DNA of 64,000 bases. It comes from Acidiferrobacterales bacterium. GTDB taxonomy: Bacteria; Pseudomonadota; Gammaproteobacteria; Arenicellales; Poriferihabitantaceae. Under the pieces are notes generated by a model that was not told where the DNA came from, ran no database searches, and saw nothing but the letters and a program-made list of their open reading frames with translations. The position numbers were made by a program, and so were the translations under genes. Positions 1 through 64,000 of this stretch are shown piece by piece. Position 1 is the stretch's first letter. Each line of letters opens with the position of its first letter. Location of the stretch: the NCBI GenBank assembly GCA_019633985.1, contig JAHQWE010000005.1, positions 56,258 to 120,257 on the forward strand. The letters run 5' to 3'.

Positions 1-1
1 C

Positions 2-1180
2 TATCTGAAGCAAACCAAACCTGAGATTGAGTCTGTCGCCTCGAAAGCGACTCTGCCTGTTGTCGCCGCCCAGCGTATTGCCAAGTCAGCGATTGCTCCG
101 GGATTGACTCTATTTGGCCAAATAGAAGCACCCAGAAACACCGTGTTAACCGCCGGAATAGCAGCCGATGTACTCGCCGTAAACGTTTTGGAGGGGGACA
201 TAGCGGTCAAAGACCAGCCTCTGGTCCTCCTGGATCAAGCAGATATCAACCTAGACATTTTGCAGAGACAAGCAGAAGTAGTGGAAATTGAGGCCCAGTT
301 GGAAAGTGATCGAAGCCGGTTTGAAGCGGATAAGGAAGCGCTTAAACGAGAGAAGCAGCTGGTTGCTCTCAGCAATAAAGCCGTTGAGCGAGCCAGCACT
401 CTGGCCCGTAGCAGCGCAGGCACCGAAGCGACGCTGGATGATGCCTTGCAACAGGTACAGCAACTTTTACTTGCAGTGACCCAGCGAGAGTTGGCAATCG
501 CCGATTTTGAGTCGAGGCAAAAACTTTGGCGGGCTAGACTGGAGAAAGCGAAAGCGGTATTGGCTCGTTCGAAACGTGACCTTGAACGCACAGCAGTAAG
601 GGCACCCTTCGATGGCAGAGTGATTGACGTCATGGTTTCTCCAGGAGATCGAGCTGGATCCACGACCCAGTTGGTCAGGATATATGACGATACGGCGCTG
701 GAAATTCGTGCTCAGGTACCGAGCAGGTATGTGCCGGTGCTGAGGAATGCCATCGCGGACAAACAATCTGTCAAGGCAGTCATGATTGACAACGCGAGAG
801 AGATACCGCTCACTCTGGTTCGCCTGGCTGCAAGCGTTGTTCAAGGGCAGGGGGGGGTTGATGCGTTTTTTCGCGCGGCGCCAGGATCGCTTCCTGCACT
901 GGGAAAAACGGTAGAACTCCAACTTGAGTTACCAGCAATAGCGAACGCGGTGGCTTTGTCACCCGAAGCTTTATATGGCTCAAATTTAGTCTATAGAATT
1001 ATTGATGGTGCACTGAAAGCACAATCTGTAGAGAGATTGGGACAAACGCTTGGCGGGCCGAACGGGGGGCGAATGCTGGTTCGCGGTGATGTTTTCGATA
1101 CAGGTGATCTGGTGTTGGACTCTCGTTTGCCACAGGCCATTGATGGATTGCGCGTAACCATAGAAGGGGAACCAGAGTAA
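2..1180 (+). CDS. RND efflux periplasmic adaptor (MFP/HlyD family), 5' truncated by the window edge
   Basis: Frame is open from base 2 (YLKQTKPEIESVASKATLPVVAAQ...) into the listed ORF; coiled-coil hairpin and 'RTAVRAPFDGRV' lipoyl/barrel motif; stop overlaps the RND gene. Confidence 0.9.
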   Translation, partial: YLKQTKPEIESVASKATLPVVAAQRIAKSAIAPGLTLFGQIEAPRNTVLTAGIAADVLAVNVLEGDIAVKDQPLVLLDQADINLDILQRQAEVVEIEAQLESDRSRFEADKEALKREKQLVALSNKAVERASTLARSSAGTEATLDDALQQVQQLLLAVTQRELAIADFESRQKLWRARLEKAKAVLARSKRDLERTAVRAPFDGRVIDVMVSPGDRAGSTTQLVRIYDDTALEIRAQVPSRYVPVLRNAIADKQSVKAVMIDNAREIPLTLVRLAASVVQGQGGVDAFFRAAPGSLPALGKTVELQLELPAIANAVALSPEALYGSNLVYRIIDGALKAQSVERLGQTLGGPNGGRMLVRGDVFDTGDLVLDSRLPQAIDGLRVTIEGEPE

Positions 1181-4100
1181 TGGCTGTCAGAGGGGCAGCG
1201 TCATCGATGCCGGGCCTGGACGCTCGCGGTGGTCTGATCGGTATCTTTTCCAATCATCCGGTTGCCGCAAATCTTCTGATGGTGATGATGTTGCTCGCAG
1301 GTTTCTGGGGAGTGAGGCAGCTTAACACCCAGTTTTTTCCGACATTTGCCATCGACTATGCCAGCGTGAGGGTAGTGTGGAGTGGGGCAAGTGCAGAAGA
1401 TGTAGAGGAACTTATTACGACTTCGCTCGAACAGTCTTTGAGGGAGGTGGATTTCGTCAAACAGATTACATCGACCTCATCGGAAGGTGTGGCATCAGTG
1501 TCTCTTGAGTTTCTTGAAGGCACAGACATGGCGAAGGCGGTTGATCAGGTTAAACAACAGGTCGATCAGGTTCAAAACCTGCCCGCTGACGCTGAAGAGC
1601 CGGTGGTTAGTCAGGTCATTCGCTATGAGACAGTGGCGCGGTTGATGATTACCGGGGGTCAGAACGTTGCAGAATTAAGACCCCTGGTAAATCGATTCGA
1701 GGCGGAGCTGTTGAATCGTGGCATTGCCAAGATTTTTATACGCGGACTCCCTGATGAGCAAATAGCGATTGAGGTACCGGCGCGCAATTTGCGCGAATTA
1801 GGCCTGTCGCTGGACGATGTGGGGCAGCGAGTTGCAGCCTGGTCGAGGGACGTACCGGTCGGCATTATCGGAAGAGGAGAAATATCACGCCAGCTAAGAT
1901 TCAGTGAACGGCGGGAGAGCGAGTTAGAGTTCGAGAGTATTCCTGTTGTTGCCGAGCAAAACGGCCGAAGGGTGGCGCTGGGCGACGTTGCCGAAATTAC
2001 CCGCAAGCCCCGAGATGGACAGGTATCCATCACTTTTAAAGGTCAGCCTGCGGTAGAACTCAGACTTAGCCGCACCGAAAACAGCGATAGTCTGGAAGCT
2101 GCCAACATTTTGCACACCTGGCTCGAAGATACTCGACCGACGTTACCTCCGGGTGTGGAAGTGGTCACCTACAACGAGCGCTGGAAGGCACTACAGGGGC
2201 GAATCGGGTTGTTGGTTAAAAACGGTGTTGGTGGCCTGGCGCTGGTGCTCATCATTCTATTTCTATTTATGAATGGCCGAGTGGCATTTTGGGTTGCGGT
2301 AGGTATTCCTGTTTCCTTTATGGCATCTCTTGCCGTTCTTTATGCAGTGGGTGGTTCGATCAATATGCTCAGCCTATTCGGATTAATAATGGCCCTGGGT
2401 ATTATTGTTGACGATGCCATCGTGGTCGGTGAAGAGGCCATGAGTCAATATCAGCAGGGACAAAATCGTGCACAGGCTGCAGAGAATGCTGCGCGAAGAA
2501 TGTTAGGGCCGGTATTTTCTTCGTCTCTTACTAGTATCGCTGCGTTTATGCCGTTACTTTTGGTCGGAGGGATTATTGGTTCAATCATGCAAGCCATACC
2601 GGTGGTGGTAATTTGTGTCATTATCGCGTCGCTGGTGGAGTGTTTTTTAATCATGCCAGGTCATCTTACACACTCGTTCCGAAAGCTGGGAAACCGACCA
2701 GACACTAGAATTCGTAAACGGTTAAATGCCGCATTTGATCGTTTTAGGGACTTGCGGTTTCGACCATTCGTGAGCGCGGCGGTGGATCATCGCTGGACTA
2801 CGCTCTCTGTTGCGATTGCCTTGCTCACAGTGACAGTTGGTTGGTCTGCGTCTGGCAGAATCGGCTTTCAGTTTTTTCCCACAGCAGAAGCAGATCGCAT
2901 TTTTGCAAATGTTGGTTTCGTTTCAGGAACACCCTCAAGGGTTGTACAGAAGTATCTGGATGAAATGGAGTCCGCATTGAGAGAGACCGAAGAAGAGCTG
3001 GGCTCTGAGTTTGTCTCTCTGGTGGTAAGCCGTCATGGAGAGCTGGATGGCGCAAGTGGTCGCGGAGATCACTTTGGCAGCGTCCGCGCCGAGCTTGTCG
3101 ACCCTGACAGGCGAGAGGTACGCAATCGCGACATTATTAAAGCATGGAGAGACCGATTACCGCCTATCCCAGGACGTGAGTTTATGAGTATCGTAGAACC
3201 ACGCGCTGGACCACCCGGCAGCGATCTGGATATACGCATTGTTGGTGGCAGTATTCAGCAGGTCAAGGCAGTAGCCGAAGAAATTACCGGCACACTCAGG
3301 CAAATCCCAGGTGTTTCTGGTATCGGCGATGACGCGCCGTATGGCCGGGAACAAATGGTATTGAAGCTCACCCCGGTGGCGGAAGCTCTGGGATTAAGTA
3401 TTGATTCGATTTCGAGACAGCTTCGAGCGGCGTATGACGGGGTGAAAATTCAGGAGCTCTCAGATGGCTTCGATGATATCGAGGTTCGCTTAATGCTCCC
3501 AGAAAGCGAGCGGGATTCGGTTGCCAGTTTGTCAGAACTTGATATCGTGTTGCCGAATGGCAATCTAGAGCCAATCGGAAATCTGGCAACCGTCGAATTG
3601 TCCCGCGGTTTCGAAACCATCAGGCATTCGGATGGCAGATTAGCAGTGACAGTCACCGGGAGCGTTGATCCAACGGTGGGGAATGCCAATCAGATTCGCA
3701 AAGACCTTGAGGCTGAGTTATTGCCTTCCCTTGCCAATCAGTACGGCGTGACTTTTGGGTTTGGTGGGCGCCAGCAGGACCAAAAAGAGACGTTAAGTGA
3801 TATGAAAGTGGGTCTGGTTCTAGCCTTGAGCATGATCTACCTGGTTCTTTCCTGGGTATTCGGTTCCTACGGCTGGCCGCTCATTGTGATGTTTATCATT
3901 CCTTTTGGCGCTGTCGGCGCTATTTGGGGGCACGTTGCGATGGGAATCGACCTTACCGTCCTGTCTCTTTTCGGCTTGTTTGGGTTGTCAGGGATTGTAG
4001 TGAACGACTCCATTATTCTTGTGGTGTTTTATCGAGATTTGCGCATAAAAGGTATGCGAGCGCGAGACGCTGTGATCGAGGCAGCTTGCCAGAGACTACG

Positions 4101-4323
4101 CGCCGTACTGCTAACTTCCCTTACGACAGTGGCAGGTCTGACCCCATTGCTGTTTGAGACATCACTGCAGGCCCAGTTTCTCATTCCGATGGCGACCAGT
4201 CTGGCGTTTGGGCTCGCATTCGCGACTCTCTTAGTGCTATTTTTGGTGCCTTCTCTGCTGCTCATTTACGAGAATGCAGCAAATCGCTTGAAACCCAAGG
4301 AGCCAATTGCGGTAACGATCTAA
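1180..4323 (+). CDS. RND efflux transporter permease (AcrB/HAE1-like)
   Basis: 1047 aa; 'NHPVAANLLMVMMLLAGFWGVRQLNTQFFPTF', 'GLIMALGIIVDDAIVVGE', duplicated RND architecture. Confidence 0.95.
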   Translation: MAVRGAASSMPGLDARGGLIGIFSNHPVAANLLMVMMLLAGFWGVRQLNTQFFPTFAIDYASVRVVWSGASAEDVEELITTSLEQSLREVDFVKQITSTSSEGVASVSLEFLEGTDMAKAVDQVKQQVDQVQNLPADAEEPVVSQVIRYETVARLMITGGQNVAELRPLVNRFEAELLNRGIAKIFIRGLPDEQIAIEVPARNLRELGLSLDDVGQRVAAWSRDVPVGIIGRGEISRQLRFSERRESELEFESIPVVAEQNGRRVALGDVAEITRKPRDGQVSITFKGQPAVELRLSRTENSDSLEAANILHTWLEDTRPTLPPGVEVVTYNERWKALQGRIGLLVKNGVGGLALVLIILFLFMNGRVAFWVAVGIPVSFMASLAVLYAVGGSINMLSLFGLIMALGIIVDDAIVVGEEAMSQYQQGQNRAQAAENAARRMLGPVFSSSLTSIAAFMPLLLVGGIIGSIMQAIPVVVICVIIASLVECFLIMPGHLTHSFRKLGNRPDTRIRKRLNAAFDRFRDLRFRPFVSAAVDHRWTTLSVAIALLTVTVGWSASGRIGFQFFPTAEADRIFANVGFVSGTPSRVVQKYLDEMESALRETEEELGSEFVSLVVSRHGELDGASGRGDHFGSVRAELVDPDRREVRNRDIIKAWRDRLPPIPGREFMSIVEPRAGPPGSDLDIRIVGGSIQQVKAVAEEITGTLRQIPGVSGIGDDAPYGREQMVLKLTPVAEALGLSIDSISRQLRAAYDGVKIQELSDGFDDIEVRLMLPESERDSVASLSELDIVLPNGNLEPIGNLATVELSRGFETIRHSDGRLAVTVTGSVDPTVGNANQIRKDLEAELLPSLANQYGVTFGFGGRQQDQKETLSDMKVGLVLALSMIYLVLSWVFGSYGWPLIVMFIIPFGAVGAIWGHVAMGIDLTVLSLFGLFGLSGIVVNDSIILVVFYRDLRIKGMRARDAVIEAACQRLRAVLLTSLTTVAGLTPLLFETSLQAQFLIPMATSLAFGLAFATLLVLFLVPSLLLIYENAANRLKPKEPIAVTI

Positions 4324-4406
4324 AAGCAGCGATCTTCATGCAGACGACAGAATATCCGTCTACAATTGTGTTCAATCAATACGTGAATACAGGAGGATCC
4401 TGAAAA

Positions 4407-5849
4407 ATGATAATAGAGATACCACGCCCTGGTAAAAGGGGGGGGAATAGTTTGACTTCGTGCAAGAGCATGCTGAAATTGGCGGCCGTTAGTCTTGCCT
4501 CTTGCGGCTTGTTGAGCTCACCTGCTCTGGCGATTGAATCCTTCACTGATTCCATTTCTCCCACCGGTTACCTCGCATTTGATAGCAAGAGTCAGGCTCA
4601 TACAGGTGGATTATGGTACCAGCTGGAAGAAAGCGATTCCCGGGACTGGTTAACGCGATATACCGAACCTGGCGAGACTCTGGTGCGATCGACCTTGTCG
4701 CTGGACCAGCAGTTCACCAACCACCGGTTGCATTTTGGGCGGGCGGAAGCCAGTGACCAACAGTTCAATCAATTTGGCGTTTCCTTGGGTAAAACCACAG
4801 TGCTCGGGTTTAGTGGTGAAGGCAACACCACCAGCAGTATTGCGCACAGATACAATCACGTTGATCCGTTTCATTTTCACGGTGGCTTGCGTCAAAACTA
4901 TCGCTACGATGGTGCACACTTCGCCTATCAGTTGAATGCCAACAATCAAATTGGGTTTACCCAGACCGTGATCACCGCTCCTGACTTATTTGATCGCACC
5001 GTAACCGGATTTGATTGGCAGGGCCGAAGAGCCAGCATGTCGCTGATGCAAGTTTCGGTAGGTGATGAGGATGCAGGTGTCGCCGCCAGTGGAGTCATGC
5101 GGTTTGGCCGCTTGAACGTTGCCGCGGACTACCTGCGAGCCGAAAATGATGCAACGTTTGCCAGTCTGGCGTTTCAAACTTACTCTCAAGATGGCAAGCG
5201 CTTTGGGCTACGTGCAGAGCAACGTCGAAATCCGCTTTTTTCAGACGCCAACGAAAATCGGGTAACTTTTAGTTTGGCTTTTGATATTCAGTCTGTGCCG
5301 CGTTTTAACGCTGAGGAAACAGAAACAACTGAAGACGAAACAGTTCAAAAAGGAAAAGGCGCAGGTCTATTAATTGGAGCTGGCGTAGTTGGAGCTGGTG
5401 TGGCAATCAGTTCAGGTGGAGGTGGCGGATCCGATGGCCGAGCGCGATTTAGCACGCAACAAGAATCCGCTTTTAACGTGCTGAATAGCATTAACCCTAC
5501 TTCGGTTCGGCAAAATAGAGAGCATGGCGGATACGTTTATCGCAATGCCGATGGAAGCTTTTCTTCAACCGTACCGATTCAGGGCGAATTAGCCAGCGTG
5601 TCGTTACCCGCCCCGCAGTCTGTTGCGCCTCCAGGAGGCCAAACCACGGCAAGCTATCATACTCACGGGGGGTTTGATCCACGATTTGATAACGAAAACT
5701 TCTCTCCTCAGGATATTATTTCTGACATTGTATTTGGTCTAGATGGTTATCTTGGCACACCGGCGGGTCAGTTTAAGTATCACAACCTTCGCGCCAACAC
5801 GATAGTAACTCTAGGCGGCCCCGGAACCCTGGCGACGGGATCACTCTAA
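4407..5849 (+). CDS. Secreted/outer-membrane protein: N-terminal beta-rich region, glycine-rich linker, C-terminal DUF4329 (JAMM-like) domain
   Basis: Signal-like N-terminus (start may be Met at 4470), many alternating beta strands, linker 'GAGLLIGAGVVGAGVAISSGGGGGSD', C-terminal 'GGYVYRNADGSFS...TTASYHTHGGFDPRFDNENFSPQDI'. Confidence 0.7.
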   Translation: MIIEIPRPGKRGGNSLTSCKSMLKLAAVSLASCGLLSSPALAIESFTDSISPTGYLAFDSKSQAHTGGLWYQLEESDSRDWLTRYTEPGETLVRSTLSLDQQFTNHRLHFGRAEASDQQFNQFGVSLGKTTVLGFSGEGNTTSSIAHRYNHVDPFHFHGGLRQNYRYDGAHFAYQLNANNQIGFTQTVITAPDLFDRTVTGFDWQGRRASMSLMQVSVGDEDAGVAASGVMRFGRLNVAADYLRAENDATFASLAFQTYSQDGKRFGLRAEQRRNPLFSDANENRVTFSLAFDIQSVPRFNAEETETTEDETVQKGKGAGLLIGAGVVGAGVAISSGGGGGSDGRARFSTQQESAFNVLNSINPTSVRQNREHGGYVYRNADGSFSSTVPIQGELASVSLPAPQSVAPPGGQTTASYHTHGGFDPRFDNENFSPQDIISDIVFGLDGYLGTPAGQFKYHNLRANTIVTLGGPGTLATGSL

Positions 5850-5864
5850 GTCGGGTTTGGGGTA

Positions 5865-6347
5865 ATGAAAAAACGGTTTGCCAGCCTTTTGGGCCCTAGA
5901 GCAGCGGCATTGCTGCTGTTCTGGTCCAGTTGTGTACTGGCTACGCAGGACGCAGCAGTATCAGAAGCCAGGGAATTTGTGCAGAGAGCCCATCTATGCG
6001 GGCTTGATCATGGGTACCAGTGTTCTGAGCCGGTGGAGAGCGATTTTATAGGTCTGGACGCCGATAGAGCGATGGTACCAGGCAGCTATCTGGCTGCCTG
6101 GCAAGTTGCACTAGAAGCATTTCGATCGATTGAGGATTTATCATCTGGAGAAAAACAACTGCAGCACTACAAGATTGGTTTTAGTGAAAACGAAACCCAG
6201 TACGTTGTGCATTTTCAGGCGCTGTTGTTACCTTCGATGAGCGAAGGTGAGCCCAGCGGAATCATGCGAGGTACTTTTGGTCGAACGACCCGCTATTGGA
6301 TTAATAAAGATTCAATGAAAGTAGAAAAGAGGTTGTACTACAAGTAG
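5865..6347 (+). CDS. Small secreted protein of unknown function
   Basis: 160 aa with signal peptide (MKKRFASLLGPRAAALLLFWSSCVLA); begins 15 bp after the DUF4329-like gene. Confidence 0.65.
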   Translation: MKKRFASLLGPRAAALLLFWSSCVLATQDAAVSEAREFVQRAHLCGLDHGYQCSEPVESDFIGLDADRAMVPGSYLAAWQVALEAFRSIEDLSSGEKQLQHYKIGFSENETQYVVHFQALLLPSMSEGEPSGIMRGTFGRTTRYWINKDSMKVEKRLYYK

Positions 6348-6375
6348 TAAATTATCGGGCTAGCGCTGAATCACT

Positions 6376-7389
6376 CTACACAACGATTGCATTGCGAAGC
6401 TTCGTAATTTCGTCTACCTCCGTTGGTATATCTTTCCCTCGCATCCTCTGTAGTCGCGGCTGGTTTACCGCTTGGTTTTCTCCAAGATCGCTGGCGACAC
6501 TGCGCGCGGAGTCTGGGTCATTACAAATCAACACCATGTCGCAACCCGCAGCCAACGCTTTGTTTGCTCTCTGCGTTGGTGAACCCGCAACTTCTGCACC
6601 TTTCATCGTTAAGTCATCGCTAAAAACCAAACCATTAAAACCCAACGACTGTCTCAAGACTTTCTGTATCCAAAAAGAAGAGAATGTTGGAAGGTCTTGG
6701 TCGATATTGGGAAAAGCGATATGGGCGGTCATTACCGCTGCGAGTTGATTACCCAATTGCCGATAGGGCTTGAGATCAGAACGCAGAATTTCCTCAAAAG
6801 ACCGTTGGTCGCTGGGCGTCTCTAGATGGGAATCTTCTACCACCCCACCGTGTCCGGGAAAGTGTTTTCCTGTGGCCTGCATTCCAGCGCTCATCATCCC
6901 GTCTATGTAGGCGGAAGCTAACTGAGTGATGCAATCAGGATGTTCATGGAATCCGCGGTCTCCGATGATTTGACTCTTCGGGTTGGCGATATCCAGAACC
7001 GGAGCAAAACTGAAATCAATTCCAAACTTACGAAGCTCCAAAGCCATAAGCCTAGCGGCGCTGTAGGCTCGTTGCACAGCATTTTCCGGATCTGCTCGAA
7101 TATCCGTTCCCAGGGACAGGAGTGGCGGCAATGCCACGAAGTGTTCACGGAAGCGTTGAACCCTGCCCCCTTCCTGATCTACGGCAATGAGTAACGATGG
7201 AGAGCGCAGTTGCTTGATTTCGTTGATCAGATTCCTTAATTGCGCAGGGGATTCAAAGTTTCGGCTGAATAGAATCACCGCGCCCAGTGCAGGCTGTTGT
7301 AAAAAGCGGCGCTCCTCAGTGGTAAGAGACAGTCCGGAGACATCCGCCATTAAGGGGCCGAGCGGTAAATTTACGATGCTATTCATCAA
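6376..7389 (-). CDS. nagZ: Beta-N-acetylhexosaminidase (GH3)
   Basis: 'VDQEGGRVQRF', 'GKHFPGHGGVVEDSHLETP', 'VFSDDLTMKGAE'. Confidence 0.93.
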   Translation of the reverse strand: MMNSIVNLPLGPLMADVSGLSLTTEERRFLQQPALGAVILFSRNFESPAQLRNLINEIKQLRSPSLLIAVDQEGGRVQRFREHFVALPPLLSLGTDIRADPENAVQRAYSAARLMALELRKFGIDFSFAPVLDIANPKSQIIGDRGFHEHPDCITQLASAYIDGMMSAGMQATGKHFPGHGGVVEDSHLETPSDQRSFEEILRSDLKPYRQLGNQLAAVMTAHIAFPNIDQDLPTFSSFWIQKVLRQSLGFNGLVFSDDLTMKGAEVAGSPTQRANKALAAGCDMVLICNDPDSARSVASDLGENQAVNQPRLQRMRGKDIPTEVDEITKLRNAIVV

Positions 7390-7879
7390 TCAATACCGGT
7401 GTTCCCACCTTGAGCAAATCGAACAGAAAAATCACTTCCTGGTTACGCATACGGATGCACCCGTGGGAACCAGGTACGCCCATTTCTACTTCGTCCGGTG
7501 TGCCATGTATGTAGACATAGCGACGCATGGTATCGACCGAACCCAGCCGATTCCTGCCGGGTTCACAGCCGCTCAACCAAAGAATTCGAGTAAGAATCCA
7601 GTCTCGATCGGGATATTTTTGGCGTAACTCCGGATGATAGATTTCACCGCTCGGACGTCGGCCAATAAAAACAGTGTTTGCGGGGGCATCATGGCCGATT
7701 TTAGCGCGAATGATGTGCATGCCTCGGGGCGTGCAGAAACTGCCGTTTTCCTCACCGGCGCCATTGCCAGCGGTGGATACGGAAAAAATGTGTGTGGTCT
7801 CACAATTTTCGACAACAGCAAGTGTTTGCGAGGCGATATTAATCTCAACCTGAGTGGCCGGCCCGTCGTGTTCTCTCAT
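7379..7879 (-). CDS. L,D-transpeptidase family protein (YkuD domain)
   Basis: Catalytic 'HGTPDEVEMGVPGSHGCIRMRN'; no obvious signal peptide. Confidence 0.88.
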   Translation of the reverse strand: MREHDGPATQVEINIASQTLAVVENCETTHIFSVSTAGNGAGEENGSFCTPRGMHIIRAKIGHDAPANTVFIGRRPSGEIYHPELRQKYPDRDWILTRILWLSGCEPGRNRLGSVDTMRRYVYIHGTPDEVEMGVPGSHGCIRMRNQEVIFLFDLLKVGTPVLIDE

Positions 7880-7888
7880 TATCGGCTG

Positions 7889-8386
7889 CTATGTATTTAC
7901 CGAAGGCTTACCGCGAATAGCAGAGAGTAAACCACTACAGGCAGATTCAAGTAGATCAAGGACATGATCAAATCCATTCTCACCACCGTAATATGGGTCG
8001 GGCACTTCTTTCAGATCGGTCGTGCTGGAAAATGAAAGCATGAGCTGAATTTTTTTTGCTGCATCGGGTTCGATTGAATCGGCTGCGAGTGCCCGGAGGT
8101 CTGATTGGTTGGAGAGATCCATAGCAATAATGTGATCAAAGTGCGAGAAATCTTCAACGGCGATTTGACGCGCTCTCAGCTGATCGATCTGGTAGCCTCG
8201 CCGTGACGCGGCAGCCTGGGCACGGGTATCCGGCGGATTCCCGATATGCCAGTTACCGGTGCCAGCGGAATCTATCATGATCTGGTCAGACAGGGCAGCG
8301 CGCTGGACCTGGTCTCTAAAAACCCCCTCTGCGGACGGCGAGCGACAGATATTTCCCAAGCAGACAAAGAGGACAGAAGTGGACAA
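7889..8386 (-). CDS. Low-molecular-weight protein-tyrosine phosphatase
   Basis: P-loop 'VLFVCLGNICRSPSAEG', 'DPYYGG' general acid motif. Confidence 0.93.
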   Translation of the reverse strand: MSTSVLFVCLGNICRSPSAEGVFRDQVQRAALSDQIMIDSAGTGNWHIGNPPDTRAQAAASRRGYQIDQLRARQIAVEDFSHFDHIIAMDLSNQSDLRALAADSIEPDAAKKIQLMLSFSSTTDLKEVPDPYYGGENGFDHVLDLLESACSGLLSAIRGKPSVNT

Positions 8387-8390
8387 GCTC

Positions 8391-10601
8391 TTAGCGACTG
8401 CGTTGCAGTTTGATGACCGATTTGTCGAGGTGAAGTTCTCGCATGATTTCAGCGAGATGGTTTCGATTCAATACTTCTATTACAAACAGCATACGTGAAA
8501 CATTACCGGCCTGCTCTTCGACAGTGAGTTTATTGATATTGGCATCATGGGAAGCGATGATATTGGTCAGCTCTGATAATACTCCCGGTTGATTGCGGGC
8601 GGTCAGCGTCAGTAACACCTCAAAATTACCCTTGGTATTTTCTGACCAGTTCAAATGAAAAAATTGATCCGGATGCTTCATTACACTGCGTGTATTGGCA
8701 CAACGAAGGCGATGGATCACCAGACCCTTGTCAGAAGTGGTGGTGCCAATGATTCGGTCATCGGGGATGGGGTAGCAGCACTTTGCGTAGTTCACCAGTA
8801 AACCCTCGGTGCCTTCAATGGTCATTTTTCCGTAGTTGGTTTTATTGTTGCTTTTGGGTTTTGCTCGGGTCTTTTTTTCGGGCAGCATTACCTCAGCCAA
8901 AAACTGCTTCGCCACCAGCGGCGCCAGCCTTTTACCAAAACCAATATCCGCCAGCAGTTCTGGCCAGTCCTTCAGATCAAGCGCGTTCAGCAGCGCGATT
9001 TTATGGTTACTGGGAATACGTATACGTCGGTAGCCTTGATCCCAAAGTGCTTTCTTGAACAGCTTTTGTCCCAACTTTACCGACTGCCTGGTTTTTTGTT
9101 TGTTCAGGTAATGGCGTATGGTCGAGCGCGCTTTCGAGGTTACCGCATAATTCAACCAACCCGGCTCGGGTCGCGAACGATTCGATGTGATAATTTCGAT
9201 ATGGTTGCCATTGCGTAAATTCTCATACAGTGGCACCGCCCGGTTATCGACCCTCGCTCCGACGCAGCGATTGCCAATGTCAGTGTGCACCGAGTATGCG
9301 AAATCCAGGGCAGTGGCGCCTCGTGGCAGGCGCTTGATGTCTCCCTTAGGTGTAAACACATAGACTTCGTCCGGATAAAGATCAGCCTTGAGGTGTTCGA
9401 TAAACTCGCCGGAATCTGACGACATCTGCTGAGATTCCAAAAAGCTGCTTAACCATTTTTGTGCGAGCTGCTGTGGAGCAGATTCATCGGTGGTGTCGGT
9501 TTTGTATCGCCAGTGTGAAGCGACTCCTGATTCCGCAATTCGGTGCATCGCGCGACTACGAATTTGGACTTCCACCGGTTGACCATAGGGGCCGAATACC
9601 GACGTGTGTAAGGACTGATATCCATTTGCTTTCGGGATCGCGATGTAGTCCTTAAAACTGGCGGGCCTCGGCTTATAGAGAGTATGAATAATGCCGAGCA
9701 CCAAGTAACACTGGTTGCGATTGTCGGTAATCACCCGTAACGCATTGATGTCGGCGATATCACGCAGGTCAATTTTGAGCTGCTTCTTCGCTTTACGATA
9801 AATACTATAAATGGTTTTTTCGCGGCCACCAACTTCAGCGATAATGTTGTGACGTCCGAGTGCCTCGTTAATTTTCAGGCAGGCCTCGTCAACGATTGAT
9901 TTTCTTCCTCTGCTGTTGCTGTCGAGCATTTTCTTTATTGCTCGATAGCGCTTTGGGTGCAAATTTTGAAGCGATAAATCTTCGAGAGTGGTGGAGAGCT
10001 CTCTCATGCCGATGCGGTTAGCGATCGGGGCATAGATATCCAGGGTTTGCTTGGCAATACGTTGGCGCTTCTCTTCCTTGAGCGAACCGAGGGTTCGCAT
10101 ATTGTGCAGTCGGTCGCAGAGTTTGATGATAATGACGCGAATATCCTGCGCCATGGCCATGAACATCTTTCGAAATGAGGCGGTTTCAGCGCTTTCCGGA
10201 TTCTGTCTGGAGTCGAGTTCCAGCTGGCTTACTTTACTGACACCATCAACGAGCAGCGCCACGTCTTCGCCGAATTTTTCCGATAGCTCGGCCAGGGTAA
10301 CGGGAGTATCTTCAACCACATCATGCAGAATCGCAGCGACGATAGTGCGGCTGTCCATGCGCATCTCTCCCAATATGCCGGCGACGGCAACCGGGTGAGA
10401 GATATAGGCTTCCCCACTTTGGCGGGTTTGCCCTTCATGGGCTTGAGCGCCAAATTCGCAGGCGAGATCGATCTCGGCAAGGGACGCGGTGTCCATGTAC
10501 TCGCCGAGTTTATTGAGTAATGCTTTTACCAGCGGTCGATGGGATTCATCGACCCTGGATTCGGGTCTGGAACGGAAGAGTTTTGCTTCAGGAAGCGGCA
10601 T
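8391..10601 (-). CDS. spoT: RelA/SpoT family bifunctional (p)ppGpp synthetase/hydrolase
   Basis: HD motif 'AAILHDVVEDT', synthetase domain, TGS 'VYVFTPKGDIKRLPRGATALDFAYSVHTDIG', C-terminal ACT; adjacent to rpoZ and gmk. Confidence 0.95.
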   Translation of the reverse strand: MPLPEAKLFRSRPESRVDESHRPLVKALLNKLGEYMDTASLAEIDLACEFGAQAHEGQTRQSGEAYISHPVAVAGILGEMRMDSRTIVAAILHDVVEDTPVTLAELSEKFGEDVALLVDGVSKVSQLELDSRQNPESAETASFRKMFMAMAQDIRVIIIKLCDRLHNMRTLGSLKEEKRQRIAKQTLDIYAPIANRIGMRELSTTLEDLSLQNLHPKRYRAIKKMLDSNSRGRKSIVDEACLKINEALGRHNIIAEVGGREKTIYSIYRKAKKQLKIDLRDIADINALRVITDNRNQCYLVLGIIHTLYKPRPASFKDYIAIPKANGYQSLHTSVFGPYGQPVEVQIRSRAMHRIAESGVASHWRYKTDTTDESAPQQLAQKWLSSFLESQQMSSDSGEFIEHLKADLYPDEVYVFTPKGDIKRLPRGATALDFAYSVHTDIGNRCVGARVDNRAVPLYENLRNGNHIEIITSNRSRPEPGWLNYAVTSKARSTIRHYLNKQKTRQSVKLGQKLFKKALWDQGYRRIRIPSNHKIALLNALDLKDWPELLADIGFGKRLAPLVAKQFLAEVMLPEKKTRAKPKSNNKTNYGKMTIEGTEGLLVNYAKCCYPIPDDRIIGTTTSDKGLVIHRLRCANTRSVMKHPDQFFHLNWSENTKGNFEVLLTLTARNQPGVLSELTNIIASHDANINKLTVEEQAGNVSRMLFVIEVLNRNHLAEIMRELHLDKSVIKLQRSR

Positions 10602-10636
10602 TCATTCCCAGGTGATCACCCTATACAGGCAACTAA

Positions 10637-10957
10637 CTAATTGCCAGCCAGTTGCGCGGCTAGCGCAGCGTCCAGATCGCTGGTTAAGGAATCTTCACCT
10701 TCCACAGTCAATTCTTCCCCTTCTTCGCCTTCAGAGAAATTGAGCTCAGGAATTGAGGTTTCTTCTTCCAAGATGGAGGGTCCGATAAAACCTTCTGCGA
10801 TTTCACGCAGAGCGATGACGGTGGGTTTGTCATTCTCTACAGGAACATGGGGTTCTGCGCCCAAAATCAGCTGGCGGGCACGTTTCGTGGCAACCAGAAC
10901 AAGCTGGAAGCGATTGTCTACATGCTCCAGGCAATCAGTTACGGTAATTCTTGCCAT
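10637..10957 (-). CDS. rpoZ: DNA-directed RNA polymerase omega subunit
   Basis: '[30 protein letters not shown]'. Confidence 0.96.
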
Positions 10958-11091
10958 TTCTCTATCCTCTTAAATTCAATGCAATCTTAACAAAAAAGCG
11001 GTGCCACCCTAAATGAGACTAAAACCAGTAATTACAATGGTTTGGGTGCACACCCGTTATGGCCGCAGTTTCTACTGCAGCCGGAAATTCT

Positions 11092-11655
11092 TTACAGTCC
11101 GTCAACCGCCGCGATGAGTTGCGCTAGGGCGTTATCAAAATCATCATTGACGATAATTTTATCGAATTCATCGCTATGACTGATCTCGTTGCGTGCTTCC
11201 AGCATACGGTGAGCAATCACTTCCTCACTATCCTGGCCTCTATCTCGTAAGCGTTGTTCGAGCGCTTCGAGCGAAGGCGGCATTACGAACACGGACACCG
11301 CTCTGGGAAATGCTTCTCTGACTCTTCTTGCGCCTTGCCAGTCGATTTCCAGAATCGCATGTTTACCTTCGTTCAATCGATCTTCGATCGCCTGGACGGA
11401 TGTGCCATAGCGGTTTCCAAACACAACGGCATGTTCCACAAACAATCCATCTCCAACCATCTCCGCAAACTGCGCATGATCAACAAAATGATAATGCACC
11501 CCGTTTTCTTCACCAGGTCGAATGGACCGGGTAGTATGGGATACGGTTAACCCCACGTCCTGCCGAGAATCTACCAGCGCGCGGGTCAAACTGGTTTTGC
11601 CAGCACCAGACGGCGCAGAAACAATAAGAACACCAGGAGAGTCCATCACGACCAA
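11092..11655 (-). CDS. gmk: Guanylate kinase
   Basis: 'GVLIVSAPSGAGKTSLTRAL', 'VSHTTRSIRPGEENGVHYHFV'. Confidence 0.96.
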   Translation of the reverse strand: MVVMDSPGVLIVSAPSGAGKTSLTRALVDSRQDVGLTVSHTTRSIRPGEENGVHYHFVDHAQFAEMVGDGLFVEHAVVFGNRYGTSVQAIEDRLNEGKHAILEIDWQGARRVREAFPRAVSVFVMPPSLEALEQRLRDRGQDSEEVIAHRMLEARNEISHSDEFDKIIVNDDFDNALAQLIAAVDGL

Positions 11656-11750
11656 AACAATTCAACGGGCAGATTACGGTAAAGGCGCAGGATTGCGCTC
11701 ACTCGCGTAAAAACCGCTTGTCGAGGCCGGTTCAGCGCGGGGCGCGTATT

Positions 11751-12617
11751 CTATTCGATATTCTGCACTTGTTCACGCATCTGATCGATCAAAACCTTCA
11801 ATTCTACCGATGCGTTCGTATTTCGAAGGTCCACCGCCTTCGATCCCAGCGTATTGGCTTCACGATTGAGTTCTTGCATCAGAAAATCGAGGCGCCTTCC
11901 TGCCGGTTTCTTTTGCCCAATCACACGTTGTACTTCATCAAAGTGCGTTTCTAGCCGATCCAGCTCTTCGCTGACGTCGCTTCGAGTCAGTAATATTGCC
12001 AACTCCTGTGACAGTCTTGCCGGATCTATTTCGTCTCCTAGCTCTTCCAGTCGGCGATTCCAACGCTGTTTGAGCCCGAGTTCTATATCAGGCAGCGCAT
12101 CCCGCAGCGAAGATACAATCACCCTAGAGTCGTCAATTCTGTCCAGAATCATCTGTGCCAGCCTCTCCCCCTCCCGATTGCGAGCGATGACCAGGCCATC
12201 CAGCGCTTCGCTCAATCCATCCTGCGCCGCCTTCGTCAGCGCATCCTCGTTGGCCTCGGGCTGTTTCAAGATTCCTTGCCAGCGCAGGACATCCAGTGAA
12301 TGGGGAGAGGTCACGTTGGGCATGCGCGACTCCACGCTCTGCAGGGCGGAAGCAAGCGCCTCCAGTGCCCCGTCATTGATTTCCATTTCCAGAGTTTCAC
12401 CCTTGCCCGCTTCATATTTTAGAAGGGCATCAATTCGCCCTCGGTTAACGCGCTCGTTGATGAGGGTCCGACAGCGGGTTTCTATCACTTTAAGCTCGTC
12501 GGGGAGTTTGAGATGCGCGTCGAGATAACGATGATTGACGCTTCGAACCTCCCAAATCAGACTGCGTCCCTGGAATTCAGTTTGCGTTCGGCAAAAGGCC
12601 GTCATACTCGCGGTCAT
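11751..12617 (-). CDS. YicC family protein (stress-induced endoribonuclease-like)
   Basis: 'MTASMTAFCRTQTEFQGRSLIWEVRSVNHRYLDAHLKLP' and 'KPAGRRLDFLMQELNREANTLGSKA'; start set to the canonical Met inside the longer ORF. Confidence 0.93.
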   Translation of the reverse strand: MTASMTAFCRTQTEFQGRSLIWEVRSVNHRYLDAHLKLPDELKVIETRCRTLINERVNRGRIDALLKYEAGKGETLEMEINDGALEALASALQSVESRMPNVTSPHSLDVLRWQGILKQPEANEDALTKAAQDGLSEALDGLVIARNREGERLAQMILDRIDDSRVIVSSLRDALPDIELGLKQRWNRRLEELGDEIDPARLSQELAILLTRSDVSEELDRLETHFDEVQRVIGQKKPAGRRLDFLMQELNREANTLGSKAVDLRNTNASVELKVLIDQMREQVQNIE

Positions 12618-12994
12618 CGCATTGCTCCGGGTGATTTTTTTTCTCGGCGGGCTTCGGATCATATCAAAACCAGTCCCTGGACTGCAGGTAAATCCCTGCT
12701 CAGAGCGGTGCTTTTGCAACATATTCCGAAATATCTTTTCAGGAAATCAATGAGATACTTCGCTATGGGAAAAGCAGGTGATCTGATACTATCTCGCCTC
12801 AGTGTTGCTGCTCGATCTGTAGCGATTTAGCGTAAACAGGGTCGCCTCGGAAATTCTCACGACACGGTGCTGGGTATATTCTTGATAGACCTTCAACCTG
12901 GGTTTTACCCGCAATTCATCGACAACATAAAACTGGATATCTGGAGGCTACGCTGCTCAACCACCAAATTGGATAGCGAAGTGAACAATCGTTA

Positions 12995-13984
12995 ATGGGA
13001 ATTTTTACTAAAAAGCCAGCCAAGGAACCTGAAGAACAGGCTCCTGCTGAGACAAACAGCGAGCAAACACGTCGCTATCCTATTAAATCGGGAGAGTCGA
13101 TAGAAAACTATTTGGTAGAAGGGGTCATTGGCGGTGGTGGCTTTAGTATTGTTTATCGCGCCTTCGATGCAACACTCGGAGAGAGTGTTGTACTCAAAGA
13201 ATACTTCCCCAACCTGCTCGCTATTCGCGGCAGTGGCAATGATATCAAACCGATCACTCCGAAAAAGAAATCGGCATTTGATGTTGGGATGCAGCAATTC
13301 TTCGCGGAAGCGCATGCGCTGTCGAAAGTGAGCCATCCAAATGTGATTAACATCATTAACGTATTTCGCAGTAATAACACCGCTTACATGGTATCCAAAC
13401 TGCAGCCAGGGAAAGATTTACGATGGATGATCAAACGCTGTCAGGGGGATCTTGATCAAGGATTTATTCAAAAGGTAATGCCCCCGGTGATTTCCGGCGT
13501 CGACTCTTTGCATCGAGCAGGAATACTGCATCTGGATATCAAACCGGCCAATATCTTACTGCGGACAGTTGGTGGGCCATTGCTGCTGGATTTTGGCGCG
13601 AGCAAAACCATGAGTCGTCAGGAGAGATTTAGCAGCTTCCAGACCCTGACGCCCGGCTTTGCTCCCCCGGAACAGCATCACAAAGCGGAACTTGGCCCGG
13701 GCTCTGATATCTATGCCATTGGCGCGACCATCTACGCCTGTGTCACTGGTCGACCACCACCGACTTCTTTGAAACGGGAGCAGAAGGAGCGAGAGTTGAA
13801 ACTGAAGGGTGCAGAGAAGAATGTATCGAATAGTGTAATTGAAGCACTTAAATGGGCGCTGGAGTTAGAAATGAACAAGCGTCCGCAAAATGTTCGAGAA
13901 TTTGCCAACCTTTTGATGCAGGATTCGGAGTGGGGTTCTTATGACCTGTTTCAGGAAGATCTGATGCGGAACTTCGGGCGCTAA
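12995..13984 (+). CDS. Serine/threonine protein kinase (Hanks type)
   Basis: 'GGGGFSIVYRAFD', 'HLDIKPANILLR', 'DFGASKTMS', 'PGFAPPEQ'. Confidence 0.93.
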   Translation: MGIFTKKPAKEPEEQAPAETNSEQTRRYPIKSGESIENYLVEGVIGGGGFSIVYRAFDATLGESVVLKEYFPNLLAIRGSGNDIKPITPKKKSAFDVGMQQFFAEAHALSKVSHPNVINIINVFRSNNTAYMVSKLQPGKDLRWMIKRCQGDLDQGFIQKVMPPVISGVDSLHRAGILHLDIKPANILLRTVGGPLLLDFGASKTMSRQERFSSFQTLTPGFAPPEQHHKAELGPGSDIYAIGATIYACVTGRPPPTSLKREQKERELKLKGAEKNVSNSVIEALKWALELEMNKRPQNVREFANLLMQDSEWGSYDLFQEDLMRNFGR

Positions 13985-14042
13985 TCCCCCCTTTCCAAGT
14001 GCAGCAGCTGCAGAGGACGCAGTGCTTATTCAATATGTCTCC

Positions 14043-14849
14043 TTATTCCTCCTGCGGTGGTGTTGCCGTTAGCTGCAGTTTCCTATAGTTGAACCCCGTT
14101 TCTATTGTTGGCTTCACAACTTGAAAGAAAGGGGAGACGTCAAAATCCCGCGGCGTAAACAGGCTGTGGTGTCGAATGTGGAGAATCTCCTGTTCGATAA
14201 ACCATTGCTTGGAGTGATAGGGATGTCCTGAACCGCTTGCATCCTTCGGTTTTATAGTCGGCAAAATGGGATAGTGGATAGACTGAAAGGTTTCGGCAAT
14301 CAATGTCGAACAGATTGCCCGAGAGGGATCTCCGCTACCCAACGCAATCATGCGCCGCCGAAATCTTGCGGGAATAGGCGGTGTGGGTAAGAGATAGCGC
14401 ATCAGGTCGATAATATGTTTGAGATCGTAGTCTTTACCGATCGCAGCGACCATTTTGCTCACAAGTATTTTGCGGTCTTCCGGCGACAGGCCGATCGGGC
14501 GACATATCCGCGTATTGATATGGTGGTATCGGGATAATGGCGAAGCAATCACACCCTTCCCAAGCTCAGCCTCTACCAGGGTGCAGCGCTCACCGCTCTC
14601 AGTATATTGCTCGGTCGCCCCCCCAGCAAAAAATGCGGCATGGGACCAGGTTGATTGCGTGAGATACTTTATTACGTTACTGATTCTGGTGTCGCCCTCC
14701 ACCAACAAAATATCCCCCGGTTGCAAATGCCGGTGTAATCCAGGGGATTCATGGCTGGAGAAGCTCGTGTAGTTCTTAATATTTCTCGTGAGATAGGAGG
14801 CGAGCGCCTTCCCGATTTTTTCCCGAGCTCGATTGACTAACAACGACAT
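14043..14849 (-). CDS. YiiX/YebB-like NlpC/P60-type (permuted papain-fold) hydrolase
   Basis: 'HLQPGDILLVEGDTRISNVIKYLTQSTWSHAAFFAG' and 'RAICSTLIAETFQS' carrying the His and Cys. Confidence 0.75.
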   Translation of the reverse strand: MSLLVNRAREKIGKALASYLTRNIKNYTSFSSHESPGLHRHLQPGDILLVEGDTRISNVIKYLTQSTWSHAAFFAGGATEQYTESGERCTLVEAELGKGVIASPLSRYHHINTRICRPIGLSPEDRKILVSKMVAAIGKDYDLKHIIDLMRYLLPTPPIPARFRRRMIALGSGDPSRAICSTLIAETFQSIHYPILPTIKPKDASGSGHPYHSKQWFIEQEILHIRHHSLFTPRDFDVSPFFQVVKPTIETGFNYRKLQLTATPPQEE

Positions 14850-14927
14850 TCAGAACTGTAGAGAAAGCAGGCTATCGAGGCTATTTCCGATTCGATTGGC
14901 ATTCGTTTGCTTCATAGAATAGTGAAT

Positions 14928-15050
14928 TTAACTGGACACCGCATTCTTGCGGACTCGTTCTCGAACCCCTCTGGCAATCCAGCCAAAACAAAACCCGGCC
15001 AGAGAAGCGACCAGTAACCCAATAGCGATTTCACCTAATAAATAAGCCAT
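14928..15050 (-). CDS. Putative 40-aa single-TM small protein
   Basis: Reverse-strand ORF: MAYLLGEIAIGLLVASLAGFCFGWIARGVRERVRKNAVSS*; one TM segment then a basic tail; lies between two same-strand genes. Confidence 0.5.
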   Translation of the reverse strand: MAYLLGEIAIGLLVASLAGFCFGWIARGVRERVRKNAVSS

Positions 15051-15119
15051 AGCTGTGATTTGATATCTAAATGAGTATTCTCAAGATGGACAGTTTTCCC
15101 GCTCTGCGGACTGGTTTTG

Positions 15120-16565
15120 TTATTCATTCCCCACCGTCATCCAGTTAATGATACGCATATCGGGAAACATGGTGTGAAGAGAATTCGCTACCGCGAAATG
15201 CGCCGCTTTGTTTTTAGCGTCACCGCTTACCATCACCGCATTGTCCGCTACTGTTAATCCAAACGCGCTATCGGGAATAGCCGGTGTTAAAACCGACCAT
15301 CGATCAAGCCATTCACTAAACGCCACATTTGGCTCAACACTAATGAATGCTTCCAGCTCGGTCACACCGAGTTGTTCTTTCAAAGTCTCGATCAAGTTGG
15401 CCCGTGCTCGAATCCCCGGCATTCGGCCACTTACGATAGCTCTGCTACTGTCGCGGAATAATGAAATTTCTGGCTTCCTCGTGGCTGGATCAACAAACAA
15501 CTGGTTGTCTACCAGGGACGCTAGCTCCGCACGCTCGATGGCGATCATCACTTCTCCCAGTTGTTCACTACTGTCGACCCGACCCCATAGCACTAGCCCG
15601 TTACCGCTTGTTTCCAGTCTGAGGTCATGTACCTCGCTCAAGGCTGGTAGTACTTTTGCAACTCTTCGAATCAGCCTGGGGCTGGACAGAGTGGTGTTGT
15701 ACTGAAGGTCACTGGTGACCGCATCTTCCTCATCGACATCGGCAAGGGCAACTAGCCCGCGCAGCAGCTGTTTACCGGTTTTAGGATCTGGAATTTGCCC
15801 GCGAAGAGCGGCGCCGTTCCAGCCCGCTATCAGAGAGATAGAAGCACTGTTTTGATCTTCCGCCACACGAACCTGATAGTTAACCTTGATGTCTTTTCCA
15901 AGTCGAGCAGACAGTGCATATCGCAAGCGATTTTTCTCGTCAGCATCGGCGGCAACACCAGTCACCATGAGAACATCGCGCCAGCCATAAAGCGTAAACT
16001 GCTCTAGACCGATCAATGTTTCCAACGCAGGTTGAGCAGCGTTGATCCAAAATGGTGTGCCAAGCCGGTCGTCGATTCGAATGCGATCACGTATTCCCGC
16101 TTCCGGAAATGCACGCTTAACCGCCTGTACCACAAGGTCCAGGTCGTTGCCGGCAAGCTGGCCTTCCAAACTTATTTTGTGTTGTGTTCGGGAAACTTGT
16201 AGTTCGGCGGAGGGTTTTGGTTTTTGTTCTACCTGCTTCATCACTCGTCTAACTGAAGGTAGCGCATATGCTTTCTCCACCAGCTGACCGAGGTTTCGTC
16301 CAGGTTCGATTGTGCCGCGAAAAATTACCGTTTGGCCATCGACGGAGGTGAGAGGAGTTGCCCAAGTATGGTCTAACAACAACGATTCCACATCTGTTTC
16401 CACACCATTCGCAATTTTGCTCTGTAGAGTAATACAGAGTGTCACTAGCAGTATCGACATGATGATTACACCCCAATACACCACGCGCTGCATTGCTTGA
16501 TGCGCGGGCATACGCTCGAGCTCTTCAAATGTTGATATCAGCGCCGCGAGAGAACGACCTAACAT
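15120..16565 (-). CDS. Membrane-anchored periplasmic protein with repeated BON-like units
   Basis: N-terminal TM (VVYWGVIIMSILLVTLCITL) then several alpha/beta repeats such as 'LRLETSGNGLVLWGRVDSSEQLGEVMIAIERA'; BON assignment is by eye. Confidence 0.5.
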   Translation of the reverse strand: MLGRSLAALISTFEELERMPAHQAMQRVVYWGVIIMSILLVTLCITLQSKIANGVETDVESLLLDHTWATPLTSVDGQTVIFRGTIEPGRNLGQLVEKAYALPSVRRVMKQVEQKPKPSAELQVSRTQHKISLEGQLAGNDLDLVVQAVKRAFPEAGIRDRIRIDDRLGTPFWINAAQPALETLIGLEQFTLYGWRDVLMVTGVAADADEKNRLRYALSARLGKDIKVNYQVRVAEDQNSASISLIAGWNGAALRGQIPDPKTGKQLLRGLVALADVDEEDAVTSDLQYNTTLSSPRLIRRVAKVLPALSEVHDLRLETSGNGLVLWGRVDSSEQLGEVMIAIERAELASLVDNQLFVDPATRKPEISLFRDSSRAIVSGRMPGIRARANLIETLKEQLGVTELEAFISVEPNVAFSEWLDRWSVLTPAIPDSAFGLTVADNAVMVSGDAKNKAAHFAVANSLHTMFPDMRIINWMTVGNE

Positions 16566-17701
16566 ACTGTGTTCGTCTGATAGGGGGAGTGTTTTTCAAC
16601 GGCCCGTATGTAGCCGCGAACTCCGGACTGTTCGCGCTCAACGAAGTCGGCGATGGCTTCCCGGAACGGTTGCCCGGCAATCCAGTGAAGCGAACGCGTT
16701 TGTGTGGGGATAAACCCGCGCGCAATCTTGTGTTCGCCTTGAGCGCCTGGGTCAAAACGTTGCAAGCCTCTCTCGATACAATACTCAATGCCCTGGTAAT
16801 AACACACCTCGAAATGCAGGCTGTCCAGATAACCACGGCACCCCCAGTGTCGTCCATACAAGGTGTGCTCGTCCGCGTACATCAGCGCACCGGCGATACA
16901 CACGTCCTGTGCATAGACCAGCACCAGCAATACATGGTCAGGGAGTTCGCTGGCTACCTGCTTGAAAAACCCTACATTGAAGGCAGGTGATCCATATTTG
17001 CGATCATAGATAGCCCGATACATGCTCGTAAATTCGGCCCAGTCATGATCGGTTGCAGTATGCCCATCCAGACGTTTAATCTGAACCCCGGATTCAGCTA
17101 CCTTGCGTCGCTCCTGCCGTATGTTCTTTCGTTTTTTCGATTTTAGAGTTAAAAGAAACTCGTCGAAACTACGATAGCCACGGTTGTGCCAATGAAATTG
17201 GCAGTCAATCCGCATTAACGGCTCATGCTGTTGCAGAGCGGAAAAGTCGGCCTCTCTGACAAAGAGTGAATGCGCACCACTGAAGTGATGTTGGTGCATG
17301 AACTGTCTGAGCCCTGCAATCAATTTCTCACTGATTTCAACTATCCTGTCGGCAGGCGCTAAAACTCTTTGCCCGGTAGCAGGCGTAAACGGAATGGCGT
17401 TAACTAACTTGGGATAATACTCCATTCCAGCGCGGTGATAGGCATCTGCCCAAGCGTGGTCAAAGACAAACTCTCCCCAGGAGTTGTGTTTCTCATATAA
17501 AGGCATTGCTCCGAGCAGATTATCTCCGTCATCGTAGCAAGTGAGATGGCGAGGAATCCAGCCTGCATGTTCTCCAACACAGCGGTGCTGTTCCATCGCC
17601 GCGAGGAATTCGTGGCGCAAGAAAGGGTAGTCATTATCAACCATTGCATTCCATTGATGCGGGTCGATATCTGCGATGCGTGAATACAGTTTGATTTGCA
17701 C
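16559..17701 (-). CDS. GNAT/FemAB-like N-acyltransferase (DUF482/PF04339 type)
   Basis: 'FLRHEFLAAMEQHRCVGEHAGW', 'YGRHWGCRGYLDSLHFEVCYYQGIEYCIERGLQRFDPGAQGEHKIARGF'. Confidence 0.88.
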   Translation of the reverse strand: MQIKLYSRIADIDPHQWNAMVDNDYPFLRHEFLAAMEQHRCVGEHAGWIPRHLTCYDDGDNLLGAMPLYEKHNSWGEFVFDHAWADAYHRAGMEYYPKLVNAIPFTPATGQRVLAPADRIVEISEKLIAGLRQFMHQHHFSGAHSLFVREADFSALQQHEPLMRIDCQFHWHNRGYRSFDEFLLTLKSKKRKNIRQERRKVAESGVQIKRLDGHTATDHDWAEFTSMYRAIYDRKYGSPAFNVGFFKQVASELPDHVLLVLVYAQDVCIAGALMYADEHTLYGRHWGCRGYLDSLHFEVCYYQGIEYCIERGLQRFDPGAQGEHKIARGFIPTQTRSLHWIAGQPFREAIADFVEREQSGVRGYIRAVEKHSPYQTNTVC

Positions 17702-17833
17702 CCCTTGATTTTAATCCACCACCGCAACAGTCACCACCTACAATGCGGCTCTGGCAGGCGAGTTAGTGCAACTGACAGGTCCAGCCCAACATCCTATAAT
17801 CTGTGATCAGTTAACTCATCTCTATAGAGTGTG

Positions 17834-19264
17834 ATGGATCAAATAACACGATTCTGCGGTGTATTGCTGCTACTAACCACTTTGGCAGGATGTGCCACCA
17901 ATCCCGTAACCGGGTCTCCCAACCTGGTGTTAATGAGTGAAGAGCAAGAAATTGCCCTGGGGCTGAAGACCCATAAAGAGGTATTAAAACAATATCAGGT
18001 GTACGATGATCCCGAGCTACAACGCATGGTAGATCGTCTTGGCCAGGAACTTGCCGCGCGAAGCCACCGTAGTCATCTTGACTTCACCTTCACTGTTTTG
18101 GATTCCCCACAGGTAAACGCATTTGCCACACCTGGGGGGTATATCTATATCACTAGAGGCATCATGGCATATATGAATAATGAGGAGGAGCTCGCTGGTG
18201 TCCTGGGGCATGAAATCGGGCATGTTACTGCCCGCCATAGCGTACGGCAGCACAGCGCTCAGACAGTGGCTGGTCTCGGTTCTCTGGGTATGGCAATCCT
18301 ATTTGGTGATCGCGCCGCTGCTCAAATGAGCTCGCAACTCGGGAGGGCGCTAGTCAGTGGTTACGGTCGAAATCATGAGTTGGAAGCGGATCGACTGGGG
18401 GCGGAATATCTGGCAGAAATAGGATATGACCCCGAGATGATGCTAGGGGTGGTTGGTATTTTGAAGGATCAGGAAGAATTTGAGAAGCAACGGGCGGCAG
18501 ACGAAAATCGTCAGCCTCGCACTTATCACGGTGTTTATGCGACACACCCCCGAAACGATCAGAGATTAAAAGAGGTGATACGAGCTGCCGAGAGATTTAA
18601 AAATCCAGATGCTCGCTACAGCGATCCGAAAGATTTTTTAAGAAAAATAGAAGGTATTACATTTGGAGACAGTGAGTCTCAGGGTGTGCTGCGAGGCAAC
18701 AATTTCTATCACAAACCGTTGGATCTCCATATTCGGTTCCCCAAGAACTGGCGTGTAGAAAACCAACCCACTCAATTGATTTCACTAGGGCCAAACCGTC
18801 AAGATGCGATGCTGGTTAAGCTTGGAAAGCAGGATGGCGCAACAACACCGGAACAGTTTTTACGCAAGAATTTTCGAAACTTGAGAAACGGCCAATCACT
18901 GAATGATGGAAGCTACACCGGGATTACCGAAGGTAAAACACCTTTTGGTCAACGGCCCGTTCGCGTCGCGGCAAAATTCCACGGCAATCAGGTTCTTGTG
19001 TTTAACGGGTTTTCAAAAGGAAACCTCAACACCCAGACGTTTTTCAATACAGTTTCCAGCGTACGTACACTGAAACGCCGGGAGAAAAAACTAGCGAGTA
19101 CCAAGAAGATCAAACTGGTTCGAGCCAAACGCGGGGATACTTTTGAAAAATTGTCGAGACGTTCGTCGCTGGATCAGTACGCAGTGGACCAGCTGCGATT
19201 GTTAAACGGTATGTACCCGGATGGCGAACCTGTGACCGGCCAGCTGATTAAAATTATCAAATAA
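17834..19264 (+). CDS. M48 family zinc metalloprotease lipoprotein with C-terminal LysM-like region
   Basis: Lipobox 'LTTLAGCATNP', 'GVLGHEIGHVTARHSV' HExxH, C-terminal 'KRGDTFEKLSRRSSLDQYAVDQLRLLNG'. Confidence 0.93.
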   Translation: MDQITRFCGVLLLLTTLAGCATNPVTGSPNLVLMSEEQEIALGLKTHKEVLKQYQVYDDPELQRMVDRLGQELAARSHRSHLDFTFTVLDSPQVNAFATPGGYIYITRGIMAYMNNEEELAGVLGHEIGHVTARHSVRQHSAQTVAGLGSLGMAILFGDRAAAQMSSQLGRALVSGYGRNHELEADRLGAEYLAEIGYDPEMMLGVVGILKDQEEFEKQRAADENRQPRTYHGVYATHPRNDQRLKEVIRAAERFKNPDARYSDPKDFLRKIEGITFGDSESQGVLRGNNFYHKPLDLHIRFPKNWRVENQPTQLISLGPNRQDAMLVKLGKQDGATTPEQFLRKNFRNLRNGQSLNDGSYTGITEGKTPFGQRPVRVAAKFHGNQVLVFNGFSKGNLNTQTFFNTVSSVRTLKRREKKLASTKKIKLVRAKRGDTFEKLSRRSSLDQYAVDQLRLLNGMYPDGEPVTGQLIKIIK

Positions 19265-19292
19265 CCTTTCCCACGAAGGAGTACTGGCAAAC

Positions 19293-22151
19293 ATGTCAGC
19301 TTCAGCCCCTTTGCCGGACATTTTCTTCAAGGCGAACTTGCCACAGGTCTTCCTCGAAGCTCTTTCTCTGTACTGGCTGCGCCTTGTCGAAGCCGCTGAA
19401 GACGCTGGTTCCAGCGATCTCGTTACCTTTGCCAAGCAACAGGAAGCGCTGCCCCGTGTTTGGTGTGCCAGTGATTTTGTCGCTAACTGGTGCATCAGGC
19501 AGCCTAAAGCATTCGCGACCATGTTGGACGCCGAGGTGTTTGATAACGCTATTTCAGAGAAAGAATGGCTAGAACATCAATCTCGAATGGTTACCGAGTG
19601 CGCAGATGAGAACACCCTGGATAGAGACCTTCGCGCATTTCGACAACAGTGTATGGTGAAAATCGCCTGGAGAGATCTTGCCGGATTATCGAAGGTAGAA
19701 GAAACCATGGCGTCGGTATCCAGACTTGCAGAGGTTTGCCTGCATGTCGCACTGGAATGCCATCTGCGATGGCAGTCGTTGAGGGCGGGGGTGCCTCGAG
19801 GGGGCGATGGCGAAAGATCAAAAGTTGTCTGCCTCGGGCTCGGCAAGCTTGGCGGCGGAGAGCTTAACTATTCATCTGACATCGATCTGATTTTTGCCTA
19901 CGACCAGAGTGGGCAAACAGATGGCGACAAAGTGATGGACAACCAGGCGTATTTCACTCGAGTAGTGCAGAAGATCATTGGCACCCTGGACAGGATTGAC
20001 GCTGGTGGATTTGTATTCCGAACCGATCTACGCCTGCGACCCAATGGCGACAGCGGCCCCGTTGTACTGTCTTTCTCAGCGATGGAGCACTACTACCAGA
20101 CCCACGGCAGAGACTGGGAACGCTATGCCCTTATCAAGGCCCGTGCAGTTGCCGGCGACGCAGAAGCGGGCAAACAGCTTTCGGAAATGCTGCGACCTTT
20201 CGTCTATCGAAAATATCTTGATTACTCTGCGTTCGATTCCATCAGGGAAATGAAGCAGTTAATCGAAAGGCAACTTGGCGCAGGAGGTCTTGAGGATGAT
20301 GTCAAACTTGGACGTGGCGGAATTCGAGAAATCGAATTTCTGGTGCAGAACTTTCAGCTGATTCGAGGTGGCAGAGAACAGGCATTTCGGACCCAGTCTC
20401 TCTACACCGCAATGAACGCACTTTTAAACTATGGATTAATGCAGGCTGATCAGATTGATCAGCTTACCGCCGCCTATCGATTTTTACGAAATACCGAACA
20501 CCGGCTACAGATGGTAGCGGATAGACAAACACAAATTTTGCCCTCGCAACCGGTGGAACGCTTGCGACTGGCTTTGTCCATGGGCTATCCAGACTGGGAG
20601 AGCTATCTGGTTCAGCTGGATCATCATCGAGACTATGTTCAAAGTGTATTTAGTGAGGCATTGACGGACCCCGTCGCGAATGAAAACGATGATGAGCTTG
20701 ATTTACTCGCAGCGGTGTGGACCCAACAAACTACCGGGGAAGCGGCTGTAGAGGTTCTTGACAGGATGGGTTTTCGAAAAGCACAAGACTGCGTGTCTCT
20801 GCTCACCGAGTTCTATGGCGGAAAACTCTACCAGGCTTTTGCCTCAGTTGAGCGCCAACGATTGGATCGACTGATGCCTCTGGTACTGAAAGAGACCGCT
20901 AGCTATTCTGATAGCCTACGCACTGTGAGTGCATTTATCTCCTTAGTCGAGGCCATTGGCAGACGCTCGGTGTACCTGAGTCTATTGGTGGAAAATCCGA
21001 TTGCACTCAAGCAGCTTTTAAAGCTGTGCTCCGCTAGCTCCTGGATTTCCCGCCACATCGGGCGTCATCCCGTCGTGCTTGACGAGCTGATTCAGCCTCT
21101 GGAGTCGGTTGTGGCACAAACAACCGCAGAGGTGAGTGACGCACTCTATGAGCGTCTGAACCAAGAAGAATCTGGGGATGAAGAGGGTCGCATGAATGCG
21201 CTGCGCGAGTTTTATCACGCGAGAGTGTTGAGAATTGCTGCACTAGATGTGCGCGGCATTTTTGACGTCCATACGATTCAGCATTCCTTGACACAACTGT
21301 CCGAGGTATTACTTCGCTGTGTACTGGATGATGCATTAGCGATTGTCGAAAAAAAGCAGGGTACTCCACCTGGGGATATCGGTATCATTGCCTATGGCAA
21401 GTTTGCCGGTGCGGAGCTTGGTTACCATTCTGATCTGGATATTGTGGTTTGTTTCCAGCCCTCTCCCGGAGTTGCTTCTACCTCCGCCGAATACTTTTTT
21501 AGTCGAGTCGGCCAAAAACTGATTCACTTAATTAGCACCCGAACGCGTGCGGGTGTGCTGTTTGAACTGGACATGCGATTACGCCCAAGCGGGCGTAGCG
21601 GTACCCTGGTAACTTCGCTAAAAGGGTTTGCCGATTACCAGTTGGCTAATGCGTGGACCTGGGAGCACCAAGCGTTAGTGCGAGCAAAAATGGTGATCGG
21701 TAGTGACTCTATGCGCGAACAGTTCGAATCGATACGCAGCAAAATTCTGGCTCTCCATCGAGATCAGGAAAAGCTCAAAACAGATATCCTGGATATGAGA
21801 AAAAAAATGCAGGAAGCCAACAGCCAGTCCAGCGACACTCTTTTTGATCTAAAACTGGACCACGGCGGCATCGTAGATATCGAGTTTTTGCTGCAATATC
21901 TGGTTTTAAACTTTTCCCATCAGCATCCTTCCCTGTTGCAACCCAGATCTACCCAAGATCTGGTGGAGGGACTGGCTCTAGAGGGACTAATATCTGAGGA
22001 TGACGCGCGTTTTTTAGCTGCAACCTATCGCGAATATCTGCGCAGATCCCTGCAATGCAAGCTCATGGAGCAACCCGTAGCGATTGGACAGACAGAAATG
22101 TTGCCTGAACGCCGGCGTGTTCAAAATATCTGGGATTCGAGTTTTAGTTGA
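19293..22151 (+). CDS. glnE: Bifunctional glutamine synthetase adenylyltransferase/adenylyl-removing enzyme
   Basis: Two nucleotidyltransferase motifs 'GLGKLGGGELNYSSDIDLIF' and 'AYGKFAGAELGYHSDLDIVV'. Confidence 0.96.
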   Translation: MSASAPLPDIFFKANLPQVFLEALSLYWLRLVEAAEDAGSSDLVTFAKQQEALPRVWCASDFVANWCIRQPKAFATMLDAEVFDNAISEKEWLEHQSRMVTECADENTLDRDLRAFRQQCMVKIAWRDLAGLSKVEETMASVSRLAEVCLHVALECHLRWQSLRAGVPRGGDGERSKVVCLGLGKLGGGELNYSSDIDLIFAYDQSGQTDGDKVMDNQAYFTRVVQKIIGTLDRIDAGGFVFRTDLRLRPNGDSGPVVLSFSAMEHYYQTHGRDWERYALIKARAVAGDAEAGKQLSEMLRPFVYRKYLDYSAFDSIREMKQLIERQLGAGGLEDDVKLGRGGIREIEFLVQNFQLIRGGREQAFRTQSLYTAMNALLNYGLMQADQIDQLTAAYRFLRNTEHRLQMVADRQTQILPSQPVERLRLALSMGYPDWESYLVQLDHHRDYVQSVFSEALTDPVANENDDELDLLAAVWTQQTTGEAAVEVLDRMGFRKAQDCVSLLTEFYGGKLYQAFASVERQRLDRLMPLVLKETASYSDSLRTVSAFISLVEAIGRRSVYLSLLVENPIALKQLLKLCSASSWISRHIGRHPVVLDELIQPLESVVAQTTAEVSDALYERLNQEESGDEEGRMNALREFYHARVLRIAALDVRGIFDVHTIQHSLTQLSEVLLRCVLDDALAIVEKKQGTPPGDIGIIAYGKFAGAELGYHSDLDIVVCFQPSPGVASTSAEYFFSRVGQKLIHLISTRTRAGVLFELDMRLRPSGRSGTLVTSLKGFADYQLANAWTWEHQALVRAKMVIGSDSMREQFESIRSKILALHRDQEKLKTDILDMRKKMQEANSQSSDTLFDLKLDHGGIVDIEFLLQYLVLNFSHQHPSLLQPRSTQDLVEGLALEGLISEDDARFLAATYREYLRRSLQCKLMEQPVAIGQTEMLPERRRVQNIWDSSFS

Positions 22152-22388
22152 CAACGACAACCGGCTTAATTAAAAGAGTCTTTCGTTTTCGGGATGCATA
22201 AACCTGAGAATTTCGCAGAAGCTGCCTCATGAATATCACCTTGGATTCGCGGAAAGCTGAGAACCTGGATTGGTGCTGAGCTTATTGTTGAAAGTGCGCT
22301 GAACAGCCGGATTTTCAATGCATGGCGGTTCCCAAGATTGTTGAAGAGATGGTTTCATCCCTAAAGTAAAATTTCCTGGAGTTATTTG

Positions 22389-23309
22389 ATGTCATTTAGC
22401 GACCGCGACGGCGTGATCTGGATGGACGGTGAAATGGTGCCGTGGCGAGATGCCAAGGTCCATGTTCTGACCCATACCCTGCACTATGGAATGGGTGTAT
22501 TCGAGGGCGTACGCGCCTATCATGCAGAAAAAGGAACGGCGATATTCAGGCTGCAGGATCACACCAAGCGTCTGATTCAGTCGGCCCATATCATGGGAAT
22601 GAAAATGCCCTTTAGTGCCGATGAAATTAATCAAGCCCAGATAGAAGTCCTGCGGGAAAATAAGCTCGAGTCTGCGTATCTCCGACCAATGGCCTTTCTC
22701 GGTTCGGAAGGTATGGGGCTGCGCGCAGATAGCCTGAAAACACACCTGTCAATTTCAGCCTGGGAATGGGGTTCCTACCTGGGCGAAGAGAATATGAAAA
22801 ACGGCCTGAGGGTGCGAGTTTCTTCGTTCGCACGCCACCATGTCAACGTCAGTATGTGTCGCGCAAAGGCCAACGGCCACTACATCAATTCGATGCTTGC
22901 CCTGCAAGAAGCAATTGACACAGGATACGATGAAGCGCTGCTTCTGGATACCAGCGGTTTTGTGATGGAAGGAAGCGGAGAAAACCTGTTTGTGATTCGT
23001 GATGGCGTGGTTTACACACCGGATCTAACCTCAGCGCTGGACGGCGTGACCAGAAAAACAGCGAACAGAATTATTGCTGATGAGGGGTTGGAACTGGTTG
23101 AAAAACGCATCACCCGAGATGAAGTATATATTGCCGACGAAGCCTTTTTTACCGGTACCGCAGCGGAGGTAACACCGATTAGAGAGGTGGACAATCGCAC
23201 CATTGGGAGCGGCACCCGGGGTCCGATCACGGAACGCATACAGAGCCGGTTTTTTGATGCGGTTCACGGGCGTGTTCCAGAATATGAGGAATGGTTAACC
23301 TATGTCTGA
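22389..23309 (+). CDS. ilvE: Branched-chain amino acid aminotransferase
   Basis: 'HVLTHTLHYGMGVFEGVRAY', 'GSGENLFVIRDGVVYTPDL', 'FFTGTAAEVTPIREVD'. Confidence 0.95.
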   Translation: MSFSDRDGVIWMDGEMVPWRDAKVHVLTHTLHYGMGVFEGVRAYHAEKGTAIFRLQDHTKRLIQSAHIMGMKMPFSADEINQAQIEVLRENKLESAYLRPMAFLGSEGMGLRADSLKTHLSISAWEWGSYLGEENMKNGLRVRVSSFARHHVNVSMCRAKANGHYINSMLALQEAIDTGYDEALLLDTSGFVMEGSGENLFVIRDGVVYTPDLTSALDGVTRKTANRIIADEGLELVEKRITRDEVYIADEAFFTGTAAEVTPIREVDNRTIGSGTRGPITERIQSRFFDAVHGRVPEYEEWLTYV

Positions 23310-23529
23310 CATAACAGAAAACGCCACGGGTCAAAGCGATCAACCAAATGCAAATCAACGGGTTGAAGTGACGGCCAAAGACTTGCCACTGCACTGCCCG
23401 ATGCCGGGAAAGCGTTTATGGGACTCCCATCCAAAAGTGTTTCTGCCGATTGCCGATAGCGGTGAGGAAACTTGCCCGTATTGCGGTACCGTTTACGTCT
23501 TGATTGGACCGGCTGGGTCAGGTCACTAA
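23302..23529 (+). CDS. Zinc-finger domain-containing protein (zf-CHCC)
   Basis: 'LPLHCPMPGKRLWDSHPKVFLPI...ETCPYCGTVYVL'; overlaps the ilvE end. Confidence 0.88.
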   Translation: MSDITENATGQSDQPNANQRVEVTAKDLPLHCPMPGKRLWDSHPKVFLPIADSGEETCPYCGTVYVLIGPAGSGH

Positions 23530-23606
23530 AGCGGCTGAGAGCGACGGCAATGTCGGTGAATAGCCCGGCAATCTGCGCTTTAAGGAAGGTGGAGGGCTAG
23601 ACTGTA

Positions 23607-24629
23607 GTGTTTGAACCCACTCGTTATCTCATCGTCGGCCCCTCGTGGGTTGGCGATATGGTGATGGCGCAGAGCCTCTTCAAGCTGCTGAAGTCAAACC
23701 AGCCGGAATCCGAAATCGCCGTATTAGCGCCAGCCTGGAGCGAGCCGGTACTCGCAAGAATGCCAGAGGTAGATCGCAGTATTGAGATGCCAGTTGGTCA
23801 TAATTCCCTTGGAATCCGTCGGCGATATCACCTGGCGAAGGAGATAAAAGGTCAATTTGATCAGGCTGTTGTGATGCCAGGCTCTCTAAAGTCGGCACTG
23901 GTACCCTGGTTCGCCCGTATTCCTGTAAGAACCGGATTTGTGGGTGAGCAACGCTATGGCCTGCTTAACGACATTCGCAAACTTGACAAGCAAAAACTAC
24001 CGCTGCATGCACAACGGGTGGCTGCATTGGGGCTGGCGAAATCCGAGCCGCCTCTGCCCCTAGAGAAAATACCCAAGCCTGAATTGATCTCCAGCGAGGG
24101 CAATCGATCAACGGTGAGCCAAAAACTAGGGATAAATCCTGAGCATAAATCCATCGTTCTCTGCCCGGGGGCAGAATTTGGTCCGGCAAAGCAGTGGCCG
24201 GCTGGTTACTTCGCGGCGGTCGCCAATTGGGGAGTAGAGAACGGCTATCAGATTCTCATTATGGGTTCTTCGAAGGATGCAGAAATTGCTGCCAGCATCG
24301 CAAGAGATGTGTCAGGAATCTTTGACCTAACCGGAAAAACAAGCCTTGGTGACGCGATTGATTTGATGTCCTTGGGGTCTCATGTGGTGAGCAACGATTC
24401 TGGTTTGATGCATATCGCGGCGGCGCTTGGCTGCAATCTGGTAGCGATTTATGGATCTTCGAGTGATCGGTATACGCCACCATTGTCAGAATCAGCGGTT
24501 AAATTGTCATTGGAACTCGAGTGCCAGCCATGTTTTCAGCGCAGTTGCCCGTTAGGGCATCTCAATTGTTTAAACGATCTACCACCCGAGAAAGTGATTG
24601 ACGTCATAGTCGATGGAGGCGACGCTTAA
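23607..24629 (+). CDS. waaF: Lipopolysaccharide heptosyltransferase II
   Basis: 'ILIVGPSWVGDMVMAQSLFKLLK'-like N-terminus, 'CPGAEFGPAKQWP', 'SNDSGLMHIAAALGC'; start may be GTG. Confidence 0.93.
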   Translation: MFEPTRYLIVGPSWVGDMVMAQSLFKLLKSNQPESEIAVLAPAWSEPVLARMPEVDRSIEMPVGHNSLGIRRRYHLAKEIKGQFDQAVVMPGSLKSALVPWFARIPVRTGFVGEQRYGLLNDIRKLDKQKLPLHAQRVAALGLAKSEPPLPLEKIPKPELISSEGNRSTVSQKLGINPEHKSIVLCPGAEFGPAKQWPAGYFAAVANWGVENGYQILIMGSSKDAEIAASIARDVSGIFDLTGKTSLGDAIDLMSLGSHVVSNDSGLMHIAAALGCNLVAIYGSSSDRYTPPLSESAVKLSLELECQPCFQRSCPLGHLNCLNDLPPEKVIDVIVDGGDA

Positions 24630-24726
24630 CGTTTGCTTGCAGAAGGAAAGACGGGTTGATAGCAATCGATCCGGGTTTTCCCTCAAACTACCATCTCTAG
24701 GAGAACAAGTTTTCTGAGTTAAAACC

Positions 24727-25857
24727 ATGCCAGATCTGAATTACCTATTTGACAATCCATCGACGCGCTTCGATTTGCAGGCGAACCAACCAAAAATGAA
24801 AGCGGTAGTGACTACAGGTACGGGAGGTTATGACAAGCTGGCTTTTCGCGATGTGCCTGTGCCGGAACCCCGATTTGGTGAGGTGTTGGTTAAGGTACTG
24901 GCTGCGGGCGTCAACAATACGGAAATTAACACGCGACTCGGTTGGTATTCGTCCTCCGTGGGGAGTGGAACAGATGAACTATCCACCAACGATTCTGATG
25001 ATCAGATTGATGATGGCGGTTGGAACGAAAAAACGCCATTCCCGCTAATCCAAGGGACAGACTGCTGTGGAGAGATTGTCTCACTCACTAGCGGCGCAGC
25101 TCACCTTGGCATAGGGGATCGTGTGCTTGTTCGGTCCTGCATGCGTCTGAACGGTTTTGACAGTCTAGACAATATTTGGATGGCGTCAGATTTCGATGGC
25201 GCATTCGCACAGTATGTCAGAGTGCCGGCGACTGAAGTATTCAAGATAGACTGTACGTGGAGCGATACGGAATTGGCGACCATACCCTGTGCGTATGGTA
25301 CTGCAGAGAATATGGTGCACCGTGCGAAGGTGAATGAGCGCGACCACGTGCTGGTTCTGGGTGCCTCTGGTGGTGTTGGCTCAGCCGCAGTGCAGCTTTG
25401 CAAAAGAAGGGGTGCGCGTGTGAGTGCGGTGTCAGGAAGCGCAAAAATGGCGGATGTCTCTAGCTTGGGCGCAGACAGTACGATCGCCCGTGGGACAGAT
25501 TTGGCCGTAGAGCTGACAGGTCAGAATGTCACGGTTGTGATCGACAACGTCGCTGGTGAAGGTTTCTCACAACTGATGAAGGTAGTATCACGGGGCGGGC
25601 GCTATGTGTCATCGGGCGCGATCGCTGGCCCATTAGTTCAGTTAGATATGCGCGATTTTTATTTAAAAGATCTTAACTTGATTGGTTGCACCGCCTGGGA
25701 CGAAGCGGTGTTTCCTAATTTGATCTCATATATTGAGCGGGATGAGATCAGACCACTTGTTGCCAAGAGCTTTCCGCTGGAGGACATTGCCGAAGCCCAG
25801 CAAGAGTTTATGGAAAAACGACATTTTGGCAACTTCGTTTTGATACCGTCTCCTTAA
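24727..25857 (+). CDS. Zinc-binding MDR-family alcohol dehydrogenase/quinone oxidoreductase
   Basis: 'GTDCCGEIVSLTSGAAHLGIGDRVLVRS', 'VLVLGASGGVGSAAVQLCKRRG'. Confidence 0.9.
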   Translation: MPDLNYLFDNPSTRFDLQANQPKMKAVVTTGTGGYDKLAFRDVPVPEPRFGEVLVKVLAAGVNNTEINTRLGWYSSSVGSGTDELSTNDSDDQIDDGGWNEKTPFPLIQGTDCCGEIVSLTSGAAHLGIGDRVLVRSCMRLNGFDSLDNIWMASDFDGAFAQYVRVPATEVFKIDCTWSDTELATIPCAYGTAENMVHRAKVNERDHVLVLGASGGVGSAAVQLCKRRGARVSAVSGSAKMADVSSLGADSTIARGTDLAVELTGQNVTVVIDNVAGEGFSQLMKVVSRGGRYVSSGAIAGPLVQLDMRDFYLKDLNLIGCTAWDEAVFPNLISYIERDEIRPLVAKSFPLEDIAEAQQEFMEKRHFGNFVLIPSP

Positions 25858-25884
25858 GAAGCGCAAGACTGAGGAAATTGACCC

Positions 25885-26295
25885 ATGAAAAATACGCCTT
25901 ATACCGGTGGCTGTCTCTGTGGTTTGATCAAGTACGAGGTCGATCAGATTGAACCCAGAATGGGGCACTGTCATTGTTCGATGTGCCGAAAGTTCCACGG
26001 CGCGGCATTTGCAACGCTTGGTGAAGCGAAGGCAGAGAACTTTAAATGGCTGCAGGGACAAGACAGCTTGGCAAGTTACAAGGCTGATAACGGTACGGTG
26101 CGTCAGTTTTGTAAACAGTGTGGTTCTAGCATGACATTTGCCCCGGCCGATGATGACGGCAAGTTGATTGAGTTTGCTATGGGTACACTGGAGGGAGGGG
26201 CTGAGTTAACGCCGGACGCGCATATCTACGTTGATTCCAAAGCCTGCTGGTTTGAGATTCAGGATGATCTGCCACAGCATAAAAAGGGAAGATAA
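25885..26295 (+). CDS. GFA family protein (glutathione-dependent formaldehyde-activating-like)
   Basis: 'YTGGCLCGLIKYEV...GHCHCSMCRKFHGAAF', 'FCKQCGSSM'. Confidence 0.92.
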   Translation: MKNTPYTGGCLCGLIKYEVDQIEPRMGHCHCSMCRKFHGAAFATLGEAKAENFKWLQGQDSLASYKADNGTVRQFCKQCGSSMTFAPADDDGKLIEFAMGTLEGGAELTPDAHIYVDSKACWFEIQDDLPQHKKGR

Positions 26296-26426
26296 CTTTT
26301 TCATTGCAGGACCCCACCGGCGGAAAAATTCAGTGGGTTACAATCCACATTGATCGTATCTTGAAGCAGTAAACAAGCGATACGAGCATTCATCATTCAT
26401 TGATTCAAATTTTCACGAGGTTGGCG

Positions 26427-26789
26427 ATGTCTTTCAGGAAAATTCTTGTCTTGAGCCTGGTTTTTGCAAGCACGTGGTGTGTTTCTGCGTTTGCCGACTA
26501 TGACGACGGTTATCAGTGGGCCACCATAAACCAACCAAAAGATTTCAGTGATTGCGCGAAAATGTTCGGTACCAGTGAAGAGGAAGATGGATGCAATGAC
26601 TACGTGCAGGAAATGTTGTTTGGTGACAGAAAAACCTATGGCCCGAATAATTGCGATGAAGGTTGCAACGGCTATGAAGCAGGGTATCGATGGGCTGAGG
26701 AAAATGGGATTGCTGACGAGTATGCCTGCGAAAGTAAAAACCCGTCGTTCGTAGAAGGATGTCAGCAATTTGCCCGCGACCGGTCATAG
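26427..26789 (+). CDS. Small secreted cysteine-rich protein with internal duplication
   Basis: Signal peptide MSFRKILVLSLVFASTWCVSAFA; two copies of Y..GY.WA..N....(...)C......(...)GC; six Cys in the mature part. Confidence 0.6.
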   Translation: MSFRKILVLSLVFASTWCVSAFADYDDGYQWATINQPKDFSDCAKMFGTSEEEDGCNDYVQEMLFGDRKTYGPNNCDEGCNGYEAGYRWAEENGIADEYACESKNPSFVEGCQQFARDRS

Positions 26790-26891
26790 AGCCAGGGGCG
26801 GAGCAGAATCCGTCGTGATCACTCAGTTAGGCAAACGTTGTTCATGTAGATTTTGACTAGATGACGCGTTTACTGATTCACGAAATATGCA

Positions 26892-27386
26892 ATGACTTTG
26901 TCAGAAACCTACGCTATGCAACAACTCTTAAGCGATCTTCCTCAAACTGGAAAAGTCGAATGGATTGGTGTCAGACCTGGCCGGCGTGAAACTATGCTTG
27001 AACCTGAGGCAATCGAGGTTCGCACGGATGTAGGAATAGTCGGCGACAGATACGCGGGTAAAAGTGGTAAACGCCAGGTAACGTTGATTCAGTTTGAGCA
27101 TTTGTCAGCAATCGCCGGGTTTCTTGGAATCGAGAAAGTACTGCCCAATTCGTTGAGAAGAAACATCGCGATCAGTGGCATTAATTTACTGGCGCTAAAA
27201 AACAATCAGTTCTCTATTGGTTCGGCAGTTCTCGAATACACGGGCCTTTGTCACCCTTGCTCTGCAATGCAGCGACAATTTGGGGCTGGCGGTTACAACG
27301 CTGTGCGCGGGCATGGCGGCATTACTGCAATGGTCGTGGAGTCCGGAGTTATTCGTCTTGGAAATCCATTGCAGGCAATGACGTAG
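26892..27386 (+). CDS. MOSC domain-containing protein
   Basis: 'GRRETMLEPEAIEVRTDVGIVGDRYAGKSGKRQVTLIQ', 'RRNIAISGINLLAL', 'CHPCSAMQ' Cys. Confidence 0.9.
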   Translation: MTLSETYAMQQLLSDLPQTGKVEWIGVRPGRRETMLEPEAIEVRTDVGIVGDRYAGKSGKRQVTLIQFEHLSAIAGFLGIEKVLPNSLRRNIAISGINLLALKNNQFSIGSAVLEYTGLCHPCSAMQRQFGAGGYNAVRGHGGITAMVVESGVIRLGNPLQAMT

Positions 27387-27428
27387 ACGCTTTATGATGT
27401 CACTAAATTCATAGTGACAGGAAATCGC

Positions 27429-27713
27429 GTGTGCCGAAATATCAAACAGTTAGCAAACTTTGAACCGCCCGCAACGCCGCAGGAAATTCATGCAGCGTCA
27501 CTGCAATTTGTACGAAAAGTGAGCGGTTTTACCAAGCCTAGCAAGGTGAATGAAAAGGTTTTTGAAGAAACGGTACAGAGTGTTGGTCACTGTATTGAAA
27601 CTCTGCTGCGAACACTGGAGATCCAATCTCCACCCAGAAACAGGGAAGTGGTCGAGATGAGGGCACGGAAAAACGCAGCGCTTCGAAAAAGTTCGTCAAC
27701 TTCTCTAATCTAA
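27429..27713 (+). CDS. DUF2277 family protein
   Basis: Characteristic '(V/M)CRNIKQLANFEPPATPQEIHAASLQFVRKVSGFTKPS' with GTG start at 27429. Confidence 0.85.
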   Translation: MCRNIKQLANFEPPATPQEIHAASLQFVRKVSGFTKPSKVNEKVFEETVQSVGHCIETLLRTLEIQSPPRNREVVEMRARKNAALRKSSSTSLI

Positions 27714-27844
27714 TATTTGGCAGACAACGGGCCGGATCCAGAGCGTCTCGAAATTGAGGTGAATCTGTCAAGATCGCCATTTATGAATCCTCCAAAGATA
27801 TTCAAATTGATCGCTGGCCTCGATGATTTACCCAGGGTTTCTCC

Positions 27845-28192
27845 ATGATCAAAAGAATCGTCGCCAATATCAAAACTGACAATTTCAAGCAGACACAAGT
27901 GTTTTATCAGGAAATCCTTGGAATGGAGCTATTGATGGATCTCGATTGGATTCAAACATACGGCAGTGGAACAGAGATGCCGGTGCAGCTGAGCGTCGCT
28001 TCAGAAGGAGGCTCCGGAACCGAAGTACCAGATCTGTCGATTGAAGTTGAAGACCTTGACCAGATTTTGGATAGACTGCAAGCGGCATTCGTCCATGTAG
28101 AGTATGGACCTGTCCATGAACCTTGGGGAGTCAGGCGCTTTTTTGTCAGAGATCCCAACGGAAAGCTGCTTAACATTTTGCAGCATACTTAA
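27845..28192 (+). CDS. VOC family (glyoxalase/bleomycin-resistance-like) protein
   Basis: 'RIVANIKTDNFKQTQVFYQEILGMELLMDLDW', 'WGVRRFFVRDPNGKLLNIL'. Confidence 0.9.
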   Translation: MIKRIVANIKTDNFKQTQVFYQEILGMELLMDLDWIQTYGSGTEMPVQLSVASEGGSGTEVPDLSIEVEDLDQILDRLQAAFVHVEYGPVHEPWGVRRFFVRDPNGKLLNILQHT

Positions 28193-28273
28193 GTCAGCCG
28201 ATATGGCTGTCGATTTCCCCTGGCCATTGAAACAGTTAAAATGATTGCTTACTTGATTTAACGATATCTGCGA

Positions 28274-29578
28274 ATGGAACCTGACGTACTCATCATAGGT
28301 GGTGGGCCAGCCGGCACTACCGCTGGTGCCCTGCTTGCGCGCAAAGGATATGAGGTAACGCTGCTAGAGAAAACTAAACACCCTCGGTTTCATATCGGCG
28401 AGTCACTGCTTCCCATGAATATGCCGATCCTGGAGTCGCTGGGAGTTTTAGATCAGGTTAAGGAGATTGGTGTCCCGAAAATGGGTGCTGACTTTACTTA
28501 TGGCGCCAAGACACACCAATACCGCACTTACCGGTTTTCGCGTGCGCTGGGTGATACGCCGACAATGGCTTACGAAGTAAAGCGGGAAGAGTTTGATCAT
28601 ATTCTGTTTCGATCCTGCCAGAATGCAGGGGTGACAACCCATGAGCAGACAACCGTTCGCGAGGTACAGTTGACCGAGGGTAAACCCCAAGTTACCAGCG
28701 ACGATGTCGACGGAAACCAAAGAATCTGGATGCCGAAAATAGTCATTGATGCGAGCGGGAGAGATGCATTTATGGCGTCGCAGCAGGGGTGGAAGGAAAA
28801 AAATCCCAAGCATGCAAGCGCAGCAGTGTTCGGTCATTTTAAAGGGGTGAAGCGTCGACCGGGTCAGGATGAGGGCAACATAAGCGTGTACTGGCATGAA
28901 AATGGCTGGATGTGGATGATTCCACTGAAAGACGATGTGATGAGTATTGGCGCTGTGTGTTGGCCCGACTATCTGAAAACCCGCAAGACTGATCTGCAGC
29001 AGTTTCTGATCGATACCATTCACAGCTGCCCCGCGGCAGGGTCTCGTATGTTGAATTCAGAACTGATTTCCAAGGTTGGTGTGGCATCTAACTATTCCTA
29101 TGGTTCTAGACAATGCTGGTCGGATGGTTTTATTTCGATAGGCGACGCCTACACGTTTATTGATCCAGTGTTTTCCAGTGGGGTTTATCTGGCGATGAGC
29201 AGCGCGCAACGCGCAGTGCCTTCCGTAGAGAACTGGCTCGCAGGAGACGTGACTGCCTTTCGAAGAAGTTGTAAGAAATATGTACGTGATACCAATCGCG
29301 GGTTGAAAGGCTTTTCCTGGTTTATCTATCGGTTTACTTCCCCCGCGATGCGGAATCTGTTCAACAATCCTCGCAATTTTTTTCAGGTTGAAGACGCGGT
29401 AATTAGTATGCTGAGCGGAGATGTGTTCGCTAACAAAAGAGTGGATCGCCGTCTGATCGTGTTTAAGCTGATTTACGCAGTTAGCTGGTTACGTTGCCTG
29501 AAAGAGTCAGTTCGTTCCGCACGGCGCCGACATAGTGTAGCTAAGATTCGAGTCTCAGAAAATCTAGAAGCGACCTAA
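28274..29578 (+). CDS. FAD-dependent oxidoreductase / flavin-dependent halogenase-like protein
   Basis: 'DVLIIGGGPAGTTAGALLARKGYEV', 'PRFHIGESLLPMNM', 'GWMWMIPL' (WxWxIP), 'FIDPVFSSGVYLA'. Confidence 0.85.
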   Translation: MEPDVLIIGGGPAGTTAGALLARKGYEVTLLEKTKHPRFHIGESLLPMNMPILESLGVLDQVKEIGVPKMGADFTYGAKTHQYRTYRFSRALGDTPTMAYEVKREEFDHILFRSCQNAGVTTHEQTTVREVQLTEGKPQVTSDDVDGNQRIWMPKIVIDASGRDAFMASQQGWKEKNPKHASAAVFGHFKGVKRRPGQDEGNISVYWHENGWMWMIPLKDDVMSIGAVCWPDYLKTRKTDLQQFLIDTIHSCPAAGSRMLNSELISKVGVASNYSYGSRQCWSDGFISIGDAYTFIDPVFSSGVYLAMSSAQRAVPSVENWLAGDVTAFRRSCKKYVRDTNRGLKGFSWFIYRFTSPAMRNLFNNPRNFFQVEDAVISMLSGDVFANKRVDRRLIVFKLIYAVSWLRCLKESVRSARRRHSVAKIRVSENLEAT

Positions 29579-29629
29579 GTGGTTGGTTTCTACCCGCTGG
29601 TTATAACTCTATGCCCAACAAGCATTGAA

Positions 29630-30445
29630 TTAATTTGAATTTGGGCAAAATCGATAGAGATCAAAACCGGGATACTTGTTGGCGATCTGTATGACACCTT
29701 GTTCGCAACGGATCTCAACCAGGTTAAATCGCCTGATTTGTTGTGCTGCTAAAGCAATTTGATAATCATCGTATAGGAAGCACATTGCGTGATAGCAAGA
29801 CGCTGATTCGAGTGTGGCGTTAGCTAGAGTGTTTTTCTGATCCGCCGGTTTGAATTCAATCGTACCTAGCTCCATCGCACCAATTCCAAGACACTTGGAT
29901 TTCAGGTATGCCTCTTTTTGTGTCCATAGTAAATAAAAATGTGCCGATTGCTCGGTGTTCGGGTCGAGCGCTCTTAGCGTATTCAATTCATCCTTACTAC
30001 AAAATTGTTCAGCGGTGTTCAGATATTCTCTGAGTTTCCCCCGATACTCGATGTCCAGTCCCAGAGGCTGAAATTCGCTCACAGCTACGCCAACCAGATC
30101 GGCACTGTGACTGATACTGAAATGTATGCCGGCCGCTTCTGCTTGGGGGCAGTAAGGAGGTAAATTTTCACGATCTTTGATATTGATCGAAGCTTGGTCT
30201 GGTAGCGATAGATACTGATCGAGCACATATCGCAGTAACCATCTCGATAAACGATATTCCTTCGCGCGTTTGGTCGACATCGAAGCAATTCTGTCGATCT
30301 GGTCTCTGTTTAAACAATGAAACTCATCAAGCTGCTGCAAACACTCGAAATATCTATTGTCCACGACAAAAAGTACGGTGTTCTCTTTTTGGTCCAGGGC
30401 TTTCCGGGTAGAATTTGATAGCATAAGAGCGGGGCCGATTTGCAT
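29630..30445 (-). CDS. 4'-phosphopantetheinyl transferase superfamily protein
   Basis: 'GIHFSISHSADLVGVAVSEFQPLGLDIEY', 'FYLLWTQKEAYLKSKCLGI'. Confidence 0.92.
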   Translation of the reverse strand: MQIGPALMLSNSTRKALDQKENTVLFVVDNRYFECLQQLDEFHCLNRDQIDRIASMSTKRAKEYRLSRWLLRYVLDQYLSLPDQASINIKDRENLPPYCPQAEAAGIHFSISHSADLVGVAVSEFQPLGLDIEYRGKLREYLNTAEQFCSKDELNTLRALDPNTEQSAHFYLLWTQKEAYLKSKCLGIGAMELGTIEFKPADQKNTLANATLESASCYHAMCFLYDDYQIALAAQQIRRFNLVEIRCEQGVIQIANKYPGFDLYRFCPNSN

Positions 30446-30554
30446 GAAATGTTATGATCTCCCTGGGCGTGAGAATCGCTACCGGTGTGCACAGAGATTC
30501 CCAATTTGAGCCATCCCTCTCCAACTTCCTGATACAGCAGAATTCGTCAAAGTT

Positions 30555-31115
30555 ATGAAAAGCCTCAGTGCAATCTTAGCGGTAATTATCGCTGTGGGCT
30601 ATCCACTGATGGTGTACTTTGGACTACAGCAATATGGATCAAGGGGTCTGGCGATTGTGTTACTGGCTGCTGTCTGTATCCGTTACTATCTGGTTCGCCC
30701 AGCGACCACAATCCAAAGCCTTGGCGTTATTGTGGTGGGGATATTCAGCTTATGTATTATCGCTCTCGACAGTGAGCTCTTGTTACGTTTCTATCCGGTA
30801 GTATTAAGCGTCAGTGTCGCTGCATTCTTTTTTTTCTCGCTATGGAGTGAGAAAACGGCTATCGAAAAGTTTGCAGAAATATCAGGCGAAATCATCACGC
30901 CAACAGCGAGATATTATATGCGTCGCTTAACCATCTGTTGGGTGGCATTGATGCTGTTGAATGCAGCAATCGCTGCCTACACAGCACTGTATATGTCACT
31001 GTCTCACTGGACCTTATACAACGGGGTTTTATCTTATCTGCTCATAGGTCTGTTTATGCTCGGCGAATGGCTGTATCGACAACACTATAAACGAACTCGC
31101 GGAACCGCTGGATGA
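30555..31115 (+). CDS. Aryl-polyene-cluster integral membrane protein (COG4648/ApeG-like)
   Basis: 186 aa, multiple TM segments; stop-start overlap with the ApeI-like gene. Confidence 0.75.
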   Translation: MKSLSAILAVIIAVGYPLMVYFGLQQYGSRGLAIVLLAAVCIRYYLVRPATTIQSLGVIVVGIFSLCIIALDSELLLRFYPVVLSVSVAAFFFFSLWSEKTAIEKFAEISGEIITPTARYYMRRLTICWVALMLLNAAIAAYTALYMSLSHWTLYNGVLSYLLIGLFMLGEWLYRQHYKRTRGTAG

Positions 31116-31531
31116 CCCCTCTTAATCTGGATCAGCTGCATGACCTAGATGCCATAGCAGCGTCTCTCAATCAGGAGTTCAACCCAAACCAGTGGCCAAC
31201 AATTTCTGATATACGATTTGACGGTGATACTTTGTCTTTGGCGTTAAACGTCACCTCTGACCTCAAATGGTTTGAGGGCCATTTCCCCGATAATCCAGTG
31301 TTACCTGGCGTAGTGCAAGTACATTGGGCCGTCAGCCTTGCGAAGAAACTGCTGGTCAACAATGCAGATTTCAACCAAGTGGAAAACCTGAAGTTCAAAT
31401 CAGTGGTTCTTCCAGAAACGAACCTGACACTTCACTACACTGGATTACAATCGGGCGAAAAAATTCGATTTTCGTTCAACGCCAGTGAAACTGGCGAAGT
31501 GCATTCGGAAGGACGATTGACGTTTGATTGA
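31112..31531 (+). CDS. Hotdog-fold dehydratase/thioester protein (ApeI-like)
   Basis: 'LKWFEGHFPDNPVLPGVVQVHWAVSLA' FabA/FabZ-type GHFP motif. Confidence 0.85.
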   Translation: MTPLNLDQLHDLDAIAASLNQEFNPNQWPTISDIRFDGDTLSLALNVTSDLKWFEGHFPDNPVLPGVVQVHWAVSLAKKLLVNNADFNQVENLKFKSVVLPETNLTLHYTGLQSGEKIRFSFNASETGEVHSEGRLTFD

Positions 31532-32288
31532 ACCAGGCCATCATCTGGAATCAGATTATCAGTGCTGTTTAATTTTGCCGCACTATAATCATGTGCGAGA
31601 GCTTACTCAGTTTTTACCAAAGCTTCTTTCCCTCGATTTACTTTGCATTATCATTGATGATGGCAGTGACGACGAAGAAAAAAGCCGCCTGATTAGGCTA
31701 CTTGAAGATCATCCGAAGATAGAACTGATTTTTCATCATCACAATCGAGGAAAAGGAGCGGCAGTAATGACCGCTGCTGTACACGCAAGGTCTCGTGGAA
31801 TGACCCACATCTTTCAGGTAGACGCTGATGGTCAGCACAATCTGGAAGACGTCAGCGGTTTTATTGCGGCTAGTAAAGCTGCACCCTTAACCATTGTTTG
31901 CGGGAAGCCTGTTTTTGACGAGACGGCCCCAAAAGCGCGGGTTTATGGCAGAAAAGTCACCGACTTTTGGGTTTCTCTGGAAACACTTTCGTTGAAAATA
32001 AAAGATGGACTATGCGGGTTTCGAATCTATCCTCTGGAGCAGCTGGAACGCTTGATGGACGACTACTATCTTGGCCCAAGAATGGATTTTGATACCGAAG
32101 TACTGGTTAAAGCGGTGTGGCATCAGGTTCCGCTACGATTCCTAGACACCCAGGTACAGTACATTCATGATGGTACTTCGCATTTTCACTATCTTAGAGA
32201 CAACCTGGTGCTGATCCGGCTACATACCAGACTCATGTTTGGCATGGTTCGTAGGCTACCCCGATTGATTCTGAACTTTTTCAACTAA
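31524..32288 (+). CDS. Family 2 glycosyltransferase
   Basis: 'CCLILPHYNHVRELTQFLPKL', 'IIDDGSDDEE', 'HHHNRGKGAAVMTA', 'IFQVDADGQHNLED'. Confidence 0.92.
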   Translation: MIEPGHHLESDYQCCLILPHYNHVRELTQFLPKLLSLDLLCIIIDDGSDDEEKSRLIRLLEDHPKIELIFHHHNRGKGAAVMTAAVHARSRGMTHIFQVDADGQHNLEDVSGFIAASKAAPLTIVCGKPVFDETAPKARVYGRKVTDFWVSLETLSLKIKDGLCGFRIYPLEQLERLMDDYYLGPRMDFDTEVLVKAVWHQVPLRFLDTQVQYIHDGTSHFHYLRDNLVLIRLHTRLMFGMVRRLPRLILNFFN

Positions 32289-33313
32289 TGGCTACGCAAT
32301 CCACACAGGGTTCAGACTCCGCGCATTCTGGAAAAACCAAACACTGGTCGGAATTCCAAGAAGCCGGGACCTTGCTAGGCTTTCGTTTTATGCTTGGCGT
32401 TTACAAGGTTTTCGGGAGATGGGTATTCAATTTGATTTTATATCCGGCGATGGCCTATTTCACCGTATTTAGACCGCAGTCTCGGAAGGCTTCGTTAGGG
32501 TTTTTGCAGACTCACTACCGTTTTAACCCAAGCTACTGGAAATCACCTCCGGGATTTCTTGATGTCGTTAAACATTTTATGCAATTTGGCCATAGCGTAT
32601 TGGACAAACTCCTGGCATGGAGTGTGCCCATTGGGAAAGACGCATTCGATGTTCCCGACCAGAAAGCGATTGATACGTTTCATGACGATCCGCGTGGCCA
32701 GTTGATCATCGGCAGTCATTTGGGGAATCTGGAATTTTGTCGGGGATATATGAGCCGATATCATGATCGCACGATCAACATATTGTTACACGATCGGCAT
32801 GCGGCAAACTTCGTAGAAATGATGCGACGAATCAATCCACTCTCCAGGCTTTATATTTATCAGGTCGACAGTCTCGATATCGGGACGATTCTTGAACTGA
32901 AAGCCAAAATTGAAAACGGGGAGTGGTTGTTTATTGCCGGCGATCGGGTTCCCCTAAGTGGTTATTTACGCACGACCAAGGTTTCTTTTCTCGGAAAGCC
33001 TGCCTGGTTGCCGATTGGTCCGTATTTGCTCGCAAAGTCACTGGGTTGTCCGGTGAAAATGATTTTTGCATTTCGGATGGCTGGCAAAATCCGCCTTGAG
33101 ATCGCGTCTCTGGGTGATCGTATTGAACTGGTTCGTGGGGACCGAGAGGGACAAATTAATGCGCTGGCGCAACGATTTGCTACCGAGCTTGAGGATCGTT
33201 GTACCAGAGCGCCCTTTCAGTGGTTTAATTTTTATGATTTTTGGAGTGATGCTCACGCTACTGAAAAAAGTGAGACGGCGGTAAAACCCGTCATTCCGGC
33301 GGTAGATCGTTAA
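32288..33313 (+). CDS. Acyltransferase (LpxL/HtrB-type)
   Basis: 'LIIGSHLGNLEFCRGYM', 'GEWLFIAGDRVPLSG'; start overlaps the GT2 stop. Confidence 0.88.
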   Translation: MATQSTQGSDSAHSGKTKHWSEFQEAGTLLGFRFMLGVYKVFGRWVFNLILYPAMAYFTVFRPQSRKASLGFLQTHYRFNPSYWKSPPGFLDVVKHFMQFGHSVLDKLLAWSVPIGKDAFDVPDQKAIDTFHDDPRGQLIIGSHLGNLEFCRGYMSRYHDRTINILLHDRHAANFVEMMRRINPLSRLYIYQVDSLDIGTILELKAKIENGEWLFIAGDRVPLSGYLRTTKVSFLGKPAWLPIGPYLLAKSLGCPVKMIFAFRMAGKIRLEIASLGDRIELVRGDREGQINALAQRFATELEDRCTRAPFQWFNFYDFWSDAHATEKSETAVKPVIPAVDR

Positions 33314-33314
33314 C

Positions 33315-33776
33315 ATGTGCCCTCAACCGGATCATCTCTATCGATATCTCCCCCATCGTCCGCCGATGCTGCTGCTGGACCGGTTACTCGACGTTCAGTC
33401 AACGTGTTCAGAAGCAGCGATTCAAATAACGTCAGATTCAACGTTCTATATACCGCACAAAGGCGTACCTGCCTGGATCGGCATAGAATATATGGGGCAG
33501 ACAGCTGCAGCGATTGCCGGCTATCAGTTGGAGGCGGGTACGCTGGCCCCCCACGTTGGTCTTCTTTTAGGCACTCGTAAATATCGCGCTGCGATTGAGT
33601 GGTTTGCGCCAGGCACTGATTTGAGAGTGCGATGCAATGAACGAGGTGTTATGCCAGGCGGCATTGCGACATTTCAGTGTGAAATCGCATTGATCGAAGC
33701 TAGTCAGTCTGAATCGGTGGTGGCGACGGCGAATCTAACAGTCTACCGAACTACTATGAAACCGGAATCTGGATGA
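33315..33776 (+). CDS. ApeP-like hotdog dehydratase
   Basis: 'YLPHRPPMLLLDRLLDV', 'WIGIEYMGQTAAAIAGYQ'. Confidence 0.85.
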   Translation: MCPQPDHLYRYLPHRPPMLLLDRLLDVQSTCSEAAIQITSDSTFYIPHKGVPAWIGIEYMGQTAAAIAGYQLEAGTLAPHVGLLLGTRKYRAAIEWFAPGTDLRVRCNERGVMPGGIATFQCEIALIEASQSESVVATANLTVYRTTMKPESG

Positions 33777-34999
33777 ACAGGCGAGTAGTGATTACCGGAG
33801 GTGGTACGGTATCTGCGCTTGGCAACAGCTGGGCTACCGTGCGAGACGCCCTGCGTTCCAAAACAAACTCTGTGAGAGTGATGGAAGAGTGGGAACAATA
33901 CCCTGATCTGAAAACGCGATTAGCGGCTCCGGTGCAAAACTTCGAGATGCCTGAACGTTACACGCTAAAGAAAACCCGGAGTATGGGTCGTGTGGCAAAG
34001 CTGGGGATAATCGCCACAGAACAGGCATTAGAGTCTGCGGGATTGCTGAACGACCCGGTTATCAAAAACGGCATGACCGGTGTCAGCTTTGGCTCTGCAA
34101 CCGGTAGCAGCGATGCCGCACTGGAGTTTTTTAATCTCTTGGAGCGTCAATCGATGTCAAAAATCAATGGCACGACGTATTTGCGAATGATGAGCCATAC
34201 CGCTGCGATCAATATCAGTGTTTGCTTTGGAACAACCGGGCGAATGCAAACAACCTCGACAGCCTGTACTGCCGGTAGTCAGGGCATTGGCTTCGCATAT
34301 GAAACAATCAAAAGCGGTCAACAAGATGTGATGATTGCCGGCGGTGCAGAAGAGTTGTGTCCCACTCAAGCCGCGGTGTTCGATACAGTGTACGCAGCAA
34401 GTGTGAGGAACGAGCAACCTGAATCAACCCCAAGACCTTTTGATCAGGCCCGGGATGGGTTGGTGTTGGGGGAGGGGGCGACAACGCTTATTCTAGAATC
34501 CTATGAGCATGCGATGGCGAGAAACGCCACGATACTTGCTGAGGTGGTTGGATTTGCAACCAATACAGATGGCAAGCACATTGTGCGTCCCAATCAGGCA
34601 ATGATGGAGAGCGTGATGGCAATGGCATTGAAAAGCGCGGAGTTAACGGCCACGGAGATTGATTATATTTCTGCCCATGGTACCGGCACAGAACATGGCG
34701 ATATCGCGGAGAGTTGTGCCACAGAACAGGTGATGGGTAATGCAGTTCCGATCAGTTCTCTGAAAAGTTATACCGGTCATACGCTCGGTGCTTGTGGCGC
34801 TTTCGAGGCGTGGGCGGGAATTCATATGATGAACGAAGGGTGGTTTGCGCCCACCTTAAATCTTGTTGATGTCGATCCCCGGTGCGGAAACCTGGATTAC
34901 ATTCGTGAAGAGAATCGGACAATTACGGCGACCCACTTCATGAGTAACAACTTTGCTTTTGGTGGTGTCAATACATCACTCGTTTTTCGGAAAATCTGA
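33773..34999 (+). CDS. Beta-ketoacyl-ACP synthase (type II PKS/FAS)
   Basis: Cys-His-His triad in 'STACTAGSQG', 'SAHGTGTEHGD', 'SYTGHTLGACGAFE'. Confidence 0.95.
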   Translation: MNRRVVITGGGTVSALGNSWATVRDALRSKTNSVRVMEEWEQYPDLKTRLAAPVQNFEMPERYTLKKTRSMGRVAKLGIIATEQALESAGLLNDPVIKNGMTGVSFGSATGSSDAALEFFNLLERQSMSKINGTTYLRMMSHTAAINISVCFGTTGRMQTTSTACTAGSQGIGFAYETIKSGQQDVMIAGGAEELCPTQAAVFDTVYAASVRNEQPESTPRPFDQARDGLVLGEGATTLILESYEHAMARNATILAEVVGFATNTDGKHIVRPNQAMMESVMAMALKSAELTATEIDYISAHGTGTEHGDIAESCATEQVMGNAVPISSLKSYTGHTLGACGAFEAWAGIHMMNEGWFAPTLNLVDVDPRCGNLDYIREENRTITATHFMSNNFAFGGVNTSLVFRKI

Positions 35000-35027
35000 G
35001 CAACGCTTTCCCAAAATCGGACCAGGG

Positions 35028-35477
35028 CTATTCAGTAACCACAAATTCGCCTTTTAGCGCCACACCGGCGATCACATTCCCGGCGCCACACTCAAATTCA
35101 TAGGGGCTCGAGAATTCGATATTTTTATAGTTGCTCTTGATATTGACCACCGCATTGGCGCCAAGCTGTTCCGCTTTCTTTTGCATTTGAATAATTGCGG
35201 AGATGAAAACCCATTCACAAGCGAATAAGTCGGTTTTATTAAACGCGTTGGTTTTTTTATTTGTTCTGCCTGAACCATAGGACTTGATGACTGGGGGTAT
35301 TGCCTGACCACTAAAGTAAAGACGAATTCCAGGGTTGATCTTACCCAATGCGGATTCGCTGTTGAGGGCATCCGCGATAGAAAACCGAAGCCGGTTGTCC
35401 CGAGCATAGGCATCGGAAGTCAGCAGGCTTGCTGAAACAAATACAGCTATCAGGGAAAGGGTGACAAAGTTTTTCAT
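35028..35477 (-). CDS. Small secreted YbjQ-like / 'excinuclease ATPase subunit'-annotated type protein
   Basis: Signal peptide MKNFVTLSLIAVFVSASLLTSDAYA (start set to 35477), 'KKAEQLGANAVVNIKSNYKNIEFSSPYEFECGAG'. Confidence 0.6.
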   Translation of the reverse strand: MKNFVTLSLIAVFVSASLLTSDAYARDNRLRFSIADALNSESALGKINPGIRLYFSGQAIPPVIKSYGSGRTNKKTNAFNKTDLFACEWVFISAIIQMQKKAEQLGANAVVNIKSNYKNIEFSSPYEFECGAGNVIAGVALKGEFVVTE

Positions 35478-35478
35478 A

Positions 35479-36720
35479 TTAGGGGTTCCACTTTTTAAAA
35501 ATGAGAGAAGTGTTGATACCACCGAACGCAAAATTATTGCACATCACATATTCGGCCTCCAGATGTCTACCAGTGCCAACGATATAGCCGAGCTGGGCGC
35601 AGTTCTCCGCGGGTTGGTTGAGGTTAAGCGTGTGGCTAAACCAACTCTGATTCATCATTTCAATGCTCGCCCAGCTTTCAATCGCGCCGCAGGCGCCCAG
35701 GGTATGCCCAATATTGCCCTTGAGAGAACTGAAGGGTATGTCAGGACCAAACAAGTTGGCGGTTGCTTTGGATTCAGCAGCATCTCCGTGCTCGGTTCCG
35801 GTTCCGTGGCCATTCACATACTGGATATCTTCGGCTTGAAGACCGGCATCATCGAGAGACAGCTGCATGACAGAGCCCATGCTGTCACTATTAGGTTGGG
35901 TAATATGATCGCCATCGCAGTTGGTGCCAAACCCAACCAGTTCTGCGTAAATATTTGCCCCTCGTTGTTTGGCGTGCTCCATTTCTTCCAGAATTAGAGT
36001 ACAGGCCCCCTCACCGATGACGAGCCCGTCACGTTGCTGGTCAAATGGCCTGGGTGTGAGATTGGGGGTGTCATTCTTAAGGCTGGTGGCATAAAGAGTG
36101 TCGAAAATAGCCGCTTCTGATGGACACAATTCTTCTGCTCCGCCAGCGACCATCGCTATCTGTTTTCCATATCGAATGGAATCGAACGCGTAACCAATAC
36201 CCTGACTCCCTGACGTACAAGCGGTAGAGGTATTGAATACACGACCTTTTAAGCCAAAAAAAACCGCGATGTTGGCAGCAGTTGTATGACCCATTAGACG
36301 TATATAGGTTGTCGCATTCACCTTGGAACTATCGCCGCCCGAGATCATATCGGTAAGATCTTGTATGGCGTCTGTTGAACCTGTGCACGAGCCGTAAGCA
36401 ACTCCTACCCTGCCGCTAGTGAGAATTTCGCTATCAAGCAAACTGGCATCTATTAACGCCTGCTCTGTGGCGGCCGCCGCCAGTGCAGCGACCCGTCCCA
36501 TAGAGCGCGTTTTTTTTCGCTTCCAATGGATTGGTGTTGAAAAGTCGGTGACTAGCGCTGCGAGTCGGGTAGATAGACCGTCAATGGATTCCCAATCTTC
36601 CATATAGCGCACGGCACTTTTGTTCGACATCAGCGCATCGCGGAACGCTGACCAGCTATGACCGAGTGGCGTGATCGCGTGCATGCCGGTGACTGCTACC
36701 CGGTGCAATGCCATCAACAC
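35479..36720 (-). CDS. Beta-ketoacyl-ACP synthase (type II PKS/FAS)
   Basis: 'STACTSGSQG', 'NGHGTGTEHGD', 'GNIGHTLGACGAIE'; close paralog of 33773..34999. Confidence 0.95.
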   Translation of the reverse strand: MLMALHRVAVTGMHAITPLGHSWSAFRDALMSNKSAVRYMEDWESIDGLSTRLAALVTDFSTPIHWKRKKTRSMGRVAALAAAATEQALIDASLLDSEILTSGRVGVAYGSCTGSTDAIQDLTDMISGGDSSKVNATTYIRLMGHTTAANIAVFFGLKGRVFNTSTACTSGSQGIGYAFDSIRYGKQIAMVAGGAEELCPSEAAIFDTLYATSLKNDTPNLTPRPFDQQRDGLVIGEGACTLILEEMEHAKQRGANIYAELVGFGTNCDGDHITQPNSDSMGSVMQLSLDDAGLQAEDIQYVNGHGTGTEHGDAAESKATANLFGPDIPFSSLKGNIGHTLGACGAIESWASIEMMNQSWFSHTLNLNQPAENCAQLGYIVGTGRHLEAEYVMCNNFAFGGINTSLIFKKWNP

Positions 36721-37475
36721 ATACCACCGTTGACAGCGATTACCTGCCTGGTGATGTAACCGGCATCATCCGAAAACAAGAATCCGATTGTGGAAGCTAT
36801 GTCCTCAACATTGCCAAACTTTCCCATCGGTATCATCTTTAACGCCTCTTCCTTGTGTATCGATTCCGTCATTTCGGTTTCGATTACACCTGGTGCGACA
36901 CAGTTTACGGTTATCTTGCGTTTAGCTAACTCTATCGCCAGCGCTTTGGTGGCACCAATAATTCCAGATTTCGCGGCGCTATAGTTCACCTGACCTCGAT
37001 TACCAATCAACCCTGATACCGAAGATAAGGTCACGATGCGCCCGCCGGAACGGAGTCGTATCATCGGCATAATAAGCGGATGTAAGACGTTATAAATTGA
37101 ATCCAGATTAGTGTGAATGACGCTGTCCCAGCGTTCCGGTGTCATGGCTGGGAATGCGTCATCTGCCGCGATCCCGGCATTACACACTACGCCATAGTAC
37201 GCACCATGGTTTTCTAGTTGCTGTTCAAGAACGGCTTTTGTGGATTCCCGGTCGCTGACATCAAACTGCAGGATGTCGGCAGTGCCGCCTGATGAGTGTA
37301 TGTCTTCAGCAGTTTGCTCCGCTAGGTCGACCGCACTTTTACAATGAACCGTCACATGAAAACCCTTGTTGCCGAGTGTCAAAGCCGAAGCGCGACCAAT
37401 GCCTCGACTTGCACCGGTTATCAAAACCCTTCTGGGCGGGATGTTGTTATCTGAAGGTGGCTTGGGAGAGTTCAT
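36714..37475 (-). CDS. 3-oxoacyl-ACP reductase (FabG-like SDR, ApeQ-like)
   Basis: 'RVLITGASRGIGRASALTLGNKGF', 'YSAAKSGIIGATKALAIELAKRKITVNCVAPGVIETEM'. Confidence 0.95.
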   Translation of the reverse strand: MNSPKPPSDNNIPPRRVLITGASRGIGRASALTLGNKGFHVTVHCKSAVDLAEQTAEDIHSSGGTADILQFDVSDRESTKAVLEQQLENHGAYYGVVCNAGIAADDAFPAMTPERWDSVIHTNLDSIYNVLHPLIMPMIRLRSGGRIVTLSSVSGLIGNRGQVNYSAAKSGIIGATKALAIELAKRKITVNCVAPGVIETEMTESIHKEEALKMIPMGKFGNVEDIASTIGFLFSDDAGYITRQVIAVNGGMC

Positions 37476-37978
37476 AAAATGGTTTGTGAATTGCGTTGCT
37501 GCTCATTTATTTTGGAACGAGCAATCACATCATTCGGATTGTCGGGCATGACAGCCTTGATGACGGCGCTTGCTACTTTTCCATCACCGAATTTGTTCCG
37601 ATTTGCGTGATGTAACGCGCAGTCATAGACACCGATTCCTTCCTCGTCACGAAACGTTTGTTCAATACATGCATGGAAGGTGGTGCCTGCTCGGTACGCT
37701 TTTTCGTCAATTGACATGATTCTGGCGCCAATTATAAATCCAATTGTGACAGGTTTACCTTGTTCTAGTTGCCGAATTCCAGCATGTGCGGCTGCCGATT
37801 GGCAGAGATACTCCATACAGATCAAACTCGATATACTACCGTCCACATTTTCGAAAAGATCACAATTCATCTCACCAGCCGAAGTTTCTATATGATCGTC
37901 ATCCCAGGTCAGGATTTGGTCTATTAGCAACATAGATGAACTATGTGGGAGAACTTGATGCGGATAGTAAGTTTTCAT
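37472..37978 (-). CDS. ApeP-like hotdog dehydratase
   Basis: 'VLPHSSSMLLIDQILTWDDD', 'LICMEYLCQSAAAHAG'. Confidence 0.88.
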   Translation of the reverse strand: MKTYYPHQVLPHSSSMLLIDQILTWDDDHIETSAGEMNCDLFENVDGSISSLICMEYLCQSAAAHAGIRQLEQGKPVTIGFIIGARIMSIDEKAYRAGTTFHACIEQTFRDEEGIGVYDCALHHANRNKFGDGKVASAVIKAVMPDNPNDVIARSKINEQQRNSQTIL

Positions 37979-38000
37979 TCTACTTGCTAGCGTTTCATTG

Positions 38001-40301
38001 TCACCGCAAGGAGGGCTGAGGCAATGGCTGCAAATGCGCGTAGATAAAGGTGCCGGCGAGATTCAGGCCATTGCCAATCAAAACAGTGATTCCAAAAGCA
38101 TGCACCACTGGAATGCTGCTTAGGCTCAGTAACCCAAAGGACAGAAGGCTAGTTAGTGCGGAAAGAAATACCGCTTGCAAGGTCATCTGTGATTCATTAT
38201 GTAGTTCAGAAACAAAAATAACGTAGTCCATTCCGAGACCAAGTACAAGGAACAATGCCATTGCATGAAATAACGTAATACCTGGACCAAAAACACTTAG
38301 AAGTAGCAAGGTCGATGTCACCGCGCCAACGGGTACAAGCATCATCGACAATTTTCGCCAGGAACGATATCGAATATAAACTGTAATCGCGACCAGCAAA
38401 AAAGCCAGTGCCAGGAATCTGGCAGAAGCCTCTCGTTGGTTTTTTAGTGCCTGTGAGGACAGCGATGTAATGTCGATAAAATCGACTCCAGGAACGTCCT
38501 GCCATCTCGTAGAATTAGATTTAACTTCTGAAATATCCTTAATCAGTGCGAAAGAATAATACGTGCCGTGATATTCAAGCGCTAGTGGGGGTAGAGAAAG
38601 TGTGGGATCCTGGAATAGCGCCAGGGGCGATAGGATCTTGTCAGCGGCCAGAGCAAACTCTGTTTGTAACGGCTTTGCTTCGATTCCGAGATCGTTTAAA
38701 AAGAGCTCAATGGCCCCGCCGCCGATATATAGTGATTCCTGTGCTCGGATATTAGTGCGTTGCACTGCGGGCGGCAGCAACCAGTTTGAAATGGTAACCA
38801 GAGTATCCGCGGGATATTTTTGTGTGAGTGAATCAACGCGCTCAAACAGCGACTCTTCATCTTTTGCGCGGATAACAAAATACTGACCTGGTTCCAATTT
38901 AGAAGAGTGTTTGGCGACTAGTTTTTCCTCCTCGAGTAATGCAGTAGACGGATTGAAGAATGCACGGGGACTATCATTTCCACGTATCCCATAGAGCGCG
39001 AGTGCCATCAGCGTGCATACCACGGCACCGATCATGATCGGGTGTTTTAAGGCAAGTGGTGCGGTGAAGTTAGTGAGCGCCTTCACTATCGGTGGAAGGA
39101 ATGTCGGGTTAACCGTGACGCTCGACCCCATCAGTTTGTTCGCTAGCGCGAGAACCGTCAACCAGGCAGCCACCAACCCCGAGCAGGAGAATACCGCGAT
39201 TTTTTGCAGAGAAACAAGTTCGGACAACCCTAGTGCGCCGTAGCCAATTAAAGAAGAGACCAGACTAAGCTTCATCGCATTGAGTAATCCTGCATGCGTG
39301 TTCTCAGTAGCCAGATTGGAATGGCAATAGAAGTAATGGAGCGAGTAATCAATGATGATACCGATTAGACTAGCGCCGAAAACGATTGTTAATATATGTA
39401 TCGAACCATAAAGCCAATGGGTGATCACAAAGGCGAAAACAATGCCCATGGCGACCGAGACGAAAGGTAATAGTAGTGGTCTGAGAGAGAAAAAGGTGAG
39501 CAGCAACAGAGTAATAATGGCTAACACCGATACCGCGCTGATCAACTGAATATCGCTCCTTGCCTCTCCAGCCGCTTCGGCGGCGAAGAAAAATACCCCC
39601 GAGCGATAGATATCTATTTCTGTATAGGTTTCATGGACCTGTTGTTCGATTTCAGACAACGCGGATTGCAGTGATTGCTGTACCGCTGTCTCAAGGCTAT
39701 TCAAAGACAATTGAACTCGAACTAGTTCAAAAGGTTGTCGTATATCGCCGCGGGGAGTTGCGTTGAACTGTTGAAACAGATAGTCCGAAAACCATCCAAG
39801 TGGATCCTGATGAATTGGCAGCAGTCTGGCGGTGTCAGCTATTTCGTAGAGCCTCTCATTGGCTCTGTTAACCAACTCTTTCTTGGATAAGTCGGTAATA
39901 AGGTTCTTATGTGATTCAGTAATTAAACCGAAACGATGGGGAGTCAGCGAATCGACAAGCTGAGCGGAAACCCGCGAATTACCAATATCTGCCTGCACAC
40001 CCGGTAGTTTCAAAAGTCTATCGCTCACCATCACCGCGACCTCGGCAACAGTTTGTTCACTTGTTCCAGTGATTAATAGTGTGAATCGGCTTTCGATATC
40101 CTTCGAAAGCTCTGCGACCGCGTGCTGTAAGCCCTGGTCTGAGGTGAGCTGTGGTGAGAGATCTTTCAGATTGGTGTCAATACGCAGAGATTGACCACGA
40201 TGCGCAACAAAAAAAACAATAATTACCAGCCAGAGGAAAACGAAACTGATTTTCGTCGAGTTGTGAATTGGAGCAGACTTCATGATGAGCCGATCAAACA
40301 A
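38001..40301 (-). CDS. MMPL-family exporter (ApeM-like)
   Basis: 766 aa; two TM blocks with 'IVFGASLIGIIIDYSLHYFY' and 'ALFLVLGLGMDYVIFVSE'. Confidence 0.9.
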   Translation of the reverse strand: MFDRLIMKSAPIHNSTKISFVFLWLVIIVFFVAHRGQSLRIDTNLKDLSPQLTSDQGLQHAVAELSKDIESRFTLLITGTSEQTVAEVAVMVSDRLLKLPGVQADIGNSRVSAQLVDSLTPHRFGLITESHKNLITDLSKKELVNRANERLYEIADTARLLPIHQDPLGWFSDYLFQQFNATPRGDIRQPFELVRVQLSLNSLETAVQQSLQSALSEIEQQVHETYTEIDIYRSGVFFFAAEAAGEARSDIQLISAVSVLAIITLLLLTFFSLRPLLLPFVSVAMGIVFAFVITHWLYGSIHILTIVFGASLIGIIIDYSLHYFYCHSNLATENTHAGLLNAMKLSLVSSLIGYGALGLSELVSLQKIAVFSCSGLVAAWLTVLALANKLMGSSVTVNPTFLPPIVKALTNFTAPLALKHPIMIGAVVCTLMALALYGIRGNDSPRAFFNPSTALLEEEKLVAKHSSKLEPGQYFVIRAKDEESLFERVDSLTQKYPADTLVTISNWLLPPAVQRTNIRAQESLYIGGGAIELFLNDLGIEAKPLQTEFALAADKILSPLALFQDPTLSLPPLALEYHGTYYSFALIKDISEVKSNSTRWQDVPGVDFIDITSLSSQALKNQREASARFLALAFLLVAITVYIRYRSWRKLSMMLVPVGAVTSTLLLLSVFGPGITLFHAMALFLVLGLGMDYVIFVSELHNESQMTLQAVFLSALTSLLSFGLLSLSSIPVVHAFGITVLIGNGLNLAGTFIYAHLQPLPQPSLR

Positions 40302-40303
40302 AT

Positions 40304-40972
40304 CTAATGATCGGTTTGGAGCATGTCCATGACTTTTCTCGGGAAGTAAAGACTTTCGCAGAGGAGCGGACTTTTCTTAAAAATGCTCGCACACTCCTCG
40401 GTCCCCTGAAAACGAAACTCGGAGGTTTCCAATATCGAAATCGCAGTGTTCGATTTTTCATTGCGGACCAATTCAATATCAATGGTATTGTCTGACCGTC
40501 GGAGCAGAATTTTTTGTAAATGTTTCCTCGCAGATATTTGATTGGGGATGAATTCCACTACTGTCTCATCGTCAGGTTCGGGGACGATAGTAAAATTTTG
40601 ATTCAATGAGGAGATGTCACCTCCCATTAATGCTCGTAACGATGTAGACATACCCCGATGGACCAGGCCTTTTAAAGCACTAACCGAGCCCTCTCTGTCA
40701 AAACGGAAGTTCAAGTCCTCGCTGGTATAAATAGTCGTGTTCTTGACGGGAGTTTCTGTGTGCCAGATTACACCGGCGCGGCAGTCGAATAAAAATCGCC
40801 CGGTTGATCGTAATGGTGCTGGGAGCTCTTCGAGGACTCGGTTTTGCTCAAACTCGCCATGGTATTGACACGATTTGGGAAGCCAATCCTGCAGCGATTC
40901 AGCTGCCAGCAGCACGGAGGAGCAGGCAGAAATGGTGAGTAGAAAGAGTAAGAGCTGAGAGAGAGGTTTCAC
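40304..40972 (-). CDS. Outer-membrane lipoprotein carrier (LolA)-like protein (ApeL-like)
   Basis: Signal peptide, 'GEFEQNRVLEELPAPLRSTGRFLFDCRAGVIWHTETPVKNTTIYTSEDL'. Confidence 0.85.
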   Translation of the reverse strand: MKPLSQLLLFLLTISACSSVLLAAESLQDWLPKSCQYHGEFEQNRVLEELPAPLRSTGRFLFDCRAGVIWHTETPVKNTTIYTSEDLNFRFDREGSVSALKGLVHRGMSTSLRALMGGDISSLNQNFTIVPEPDDETVVEFIPNQISARKHLQKILLRRSDNTIDIELVRNEKSNTAISILETSEFRFQGTEECASIFKKSPLLCESLYFPRKVMDMLQTDH

Positions 40973-41403
40973 CGCATTGCTTCCACCATCTCAATCAATC
41001 GGGAGGGCGATTCGAACTGCATTTGTCGGTTTTTTACATCCACCGCTACCTGAGTGGTATAGCCCTTGGTGATTTTTTCCTTTGATTCCTTGTCAAAGAT
41101 TTCATAGTTGATTTTCAGCCGATTTTGCCATTCGACCAGGGTAGTGCTCACAACAAAAACCTGGGCAAAAACCAGAGGAGCGACAAACTTGATTTTCATA
41201 TCTACTACGGGGAAAAAGTATCCATCTTCTCGCATCACCTGGTAGTTGTACCCCACCTTGTCGAGAAGGTGGCAACGTGCTTCTTCGAAATATTTCACGT
41301 AATGCCCATGCCACACCACGTCGCAGGAGTCGACGTCATAAAACGGTGCTTTAATTTCGATAGCGTCAGTGATCATGGTGGCCGTTGGCTGGGTCGATGT
41401 CAT
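40969..41403 (-). CDS. Acyl-CoA thioesterase, 4HBT type (ApeK-like)
   Basis: 'YDVDSCDVVWHGHYVKYFEEARCHLLDKVGY'. Confidence 0.93.
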   Translation of the reverse strand: MTSTQPTATMITDAIEIKAPFYDVDSCDVVWHGHYVKYFEEARCHLLDKVGYNYQVMREDGYFFPVVDMKIKFVAPLVFAQVFVVSTTLVEWQNRLKINYEIFDKESKEKITKGYTTQVAVDVKNRQMQFESPSRLIEMVEAMR

Positions 41404-41464
41404 GCCAGGAATGCGATCGAGAGTGCTTTGAGCGGGCCTGGTGTTTTGTTTTACCTTGACTCGA

Positions 41465-41734
41465 CTAAGCGGTCGCTACGACAGGTGTGTTCATAATTCC
41501 ATGGACTGTTCGTACTACGTCTTCCATGGTTTTCACCTCACGAAACGCTTCCTGCTCGATTTTGACGCCAGTCAGGTTTTTTAGCTCAACCATTAAATCC
41601 ACAGCATCAATACTATCGATATCCAAATCTTCATAGAGGTTGGATTGCATGCTGATTTTGTCCTCTTCGATTTCAAAGAGCTCTACCATGAGCGTTTTGG
41701 TATGACGGTAGATCTCTTCCTCAGAATGACTCAT
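41465..41734 (-). CDS. Acyl carrier protein
   Basis: Phosphopantetheine motif 'LYEDLDIDSIDAVDLMVEL'. Confidence 0.95.
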   Translation of the reverse strand: MSHSEEEIYRHTKTLMVELFEIEEDKISMQSNLYEDLDIDSIDAVDLMVELKNLTGVKIEQEAFREVKTMEDVVRTVHGIMNTPVVATA

Positions 41735-41820
41735 TGTAATTAAATCAATAGCTTAGATAATAAAGCGTCTGCGCGCGAGCCCGAGTATAGCATCGTGAAT
41801 TTGGCATCACAGACTTTCTG

Positions 41821-42612
41821 TTAGTGCTTATTCACCAAATTTTGAAAATAGGATTGTAAAAAACGCGTGAGATGACGAACCTGAATTGGCTTTGGCCTCG
41901 AGGTGTCAATACATTCCTCTATTACGATCTCAGGCAGTCCACGTAGCGTAAACAGCGGTGGTTGACTCGGTACTTGAAACCACTTTTCGTGTTTTCGCAA
42001 CGTGATCGGATCGCAGTCAATGAGAATAGGTTGAATAGGAGCGCCTGCTGCGACCGCGATATGCGCGCCACCGCGCTTGAAGTCGAGGTTTTTCAGGTCG
42101 ACGGTACGCGTTCCCTCTGGGAAAATAATCAAGTTTTGTCCGCCCTTCAGGTTATCCGCAGCGACTGCAATCAGATCGTCAGTGTCATTACGGATAAACC
42201 CCGCCATCGTTACGACTGCAAATGTGAAGGGGTTTTTCCACAATGCCGCTTTGACTATGCAATTTACATCAGGCACTGCGGACAGAATGAATACCACATC
42301 AAGTAAGGTTGGGTGGTTAGCAATAAACAGCTTCCCAGTTGTTTTTCGTTTGAGAGAAGCGTCGATATCGAAACGCAGCAGACCCAGACTACGCATGATC
42401 CTCACGTATAACCACAGGAGCCAGCGCATGCTGTTGCGAGTCCAGCATTGTTTGGTCGAAGCACTGATGGGTAGCGGGTAAAGCAACAAGGCAAATAGTA
42501 GCCCAAGAACCAGTGCCCCCAATCCAAATAGCATGAAGCTGAACCCGGTGGCCACAATCCGCCAGATTCGAAAGACTGCACTGGATTTGATGGATGCGGT
42601 TAGGCTGGTCAC
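41821..42612 (-). CDS. 1-acyl-glycerol-3-phosphate acyltransferase-like protein (PlsC family)
   Basis: 'LFIANHPTLLDVVFILS', 'LIIFPEGTRTVD'. Confidence 0.93.
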   Translation of the reverse strand: MTSLTASIKSSAVFRIWRIVATGFSFMLFGLGALVLGLLFALLLYPLPISASTKQCWTRNSMRWLLWLYVRIMRSLGLLRFDIDASLKRKTTGKLFIANHPTLLDVVFILSAVPDVNCIVKAALWKNPFTFAVVTMAGFIRNDTDDLIAVAADNLKGGQNLIIFPEGTRTVDLKNLDFKRGGAHIAVAAGAPIQPILIDCDPITLRKHEKWFQVPSQPPLFTLRGLPEIVIEECIDTSRPKPIQVRHLTRFLQSYFQNLVNKH

Positions 42613-42785
42613 AAAGTTAAATGGCGAGATGGAATTTGAGGCAGTGATACCTGACGGGCCGTTAATTTATCATTGATCAGTACGCAGTTCCCGATCGTCA
42701 ACATGCTTTCCGTGCGTGATTTTACGCGCTGTTTTGTAATAGACTCGCGGTTTGTGAAACTCAAACCGATTAGGAACAACTGAGA

Positions 42786-43055
42786 ATGGCCGATCAATCA
42801 CCCGCCGAAGCAAAAATGGCTGAGCTAATCGTAGAAGCGCTCAACCTGGAGGATGTTGCCGCCGCAGAAATTGATCCGGAAGCGCCATTGTTTGGCGATG
42901 GCCTCGGGCTGGATTCCATTGATGCACTGGAGATTGCGCTCGCAATTTCTCAGGAATATGACGTTCAAATGCAGGCAGAGGAAGAGCACACTCGGGAGGC
43001 GTTTGCGACGCTTCGTAGTTTGAATCAGTTCGTTGAATCCAATCAAAAAGCCTGA
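42786..43055 (+). CDS. Acyl carrier protein
   Basis: 'LFGDGLGLDSIDALEIALAIS'. Confidence 0.95.
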   Translation: MADQSPAEAKMAELIVEALNLEDVAAAEIDPEAPLFGDGLGLDSIDALEIALAISQEYDVQMQAEEEHTREAFATLRSLNQFVESNQKA

Positions 43056-43110
43056 TTCGCGAAAACGGACCACTGCTGGTAGTGATTGAGGCTTAAGTGG
43101 CCCTGGTGTC

Positions 43111-44490
43111 ATGTCTAAAGAAACCGTGTCAGCGTTAATTACCCGGCGACTTGATTCTCCAATATGTCATATCTCTCGCCCGCTTCGTGTGCTTGCGAAA
43201 GCCCAGGGTTATATTTCTGCCGCCACCTTTCTTCATCACGTTGAAACACTGTCGAAGTTGTTGCCGGATGGGCAGTACGCGGTTAATTTATGTGGGAATC
43301 GCTATCTCTTTATGCTGTCTATGTGCGCAATTATTCTCAAGCGCCAGACTAACTTATTTCCGCCAAATAAAAACCCCGCGACTCAGTTAGGCCTGGCACA
43401 ACGCTATCCCGATACTTACGTCATCCACGATGGGACCGAGATCGCTGCCGGCATAGAGAATATCAATTTGGATCAGCTGCCCGCGCAAAAATTTGGAAAG
43501 CGGGCCGAAAACACAGTGGTACCGGATATTCCATCAGACCACCTCGCGGCTATTTCCTTTACCTCTGGGTCTACCGGTCAGTCAAAGCCCAACTATAAGA
43601 GCTGGCATTGCCTGATGGAGGGCGCTGGTATCAATAGTGGCTATATGCTGGATGACTCTCTGGCCTCGGGACAAGTTGTCACTACCGTCCCGGGACAGCA
43701 CATGTGGGGCCTTGAAGCGACAGTGATGCAAGCAATGACACAAGATATTTGTATGTCAGATGCAAGTCCGCTATTCCCCAAAGATATCCAGGCGTTGCTA
43801 TCACAATTAAAAGCGCCGCGAATCCTGGTGTCGGCGCCAGTTCACTTGCGTGCTATGGTGATGAGCGGTCTCGCATTCCCGCAGGTGGAGCGGGTGCTAT
43901 GCGCCACGGCACCTTTGGATGTGGAAATCGCGGAAAAAGCTGAAGCGTGCTTTGACGGCGAGCTGCGGGAGATTTATGGCTGTAGTGAAGTGGGATCAAT
44001 GGCTTTTCGGAGAACCGCCAAAGAATCAGAGTGGAATTTGTTTTCACAAATCCAGATGACGCAATCGGGTGACATAACCATAGCGTCGGCAGACCATGTT
44101 CCCGAACAGGTTGAAATGCAAGATATGATTCGCTTCACCTCATCCGGCCGCTTCCGCCTAAACGGGAGGCAATCAGACATGATCGAAATCGCCGGCAAGC
44201 GTGGTTCGCTCAAGGAACTGAATGCGATGTTGATGAAAATCGAGGGATTAAAGGACGGAATCATTTTTTTACCGGAACAAAATCGAACGGTACCGCGATT
44301 GGTCGCTTTGGTGGTCATGGAGGAAGGCGCTAGTAAAACCCGGGTGAATGATTATTTTCGCCTTCACCTGGACAATGCCTTCGTGCCGAGACCAACGATT
44401 CAGGTCACTGCGCTTCCACGTGAGGAAAATGGGAAATTGCCTAGAAAGAACGTGCTCGACTTTTACAAGCAAATTTCAAGTGGAACATAG
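43111..44490 (+). CDS. AMP-dependent acyl-CoA/ACP ligase (ApeH-like)
   Basis: 'AISFTSGSTGQSKPNYKSW', 'IYGCSEVGSMAFR', 'GKLPRKNVLDFY'. Confidence 0.92.
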   Translation: MSKETVSALITRRLDSPICHISRPLRVLAKAQGYISAATFLHHVETLSKLLPDGQYAVNLCGNRYLFMLSMCAIILKRQTNLFPPNKNPATQLGLAQRYPDTYVIHDGTEIAAGIENINLDQLPAQKFGKRAENTVVPDIPSDHLAAISFTSGSTGQSKPNYKSWHCLMEGAGINSGYMLDDSLASGQVVTTVPGQHMWGLEATVMQAMTQDICMSDASPLFPKDIQALLSQLKAPRILVSAPVHLRAMVMSGLAFPQVERVLCATAPLDVEIAEKAEACFDGELREIYGCSEVGSMAFRRTAKESEWNLFSQIQMTQSGDITIASADHVPEQVEMQDMIRFTSSGRFRLNGRQSDMIEIAGKRGSLKELNAMLMKIEGLKDGIIFLPEQNRTVPRLVALVVMEEGASKTRVNDYFRLHLDNAFVPRPTIQVTALPREENGKLPRKNVLDFYKQISSGT

Positions 44491-44589
44491 GGCTTCTAAT
44501 TCTGACAGCTCTCAAACATCCGGAACCCTGGTCTAACCGGCTCGCGCCCACCGATCCAGATCGTACCGGCGGCGAATAAGCTCGAATTT

Positions 44590-46173
44590 CTACGCCAGTA
44601 CCGGGTAACGATAATCGCCCAGTAGATCCTGTTCGTCGTTCGAGAATGGGGGAGGTGAGTCACTGTTCAGTAAACTTTCAATGTGTGCAGCAATGCGACT
44701 CAGCATGTCTACGTGAATGGGTAACTGCTGCGCAATATCGACACGATCACTCTGTTTCAATTGGGTATTGAAATATTGTAGACAAGGCACCTTGTATTGA
44801 TCTAGAAACACACCTTGTGCTGGGAGAATTTTACGCGCACACGCACGCTGTCTGAATAGATGCTGCATTCTCTGGTGGATATCCTGCGCTGTGTTGAGCG
44901 ATGCGGATAGAGATTGCATCAAACGGATATCTGCAATCGACTCTTTGTAAAATAATAAACTCAATACTCCCCAGTAATACGAGTAGTCCCAGAGAAGTTT
45001 CAGTCCCATCATTCGCCGATCACCGAAGCCACCATAGGTGCTGTTATAAATAGCCAGGGTATTCTGAAAAATTGAGTCGATTACTTTTTGGTAGACAGCA
45101 GACTGCAGCCGAATATCCTTTCCAAGTTTGTCGTCTACGACCAACCTGGAGATCAACGTGTTGTTAATGGCAATAAAATCGCTACCAGGGGAATAAAGCG
45201 GATCGGCAAAGAAACCTGCTTCTCCACTGATGCCCCAGCCTGAGTCAGAAAATACCTGCTGACAATCATAAGAGTAGTTGCGAAGAATTTTGAAGTCTAG
45301 GCAGTCTGCGCCAGACATTGCTGCCGCCATCCGCGGCTGGTTTTGTTCAAGCCAGGAGACCGTTGATTGGAAATCTGTCATGCCGCTTTGCGCGAAAGCA
45401 TGGTCGTCGCAAACGATGCCAATACTGGTAATATGAGAAGCTAGTGGAATAATCCAGACCCAATAACCCGGCCCCATGAGATGATTGGTGCTGAGCCAGC
45501 GGTTGCCCGTCGGTGTACAACGATTTCTCCAGTCACTGCTTGTTGACCAGTCGTCGATCTGTATCTCTCTATCTAGCCTGAACCAGACTGCATTACCCGC
45601 ATGGCTATTCGACTTGCCAAGATTCAATTTATTTTTTAGAAGCGACTGCCTGCCTGCGGCATCGACCAGCCACTTTCCCTGGTATGACTGTTTTGACGAG
45701 CCGTGACGAGCGCACAGTTTTTTGAACTTCCCTGAAAGATCAACAGAATCGGTAGAACATCCGTCGACAAGATTGACACCCATTTCTCTCACTGAGCGAG
45801 CCAAGTGGTTTTCGAGGCGTCCCCGATCAATCTGGAAAGTGGGTATACCAAATGTTTGGCTAGCCCCCAGCTCGTCCTGTTCACAAAAATCGCTTTGCGC
45901 AGATCCAAAAAAGCAGCGAATGCCAAACTTCTTCAATTGGTGCTTTTCAAAATGATCTGACAATCCAATGGTGGAATTTAAATAGTGTGAACCAATTTCC
46001 ACTGTGGACTCACCTACCTTGGCTACAGCTTCAGGCACCGGGAACTGATTGCGTTCAACTATCGTGATATCGAGATCTGGTGACTGGTTTTTGAGCTGAT
46101 AGGCAAGTGTCAATCCGGCGAGACCGCCTCCGGCGATCACCACATCCGAAACAGTTTTAGCAGTTTTAGCCAC
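44590..46173 (-). CDS. FAD-dependent monooxygenase / tryptophan-halogenase-like protein
   Basis: 'DVVIAGGGLAGLTLAYQLK', 'AVAKVGESTVEIG', 'GYWVWIIPLA' (WxWxIP), 'FFADPLYSPGSDFIAINN'. Confidence 0.88.
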   Translation of the reverse strand: MAKTAKTVSDVVIAGGGLAGLTLAYQLKNQSPDLDITIVERNQFPVPEAVAKVGESTVEIGSHYLNSTIGLSDHFEKHQLKKFGIRCFFGSAQSDFCEQDELGASQTFGIPTFQIDRGRLENHLARSVREMGVNLVDGCSTDSVDLSGKFKKLCARHGSSKQSYQGKWLVDAAGRQSLLKNKLNLGKSNSHAGNAVWFRLDREIQIDDWSTSSDWRNRCTPTGNRWLSTNHLMGPGYWVWIIPLASHITSIGIVCDDHAFAQSGMTDFQSTVSWLEQNQPRMAAAMSGADCLDFKILRNYSYDCQQVFSDSGWGISGEAGFFADPLYSPGSDFIAINNTLISRLVVDDKLGKDIRLQSAVYQKVIDSIFQNTLAIYNSTYGGFGDRRMMGLKLLWDYSYYWGVLSLLFYKESIADIRLMQSLSASLNTAQDIHQRMQHLFRQRACARKILPAQGVFLDQYKVPCLQYFNTQLKQSDRVDIAQQLPIHVDMLSRIAAHIESLLNSDSPPPFSNDEQDLLGDYRYPVLA

Positions 46174-46996
46174 GTTCCAGTTCCAACAACAACGAAGTCT
46201 CAGTGCTTAGCGGCATCAAAATGGAAGACGATCCGTCCCGCAAATTTGCCAGCTTTTCAAACAAACACAATATACGTGCCGAAGGGTTGTTTGTGTAAAG
46301 TGATTGCAAGGCACTCGTCTTGAGAGCAGGCCATTCCACTACATTTTGCTGGACGGATACTTTGAGCAGGGTATCTCCTTTTTTTGCTTCGTCATCGGAA
46401 TTAAAGGGCGATAGCACGAGGGAGGCTGCAAACGGTTGGTCATTGATAAGCACGGGTATCAATTGACCTTTTGCGGGCCCGTCACAAAAGGTGAGTAGAC
46501 TCGGCTTTTGCTCGGTTACCAGCTGAGCCATCGCTTCCAATAAGGTGACGGGGGTCGATTCCTTAAAACCCGCTACTGAACTCGCTGGTTGCATACAGCC
46601 GGTGCTGATAGTCCAGTAGCCTGCAGGGGCATTGTGCACAGAATTATGAAATTTGGTTGGAGACAGTTGCTTGGCTTCTGTATTCAAGGTGGTGCACATG
46701 TAGTGTGTAATATCGATGTCACCAAAACCTGAGCTAAACACGCAACTCAACGCAGAGGGTGCGATGCCCGCTTGTTGGCTTGCTTGCCAGGAGGTTTCCA
46801 CCGCAAGTCTGACAGGCAATGGTGCGCGTCTGCGTTCATTCGAAGGAATAATTTCCGGCTTTGGGCCGGGGGCTTGATCATCTTCATACTGACCAGAGCC
46901 GGCGATATAGGCTTCAAGTATTGGCCAATTAGAGAAACCAGGTCCCCAGACACCGATACCATCGATTCGGCAAGACATAGAAGCACATGCGGTCAA
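46166..46996 (-). CDS. Truncated beta-ketoacyl synthase-like protein (ApeC/CLF-like)
   Basis: 276 aa; 'FHNSVHNAPAGYWTISTGCMQPASSVAG'; lacks the downstream His motifs of a full KS. Confidence 0.8.
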   Translation of the reverse strand: MTACASMSCRIDGIGVWGPGFSNWPILEAYIAGSGQYEDDQAPGPKPEIIPSNERRRAPLPVRLAVETSWQASQQAGIAPSALSCVFSSGFGDIDITHYMCTTLNTEAKQLSPTKFHNSVHNAPAGYWTISTGCMQPASSVAGFKESTPVTLLEAMAQLVTEQKPSLLTFCDGPAKGQLIPVLINDQPFAASLVLSPFNSDDEAKKGDTLLKVSVQQNVVEWPALKTSALQSLYTNNPSARILCLFEKLANLRDGSSSILMPLSTETSLLLELERG

Positions 46997-47164
46997 ACCG
47001 TTGCTCCTGGGAAAAGAATTTCAACACTTCGATTCATAACCGATCTAACACTGATCTTTTGTATTTTGATTTGAAACCGATAAACAAGCGTAGCTAAACT
47101 AGCGCACAGGCGGTTTTCTGTTTTTTTGTATCGACTCAAGTTGGGGAAAAAATGGACAGAATGG

Positions 47165-48337
47165 TCAGACACGACTAAAAACCAGTGTGCAATTGTTACC
47201 TCCAAAACCAAACGAATTAGACATCACATGGGTAACGGGTTTTTCCGTATTGTCCTTCATCAAATTGAGTCCGAGACCGGACTCCATACGAGTAAGATTG
47301 AGATTTCCGGGTATTAAATTTGTTTCAAATGCATCGAGCGCAATCAGCGCTTCTGTAATTCCCGCTGCGCCAAGAGTATGTCCAGTCCAACCTTTTGTCG
47401 AAGAGCATAACGTCGATTGCGGGAACATTTTACCAACCAGGGTGCCTTCTACGCTGTCGTTCGCCTGGCTGGCGGTGCCATGCAGATTGATATAATCAAT
47501 ATCGGCCGGAGACAGCCTCGATCGATTCAGCGCCTGTTCTATGGCGAGTTTTGCGCCTAAACCTTCTGGATGGGGAGCTGACATATGATGGGCGTCAGAG
47601 CTTTCACCATATCCGCTCAGTATTGCCTTACCTGAGACATCTGCGAAGTCCCCCTGCTCGAGTATCGCAAATCCCGCTGATTCGCCAAGGTTGATACCGT
47701 CTCTGTCTGCATCAAAAGGTCGACACGGATGTTCTGACACCAGTTGCAAAGAATGGAATCCATGTAGAACGCTTAAACACAAAGTGTCAACGCCACCGAC
47801 TAGCGCAGCATCAATCAATCCAAGATCCATCCAGCGGGCCGCAGTGGCAAATACTTTGGCAGAGGAAGAGCAGGCTGTATTCACTGTCATCGCGGGCCCT
47901 GTGATCCCGGTACGTTCAGCGACATAAAGGCTGGGAGCATGTGGATTATGTACCTTGGGTTGACGATATTCCGGTTTCATCGCATTGGTTTCATCCAAAT
48001 CGGCATAAGCTGTTTCCGTTCGATCAATGCTGGATGTGCTCGATCCCATCACGATTCCTACACGCTGGGGGGAATATCTTTCCTTTATTCGATTTATTGA
48101 CTCGGGCAATGAGCCTAGATTTAGACCGATCTCGGCCAGAGCGTTGTTGCGACTCTGCCAAACACCGAGGTTTTGATGATCGACCTCTGACACCCTGCCA
48201 ATCCAGGTAGTTAAGCTCGAGTTAGGAAAATCATTTGGTCGCAGGCCACTCGTTTGACTAAGGAGTGCCTGGCGAATCTCGGGCATACCGACTCCGGCAG
48301 CGCAAACGCAGTCATAGTCAGAAGTAACGATGGTCAT
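47165..48337 (-). CDS. Beta-ketoacyl-ACP synthase (type II PKS/FAS)
   Basis: 'NTACSSSAKVFATAARW', 'NLHGTASQANDS', 'GWTGHTLGAAGITEA'; start set to the Met inside the longer ORF. Confidence 0.93.
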   Translation of the reverse strand: MTIVTSDYDCVCAAGVGMPEIRQALLSQTSGLRPNDFPNSSLTTWIGRVSEVDHQNLGVWQSRNNALAEIGLNLGSLPESINRIKERYSPQRVGIVMGSSTSSIDRTETAYADLDETNAMKPEYRQPKVHNPHAPSLYVAERTGITGPAMTVNTACSSSAKVFATAARWMDLGLIDAALVGGVDTLCLSVLHGFHSLQLVSEHPCRPFDADRDGINLGESAGFAILEQGDFADVSGKAILSGYGESSDAHHMSAPHPEGLGAKLAIEQALNRSRLSPADIDYINLHGTASQANDSVEGTLVGKMFPQSTLCSSTKGWTGHTLGAAGITEALIALDAFETNLIPGNLNLTRMESGLGLNLMKDNTEKPVTHVMSNSFGFGGNNCTLVFSRV

Positions 48338-48591
48338 TAATAAATACTGGCGGGAACAAAAGACTTTATGGCTACAGAAAAAACCCACATAGACTGCAAC
48401 GGAAAAGAGTTTAACAGCTGCAAATTAGCTTATCTATCCAGAGAACCGACATTATGATTAAGCGGCACCTTTCGTGTGTGAAAGTGCATAAAAATCTTAA
48501 GGGGGAACCTCCAGACGACCCAGCGATCCAAAAACCATCCTGGGGCCTTTCTCAGTGAAGACATCAATAAAAAACTACAAACGGTATCAGA

Positions 48592-49413
48592 ATGAAAATA
48601 GTGTTAGCGGCTTTCACCAGCGCAGTGGTATTTACGGCCTCTGCAGCCCAGGCGGAGCGACTCCCGGTTTATGAATTAGGTATCGGACCAGGAGCGATCT
48701 ATCAAAACTACTATCTCGGTACCAAAGATACCCGCAGTTTTGCTTTTCCCGCGATCGTGCCGATTTACCGCGGCGAAACGTTCAAATCTGATGAGGAAGG
48801 CGCCAGAGCGCAGCTGTTTAAAGATGATAAATACAAACTGGACCTGAGTGTTGATTTCAACTTAGCGATCGACAGTGAAGATATTCGGTTGCGAGAGGGA
48901 ATGCCGGATATTGATAGTGTTCTGCAGATAGGCCCCTCGCTTCAGATTACCCTTGACAAAAACGCTGATCGGGAATGGCGCATTCGGCTGCCGTTGCGCT
49001 TTGGTTCAACTATTGGCAGCGATTTCGAAACCGCTGGGTTCACCTTTTCTCCAGACATCACCTATCTGCGAGATCTGCATTTCGCAGGGAGTCCCTGGCG
49101 ACTCGGTCTTTCAGCTGGGCCGCAGCTCGGTACCTCTGACTATCACGCGGTCTACTATGGAGTGGACGAAGCGTTCGTCACGGCCGATCGAGAGGCCTAT
49201 GATCCCGATGGGGGACTAACAGGCTACCGATTCCTGGCAACGTTTACCTCTAAAACCCCAAAACGCATTACCAGCTGGTTTCTGCGTTATGAGAATTTGA
49301 GCGGCGCCGCCATTGAGGATTCTCCCCTGGTAGAGCAGAGTGATGGCTGGACCGTGGGGTTTATCTATAGCGTTCTTCTGTTTAAGTCGAAAAAACTGGT
49401 AGAAGTCGAGTAG
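48592..49413 (+). CDS. MipA/OmpV family outer-membrane protein
   Basis: Signal peptide, 'YELGIGPGAIYQNYYLGTKDTRSFAFPAIVPIYRGETFKSDEEGARAQLF'. Confidence 0.85.
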   Translation: MKIVLAAFTSAVVFTASAAQAERLPVYELGIGPGAIYQNYYLGTKDTRSFAFPAIVPIYRGETFKSDEEGARAQLFKDDKYKLDLSVDFNLAIDSEDIRLREGMPDIDSVLQIGPSLQITLDKNADREWRIRLPLRFGSTIGSDFETAGFTFSPDITYLRDLHFAGSPWRLGLSAGPQLGTSDYHAVYYGVDEAFVTADREAYDPDGGLTGYRFLATFTSKTPKRITSWFLRYENLSGAAIEDSPLVEQSDGWTVGFIYSVLLFKSKKLVEVE

Positions 49414-49417
49414 TTTT

Positions 49418-50278
49418 ATGGGTGTTGTCAGGTGCTGCGCAATCGCGCTTGGGCTGCTTATTTTACAGGGTTGTACTTCTTTCAAACCTACGGACTTGTA
49501 CTATGACAGTGTACAAACGGAAGACATGGGTTTTGCGGTTGAGTACAGTGTCTACACCCCTCCTGGGTGGACCGAGGAGGAGTCACTGCCACTGATTTTG
49601 TTCTTGCATGGCGGCGGGGACAATCACACCAGCTTTGAGAAACATGGTGGTAATGACTACTTTGATGAGCAAATTACCGCGGGTGATATGCCCAGAGTGA
49701 TATTGGTCTCACCAAACGGTAGATTTGGGCTTTGGGAGAACTGGCATGATGGCAGTCGACTATATCGAGACTGGGTGTTACAAGATATCGTGCCGCAGGT
49801 GCAGGATCAGTTTAATACCCTGCCATGCCCTGAACACTGCCACCTTATGGGAATCTCCATGGGCGGGTTCGGGGCATTGCGTTTCGCTTATTTCGCCGCA
49901 GATTCTTTTTCCAGCGTAAGCGCGATTAGTGCGCCAATCATTGAGAGAGAGGGCGACAAAAAACCCCGGATACCTTTCTTGATACGTTTACTCCTGCCCA
50001 TCGAACGCATTTTTGGCTCCGATTTCAAAAACAATTTCGTTCGGGAAAACCCCTATAACTCCTGGGTCAACGATCCTCGTCTGCGGGATATGCGCTTGCA
50101 GCTAATCTGGGGTTCAGAAGATCGCGACGGCATACGTCTGTCCAATCGCCGCCTGTCAGCTCATTTGGTTAAAAACAATAAGTCACATGACGCGTTTGAA
50201 TACCAGGGCAATCACAAGTGGGTGGCGTGGAAACCTAACTTTAATCGTGTCGTTAGTTTTCTTGTTAACAAGCAGTAG
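49418..50278 (+). CDS. Lipoprotein esterase (esterase D/PF00756-like alpha/beta hydrolase)
   Basis: Lipobox 'LLILQGCTS', nucleophile 'LMGISMGGFGALRFA', 'LFLHGGGDNHTSF'. Confidence 0.88.
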   Translation: MGVVRCCAIALGLLILQGCTSFKPTDLYYDSVQTEDMGFAVEYSVYTPPGWTEEESLPLILFLHGGGDNHTSFEKHGGNDYFDEQITAGDMPRVILVSPNGRFGLWENWHDGSRLYRDWVLQDIVPQVQDQFNTLPCPEHCHLMGISMGGFGALRFAYFAADSFSSVSAISAPIIEREGDKKPRIPFLIRLLLPIERIFGSDFKNNFVRENPYNSWVNDPRLRDMRLQLIWGSEDRDGIRLSNRRLSAHLVKNNKSHDAFEYQGNHKWVAWKPNFNRVVSFLVNKQ

Positions 50279-50427
50279 AAGAACTACTCCCGACACGTGA
50301 TACAGGTCTGAGGATTGCAGCCGATTTGGCTTTCTCTTCTCTGTGGCAATTCGTGTTGATGATACTCCTTGAGTTTGTTGGATCTGCGGGAATATAAAGT
50401 AGCCGTCAGCGAAGGCGTAACACGTTT

Positions 50428-51078
50428 CTAGTCATCCCACTGCACGTCGAACTTTCGCACAATTGAGCCTATCTGATCGTGATTTAAAAGATTCGGGTTC
50501 ATCCCTCGAGTAAGTAGAGTGAGCCTGGCGGTTTCCTCGAGTTCTTCCATGGCGTAGGTGGCGGCGAGCAAATCTTTTCCGGCCACTACCGGGCCGTGAT
50601 GCGCCAATAACACAGCGGAACGTTTTCCAGCGAGTCCAGTAACCGCATCCCCCATGGCCGGGTCACCGGGCATGTAATAAGGAAGCAGCTTAACCTTACC
50701 CAGTCTCATCACGCTATAAGCGGTAATTGCAGGTAACGCGTTGTCAGGATCAATTTCCGGTAAAACTGATAATGCGACTGAGTGCGTTGAATGCAGGTGG
50801 ACTACCGCCCCAGTCACAGAGCGCGTGTCGTAAAACGCCTGATGTAACGCCATTTCTTTGGTAGGTGCATCTCCCGAAATGTGATTGCCTCGCGGGTTGA
50901 TTTCGCTAATTTTTGCGGGATCCAGATCACGAAAAGAGCTACCAGTTGGGGTCACCAGTAGAGAGCCGTCCTCCAGTCTTGCAGAAATATTCCCCGATGC
51001 GCCGCTGGTAAGGCCGCGATCAAACAGTGATTTCGCGATAGACGCGATTTGTTCGCGCATTGAATTGGCGTTGGTCAT
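50428..51078 (-). CDS. otnC: 3-oxo-tetronate 4-phosphate decarboxylase (class II aldolase family)
   Basis: 'GLTSGASGNISARLEDGSLLVTPTGSSFRDL', 'VVHLHSTHSVALSV'; coupled to otnK. Confidence 0.9.
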   Translation of the reverse strand: MTNANSMREQIASIAKSLFDRGLTSGASGNISARLEDGSLLVTPTGSSFRDLDPAKISEINPRGNHISGDAPTKEMALHQAFYDTRSVTGAVVHLHSTHSVALSVLPEIDPDNALPAITAYSVMRLGKVKLLPYYMPGDPAMGDAVTGLAGKRSAVLLAHHGPVVAGKDLLAATYAMEELEETARLTLLTRGMNPNLLNHDQIGSIVRKFDVQWDD

Positions 51079-52310
51079 GAGTTTTTTAAAACAACTGCTG
51101 CTTTGTGAAAAAAGTCTGAGGCCCCAAAATTGCCAGATTTGAGTGCCAGTACCAAATCTCTGCCGGCAACCCTTAACGCCGGTACACCTGGGTCGATCAT
51201 TGGCCCGATTTCCAGATCGGTGGCATTGAGCGCACTCACCACAGCACCAGATGTCTCGCCGCCTGCGCTAATCAATCGGCGTACTCCCCTTTGAATACTT
51301 TCCGCTGCGACCTGGGAGAAAAACTGCTCCACTGCTTCGGCGGCAATATCTCCACCAAATTCTGCCTGCACTTTCGTCACCTCTTCGGGTGTGTCCGATG
51401 TAAATATGAGGGGTAATGCAGTCTGTTTCATTGCCCAGTCAACTGCTTTGGAGGGGGTTTGTGATTGCTCTAGAATCTGTCGCACATCCACTTGTAGCTG
51501 CTTGCCACCACTTTCTCGATGGGCCGCAATTTGTTTTCGGGTTGCATTGGAGCAGGATCCCGACAAGATCAGCGCCGGGCCTGTTTCGCCTTGCCAGTGT
51601 TGAATAGATTGGGCCTGTTCGCGGTAACCGGGTTGATACCCCAATCCAGATCCACCGGTAACTAGATTGAATCCAGCTGTTGCCTGGTTCAGTATCGCCA
51701 GATCCTGCATTTCCAATGCATCGCAAACGATGATCTGACGGCCGTTTTTAGCCATGGCCAGAAGTGATTCAGTCGCTGATCCCGAACGCAACACATCAAG
51801 CGGCAGGTGACCGATCTGACGTTTGGTTTGGTAACCCAGCCAGCGGCGAATGTCTGGATCTGTCATTGGAGTAATCGGATGGTTTTGCAACCCGCTTTCG
51901 GACAATAGCTGGTCATGCACAAACAAGTGTCCTTGATAGATAGTTCTTCCCACAACGGGCACAGCGGGGCAAACGATGACCGGGTCGGTGGTTTGTGTTG
52001 CTTCGATTAATGCGTCAATGACGGGGCCAATATTGCCCTCTCTGGTGGAATCAAACGTCGAACAATACTTAAACAAAAACTGACGGCAACCCTGTTTTGC
52101 CAGCCACTTATAAGCGTCAAGAGATTGTGCAACGGCTTCAGCTACGGGGTTAGAGCGGCTCTTTAACGAAATGATTCCTGCTTCTACATCCCTTGCCGCA
52201 CTATGATCCGGGATGCCGACATACTGCACCGTTTTATAGCCGCTTTGTGCCAACATCAAACCAACATCTGAAGAGCCGGTAAAATCGTCACCGATCACAC
52301 CCAATTTCAT
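51075..52310 (-). CDS. otnK: 3-oxo-tetronate kinase (four-carbon acid sugar kinase)
   Basis: 'LGVIGDDFTGSSDVGLMLAQSG', 'FLFKYCSTFDSTREGNIGPVIDAL', 'LISAGGETSGAVVSAL'. Confidence 0.92.
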   Translation of the reverse strand: MKLGVIGDDFTGSSDVGLMLAQSGYKTVQYVGIPDHSAARDVEAGIISLKSRSNPVAEAVAQSLDAYKWLAKQGCRQFLFKYCSTFDSTREGNIGPVIDALIEATQTTDPVIVCPAVPVVGRTIYQGHLFVHDQLLSESGLQNHPITPMTDPDIRRWLGYQTKRQIGHLPLDVLRSGSATESLLAMAKNGRQIIVCDALEMQDLAILNQATAGFNLVTGGSGLGYQPGYREQAQSIQHWQGETGPALILSGSCSNATRKQIAAHRESGGKQLQVDVRQILEQSQTPSKAVDWAMKQTALPLIFTSDTPEEVTKVQAEFGGDIAAEAVEQFFSQVAAESIQRGVRRLISAGGETSGAVVSALNATDLEIGPMIDPGVPALRVAGRDLVLALKSGNFGASDFFHKAAVVLKNS

Positions 52311-52420
52311 CGTATTACTTCATTCAACTTTGAGGGCGCGGAGTTTAACATCGGAATGAGTCTGTCTTTAAACGCGTTTGTTCGGAGTGTAAATTGATCT
52401 CTACGTTTCAACTTTAAAAA

Positions 52421-53107
52421 ATGGTATTTGCAGCACTGACTATGATTCTCTTGCTCTGCAGTTTCTTACCGCAGTGGTGGGTCAAGCGTGTCATCCGGCT
52501 GCATAGTGGTGAGATCGACACTTTGCCGGGGACGGGCGGTGAGCTGGCGGTGCATTTAATAAAGCGGTTTGATCTGAACGGTGTGCGGGTGGAAGAAACA
52601 AAACCATTTACCGATCACTATGACCCGAACGACAATTGTGTTCGTCTGGGGGCTGACAACTATCATGGAAAATCAGTCACTGCTATCGCGATTGCCGCAC
52701 ACGAAGTTGGACATGCAATGCAGTTTACACGCGGGGAAACCATTTCAAAGTTACGGGGTAAATACATTCCTGTCTCTATTGCCCTGGGCAAACTTGGGGC
52801 CTGGCTCTTACTGGCATTTCCGTTGGTCTCCATCATCACGAAATCTCCGTCGGCGATGATTGTCATGTTGGGGCTTAGTGTTCTCTTGCAGCTAGCTGGT
52901 GCAGCGATGTATCTGATTGTGTTGCCGGAAGAGTGGGACGCCAGCTTCAACAAAGCCTTGCCGATACTATTGGAAGGAGAGTATTTACCGGAAGAGCACC
53001 TGGACGGGGCGCGGAAAGTGTTGAGAGCAGCGGCGCTGACGTATTTTGCTGGGGCGCTGGCGAGCGTTGCGAATATTGGCAGATGGTTATTACTGCTACG
53101 GCGTTGA
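52421..53107 (+). CDS. Zinc metallopeptidase (YugP family)
   Basis: 'AIAIAAHEVGHAMQF' HExxH-type, TM segments. Confidence 0.92.
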   Translation: MVFAALTMILLLCSFLPQWWVKRVIRLHSGEIDTLPGTGGELAVHLIKRFDLNGVRVEETKPFTDHYDPNDNCVRLGADNYHGKSVTAIAIAAHEVGHAMQFTRGETISKLRGKYIPVSIALGKLGAWLLLAFPLVSIITKSPSAMIVMLGLSVLLQLAGAAMYLIVLPEEWDASFNKALPILLEGEYLPEEHLDGARKVLRAAALTYFAGALASVANIGRWLLLLRR

Positions 53108-53112
53108 AGTGT

Positions 53113-54288
53113 TCAAGAGCGTAGACGGTTGGCGATCAGATAGAGCATCAACCCGCTTAGAGACAATAGAAGCATGACACTTAAAACAAGATTGTATCCA
53201 CCGTTGCGCCATATCAACGCTCCGAGTAACGGTGCCGCAGCGCTTCCCAATAGGTAGACCAGGGCGAGAGCACCAGATTTAGCACCAAACTGGTTTTGAC
53301 CTAGCAGATCTCTAGCTATCACTGGTCGAATAATGCTCACAATTCCATAGCTGCAGCCAAACAGAATGACAAATAATACGAGGAGCGAGGGGTTGGAACC
53401 GGCAAGCAGCAAAATAAGCACAGACAACCCCATAAAAATAAAACAAAAAATAGCGACCCCATGGTTAGTGACATGGGCCGCAGAGACCGTCATGATCAGC
53501 CTGCCGGTTACCTGCATGGGGCCAATAAACGCGGCAATCGTCACTGCCAGATCCTTTGCCACGGAGCGTTGATCAAGGATAGCGAGCAGGTGATGCAAGG
53601 TCACCCCGTGAACAACTCCGAGCAGAGAAAAGCTGATCGAAAGCAACCAGAACAATGGTAGTTTGGTGAGGCGGAGTGGCTTGATATGCTGTGCAGCCCT
53701 TTCTTCACTATCTCCTGGCGCGCGCTCGTTTTCCAGCTGCCTCGAGGCAGACCACAGGGCCGGCGCAGAGATAAATAAAACAATCAGGGCAAAAATGCGC
53801 AAACACTGACGCCATCCGTACGCTTCGCTGAGAACGTGGGCTAGAGGAAAACTGATCGCGCCGGCGAAACCGGCGAGCAGGGTGATGCCAATGATGGCCT
53901 GTTTGGCATGCGCTCCCCGGCAGCGGGTTACGATGGCGAAGCACGGCTCATATAGCGTGCAGGCAAAAGCAAACCCGATGACGCACCAACCCAGATAGAA
54001 CTGCCATATCATGTCGACAAAAGACAACAAATACAGCGAAAATGCACCTAAGATGCTGCCAAATCCCATAACTAGGCTGCCAAGTCCACGATCTATCCAA
54101 TTGCCAACCAGCGGTGCAAAAAATCCGGACACTAAAATCGCCAAGGTGATGGCACCGGTTATTTCGGACCTTGCCCAGGCCATCGACATCTCCCAATCCA
54201 GCAACAATGCCGGAAAGACGTACAACAGGCTGGCCCAGACCGTAATTTGACCCAAAGCCATCAATAAAAGCTGTCTGTCACGAAACAT
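53113..54288 (-). CDS. MFS transporter
   Basis: ~12 TM segments; 'LVGNWIDRGLGSLVMGFGSILGAFSLYLLSFV'. Confidence 0.9.
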   Translation of the reverse strand: MFRDRQLLLMALGQITVWASLLYVFPALLLDWEMSMAWARSEITGAITLAILVSGFFAPLVGNWIDRGLGSLVMGFGSILGAFSLYLLSFVDMIWQFYLGWCVIGFAFACTLYEPCFAIVTRCRGAHAKQAIIGITLLAGFAGAISFPLAHVLSEAYGWRQCLRIFALIVLFISAPALWSASRQLENERAPGDSEERAAQHIKPLRLTKLPLFWLLSISFSLLGVVHGVTLHHLLAILDQRSVAKDLAVTIAAFIGPMQVTGRLIMTVSAAHVTNHGVAIFCFIFMGLSVLILLLAGSNPSLLVLFVILFGCSYGIVSIIRPVIARDLLGQNQFGAKSGALALVYLLGSAAAPLLGALIWRNGGYNLVLSVMLLLSLSGLMLYLIANRLRS

Positions 54289-54401
54289 TTTGGCTGAATT
54301 TAGAGACGGTTTCCCGGCAGATCATAGACGAACGCAAGGCTGAATTGGTGTCCACTCGAGAAATCACGATGTTACAAAAAAATGAAAAAAGTTTTTGACG
54401 A

Positions 54402-54417
54402 ACCCAACATATTGGGG
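54402..54417. promoter_or_regulatory. NrdR-box-like site 1
   Basis: ACCCAACATATTGGGG against recalled consensus ACACWATATATWGTGT; palindromic. Confidence 0.5.
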
Positions 54418-54434
54418 TTACTATCGATAAATCG

Positions 54435-54450
54435 CCACTACATATAGCCA
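54435..54450. promoter_or_regulatory. NrdR-box-like site 2
   Basis: CCACTACATATAGCCA, 33 bp start-to-start from site 1, upstream of nrdJ; weaker match. Confidence 0.35.
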
Positions 54451-54598
54451 CTTGGCTTTTTTCGCGTTTTATTTGGGGAAATCAGTTAGTTGCGAAATAG
54501 AGATAAGGAAACTTCTAATGTCGAAAAATCAGGAATAAGCAAGGAAAGTAAAAGATGTTGAAAAATTAAAAATTAGCTAGCAAGAGGATAAACAACGT

Positions 54599-56770
54599 AT
54601 GAAAACGGCCAACGCAGCCGCCACCGCCGCCCCTCAGGCGAGTGAAACTATGAAAACACAAAGCCACACTGGTCAATCGCTAGATGCGCTTTCCCTTCAG
54701 CCGGCTTCCATTGATATCTGGGATAAGAAATATCGATTGAAAACCATGGAAGGCGAACCAGTGGATGCCAGTATTGAAGAAACTTACCAGCGAGTTGCCA
54801 CCGCTTTAGCCGAAGTTGAAGAAGGAAAAGCCAAACAAGCTCTTTGGCATGACAAGTTTGTCTGGGCTTTGCAAAACGGCGCGATTCCCGCGGGGCGCAT
54901 TACCTCCAATGCCGGAGCACGAGAACATAAACCTGCCACCAGTACGATTAACTGTACTGTCTCTAACACCGTCCCTGACTCTATGGATGGCGTTTTGAGC
55001 TCTGTTCACGAAGCTGGCCTGACTTTGAAAGCAGGCTGCGGAATCGGATACGAATTCTCCACGTTGCGTCCCAAGGGCGCATTTGTCAGCGGCGCCGGGG
55101 CCCACACCTCGGGGCCGCTGTCCTTTATGGATATATTCGATTCCATGTGTTTTACAGTGTCATCAGCAGGTGGGCGACGTGGTGCACAGATGGGCACCTT
55201 CGATATCAGTCACCCAGATATTCAGGACTTTATTCGTGCTAAACGGGAAGATGGTCGGTTACGTCAATTCAATTTATCCTGCCTGATTACTGATGAGTTT
55301 ATGCAGGCGGTCAGAGATAACGCAGAGTGGAAGCTATCATTTCCTGCAACCAAGCTTGAAGTGGAAGATGAGCGCTATGACATTGTCTGGAGAAACTGGG
55401 CTACCTCTGAGGGCTATACAACTAATGATCGTGGTGAAGTAGCTTGTCGGGTTTACAAGACCATCCCGGCAACCAAATTGTGGAATCAGATTATGAGCTC
55501 CACTTATGACTATGCGGAACCGGGTTTTATTCTGGTCGACAAGATCAATGAGATGAACAACAACTGGTTTTGCGAGAATATACGTGCCACTAACCCGTGT
55601 GGAGAGCAGCCCCTGCCACCGTATGGTGCCTGTCTGCTCGGGTCGGTAAATCTCACGCGATTCGTCGAAAACCCCTTTTCCGATGAAGCTGCGTTTAACT
55701 GGGAGAAATACCGCGAAGTCGTTGCAGTATTCTCTCGTATGCTCGACAACGTGGTGGAAATAAACGGTTTGCCATTGACCCAGCAGCAGGATGAAATCCG
55801 CTCCAAGCGTCGTCACGGCATGGGCTTTTTGGGTTTGGGTTCCGCCTGTACCATGCTCAAAATGAAGTATGGCAGCAAGGAGTCGTTGGAGTTTACCGAA
55901 GAAGTCGCAAGGCAGATGGCCCAGGTGGGTTGGGAGACGGGTGTTGATTTGGCCGAAGAAAAAGGTTGCGCGCCGGTACTGACAGAGGATTTCACCGTTA
56001 CCACTGAAATGCTGGCACATCGCCCTGAAATGATCAAAGACGGTTATCAGGTTGGTGATGTTGTGAAAGGTGCGGTATTAATGGGTCGATACAGTCGTTA
56101 TATGCAGCAGTTTCCCGAAGACCTGCAAAATGCGATTGCAGAAAAAGGCTGTCGCTATACCCACCATACCTCGATAGCACCCACAGGCACGATAAGTTTG
56201 TCGTTGGGGAATAACGCCAGCAATGGTATTGAGCCATCCTTTGGTCATATGTATAGCCGTAACGTGATTCGCGAAGGCAAAAAGTCGAAGGAAAAGGTGG
56301 ATGTATTCTCCTACGAATTGCTGGCCTATCGTCATTTGGTTAACCCTGAAGCGATGCCGTATTCTGAAGACGAGGATAAACAGCTGCCGGAATACTTTAT
56401 TACCGCAGATGACATCAAGCCCAAGCAGCATGTAGACGTTCAGGCCGCGGCGCAAAAATGGATAGATTCATCCATTTCCAAAACAGCCAATGTTCCTACC
56501 GATTTTCCTTTTGAGGATTTTCAGGATATTTATCAGTATGCCTGGGAGAAGGGGTTAAAGGGGTGTACTACTTTCCGTTTTAATCCTGAAGTGTTTCAGG
56601 GTGTGCTGGTAAAAGAACAGGATCTTGAAAATACCACTTACCGATTTACCCTGGACAACGGTGAAGTTGTAGAAGTCAAAGGCAACGAAGAAATCGATTA
56701 CGATGGTGAAACCCATACCGCAGCGAATCTATTCGACGCCCTGAAAGAAGGCTACTACGGCCGGTTCTAG
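54599..56770 (+). CDS. nrdJ: Adenosylcobalamin-dependent ribonucleoside-diphosphate reductase, catalytic subunit (NrdJa-like)
   Basis: 'NPCGEQPLPPYGACLLGSVNLTRFV', 'TSIAPTGTISLSLGNNASNGIEPSF'. Confidence 0.95.
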   Translation: MKTANAAATAAPQASETMKTQSHTGQSLDALSLQPASIDIWDKKYRLKTMEGEPVDASIEETYQRVATALAEVEEGKAKQALWHDKFVWALQNGAIPAGRITSNAGAREHKPATSTINCTVSNTVPDSMDGVLSSVHEAGLTLKAGCGIGYEFSTLRPKGAFVSGAGAHTSGPLSFMDIFDSMCFTVSSAGGRRGAQMGTFDISHPDIQDFIRAKREDGRLRQFNLSCLITDEFMQAVRDNAEWKLSFPATKLEVEDERYDIVWRNWATSEGYTTNDRGEVACRVYKTIPATKLWNQIMSSTYDYAEPGFILVDKINEMNNNWFCENIRATNPCGEQPLPPYGACLLGSVNLTRFVENPFSDEAAFNWEKYREVVAVFSRMLDNVVEINGLPLTQQQDEIRSKRRHGMGFLGLGSACTMLKMKYGSKESLEFTEEVARQMAQVGWETGVDLAEEKGCAPVLTEDFTVTTEMLAHRPEMIKDGYQVGDVVKGAVLMGRYSRYMQQFPEDLQNAIAEKGCRYTHHTSIAPTGTISLSLGNNASNGIEPSFGHMYSRNVIREGKKSKEKVDVFSYELLAYRHLVNPEAMPYSEDEDKQLPEYFITADDIKPKQHVDVQAAAQKWIDSSISKTANVPTDFPFEDFQDIYQYAWEKGLKGCTTFRFNPEVFQGVLVKEQDLENTTYRFTLDNGEVVEVKGNEEIDYDGETHTAANLFDALKEGYYGRF

Positions 56771-56785
56771 GAGAGATAATTTAGA

Positions 56786-57511
56786 ATGAGTATTAAAATT
56801 GAGAAGAAGATCGTTGGCTATGATGTGATCAAGCCGGATGATCCGCAGGTTGAGAAAGCGAAAGCAGATATCAAGGAATCAACCATCGACAACGACACGC
56901 GAGAGCAAGCCAAAATCGTGCAGATGCACGAGAAGGTTGTTCGCCCGGAAATGTTGATCGGTAGTACCTACAAGATCAAAACCCCAGTTTCTGAACATGC
57001 TTTTTACATCACCATCAACGATATGGTGCTGAACCCCGACACTCCCTATGAAAAGCGACGGCCGTTCGAGATTTTTATCAACTCGAAAAACATGGATCAC
57101 TATCAATGGATTTCGGGTTTAACGCTGATTATCTCGGCCGTGTTCCGTAAAGGCGGTGACGTCACATTTCTGGTGAATGAATTGCAGAGTGTGTTCGATC
57201 CAAAAGGCGGCTACTTTAAGAAAGGCGGTAAGTTTATGCCCTCACTGGTAGCAGAGATTGGGGAAGCGATTGAAAATCATCTAAAGATGATTGGCATGAT
57301 TGTGGATCCAGGCCTAGACGAACATCAACAAAAGCTGATTGACGATAAACGCAAGGAATTCAATGAGAGGCAACAGGCTTCTTCGGGTCAGGCATCTAGC
57401 TCCGAGTTCCCTGAAGCGGCAGTGCTTTGCGCCAAATGCAATACCAAAGCTTCAATCATGATGGACGGATGTATGACCTGTTTGAATTGCGGTGATAGTA
57501 AATGCGGTTAA
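56786..57511 (+). CDS. NrdJb-like / TSCPD-domain protein, C-terminal part of class II RNR
   Basis: 'YTSGLTL'-type TSCPD region with C-terminal 'CAKCNTKASIMMDGCMTCLNCGDSKCG' Cys-rich tail; 16 bp after nrdJ. Confidence 0.88.
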   Translation: MSIKIEKKIVGYDVIKPDDPQVEKAKADIKESTIDNDTREQAKIVQMHEKVVRPEMLIGSTYKIKTPVSEHAFYITINDMVLNPDTPYEKRRPFEIFINSKNMDHYQWISGLTLIISAVFRKGGDVTFLVNELQSVFDPKGGYFKKGGKFMPSLVAEIGEAIENHLKMIGMIVDPGLDEHQQKLIDDKRKEFNERQQASSGQASSSEFPEAAVLCAKCNTKASIMMDGCMTCLNCGDSKCG

Positions 57512-57636
57512 TCTGCCTACTGGCGTAGATAATCGCTCGAGTTAGTCTGGTATAAGTCAGGCAAAGGTCAGGTAGCGATCAGGCAATAACTGTAGCGAGG
57601 TTTATTCAGCACTACTTCTGCTACAAAGCGCGCTGT

Positions 57637-57672
57637 GATACGGTACAGAAATCTGAATTTTTGTACCGTATC
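57637..57672. repeat. Near-perfect inverted repeat / hairpin (16-bp arms, 4-nt loop)
   Basis: GATACGGTACAGAAAT-CTGA-ATTTTTGTACCGTATC; one G.U wobble only. Confidence 0.9.
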
Positions 57673-57677
57673 CGAAG

Positions 57678-57827
57678 ATGGAGTTGTTTCTCCTGCTTGT
57701 GCCAGCAATTTTTATCCCCGTCGGTTTGAGTATCGCTGGTATTTGGTGGTTGCTGAGTGATAGCAACGATGAAGAATATGAAAGTGATGAAGATAGCGCG
57801 GAAGCTGACGATTTTGATGGGCTGTAA
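57678..57827 (+). CDS. Putative 49-aa small membrane protein
   Basis: MELFLLLVPAIFIPVGLSIAGIWWLLSDSNDEEYESDEDSAEADDFDGL*; TM helix plus acidic tail. Confidence 0.5.
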   Translation: MELFLLLVPAIFIPVGLSIAGIWWLLSDSNDEEYESDEDSAEADDFDGL

Positions 57828-57998
57828 CAGGGTTACTCGGGCCGCTTAAGTTGTGACGCCAAAAAGGGAATTCAAATACTCGCCTCGATTACAACCAGCT
57901 TTTTTATAACCGTTCGTTTTGGGTAACTGTGAGTGACCGGGTCAACTGCAGTCTTTTGTTCTTCCTCCTGATCCTTCGTCTTTATTCATTTGTCGGGC

Positions 57999-59462
57999 TC
58001 AATGTTGCTGCCCGATTGGAACAGCAGGAAGCTCATCCGGATCAGCGAATCCTGGTTTAAATATCTCACTTCGGATAGCGACCAGTTTAGTAATTCTCGC
58101 GGCAACTTCGAATTCACCATCGACCTTACCGGCGCGGATAGCTTCTGATAGTTCAGCGTCACTGCTCCAATCTCCACACTCTGTTAGCGCTTTTTCGGCT
58201 CTTGTTCGGTCACCGGCATAGAGGTGTTCTCTCTCGACGATGCCCAATACATTCTTTACCATAAGCGCGGTCAGTTTATTTGGTGAAGATAACTCTCCTA
58301 GCACTGAGTCACTTAAGGAAGCTCTGGCAATGGCAAGGAGGTCTTTACCGGTAGATTGATGTGGTCTTTGTGGATGGGTGGAAGGCGCAATTTCATTGGT
58401 ACAACCAAGGTCTCTCTGATCTTCGGCATGTTGGCAGATGTTCCCGCCGGTCATCCTCATGATGATTAATTCAAGCTGGTCGACAATACGGCTGGTTATT
58501 GCCATGGCAAGGGAGGGCTCTTTACCAGAAAGATGACGATCGCCCTGTTGCAATGCTATGACCGCCCATCGGAGATGGGCGACCAGTTCCCAGAACTTGA
58601 CCGCATCATGTGCGATTTTTCGTCCACTCGCCATTTCGTAGGCGTCGTAGAACGTAGTACGGCTGGCGAGCCCTCCGGCCTCCAGATCTGGGCGGCTAAA
58701 CCTCCAACATTCGGCACAAAACCAGCCAATATCCGACATCGGATCACCAAAGCCACTGAATTCCCAGTCCAAAATCGCAGTAAGTTGGTCTTCGTGGATC
58801 AAAAAATTTCCGGTACGGAAATCGCGATGGATAAAGACCGACTCCAGCTGTTCTGGCATATGGCGCTGTGCCCAGCGAAGCCCCCACTCGAGGGCAGGAC
58901 GACAGATCTGATGTAGATCCAACCACCGCCGCAGATCTGACAGCTCTCCTTGTGCGTGATTTCGTCGCGAACGACCAATACTACGCAGCCCGAATTCGGC
59001 TGGATCCAGATCATGTATTTTTGCCATCTCTGCTGCCAGCTGTTGGGTGATGACCTCGCCGACACCACTACTGGCGGCGTTCTTTACGACTTTTGGACCA
59101 AACCCAAGCCCGTCGACTTTATCAACGAGTGAAAATCCTTGACCGAGAATAGCGTCATCGCCACAGTAAGCGACGGGTGCGGGAACGGAGACACCATGTT
59201 GATAAGCGGCTTGCAAGATACGAAACTCTTCTTCTCGGCTGCGGCTTTCGGCAATAGTGGCTGCGGCATTGGTACGAAGAACAAACTCCTTAAGCTGTTT
59301 CTCGTTGTTTTTAATCAATAGCGCATGCACCAACCAGTTTTGCTGTATCGCACCGCCATCCAATTGGGAGAACTGTTCAATTTCAACCTGATCTGCTGAG
59401 CAGACCTGTGCGATCCATGATGCCAGTTTTCGCAGGCCATCCGGATTAATGGACAGACTCAT
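57999..59462 (-). CDS. Phosphotransferase family protein (APH/ACAD10-like kinase) with C-terminal DUF6285-like region
   Basis: 'VFIHRDFRTGNFLIHEDQLTAILDWEFSGFGDPMSDIGWFC'. Confidence 0.9.
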   Translation of the reverse strand: MSLSINPDGLRKLASWIAQVCSADQVEIEQFSQLDGGAIQQNWLVHALLIKNNEKQLKEFVLRTNAAATIAESRSREEEFRILQAAYQHGVSVPAPVAYCGDDAILGQGFSLVDKVDGLGFGPKVVKNAASSGVGEVITQQLAAEMAKIHDLDPAEFGLRSIGRSRRNHAQGELSDLRRWLDLHQICRPALEWGLRWAQRHMPEQLESVFIHRDFRTGNFLIHEDQLTAILDWEFSGFGDPMSDIGWFCAECWRFSRPDLEAGGLASRTTFYDAYEMASGRKIAHDAVKFWELVAHLRWAVIALQQGDRHLSGKEPSLAMAITSRIVDQLELIIMRMTGGNICQHAEDQRDLGCTNEIAPSTHPQRPHQSTGKDLLAIARASLSDSVLGELSSPNKLTALMVKNVLGIVEREHLYAGDRTRAEKALTECGDWSSDAELSEAIRAGKVDGEFEVAARITKLVAIRSEIFKPGFADPDELPAVPIGQQH

Positions 59463-59468
59463 AGCGAG

Positions 59469-60689
59469 CTAACTCCAAGACCAGAAATTGTTACCCTGAT
59501 CCTGATACATTGCTGAAAGCACCATTTGATGTACTTCGGACGCACCATCCACAAGTCTGGCCTGACGGGCATAGCGGTAAATCCATTCCAAGATAGTGTC
59601 TTTAGAATAGCCTCTTGCGCCGCAAAGCTGAATCGCGGTGTCTGCGGCCTGATGTAAGGTATCGGCGACATGCAACTTTGCCATTGAGATCTCCTTCTTT
59701 GCGAAGTCTCCCTGATCCAGTTTCCAGGCAGCATGCATTACCAGCAGACGGCCAATTTGAATCGAGTGGGCAAGTTGACCAAGCTTTAATTGCACAGACT
59801 CTCGATCGGACAATCGCATCCCAAAGCCTTCGCGCTGGGAAACGTAGTCATTGGCAATTTCCATACAGCGCTTCGACAGTCCCAGCCAGCGCATACAATG
59901 TGTCAGGCGCGCAGGCCCCAGACGGATCTGGGTGAGTTTGAGGCCGTCACCTACTTCCATCAGCCGATTTTCGTCAGGGATACGTAAACCATCGAATTTA
60001 AGTTCACAGTGCCCTCCATGCTCTTCCGGGCCCATAATGCCAATCCGTCGAACAATCTCCCAACCCGGTTGGTCTTTGTGAAAGAGAAAAGCGGTTAGAG
60101 CGCGTCTTTTTTCTTGTGGGTCAGGATTGGTCCGGGCAACTAGAATAAAGTGTGCCGCATTTGCGGCACCCGTGATAAACCATTTTCGTCCCTCTACCAC
60201 CCATTCTTTGCCCCGTAGTGTGGCTGTGGTTTGGATCATTGAAGGGTCAGAACCCCCTCCAGGTGCTGGTTCGGTCATCGCGAAAGCGGATTGCACCTCG
60301 CCTTTTATGATGGGTTCTAGCCAGCGATTCTTCTGTTGTTCACTTCCCACCTTCTCTAGCACTCGCATATTGCCATCATCGGGGGCAGCACAATGAAAAG
60401 TAACCGGACCAAATATTGATCGATTCGCTTCTTCATACAGAATCGCCTGGTCGGTAAACGAAAGGCCCATGCCGCCTCGTTGCGTTGATACCTGTGGTGC
60501 CCAAATTCCCGCTTCGCGGGCTAGCTGGCGTTTTTTATTCAACAAATTCTGGTCGATATTTTCATACTGATCAAAATTGTCACTTTCACTTTCCAGCGGC
60601 AATAAATGTTGATCCACGAATTCGCCGACGCGTAGCCGGAGCAATTCGATAGCTTGGTTTGCGGAAAAATGGAGGTTTTCTGGAGACAT
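59469..60689 (-). CDS. Acyl-CoA dehydrogenase
   Basis: 'QSAFAMTEPAPGGGSDPSMIQTTA', 'QLCGARGYSKDTILEWIYRYARQARLVDGASEVH'. Confidence 0.95.
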   Translation of the reverse strand: MSPENLHFSANQAIELLRLRVGEFVDQHLLPLESESDNFDQYENIDQNLLNKKRQLAREAGIWAPQVSTQRGGMGLSFTDQAILYEEANRSIFGPVTFHCAAPDDGNMRVLEKVGSEQQKNRWLEPIIKGEVQSAFAMTEPAPGGGSDPSMIQTTATLRGKEWVVEGRKWFITGAANAAHFILVARTNPDPQEKRRALTAFLFHKDQPGWEIVRRIGIMGPEEHGGHCELKFDGLRIPDENRLMEVGDGLKLTQIRLGPARLTHCMRWLGLSKRCMEIANDYVSQREGFGMRLSDRESVQLKLGQLAHSIQIGRLLVMHAAWKLDQGDFAKKEISMAKLHVADTLHQAADTAIQLCGARGYSKDTILEWIYRYARQARLVDGASEVHQMVLSAMYQDQGNNFWSWS

Positions 60690-60764
60690 AGAAGAGTGTT
60701 GAAGGGTTGAATTTGTCGATGAAAGGAGACTTTAGTTAATCCGATTCACAATTTTCGGCTGGTT

Positions 60765-60779
60765 TGACAATATTTGTCA
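60765..60779. promoter_or_regulatory. Palindromic operator/UAS-like site
   Basis: TGACA-ATATT-TGTCA perfect inverted repeat in a divergent intergenic region. Confidence 0.4.
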
Positions 60780-60934
60780 TGTCGAAATCGTCATTTTTCA
60801 CTTAATTTGCGCATTGATACACTGACCATTTTAGGCGGTCGCAAATTCCGATAAGCATATTTAAAATTTTATTATTGTTTGTTTTCAATTAGATAAGTAT
60901 TTTTATTGTCAAATTTAAATACAGATATAAAAGT

Positions 60935-60950
60935 TGGCACGGCCATTGCT
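60935..60950 (+). promoter_or_regulatory. Sigma-54 (RpoN) -24/-12 promoter
   Basis: TGGCACGGCCATTGCT = TGGCACG-N4-TTGCT; GG and GC elements in correct 12-bp register. Confidence 0.75.
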
Positions 60951-60960
60951 TTAATCAAAC

Positions 60961-61087
60961 CAGAAGCCGCAAGGCTGGGGGTATTGACCAAAACCGACAA
61001 GTTCATAGAGGTGAAAGTGGTACGTTGAAAGGGAAGGTTCGAATCGGTCTTTAGACTGACTGGTAAAGAGCCTTCCCAATTTTTTTT
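60961..61087 (+). ncRNA. Candidate RpoN-dependent sRNA or attenuated leader RNA (~125 nt)
   Basis: Predicted start ~12 nt after the -12 element; ends at hairpin GGGAAGG...TCTTTA...TAAAGA-g-CCTTCCC (61031-61077) with T8 tract 61080-61087; no ORF of note inside. Confidence 0.5.
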
Positions 61088-61207
61088 GGGGAAACGTTAC
61101 AAAAGCCACTTAATCACCCATAACTTAATACTAAAGCGTAAAGATAGATCCCGAAACAGGGACAAAAAATTAAATTGAGCTCCAGGGTATCGGGAGCGGA
61201 CAAAAAA

Positions 61208-61582
61208 ATGAAAGTTATAAATACAACATTAAATGAAAAAGAGTTAACTCAGCTGGCATTAGCAGCAACTGATGTGGTTCACGCGATGGACCTCGAGCTG
61301 CCTGATTTCACTGAAACCAAAGCACTGTTCATAGCGCTTTTGGATACTCTCGAAGAGCGTTATAAGGATAATGAATTATTATTCGATGCCCGAGCGGCAA
61401 TTTTGAGTCAACCGACTCGCAAGATGGACATCTACATGATTACCCAGAAGCTGGTCAAGCTGGCTCGTGCCGGACGACCTTCCGCAACGGAACGGTTTGC
61501 TTCTCGCCAAGTTCGGCAGTTTTCCGGTGTTGTTCGCCACTCCGCATTTGACACACTGACCGTGGCAGCGAATCAGCACTAG
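61208..61582 (+). CDS. Hypothetical protein (124 aa)
   Basis: ORF MKVINTTLNEKELTQLALAATDVVHAMDLELPDF...; SD-like GGGAG upstream, strong terminator downstream. Confidence 0.65.
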   Translation: MKVINTTLNEKELTQLALAATDVVHAMDLELPDFTETKALFIALLDTLEERYKDNELLFDARAAILSQPTRKMDIYMITQKLVKLARAGRPSATERFASRQVRQFSGVVRHSAFDTLTVAANQH

Positions 61583-61620
61583 GCTTCCTCGCAGTCGCAA
61601 GGGCTGCAGAGTCAAACAAT

Positions 61621-61650
61621 AAAAACGCCCGCGTATGCGGGCGTTTTTTT
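61621..61650 (+). terminator. Rho-independent terminator
   Basis: AAAAACGCCCGC-GTAT-GCGGGCGTTTTTTT. Confidence 0.92.
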
Positions 61651-61767
61651 GTTCGTTTATGTTTCGATCAGTTCTCGGCATAATTCAGGGAGATTTCATA
61701 CACTATTGGCTTTAATCAGCGTGTAATACACACTTGCAGGGGAGCTACACTGAAACAATTAAACTTT

Positions 61768-62433
61768 TTGTTTAGATCGTGTCAAATGCGGTTTCTCGCT
61801 CCAGTGGTGCATCGCAATATCCAAGCTTTAACTGCCATCGCGATGATTTTAGGCATGCTCATGCTGACAGGTTGTGTCAGCACTCCACCGAACCATCGCG
61901 AAAACCTTTGCAAGATATTTATGCAAAAACCCGGTTGGTATGCAGCGTCGGTAAAGGCCGCTTCGCATTGGAAGGGGCCGATACACGTCCCGATGGCCAT
62001 TATGGCTCAGGAATCCGCTTTTCGAGCGAAAGCCAAACCGCCAATGCGCTTCTTTCTTGGGATCATCCCATACGGTCGTGCTAGTAATGCCTATGGTTAT
62101 CCTCAGGCTCTGGACAGCACCTGGGCAACTTATCGTCGAGACGCGGGATCGATATTCAGTCAGCGAGACAATTTCGATGATGCCATTGATTTCATACAGT
62201 GGTACATGCATCAGACTGCCATTCAGAACAAGGTACCCAAAAAGGACGCCTACAATCAGTATTTGAATTACCATGAAGGACAAGGTGGGTTCCGGCGTGG
62301 CACTTACCGGAAAAAGCAGTGGCTGATCAATACCGCCCGACGAGTTGAGCAACGGTCACAGCGATACCAACAGCAGCTGGCTAGTTGCTTGCCTGCTCTT
62401 GAGAAACGCAGGAAGCGGCGGTTTTTCTTTTAA
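61768..62433 (+). CDS. Lytic transglycosylase-like (SLT) lipoprotein
   Basis: Lipobox 'LMLTGCVS', 'VPMAIMAQESAFRAKAKPP...SNAYGYPQALDSTW', 'YLNYHEGQGGF'. Confidence 0.8.
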   Translation: MFRSCQMRFLAPVVHRNIQALTAIAMILGMLMLTGCVSTPPNHRENLCKIFMQKPGWYAASVKAASHWKGPIHVPMAIMAQESAFRAKAKPPMRFFLGIIPYGRASNAYGYPQALDSTWATYRRDAGSIFSQRDNFDDAIDFIQWYMHQTAIQNKVPKKDAYNQYLNYHEGQGGFRRGTYRKKQWLINTARRVEQRSQRYQQQLASCLPALEKRRKRRFFF

Positions 62434-62464
62434 ACAAAGCAGAGAATGAGATACTAGTAAATCG

Positions 62465-63391
62465 ATGACTTCTGAAGAGAAAACGGGAAAGCGAATTTCC
62501 CTGGTGTTAGGCAGCGGTGGTGCCAGGGGTTTAGCACATATTGGTGTCATTCACTGGCTAGAGGAACATGGCTATGAAATAGTCTCTTTAGTCGGTTGTT
62601 CCATGGGAGCATGCATTGGCGGTATACATGCAACGGGAAAACTGAGTATCTATGAGGAGTGGGTGCGCGCTATTCGTAAGCGACATATTGTGTCTTTGAT
62701 GGATGTGACTTTTCGAAAAGGCGGATTACTCAAGGGTGATCGCTTGTTTACAACCCTTCGAGAACTCCTGGGGGAGCATCAAATTGAGGATTTGCCGATT
62801 AAATTCACTGCAGTGGCTGTCGACATCAATAAGTCTAGAGAGGTGTGGTTGACTGAGGGGCCGATGTTTGACGCGATTCGGGCATCGACCTCTATTCCTT
62901 TGCTATTCACTCCAGCTAATGTTGGTGACAGGAAATTGATAGATGGTGCGGTGATGAATCCGATTCCCATTGCTCCCACGGTTGGCGATCATACCGACCT
63001 GGTGATTGCCGTAAACGTGAGTGGTGAACTTACGGAAGGAGTAAGTAGTGCAGCCAAAATTCAAGTGGATGAAGATACACATAGCGAGACCAGGACAGGT
63101 AAATTGCAGGAGCGGATTGTTCATTTCCTTGAAGGAATGAGTAGCCATCGATCGGCCCATAAAGAGGAGGAAGAGTCCATCACCGATGTTGTGTACACGG
63201 CGTTCGACGCAATGCAGAGCACCATTGCGAGACAGAAGCTTGCAGCTTATCCGCCTGATATTTTGATAGACATTCCCCGCAATGTGGCAAGTATTATGGA
63301 ATTTGATCGAGCGGAAGAGTTGATCGAGCTGGGATATACTGCTACCGAACGTACTATGAATAAAGCCCCATTGGCTGAACTATCTGATTGA
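62465..63391 (+). CDS. Patatin-like phospholipase family protein (RssA-like)
   Basis: 'LVLGSGGARGLAHIGVIHWLEE', 'GCSMGACIGG', 'LIDGAVMNPIP'. Confidence 0.93.
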   Translation: MTSEEKTGKRISLVLGSGGARGLAHIGVIHWLEEHGYEIVSLVGCSMGACIGGIHATGKLSIYEEWVRAIRKRHIVSLMDVTFRKGGLLKGDRLFTTLRELLGEHQIEDLPIKFTAVAVDINKSREVWLTEGPMFDAIRASTSIPLLFTPANVGDRKLIDGAVMNPIPIAPTVGDHTDLVIAVNVSGELTEGVSSAAKIQVDEDTHSETRTGKLQERIVHFLEGMSSHRSAHKEEEESITDVVYTAFDAMQSTIARQKLAAYPPDILIDIPRNVASIMEFDRAEELIELGYTATERTMNKAPLAELSD

Positions 63392-63493
63392 CAATTGTCA
63401 GATCTGACTGGAAATGAATTCGCATTCCGTGATTACAACGTGGTGCTGTTACACTTCAAGCCATTCTAACCAACCAAAAATCATTACTGATCC

Positions 63494-64000
63494 ATGACCA
63501 TGAACCTGTACGGGAGTCTATTGTCTCCGTTTGTTCGACATTGCCGCATTGCACTAATGCAGGAGCAAATCGCCTTTGAATTTGTTGAAGCGGATAATGA
63601 TACGAGCGCAGAACAATCACCAACCAAAAAAGTCCCGTATTTAAAAGACGGCGTTTTATTGTTGAGCGATTCCAGTTCCATTGTGAAATACGCAAGGGAG
63701 CACTCCGGGAACAAACGATTTCTTGAAGACATCAACGACTTTGAACTCTTTACGATGACCAATACGCTGGTTGATAGTGCTCTCAATTTATTCTTTTTGG
63801 AAAAGCATGACTTGACCCCTGCGAACGTGGGTTATCTGGCGCGGCAACAATCGAGGCTAGATGATGGTCTGAAAGAGTTAAACAACCGTTTTGATCCATC
63901 CAATGGGGTTGCAACTGATAGCGCTATCCGATGCGTATGCTTTATCGACTGGGCGCTGTTTCGCAATCGGATCTCTATCGACGGTCTTGATAATCTGCAA
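63494..64000 (+). CDS. Glutathione S-transferase-like protein, truncated by the window end
   Basis: 'MNLYGSLLSPFVRHCRIALMQEQIAFEFVEAD', 'KKVPYLKDGVLLLSDSSSIVKYA'; open to the end of the window. Confidence 0.8.
   Translation, partial: MTMNLYGSLLSPFVRHCRIALMQEQIAFEFVEADNDTSAEQSPTKKVPYLKDGVLLLSDSSSIVKYAREHSGNKRFLEDINDFELFTMTNTLVDSALNLFFLEKHDLTPANVGYLARQQSRLDDGLKELNNRFDPSNGVATDSAIRCVCFIDWALFRNRISIDGLDNLQ

What the first reader, a model, noticed from the sequence alone, without database searches (positions are those of the whole stretch)
60935..61087. Candidate sigma-54-dependent small RNA in an AT-rich intergenic region
TGGCACG-GCCA-TTGCT matches the RpoN -24/-12 consensus in exact register. Its predicted transcript (from ~60961) meets a hairpin plus U8 tract (GGGAAGG...CCTTCCC-AATTTTTTTT, 61031-61087) after ~125 nt, with no meaningful ORF between. 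Established knowledge: several regulatory sRNAs (Qrr, GlmY/GlmZ, CrcZ/CrcY, NrsZ) are RpoN-driven. That this is a new sRNA is inference; it could instead be an attenuator for the 124-aa gene at 61208.
Basis: partly seen in the sequence, partly recalled or inferred. Interest (0 to 1): 0.78.

Follow-up and report, generated by a model that had tools for sequence, protein, structure and literature searches.

The report
Small RNA with pilin-type promoter
An uncultured gammaproteobacterium carries a conserved gene for a ~127-nucleotide RNA whose switch looks the same as that of its type IV pilin gene, so the cell probably makes this RNA (and some of the small unknown protein encoded behind it) together with its pili.

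Summary
In detail: TTGGCAC-N5-TTGC at 60934-60949 and a strong hairpin plus U8 ending at 61087. The promoter match alone is not rare (4 in the genome, 3 with the reversed control pattern); comparison makes the case. The element recurs in four related genomes, two of which carry a second, diverged copy: 7 copies with the window's. All keep the -24/-12 promoter, an RNA of 117-127 nt, a conserved core (GAGGTGAAAGTGGTACGTT in 5 copies) and a terminator hairpin whose sequence changes while its pairing is kept. The RNA is more conserved than the downstream gene. New here: the five main copies have a palindrome TGACA-N5-TGTCA 148-169 bp upstream of the promoter. In this genome and one relative the same palindrome, at 176-179 bp, precedes the sigma-54 promoter of pilA, near pilS-pilR. 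So the RNA is most likely switched on by PilR and sigma-54 together with pilin. It always precedes a ~120-aa orphan helical protein whose gene shows no sigma-70-like promoter of its own, so expression by readthrough is likely. Whether the RNA acts in trans or as a leader is unresolved; no target was found and no transcript data exist.

The parts
60765..60779 (.). Palindromic upstream activator site TGACAATATTTGTCA, proposed PilR site
   Evidence: TGACA-N5-TGTCA in all 5 main copies, 148-169 bp upstream of the promoter; degenerate TGACA-N5-TATCA in the 2 paralogs; same palindrome 176-179 bp upstream of pilA sigma-54 promoters
60884..60895 (+). IHF-like site TTCAATTAGATA between activator site and promoter
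   Evidence: shared with the pilA promoter of the same genome (TTCAATTAGTTA); the G001 copy reads TATCAATTAGTTA, which fits the IHF consensus WATCAANNNNTTR (consensus from memory)
60934..60949 (+). sigma-54 -24/-12 promoter TTGGCACGGCCATTGC
   Evidence: kept as TTGG[C/T]AC-N5-TTGC in 7 of 7 copies
60961..61087 (+). small RNA, about 127 nt (start predicted from the promoter, end from the U tract)
   Evidence: covariance model R1: 117-142 bits in 5 main copies (4 of them built the model), 36-41 bits in 2 paralogs
60965..60976 (+). 5' hairpin of the RNA
   Evidence: predicted in most single-sequence folds with different stem sequences
61008..61026 (+). Conserved core GAGGTGAAAGTGGTACGTT
   Evidence: identical in 5 main copies, GTGGTGAGAGTGGTGCTTG in paralogs; contains SD-like GAGGUGA
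61031..61087 (+). Intrinsic terminator: 17-bp hairpin and U8
   Evidence: stem sequence replaced in relatives with pairing kept; whole structure has 7 pairs with changes on both sides versus 3.4 in shuffles, all in this hairpin
61208..61582 (+). 124-aa orphan helical protein, always downstream of the RNA
   Evidence: present behind all 7 RNA copies; no Pfam, NCBIfam, PADLOC, PHROGs or PDB relative; confident helical model, residues 10-90
61621..61648 (.). Bidirectional terminator after the 124-aa gene

Best explanation
This is a PilR- and sigma-54-dependent small RNA gene. [quoted passage not shown] Bent DNA (IHF-like site) brings it to sigma-54 polymerase at 60934-60949. A ~127-nt RNA is made and mostly stopped at the hairpin/U8 terminator. 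The free RNA acts post-transcriptionally through its conserved GAGGUGAAAGUGGUACGUU core. A minority of transcripts read through and make the 124-aa helical protein, so RNA and protein are co-expressed with the pilus. Shown by sequence: promoter, activator site, RNA and terminator are conserved; pilA shares the site; rpoN, pilR and pilS are present. Inferred: PilR binding, transcription, readthrough and trans action.
For: 7 copies keep the promoter, core and terminator. RNA identity exceeds gene and spacer identity: window versus G001 93% for the 5' part and 89% for the terminator, against 68% for the gene and 62% for the spacer. Pairing is kept through sequence change. TGACA-N5-TGTCA upstream in all 5 main copies although the upstream genes differ. 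Same site, IHF-like site and promoter at own pilA and the same palindrome and promoter at G003 pilA. pilR with sigma-54-interaction and HTH domains and pilS with a 6TM_PilS domain lie beside pilA; G003 has the same pair. rpoN present. No sigma-70-like site in the spacer of any copy better than shuffles.
Against: No transcript or binding data. The activator site is called a PilR site only because pilA shares it; the published PilR motif was not retrieved in full, and another activator could use it. Paralogs keep only a degenerate palindrome. No conserved target with an 11-nt core complement was found. Strict linkage to the downstream gene also fits a cis-acting leader. hfq was not looked for.
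Confidence: 0.6

Rival explanations
1. Cis-acting leader or attenuator: the RNA is the 5' UTR of the 124-aa gene, and its terminator controls readthrough in response to a ligand, protein or ribosome.
For: RNA is followed by this gene in 7 of 7 copies at two genomic settings; no promoter seen in the spacer. In G002, FCS and G003 part of the leader can pair with the terminator 5' arm (gain of about 10-15 kcal/mol). SD-like core followed by GTG-GTA-CGT-stop just before the terminator in main copies.
Against: The alternative pairing is weak in window and G001 (1-3 kcal/mol) and moderate in paralogs. Terminators are long and strong (-21 to -37 kcal/mol) and have changed sequence while the core has not. 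Paralogous proteins exist without the RNA. The mini-ORF is lost in paralogs.
Confidence: 0.27
2. RNA-protein module: the RNA directly binds or titrates the co-encoded protein, as in type III toxin-antitoxin loci (RNA, terminator, protein).
For: Same order RNA-terminator-small protein, present together at a second locus.
Against: No tandem RNA repeats seen; protein is all-helical and matches no toxin family; a sigma-54/pilin-type promoter is unlike such loci; protein paralogs without the RNA exist.
Confidence: 0.08
3. Chance promoter-like and terminator-like sequences with no transcript.
For: The exact promoter pattern occurs at chance frequency in the genome.
Against: Conservation in 7 copies, compensatory change in the terminator, shared activator site.
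Confidence: 0.03

Closest known systems
RpoN-dependent sRNAs: GlmY/GlmZ (GlrR), Qrr (LuxO), CrcZ/CrcY (CbrB), NrsZ (NtrC)
   Same: sigma-54 promoter with a distant activator site, small RNA, intrinsic terminator, in Gammaproteobacteria (regulator names from memory; CbrAB-crcZ/crcY also in PMC8657755)
   Different: No Rfam match at gathering thresholds and only chance-level hits up to E 10; activator site is of the pilA type; always followed by an orphan protein gene; found in one genus-level group only
PilS-PilR / sigma-54 control of pilA
   Same: Same palindrome, IHF-like site and -24/-12 promoter in the same genome
   Different: Controls an RNA and an orphan gene instead of a pilin; no PilR-controlled sRNA was found in the papers searched
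Type III toxin-antitoxin loci (toxIN)
   Same: Order RNA, terminator, small protein
   Different: No RNA repeats, helical protein without toxin-family match, sigma-54 promoter

Membership tests
sigma-54-dependent transcription unit | GG-N10-GC -24/-12 promoter, conserved | tested here: met
   7 of 7 copies; the copies were partly found with a promoter-containing pattern, but L002-L004 (DNA similarity) and L009 (RNA model) were not
sigma-54-dependent transcription unit | sigma-54 encoded in the genome | tested here: met
   PF04552 at 8e-64
sigma-54-dependent transcription unit | transcription lost without rpoN | not testable with these tools
   needs an experiment
PilR regulon | activator site shared with pilA | tested here: met
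   TGACA-N5-TGTCA at pilA in two genomes and at the RNA in five copies
PilR regulon | PilR and PilS encoded | tested here: met
PilR regulon | direct PilR binding | not testable with these tools
   needs footprint or reporter
Known RpoN sRNA families in Rfam | covariance-model match | tested here: not met
Hfq-dependent trans-acting sRNA | intrinsic terminator with U tail | tested here: met
Hfq-dependent trans-acting sRNA | conserved complementary target | tested here: inconclusive
   11-nt exact search in 5 genomes gave no shared target
Hfq-dependent trans-acting sRNA | Hfq present and binds the RNA | not tested
Cis attenuator | conserved mutually exclusive antiterminator | tested here: inconclusive
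   strong in 3 copies, weak in 2, moderate in paralogs
Type III toxin-antitoxin | toxin-family protein | tested here: not met
   no match in Pfam, NCBIfam, PADLOC

The most novel reading that the evidence does not exclude
A PilR-controlled regulatory RNA coupled to a co-transcribed orphan helical protein, forming an RNA-protein circuit that adjusts gene expression when pili are made; as far as the papers searched show, the first sRNA tied to the PilS-PilR pathway.
Probability: 0.35. Interest if true: 0.72.

Novelty: new member of a known kind. Interest (0 to 1): 0.58.

Why it matters
Each known RpoN-driven sRNA ties one sigma-54 activator to post-transcriptional control (quorum sensing, cell-wall precursors, carbon, nitrogen). 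This would add the pilus-regulating PilS-PilR system to that list and gives a concrete test: does an RNA rise with pilin expression and feed back on surface behaviour? It also shows a small RNA evolving with a lineage-specific protein gene as one unit.

Tried and rejected
Rfam at both thresholds: only chance hits, the best (narK RNA) matching mainly the sigma-54 promoter itself. Weak model hits in other families (L016-L019) were rejected: they look like coding sequence and lack the promoter and the gene. Pattern hits L030, L031, L033-L035 were rejected as chance leaders or coding sequence; L034 scores 10.9 bits only. A leader peptide: the frame shifts in G003 and silent sites do not vary. Base-pairing targets: exact 11-nt complement gave no shared gene; duplex energies were not discriminating. 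Function of the 124-aa protein from its fold: best PDB matches have E above 1, and a faint likeness to the FliS export chaperone is not usable. Wider distribution of the protein: 1 of 369 genomes of the class, the own one. Other paralogs (L010, L011, L084) carry no RNA.

Full report
OBSERVATION. The promoter TTGGCACGGCCATTGC lies at 60934-60949, the hairpin at 61031-61077 and T8 at 61080-61087. With the C of the -12 GC at 60949 the start is predicted at about 60961, giving a ~127-nt RNA. It lies between an acyl-CoA dehydrogenase gene on the other strand (59469-60689) and a 124-aa gene at 61208-61582. No Rfam family matches. The exact promoter pattern alone is at chance frequency in the genome (4 against 3 for the control); the case rests on comparison.

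CONSERVATION. In the same genus the element is in 3 of 4 other genomes. The remaining one, G004, lacks the RNA, the 124-aa gene and the neighbouring transglycosylase gene, so it seems to lack the whole stretch. A scan of 85,462 species genomes for promoter plus core found these three and a further gammaproteobacterial MAG, FCS_M_Gamma_079. That MAG and G002 each carry a second, diverged copy (41.3 and 35.9 bits) in another setting, between proline-racemase-like and D-amino-acid-dehydrogenase-like genes (names are mine from sequence). No other genus of the order had a credible match (110 genomes; the weak hits were inspected).

All 7 copies keep TTGG[C/T]AC-N5-TTGC, RNA lengths of 117-127 nt, and a hairpin with a T-rich tail. 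Window versus G001: RNA 5' part 93%, terminator 89%, spacer 62%, gene 68%, upstream 55% identity. The terminator arms of window and G002 share little sequence, yet both pair well. On the model-fitted alignment 91.6% of cells pair, 7 pairs change on both sides (shuffles 3.4) and sliding the partners destroys this; that alignment leans towards the structure. The core GAGGTGAAAGTGGTACGTT is identical in the five main copies. The middle domain folds in more than one way, so its structure is uncertain.

ACTIVATOR SITE. Upstream of the promoter, TGACA-N5-TGTCA occurs in all five main copies, starting 148-169 bp before TTGG, and as TGACA-N5-TATCA in the paralogs. The genes further upstream differ (acyl-CoA dehydrogenase in the window; a MoxR-like ATPase in G002, G003 and FCS; name mine), so the site belongs to the RNA unit. 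The palindrome occurs 8 times in the genome (control 3). Besides the RNA, the one other copy with a good sigma-54 promoter downstream (TGGCACGTCAATTGC, 176 bp) is that of a type IV pilin gene. Close to it lie a PilR-type activator (Sigma54_activat, Response_reg, HTH_8) and a kinase with the 6TM_PilS domain. G003 shows the same at its pilA (179 bp) with pilS-pilR on the same stretch. The two promoters of this genome align from activator site through a shared TTCAATTAGNTA, IHF-like, to -24/-12. rpoN is present. PilR of Pseudomonas aeruginosa is described as recognising repeated TGTC-type elements (from memory; PMC6058289 mentions GTCT elements as hallmarks), which the palindrome contains. So I infer PilR control.

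DOWNSTREAM GENE. All 7 copies are followed after 77-122 nt by a 116-124-aa protein. It has no relatives in Pfam, NCBIfam, PADLOC, PHROGs or PDB and was found in 1 of 369 class genomes, the own one. AlphaFold2 gives a helical bundle, confident for residues 10-90, with no fold match. None of the spacers holds a sigma-70-like promoter better than shuffles, and a terminator follows the gene. Readthrough from the sigma-54 promoter is the simplest source of its mRNA (inference). Other paralogs of the protein in G000 and G001 have no RNA, so the protein does not always come with it, while the RNA was never seen without the protein.

MECHANISM. Best: a PilR/sigma-54-driven sRNA with readthrough into the gene, the core being the active site. 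The core holds GAGGUGA, complementary to the 16S 3' end, so it could pair with CACCUC-type sequences or recruit ribosomes (inference). No conserved target was found. Rival: a cis leader whose terminator is regulated; alternative pairing exists in three copies but not consistently. The two are not exclusive.

VERDICT.

Noticed in passing
L080:1460-1545 (G001:C15 about 13410-13500, + strand): AGAGGATGAAGTAGTGGTACGTTAAAG, very like the RNA core, lies antisense just behind the stop of an RNA-less paralog of the 124-aa protein (L011). It could be a decayed RNA copy or a pairing site in that gene's 3' UTR.
   Followed up: partly
window 61208-61582; L010, L011, L084, L009: A family of ~110-125-aa helical proteins seen only in this genus and its close relative, with several paralogs per genome and no known relative.
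   Followed up: partly
L003:1656-1751 and the same stretch of L036: A second GC-rich hairpin (GGGACC...GGTCCC) follows the RNA terminator in G002 and FCS only.
   Followed up: no
L030:470-559 (reverse-strand numbering), L034:1894-1981, L035 6032-6099 (reverse-strand numbering): Sigma-54-like promoters followed by GTGARAGTGGT in leaders of unrelated genes (for example an Hsp20-like gene) in other groups; taken as chance.
   Followed up: partly
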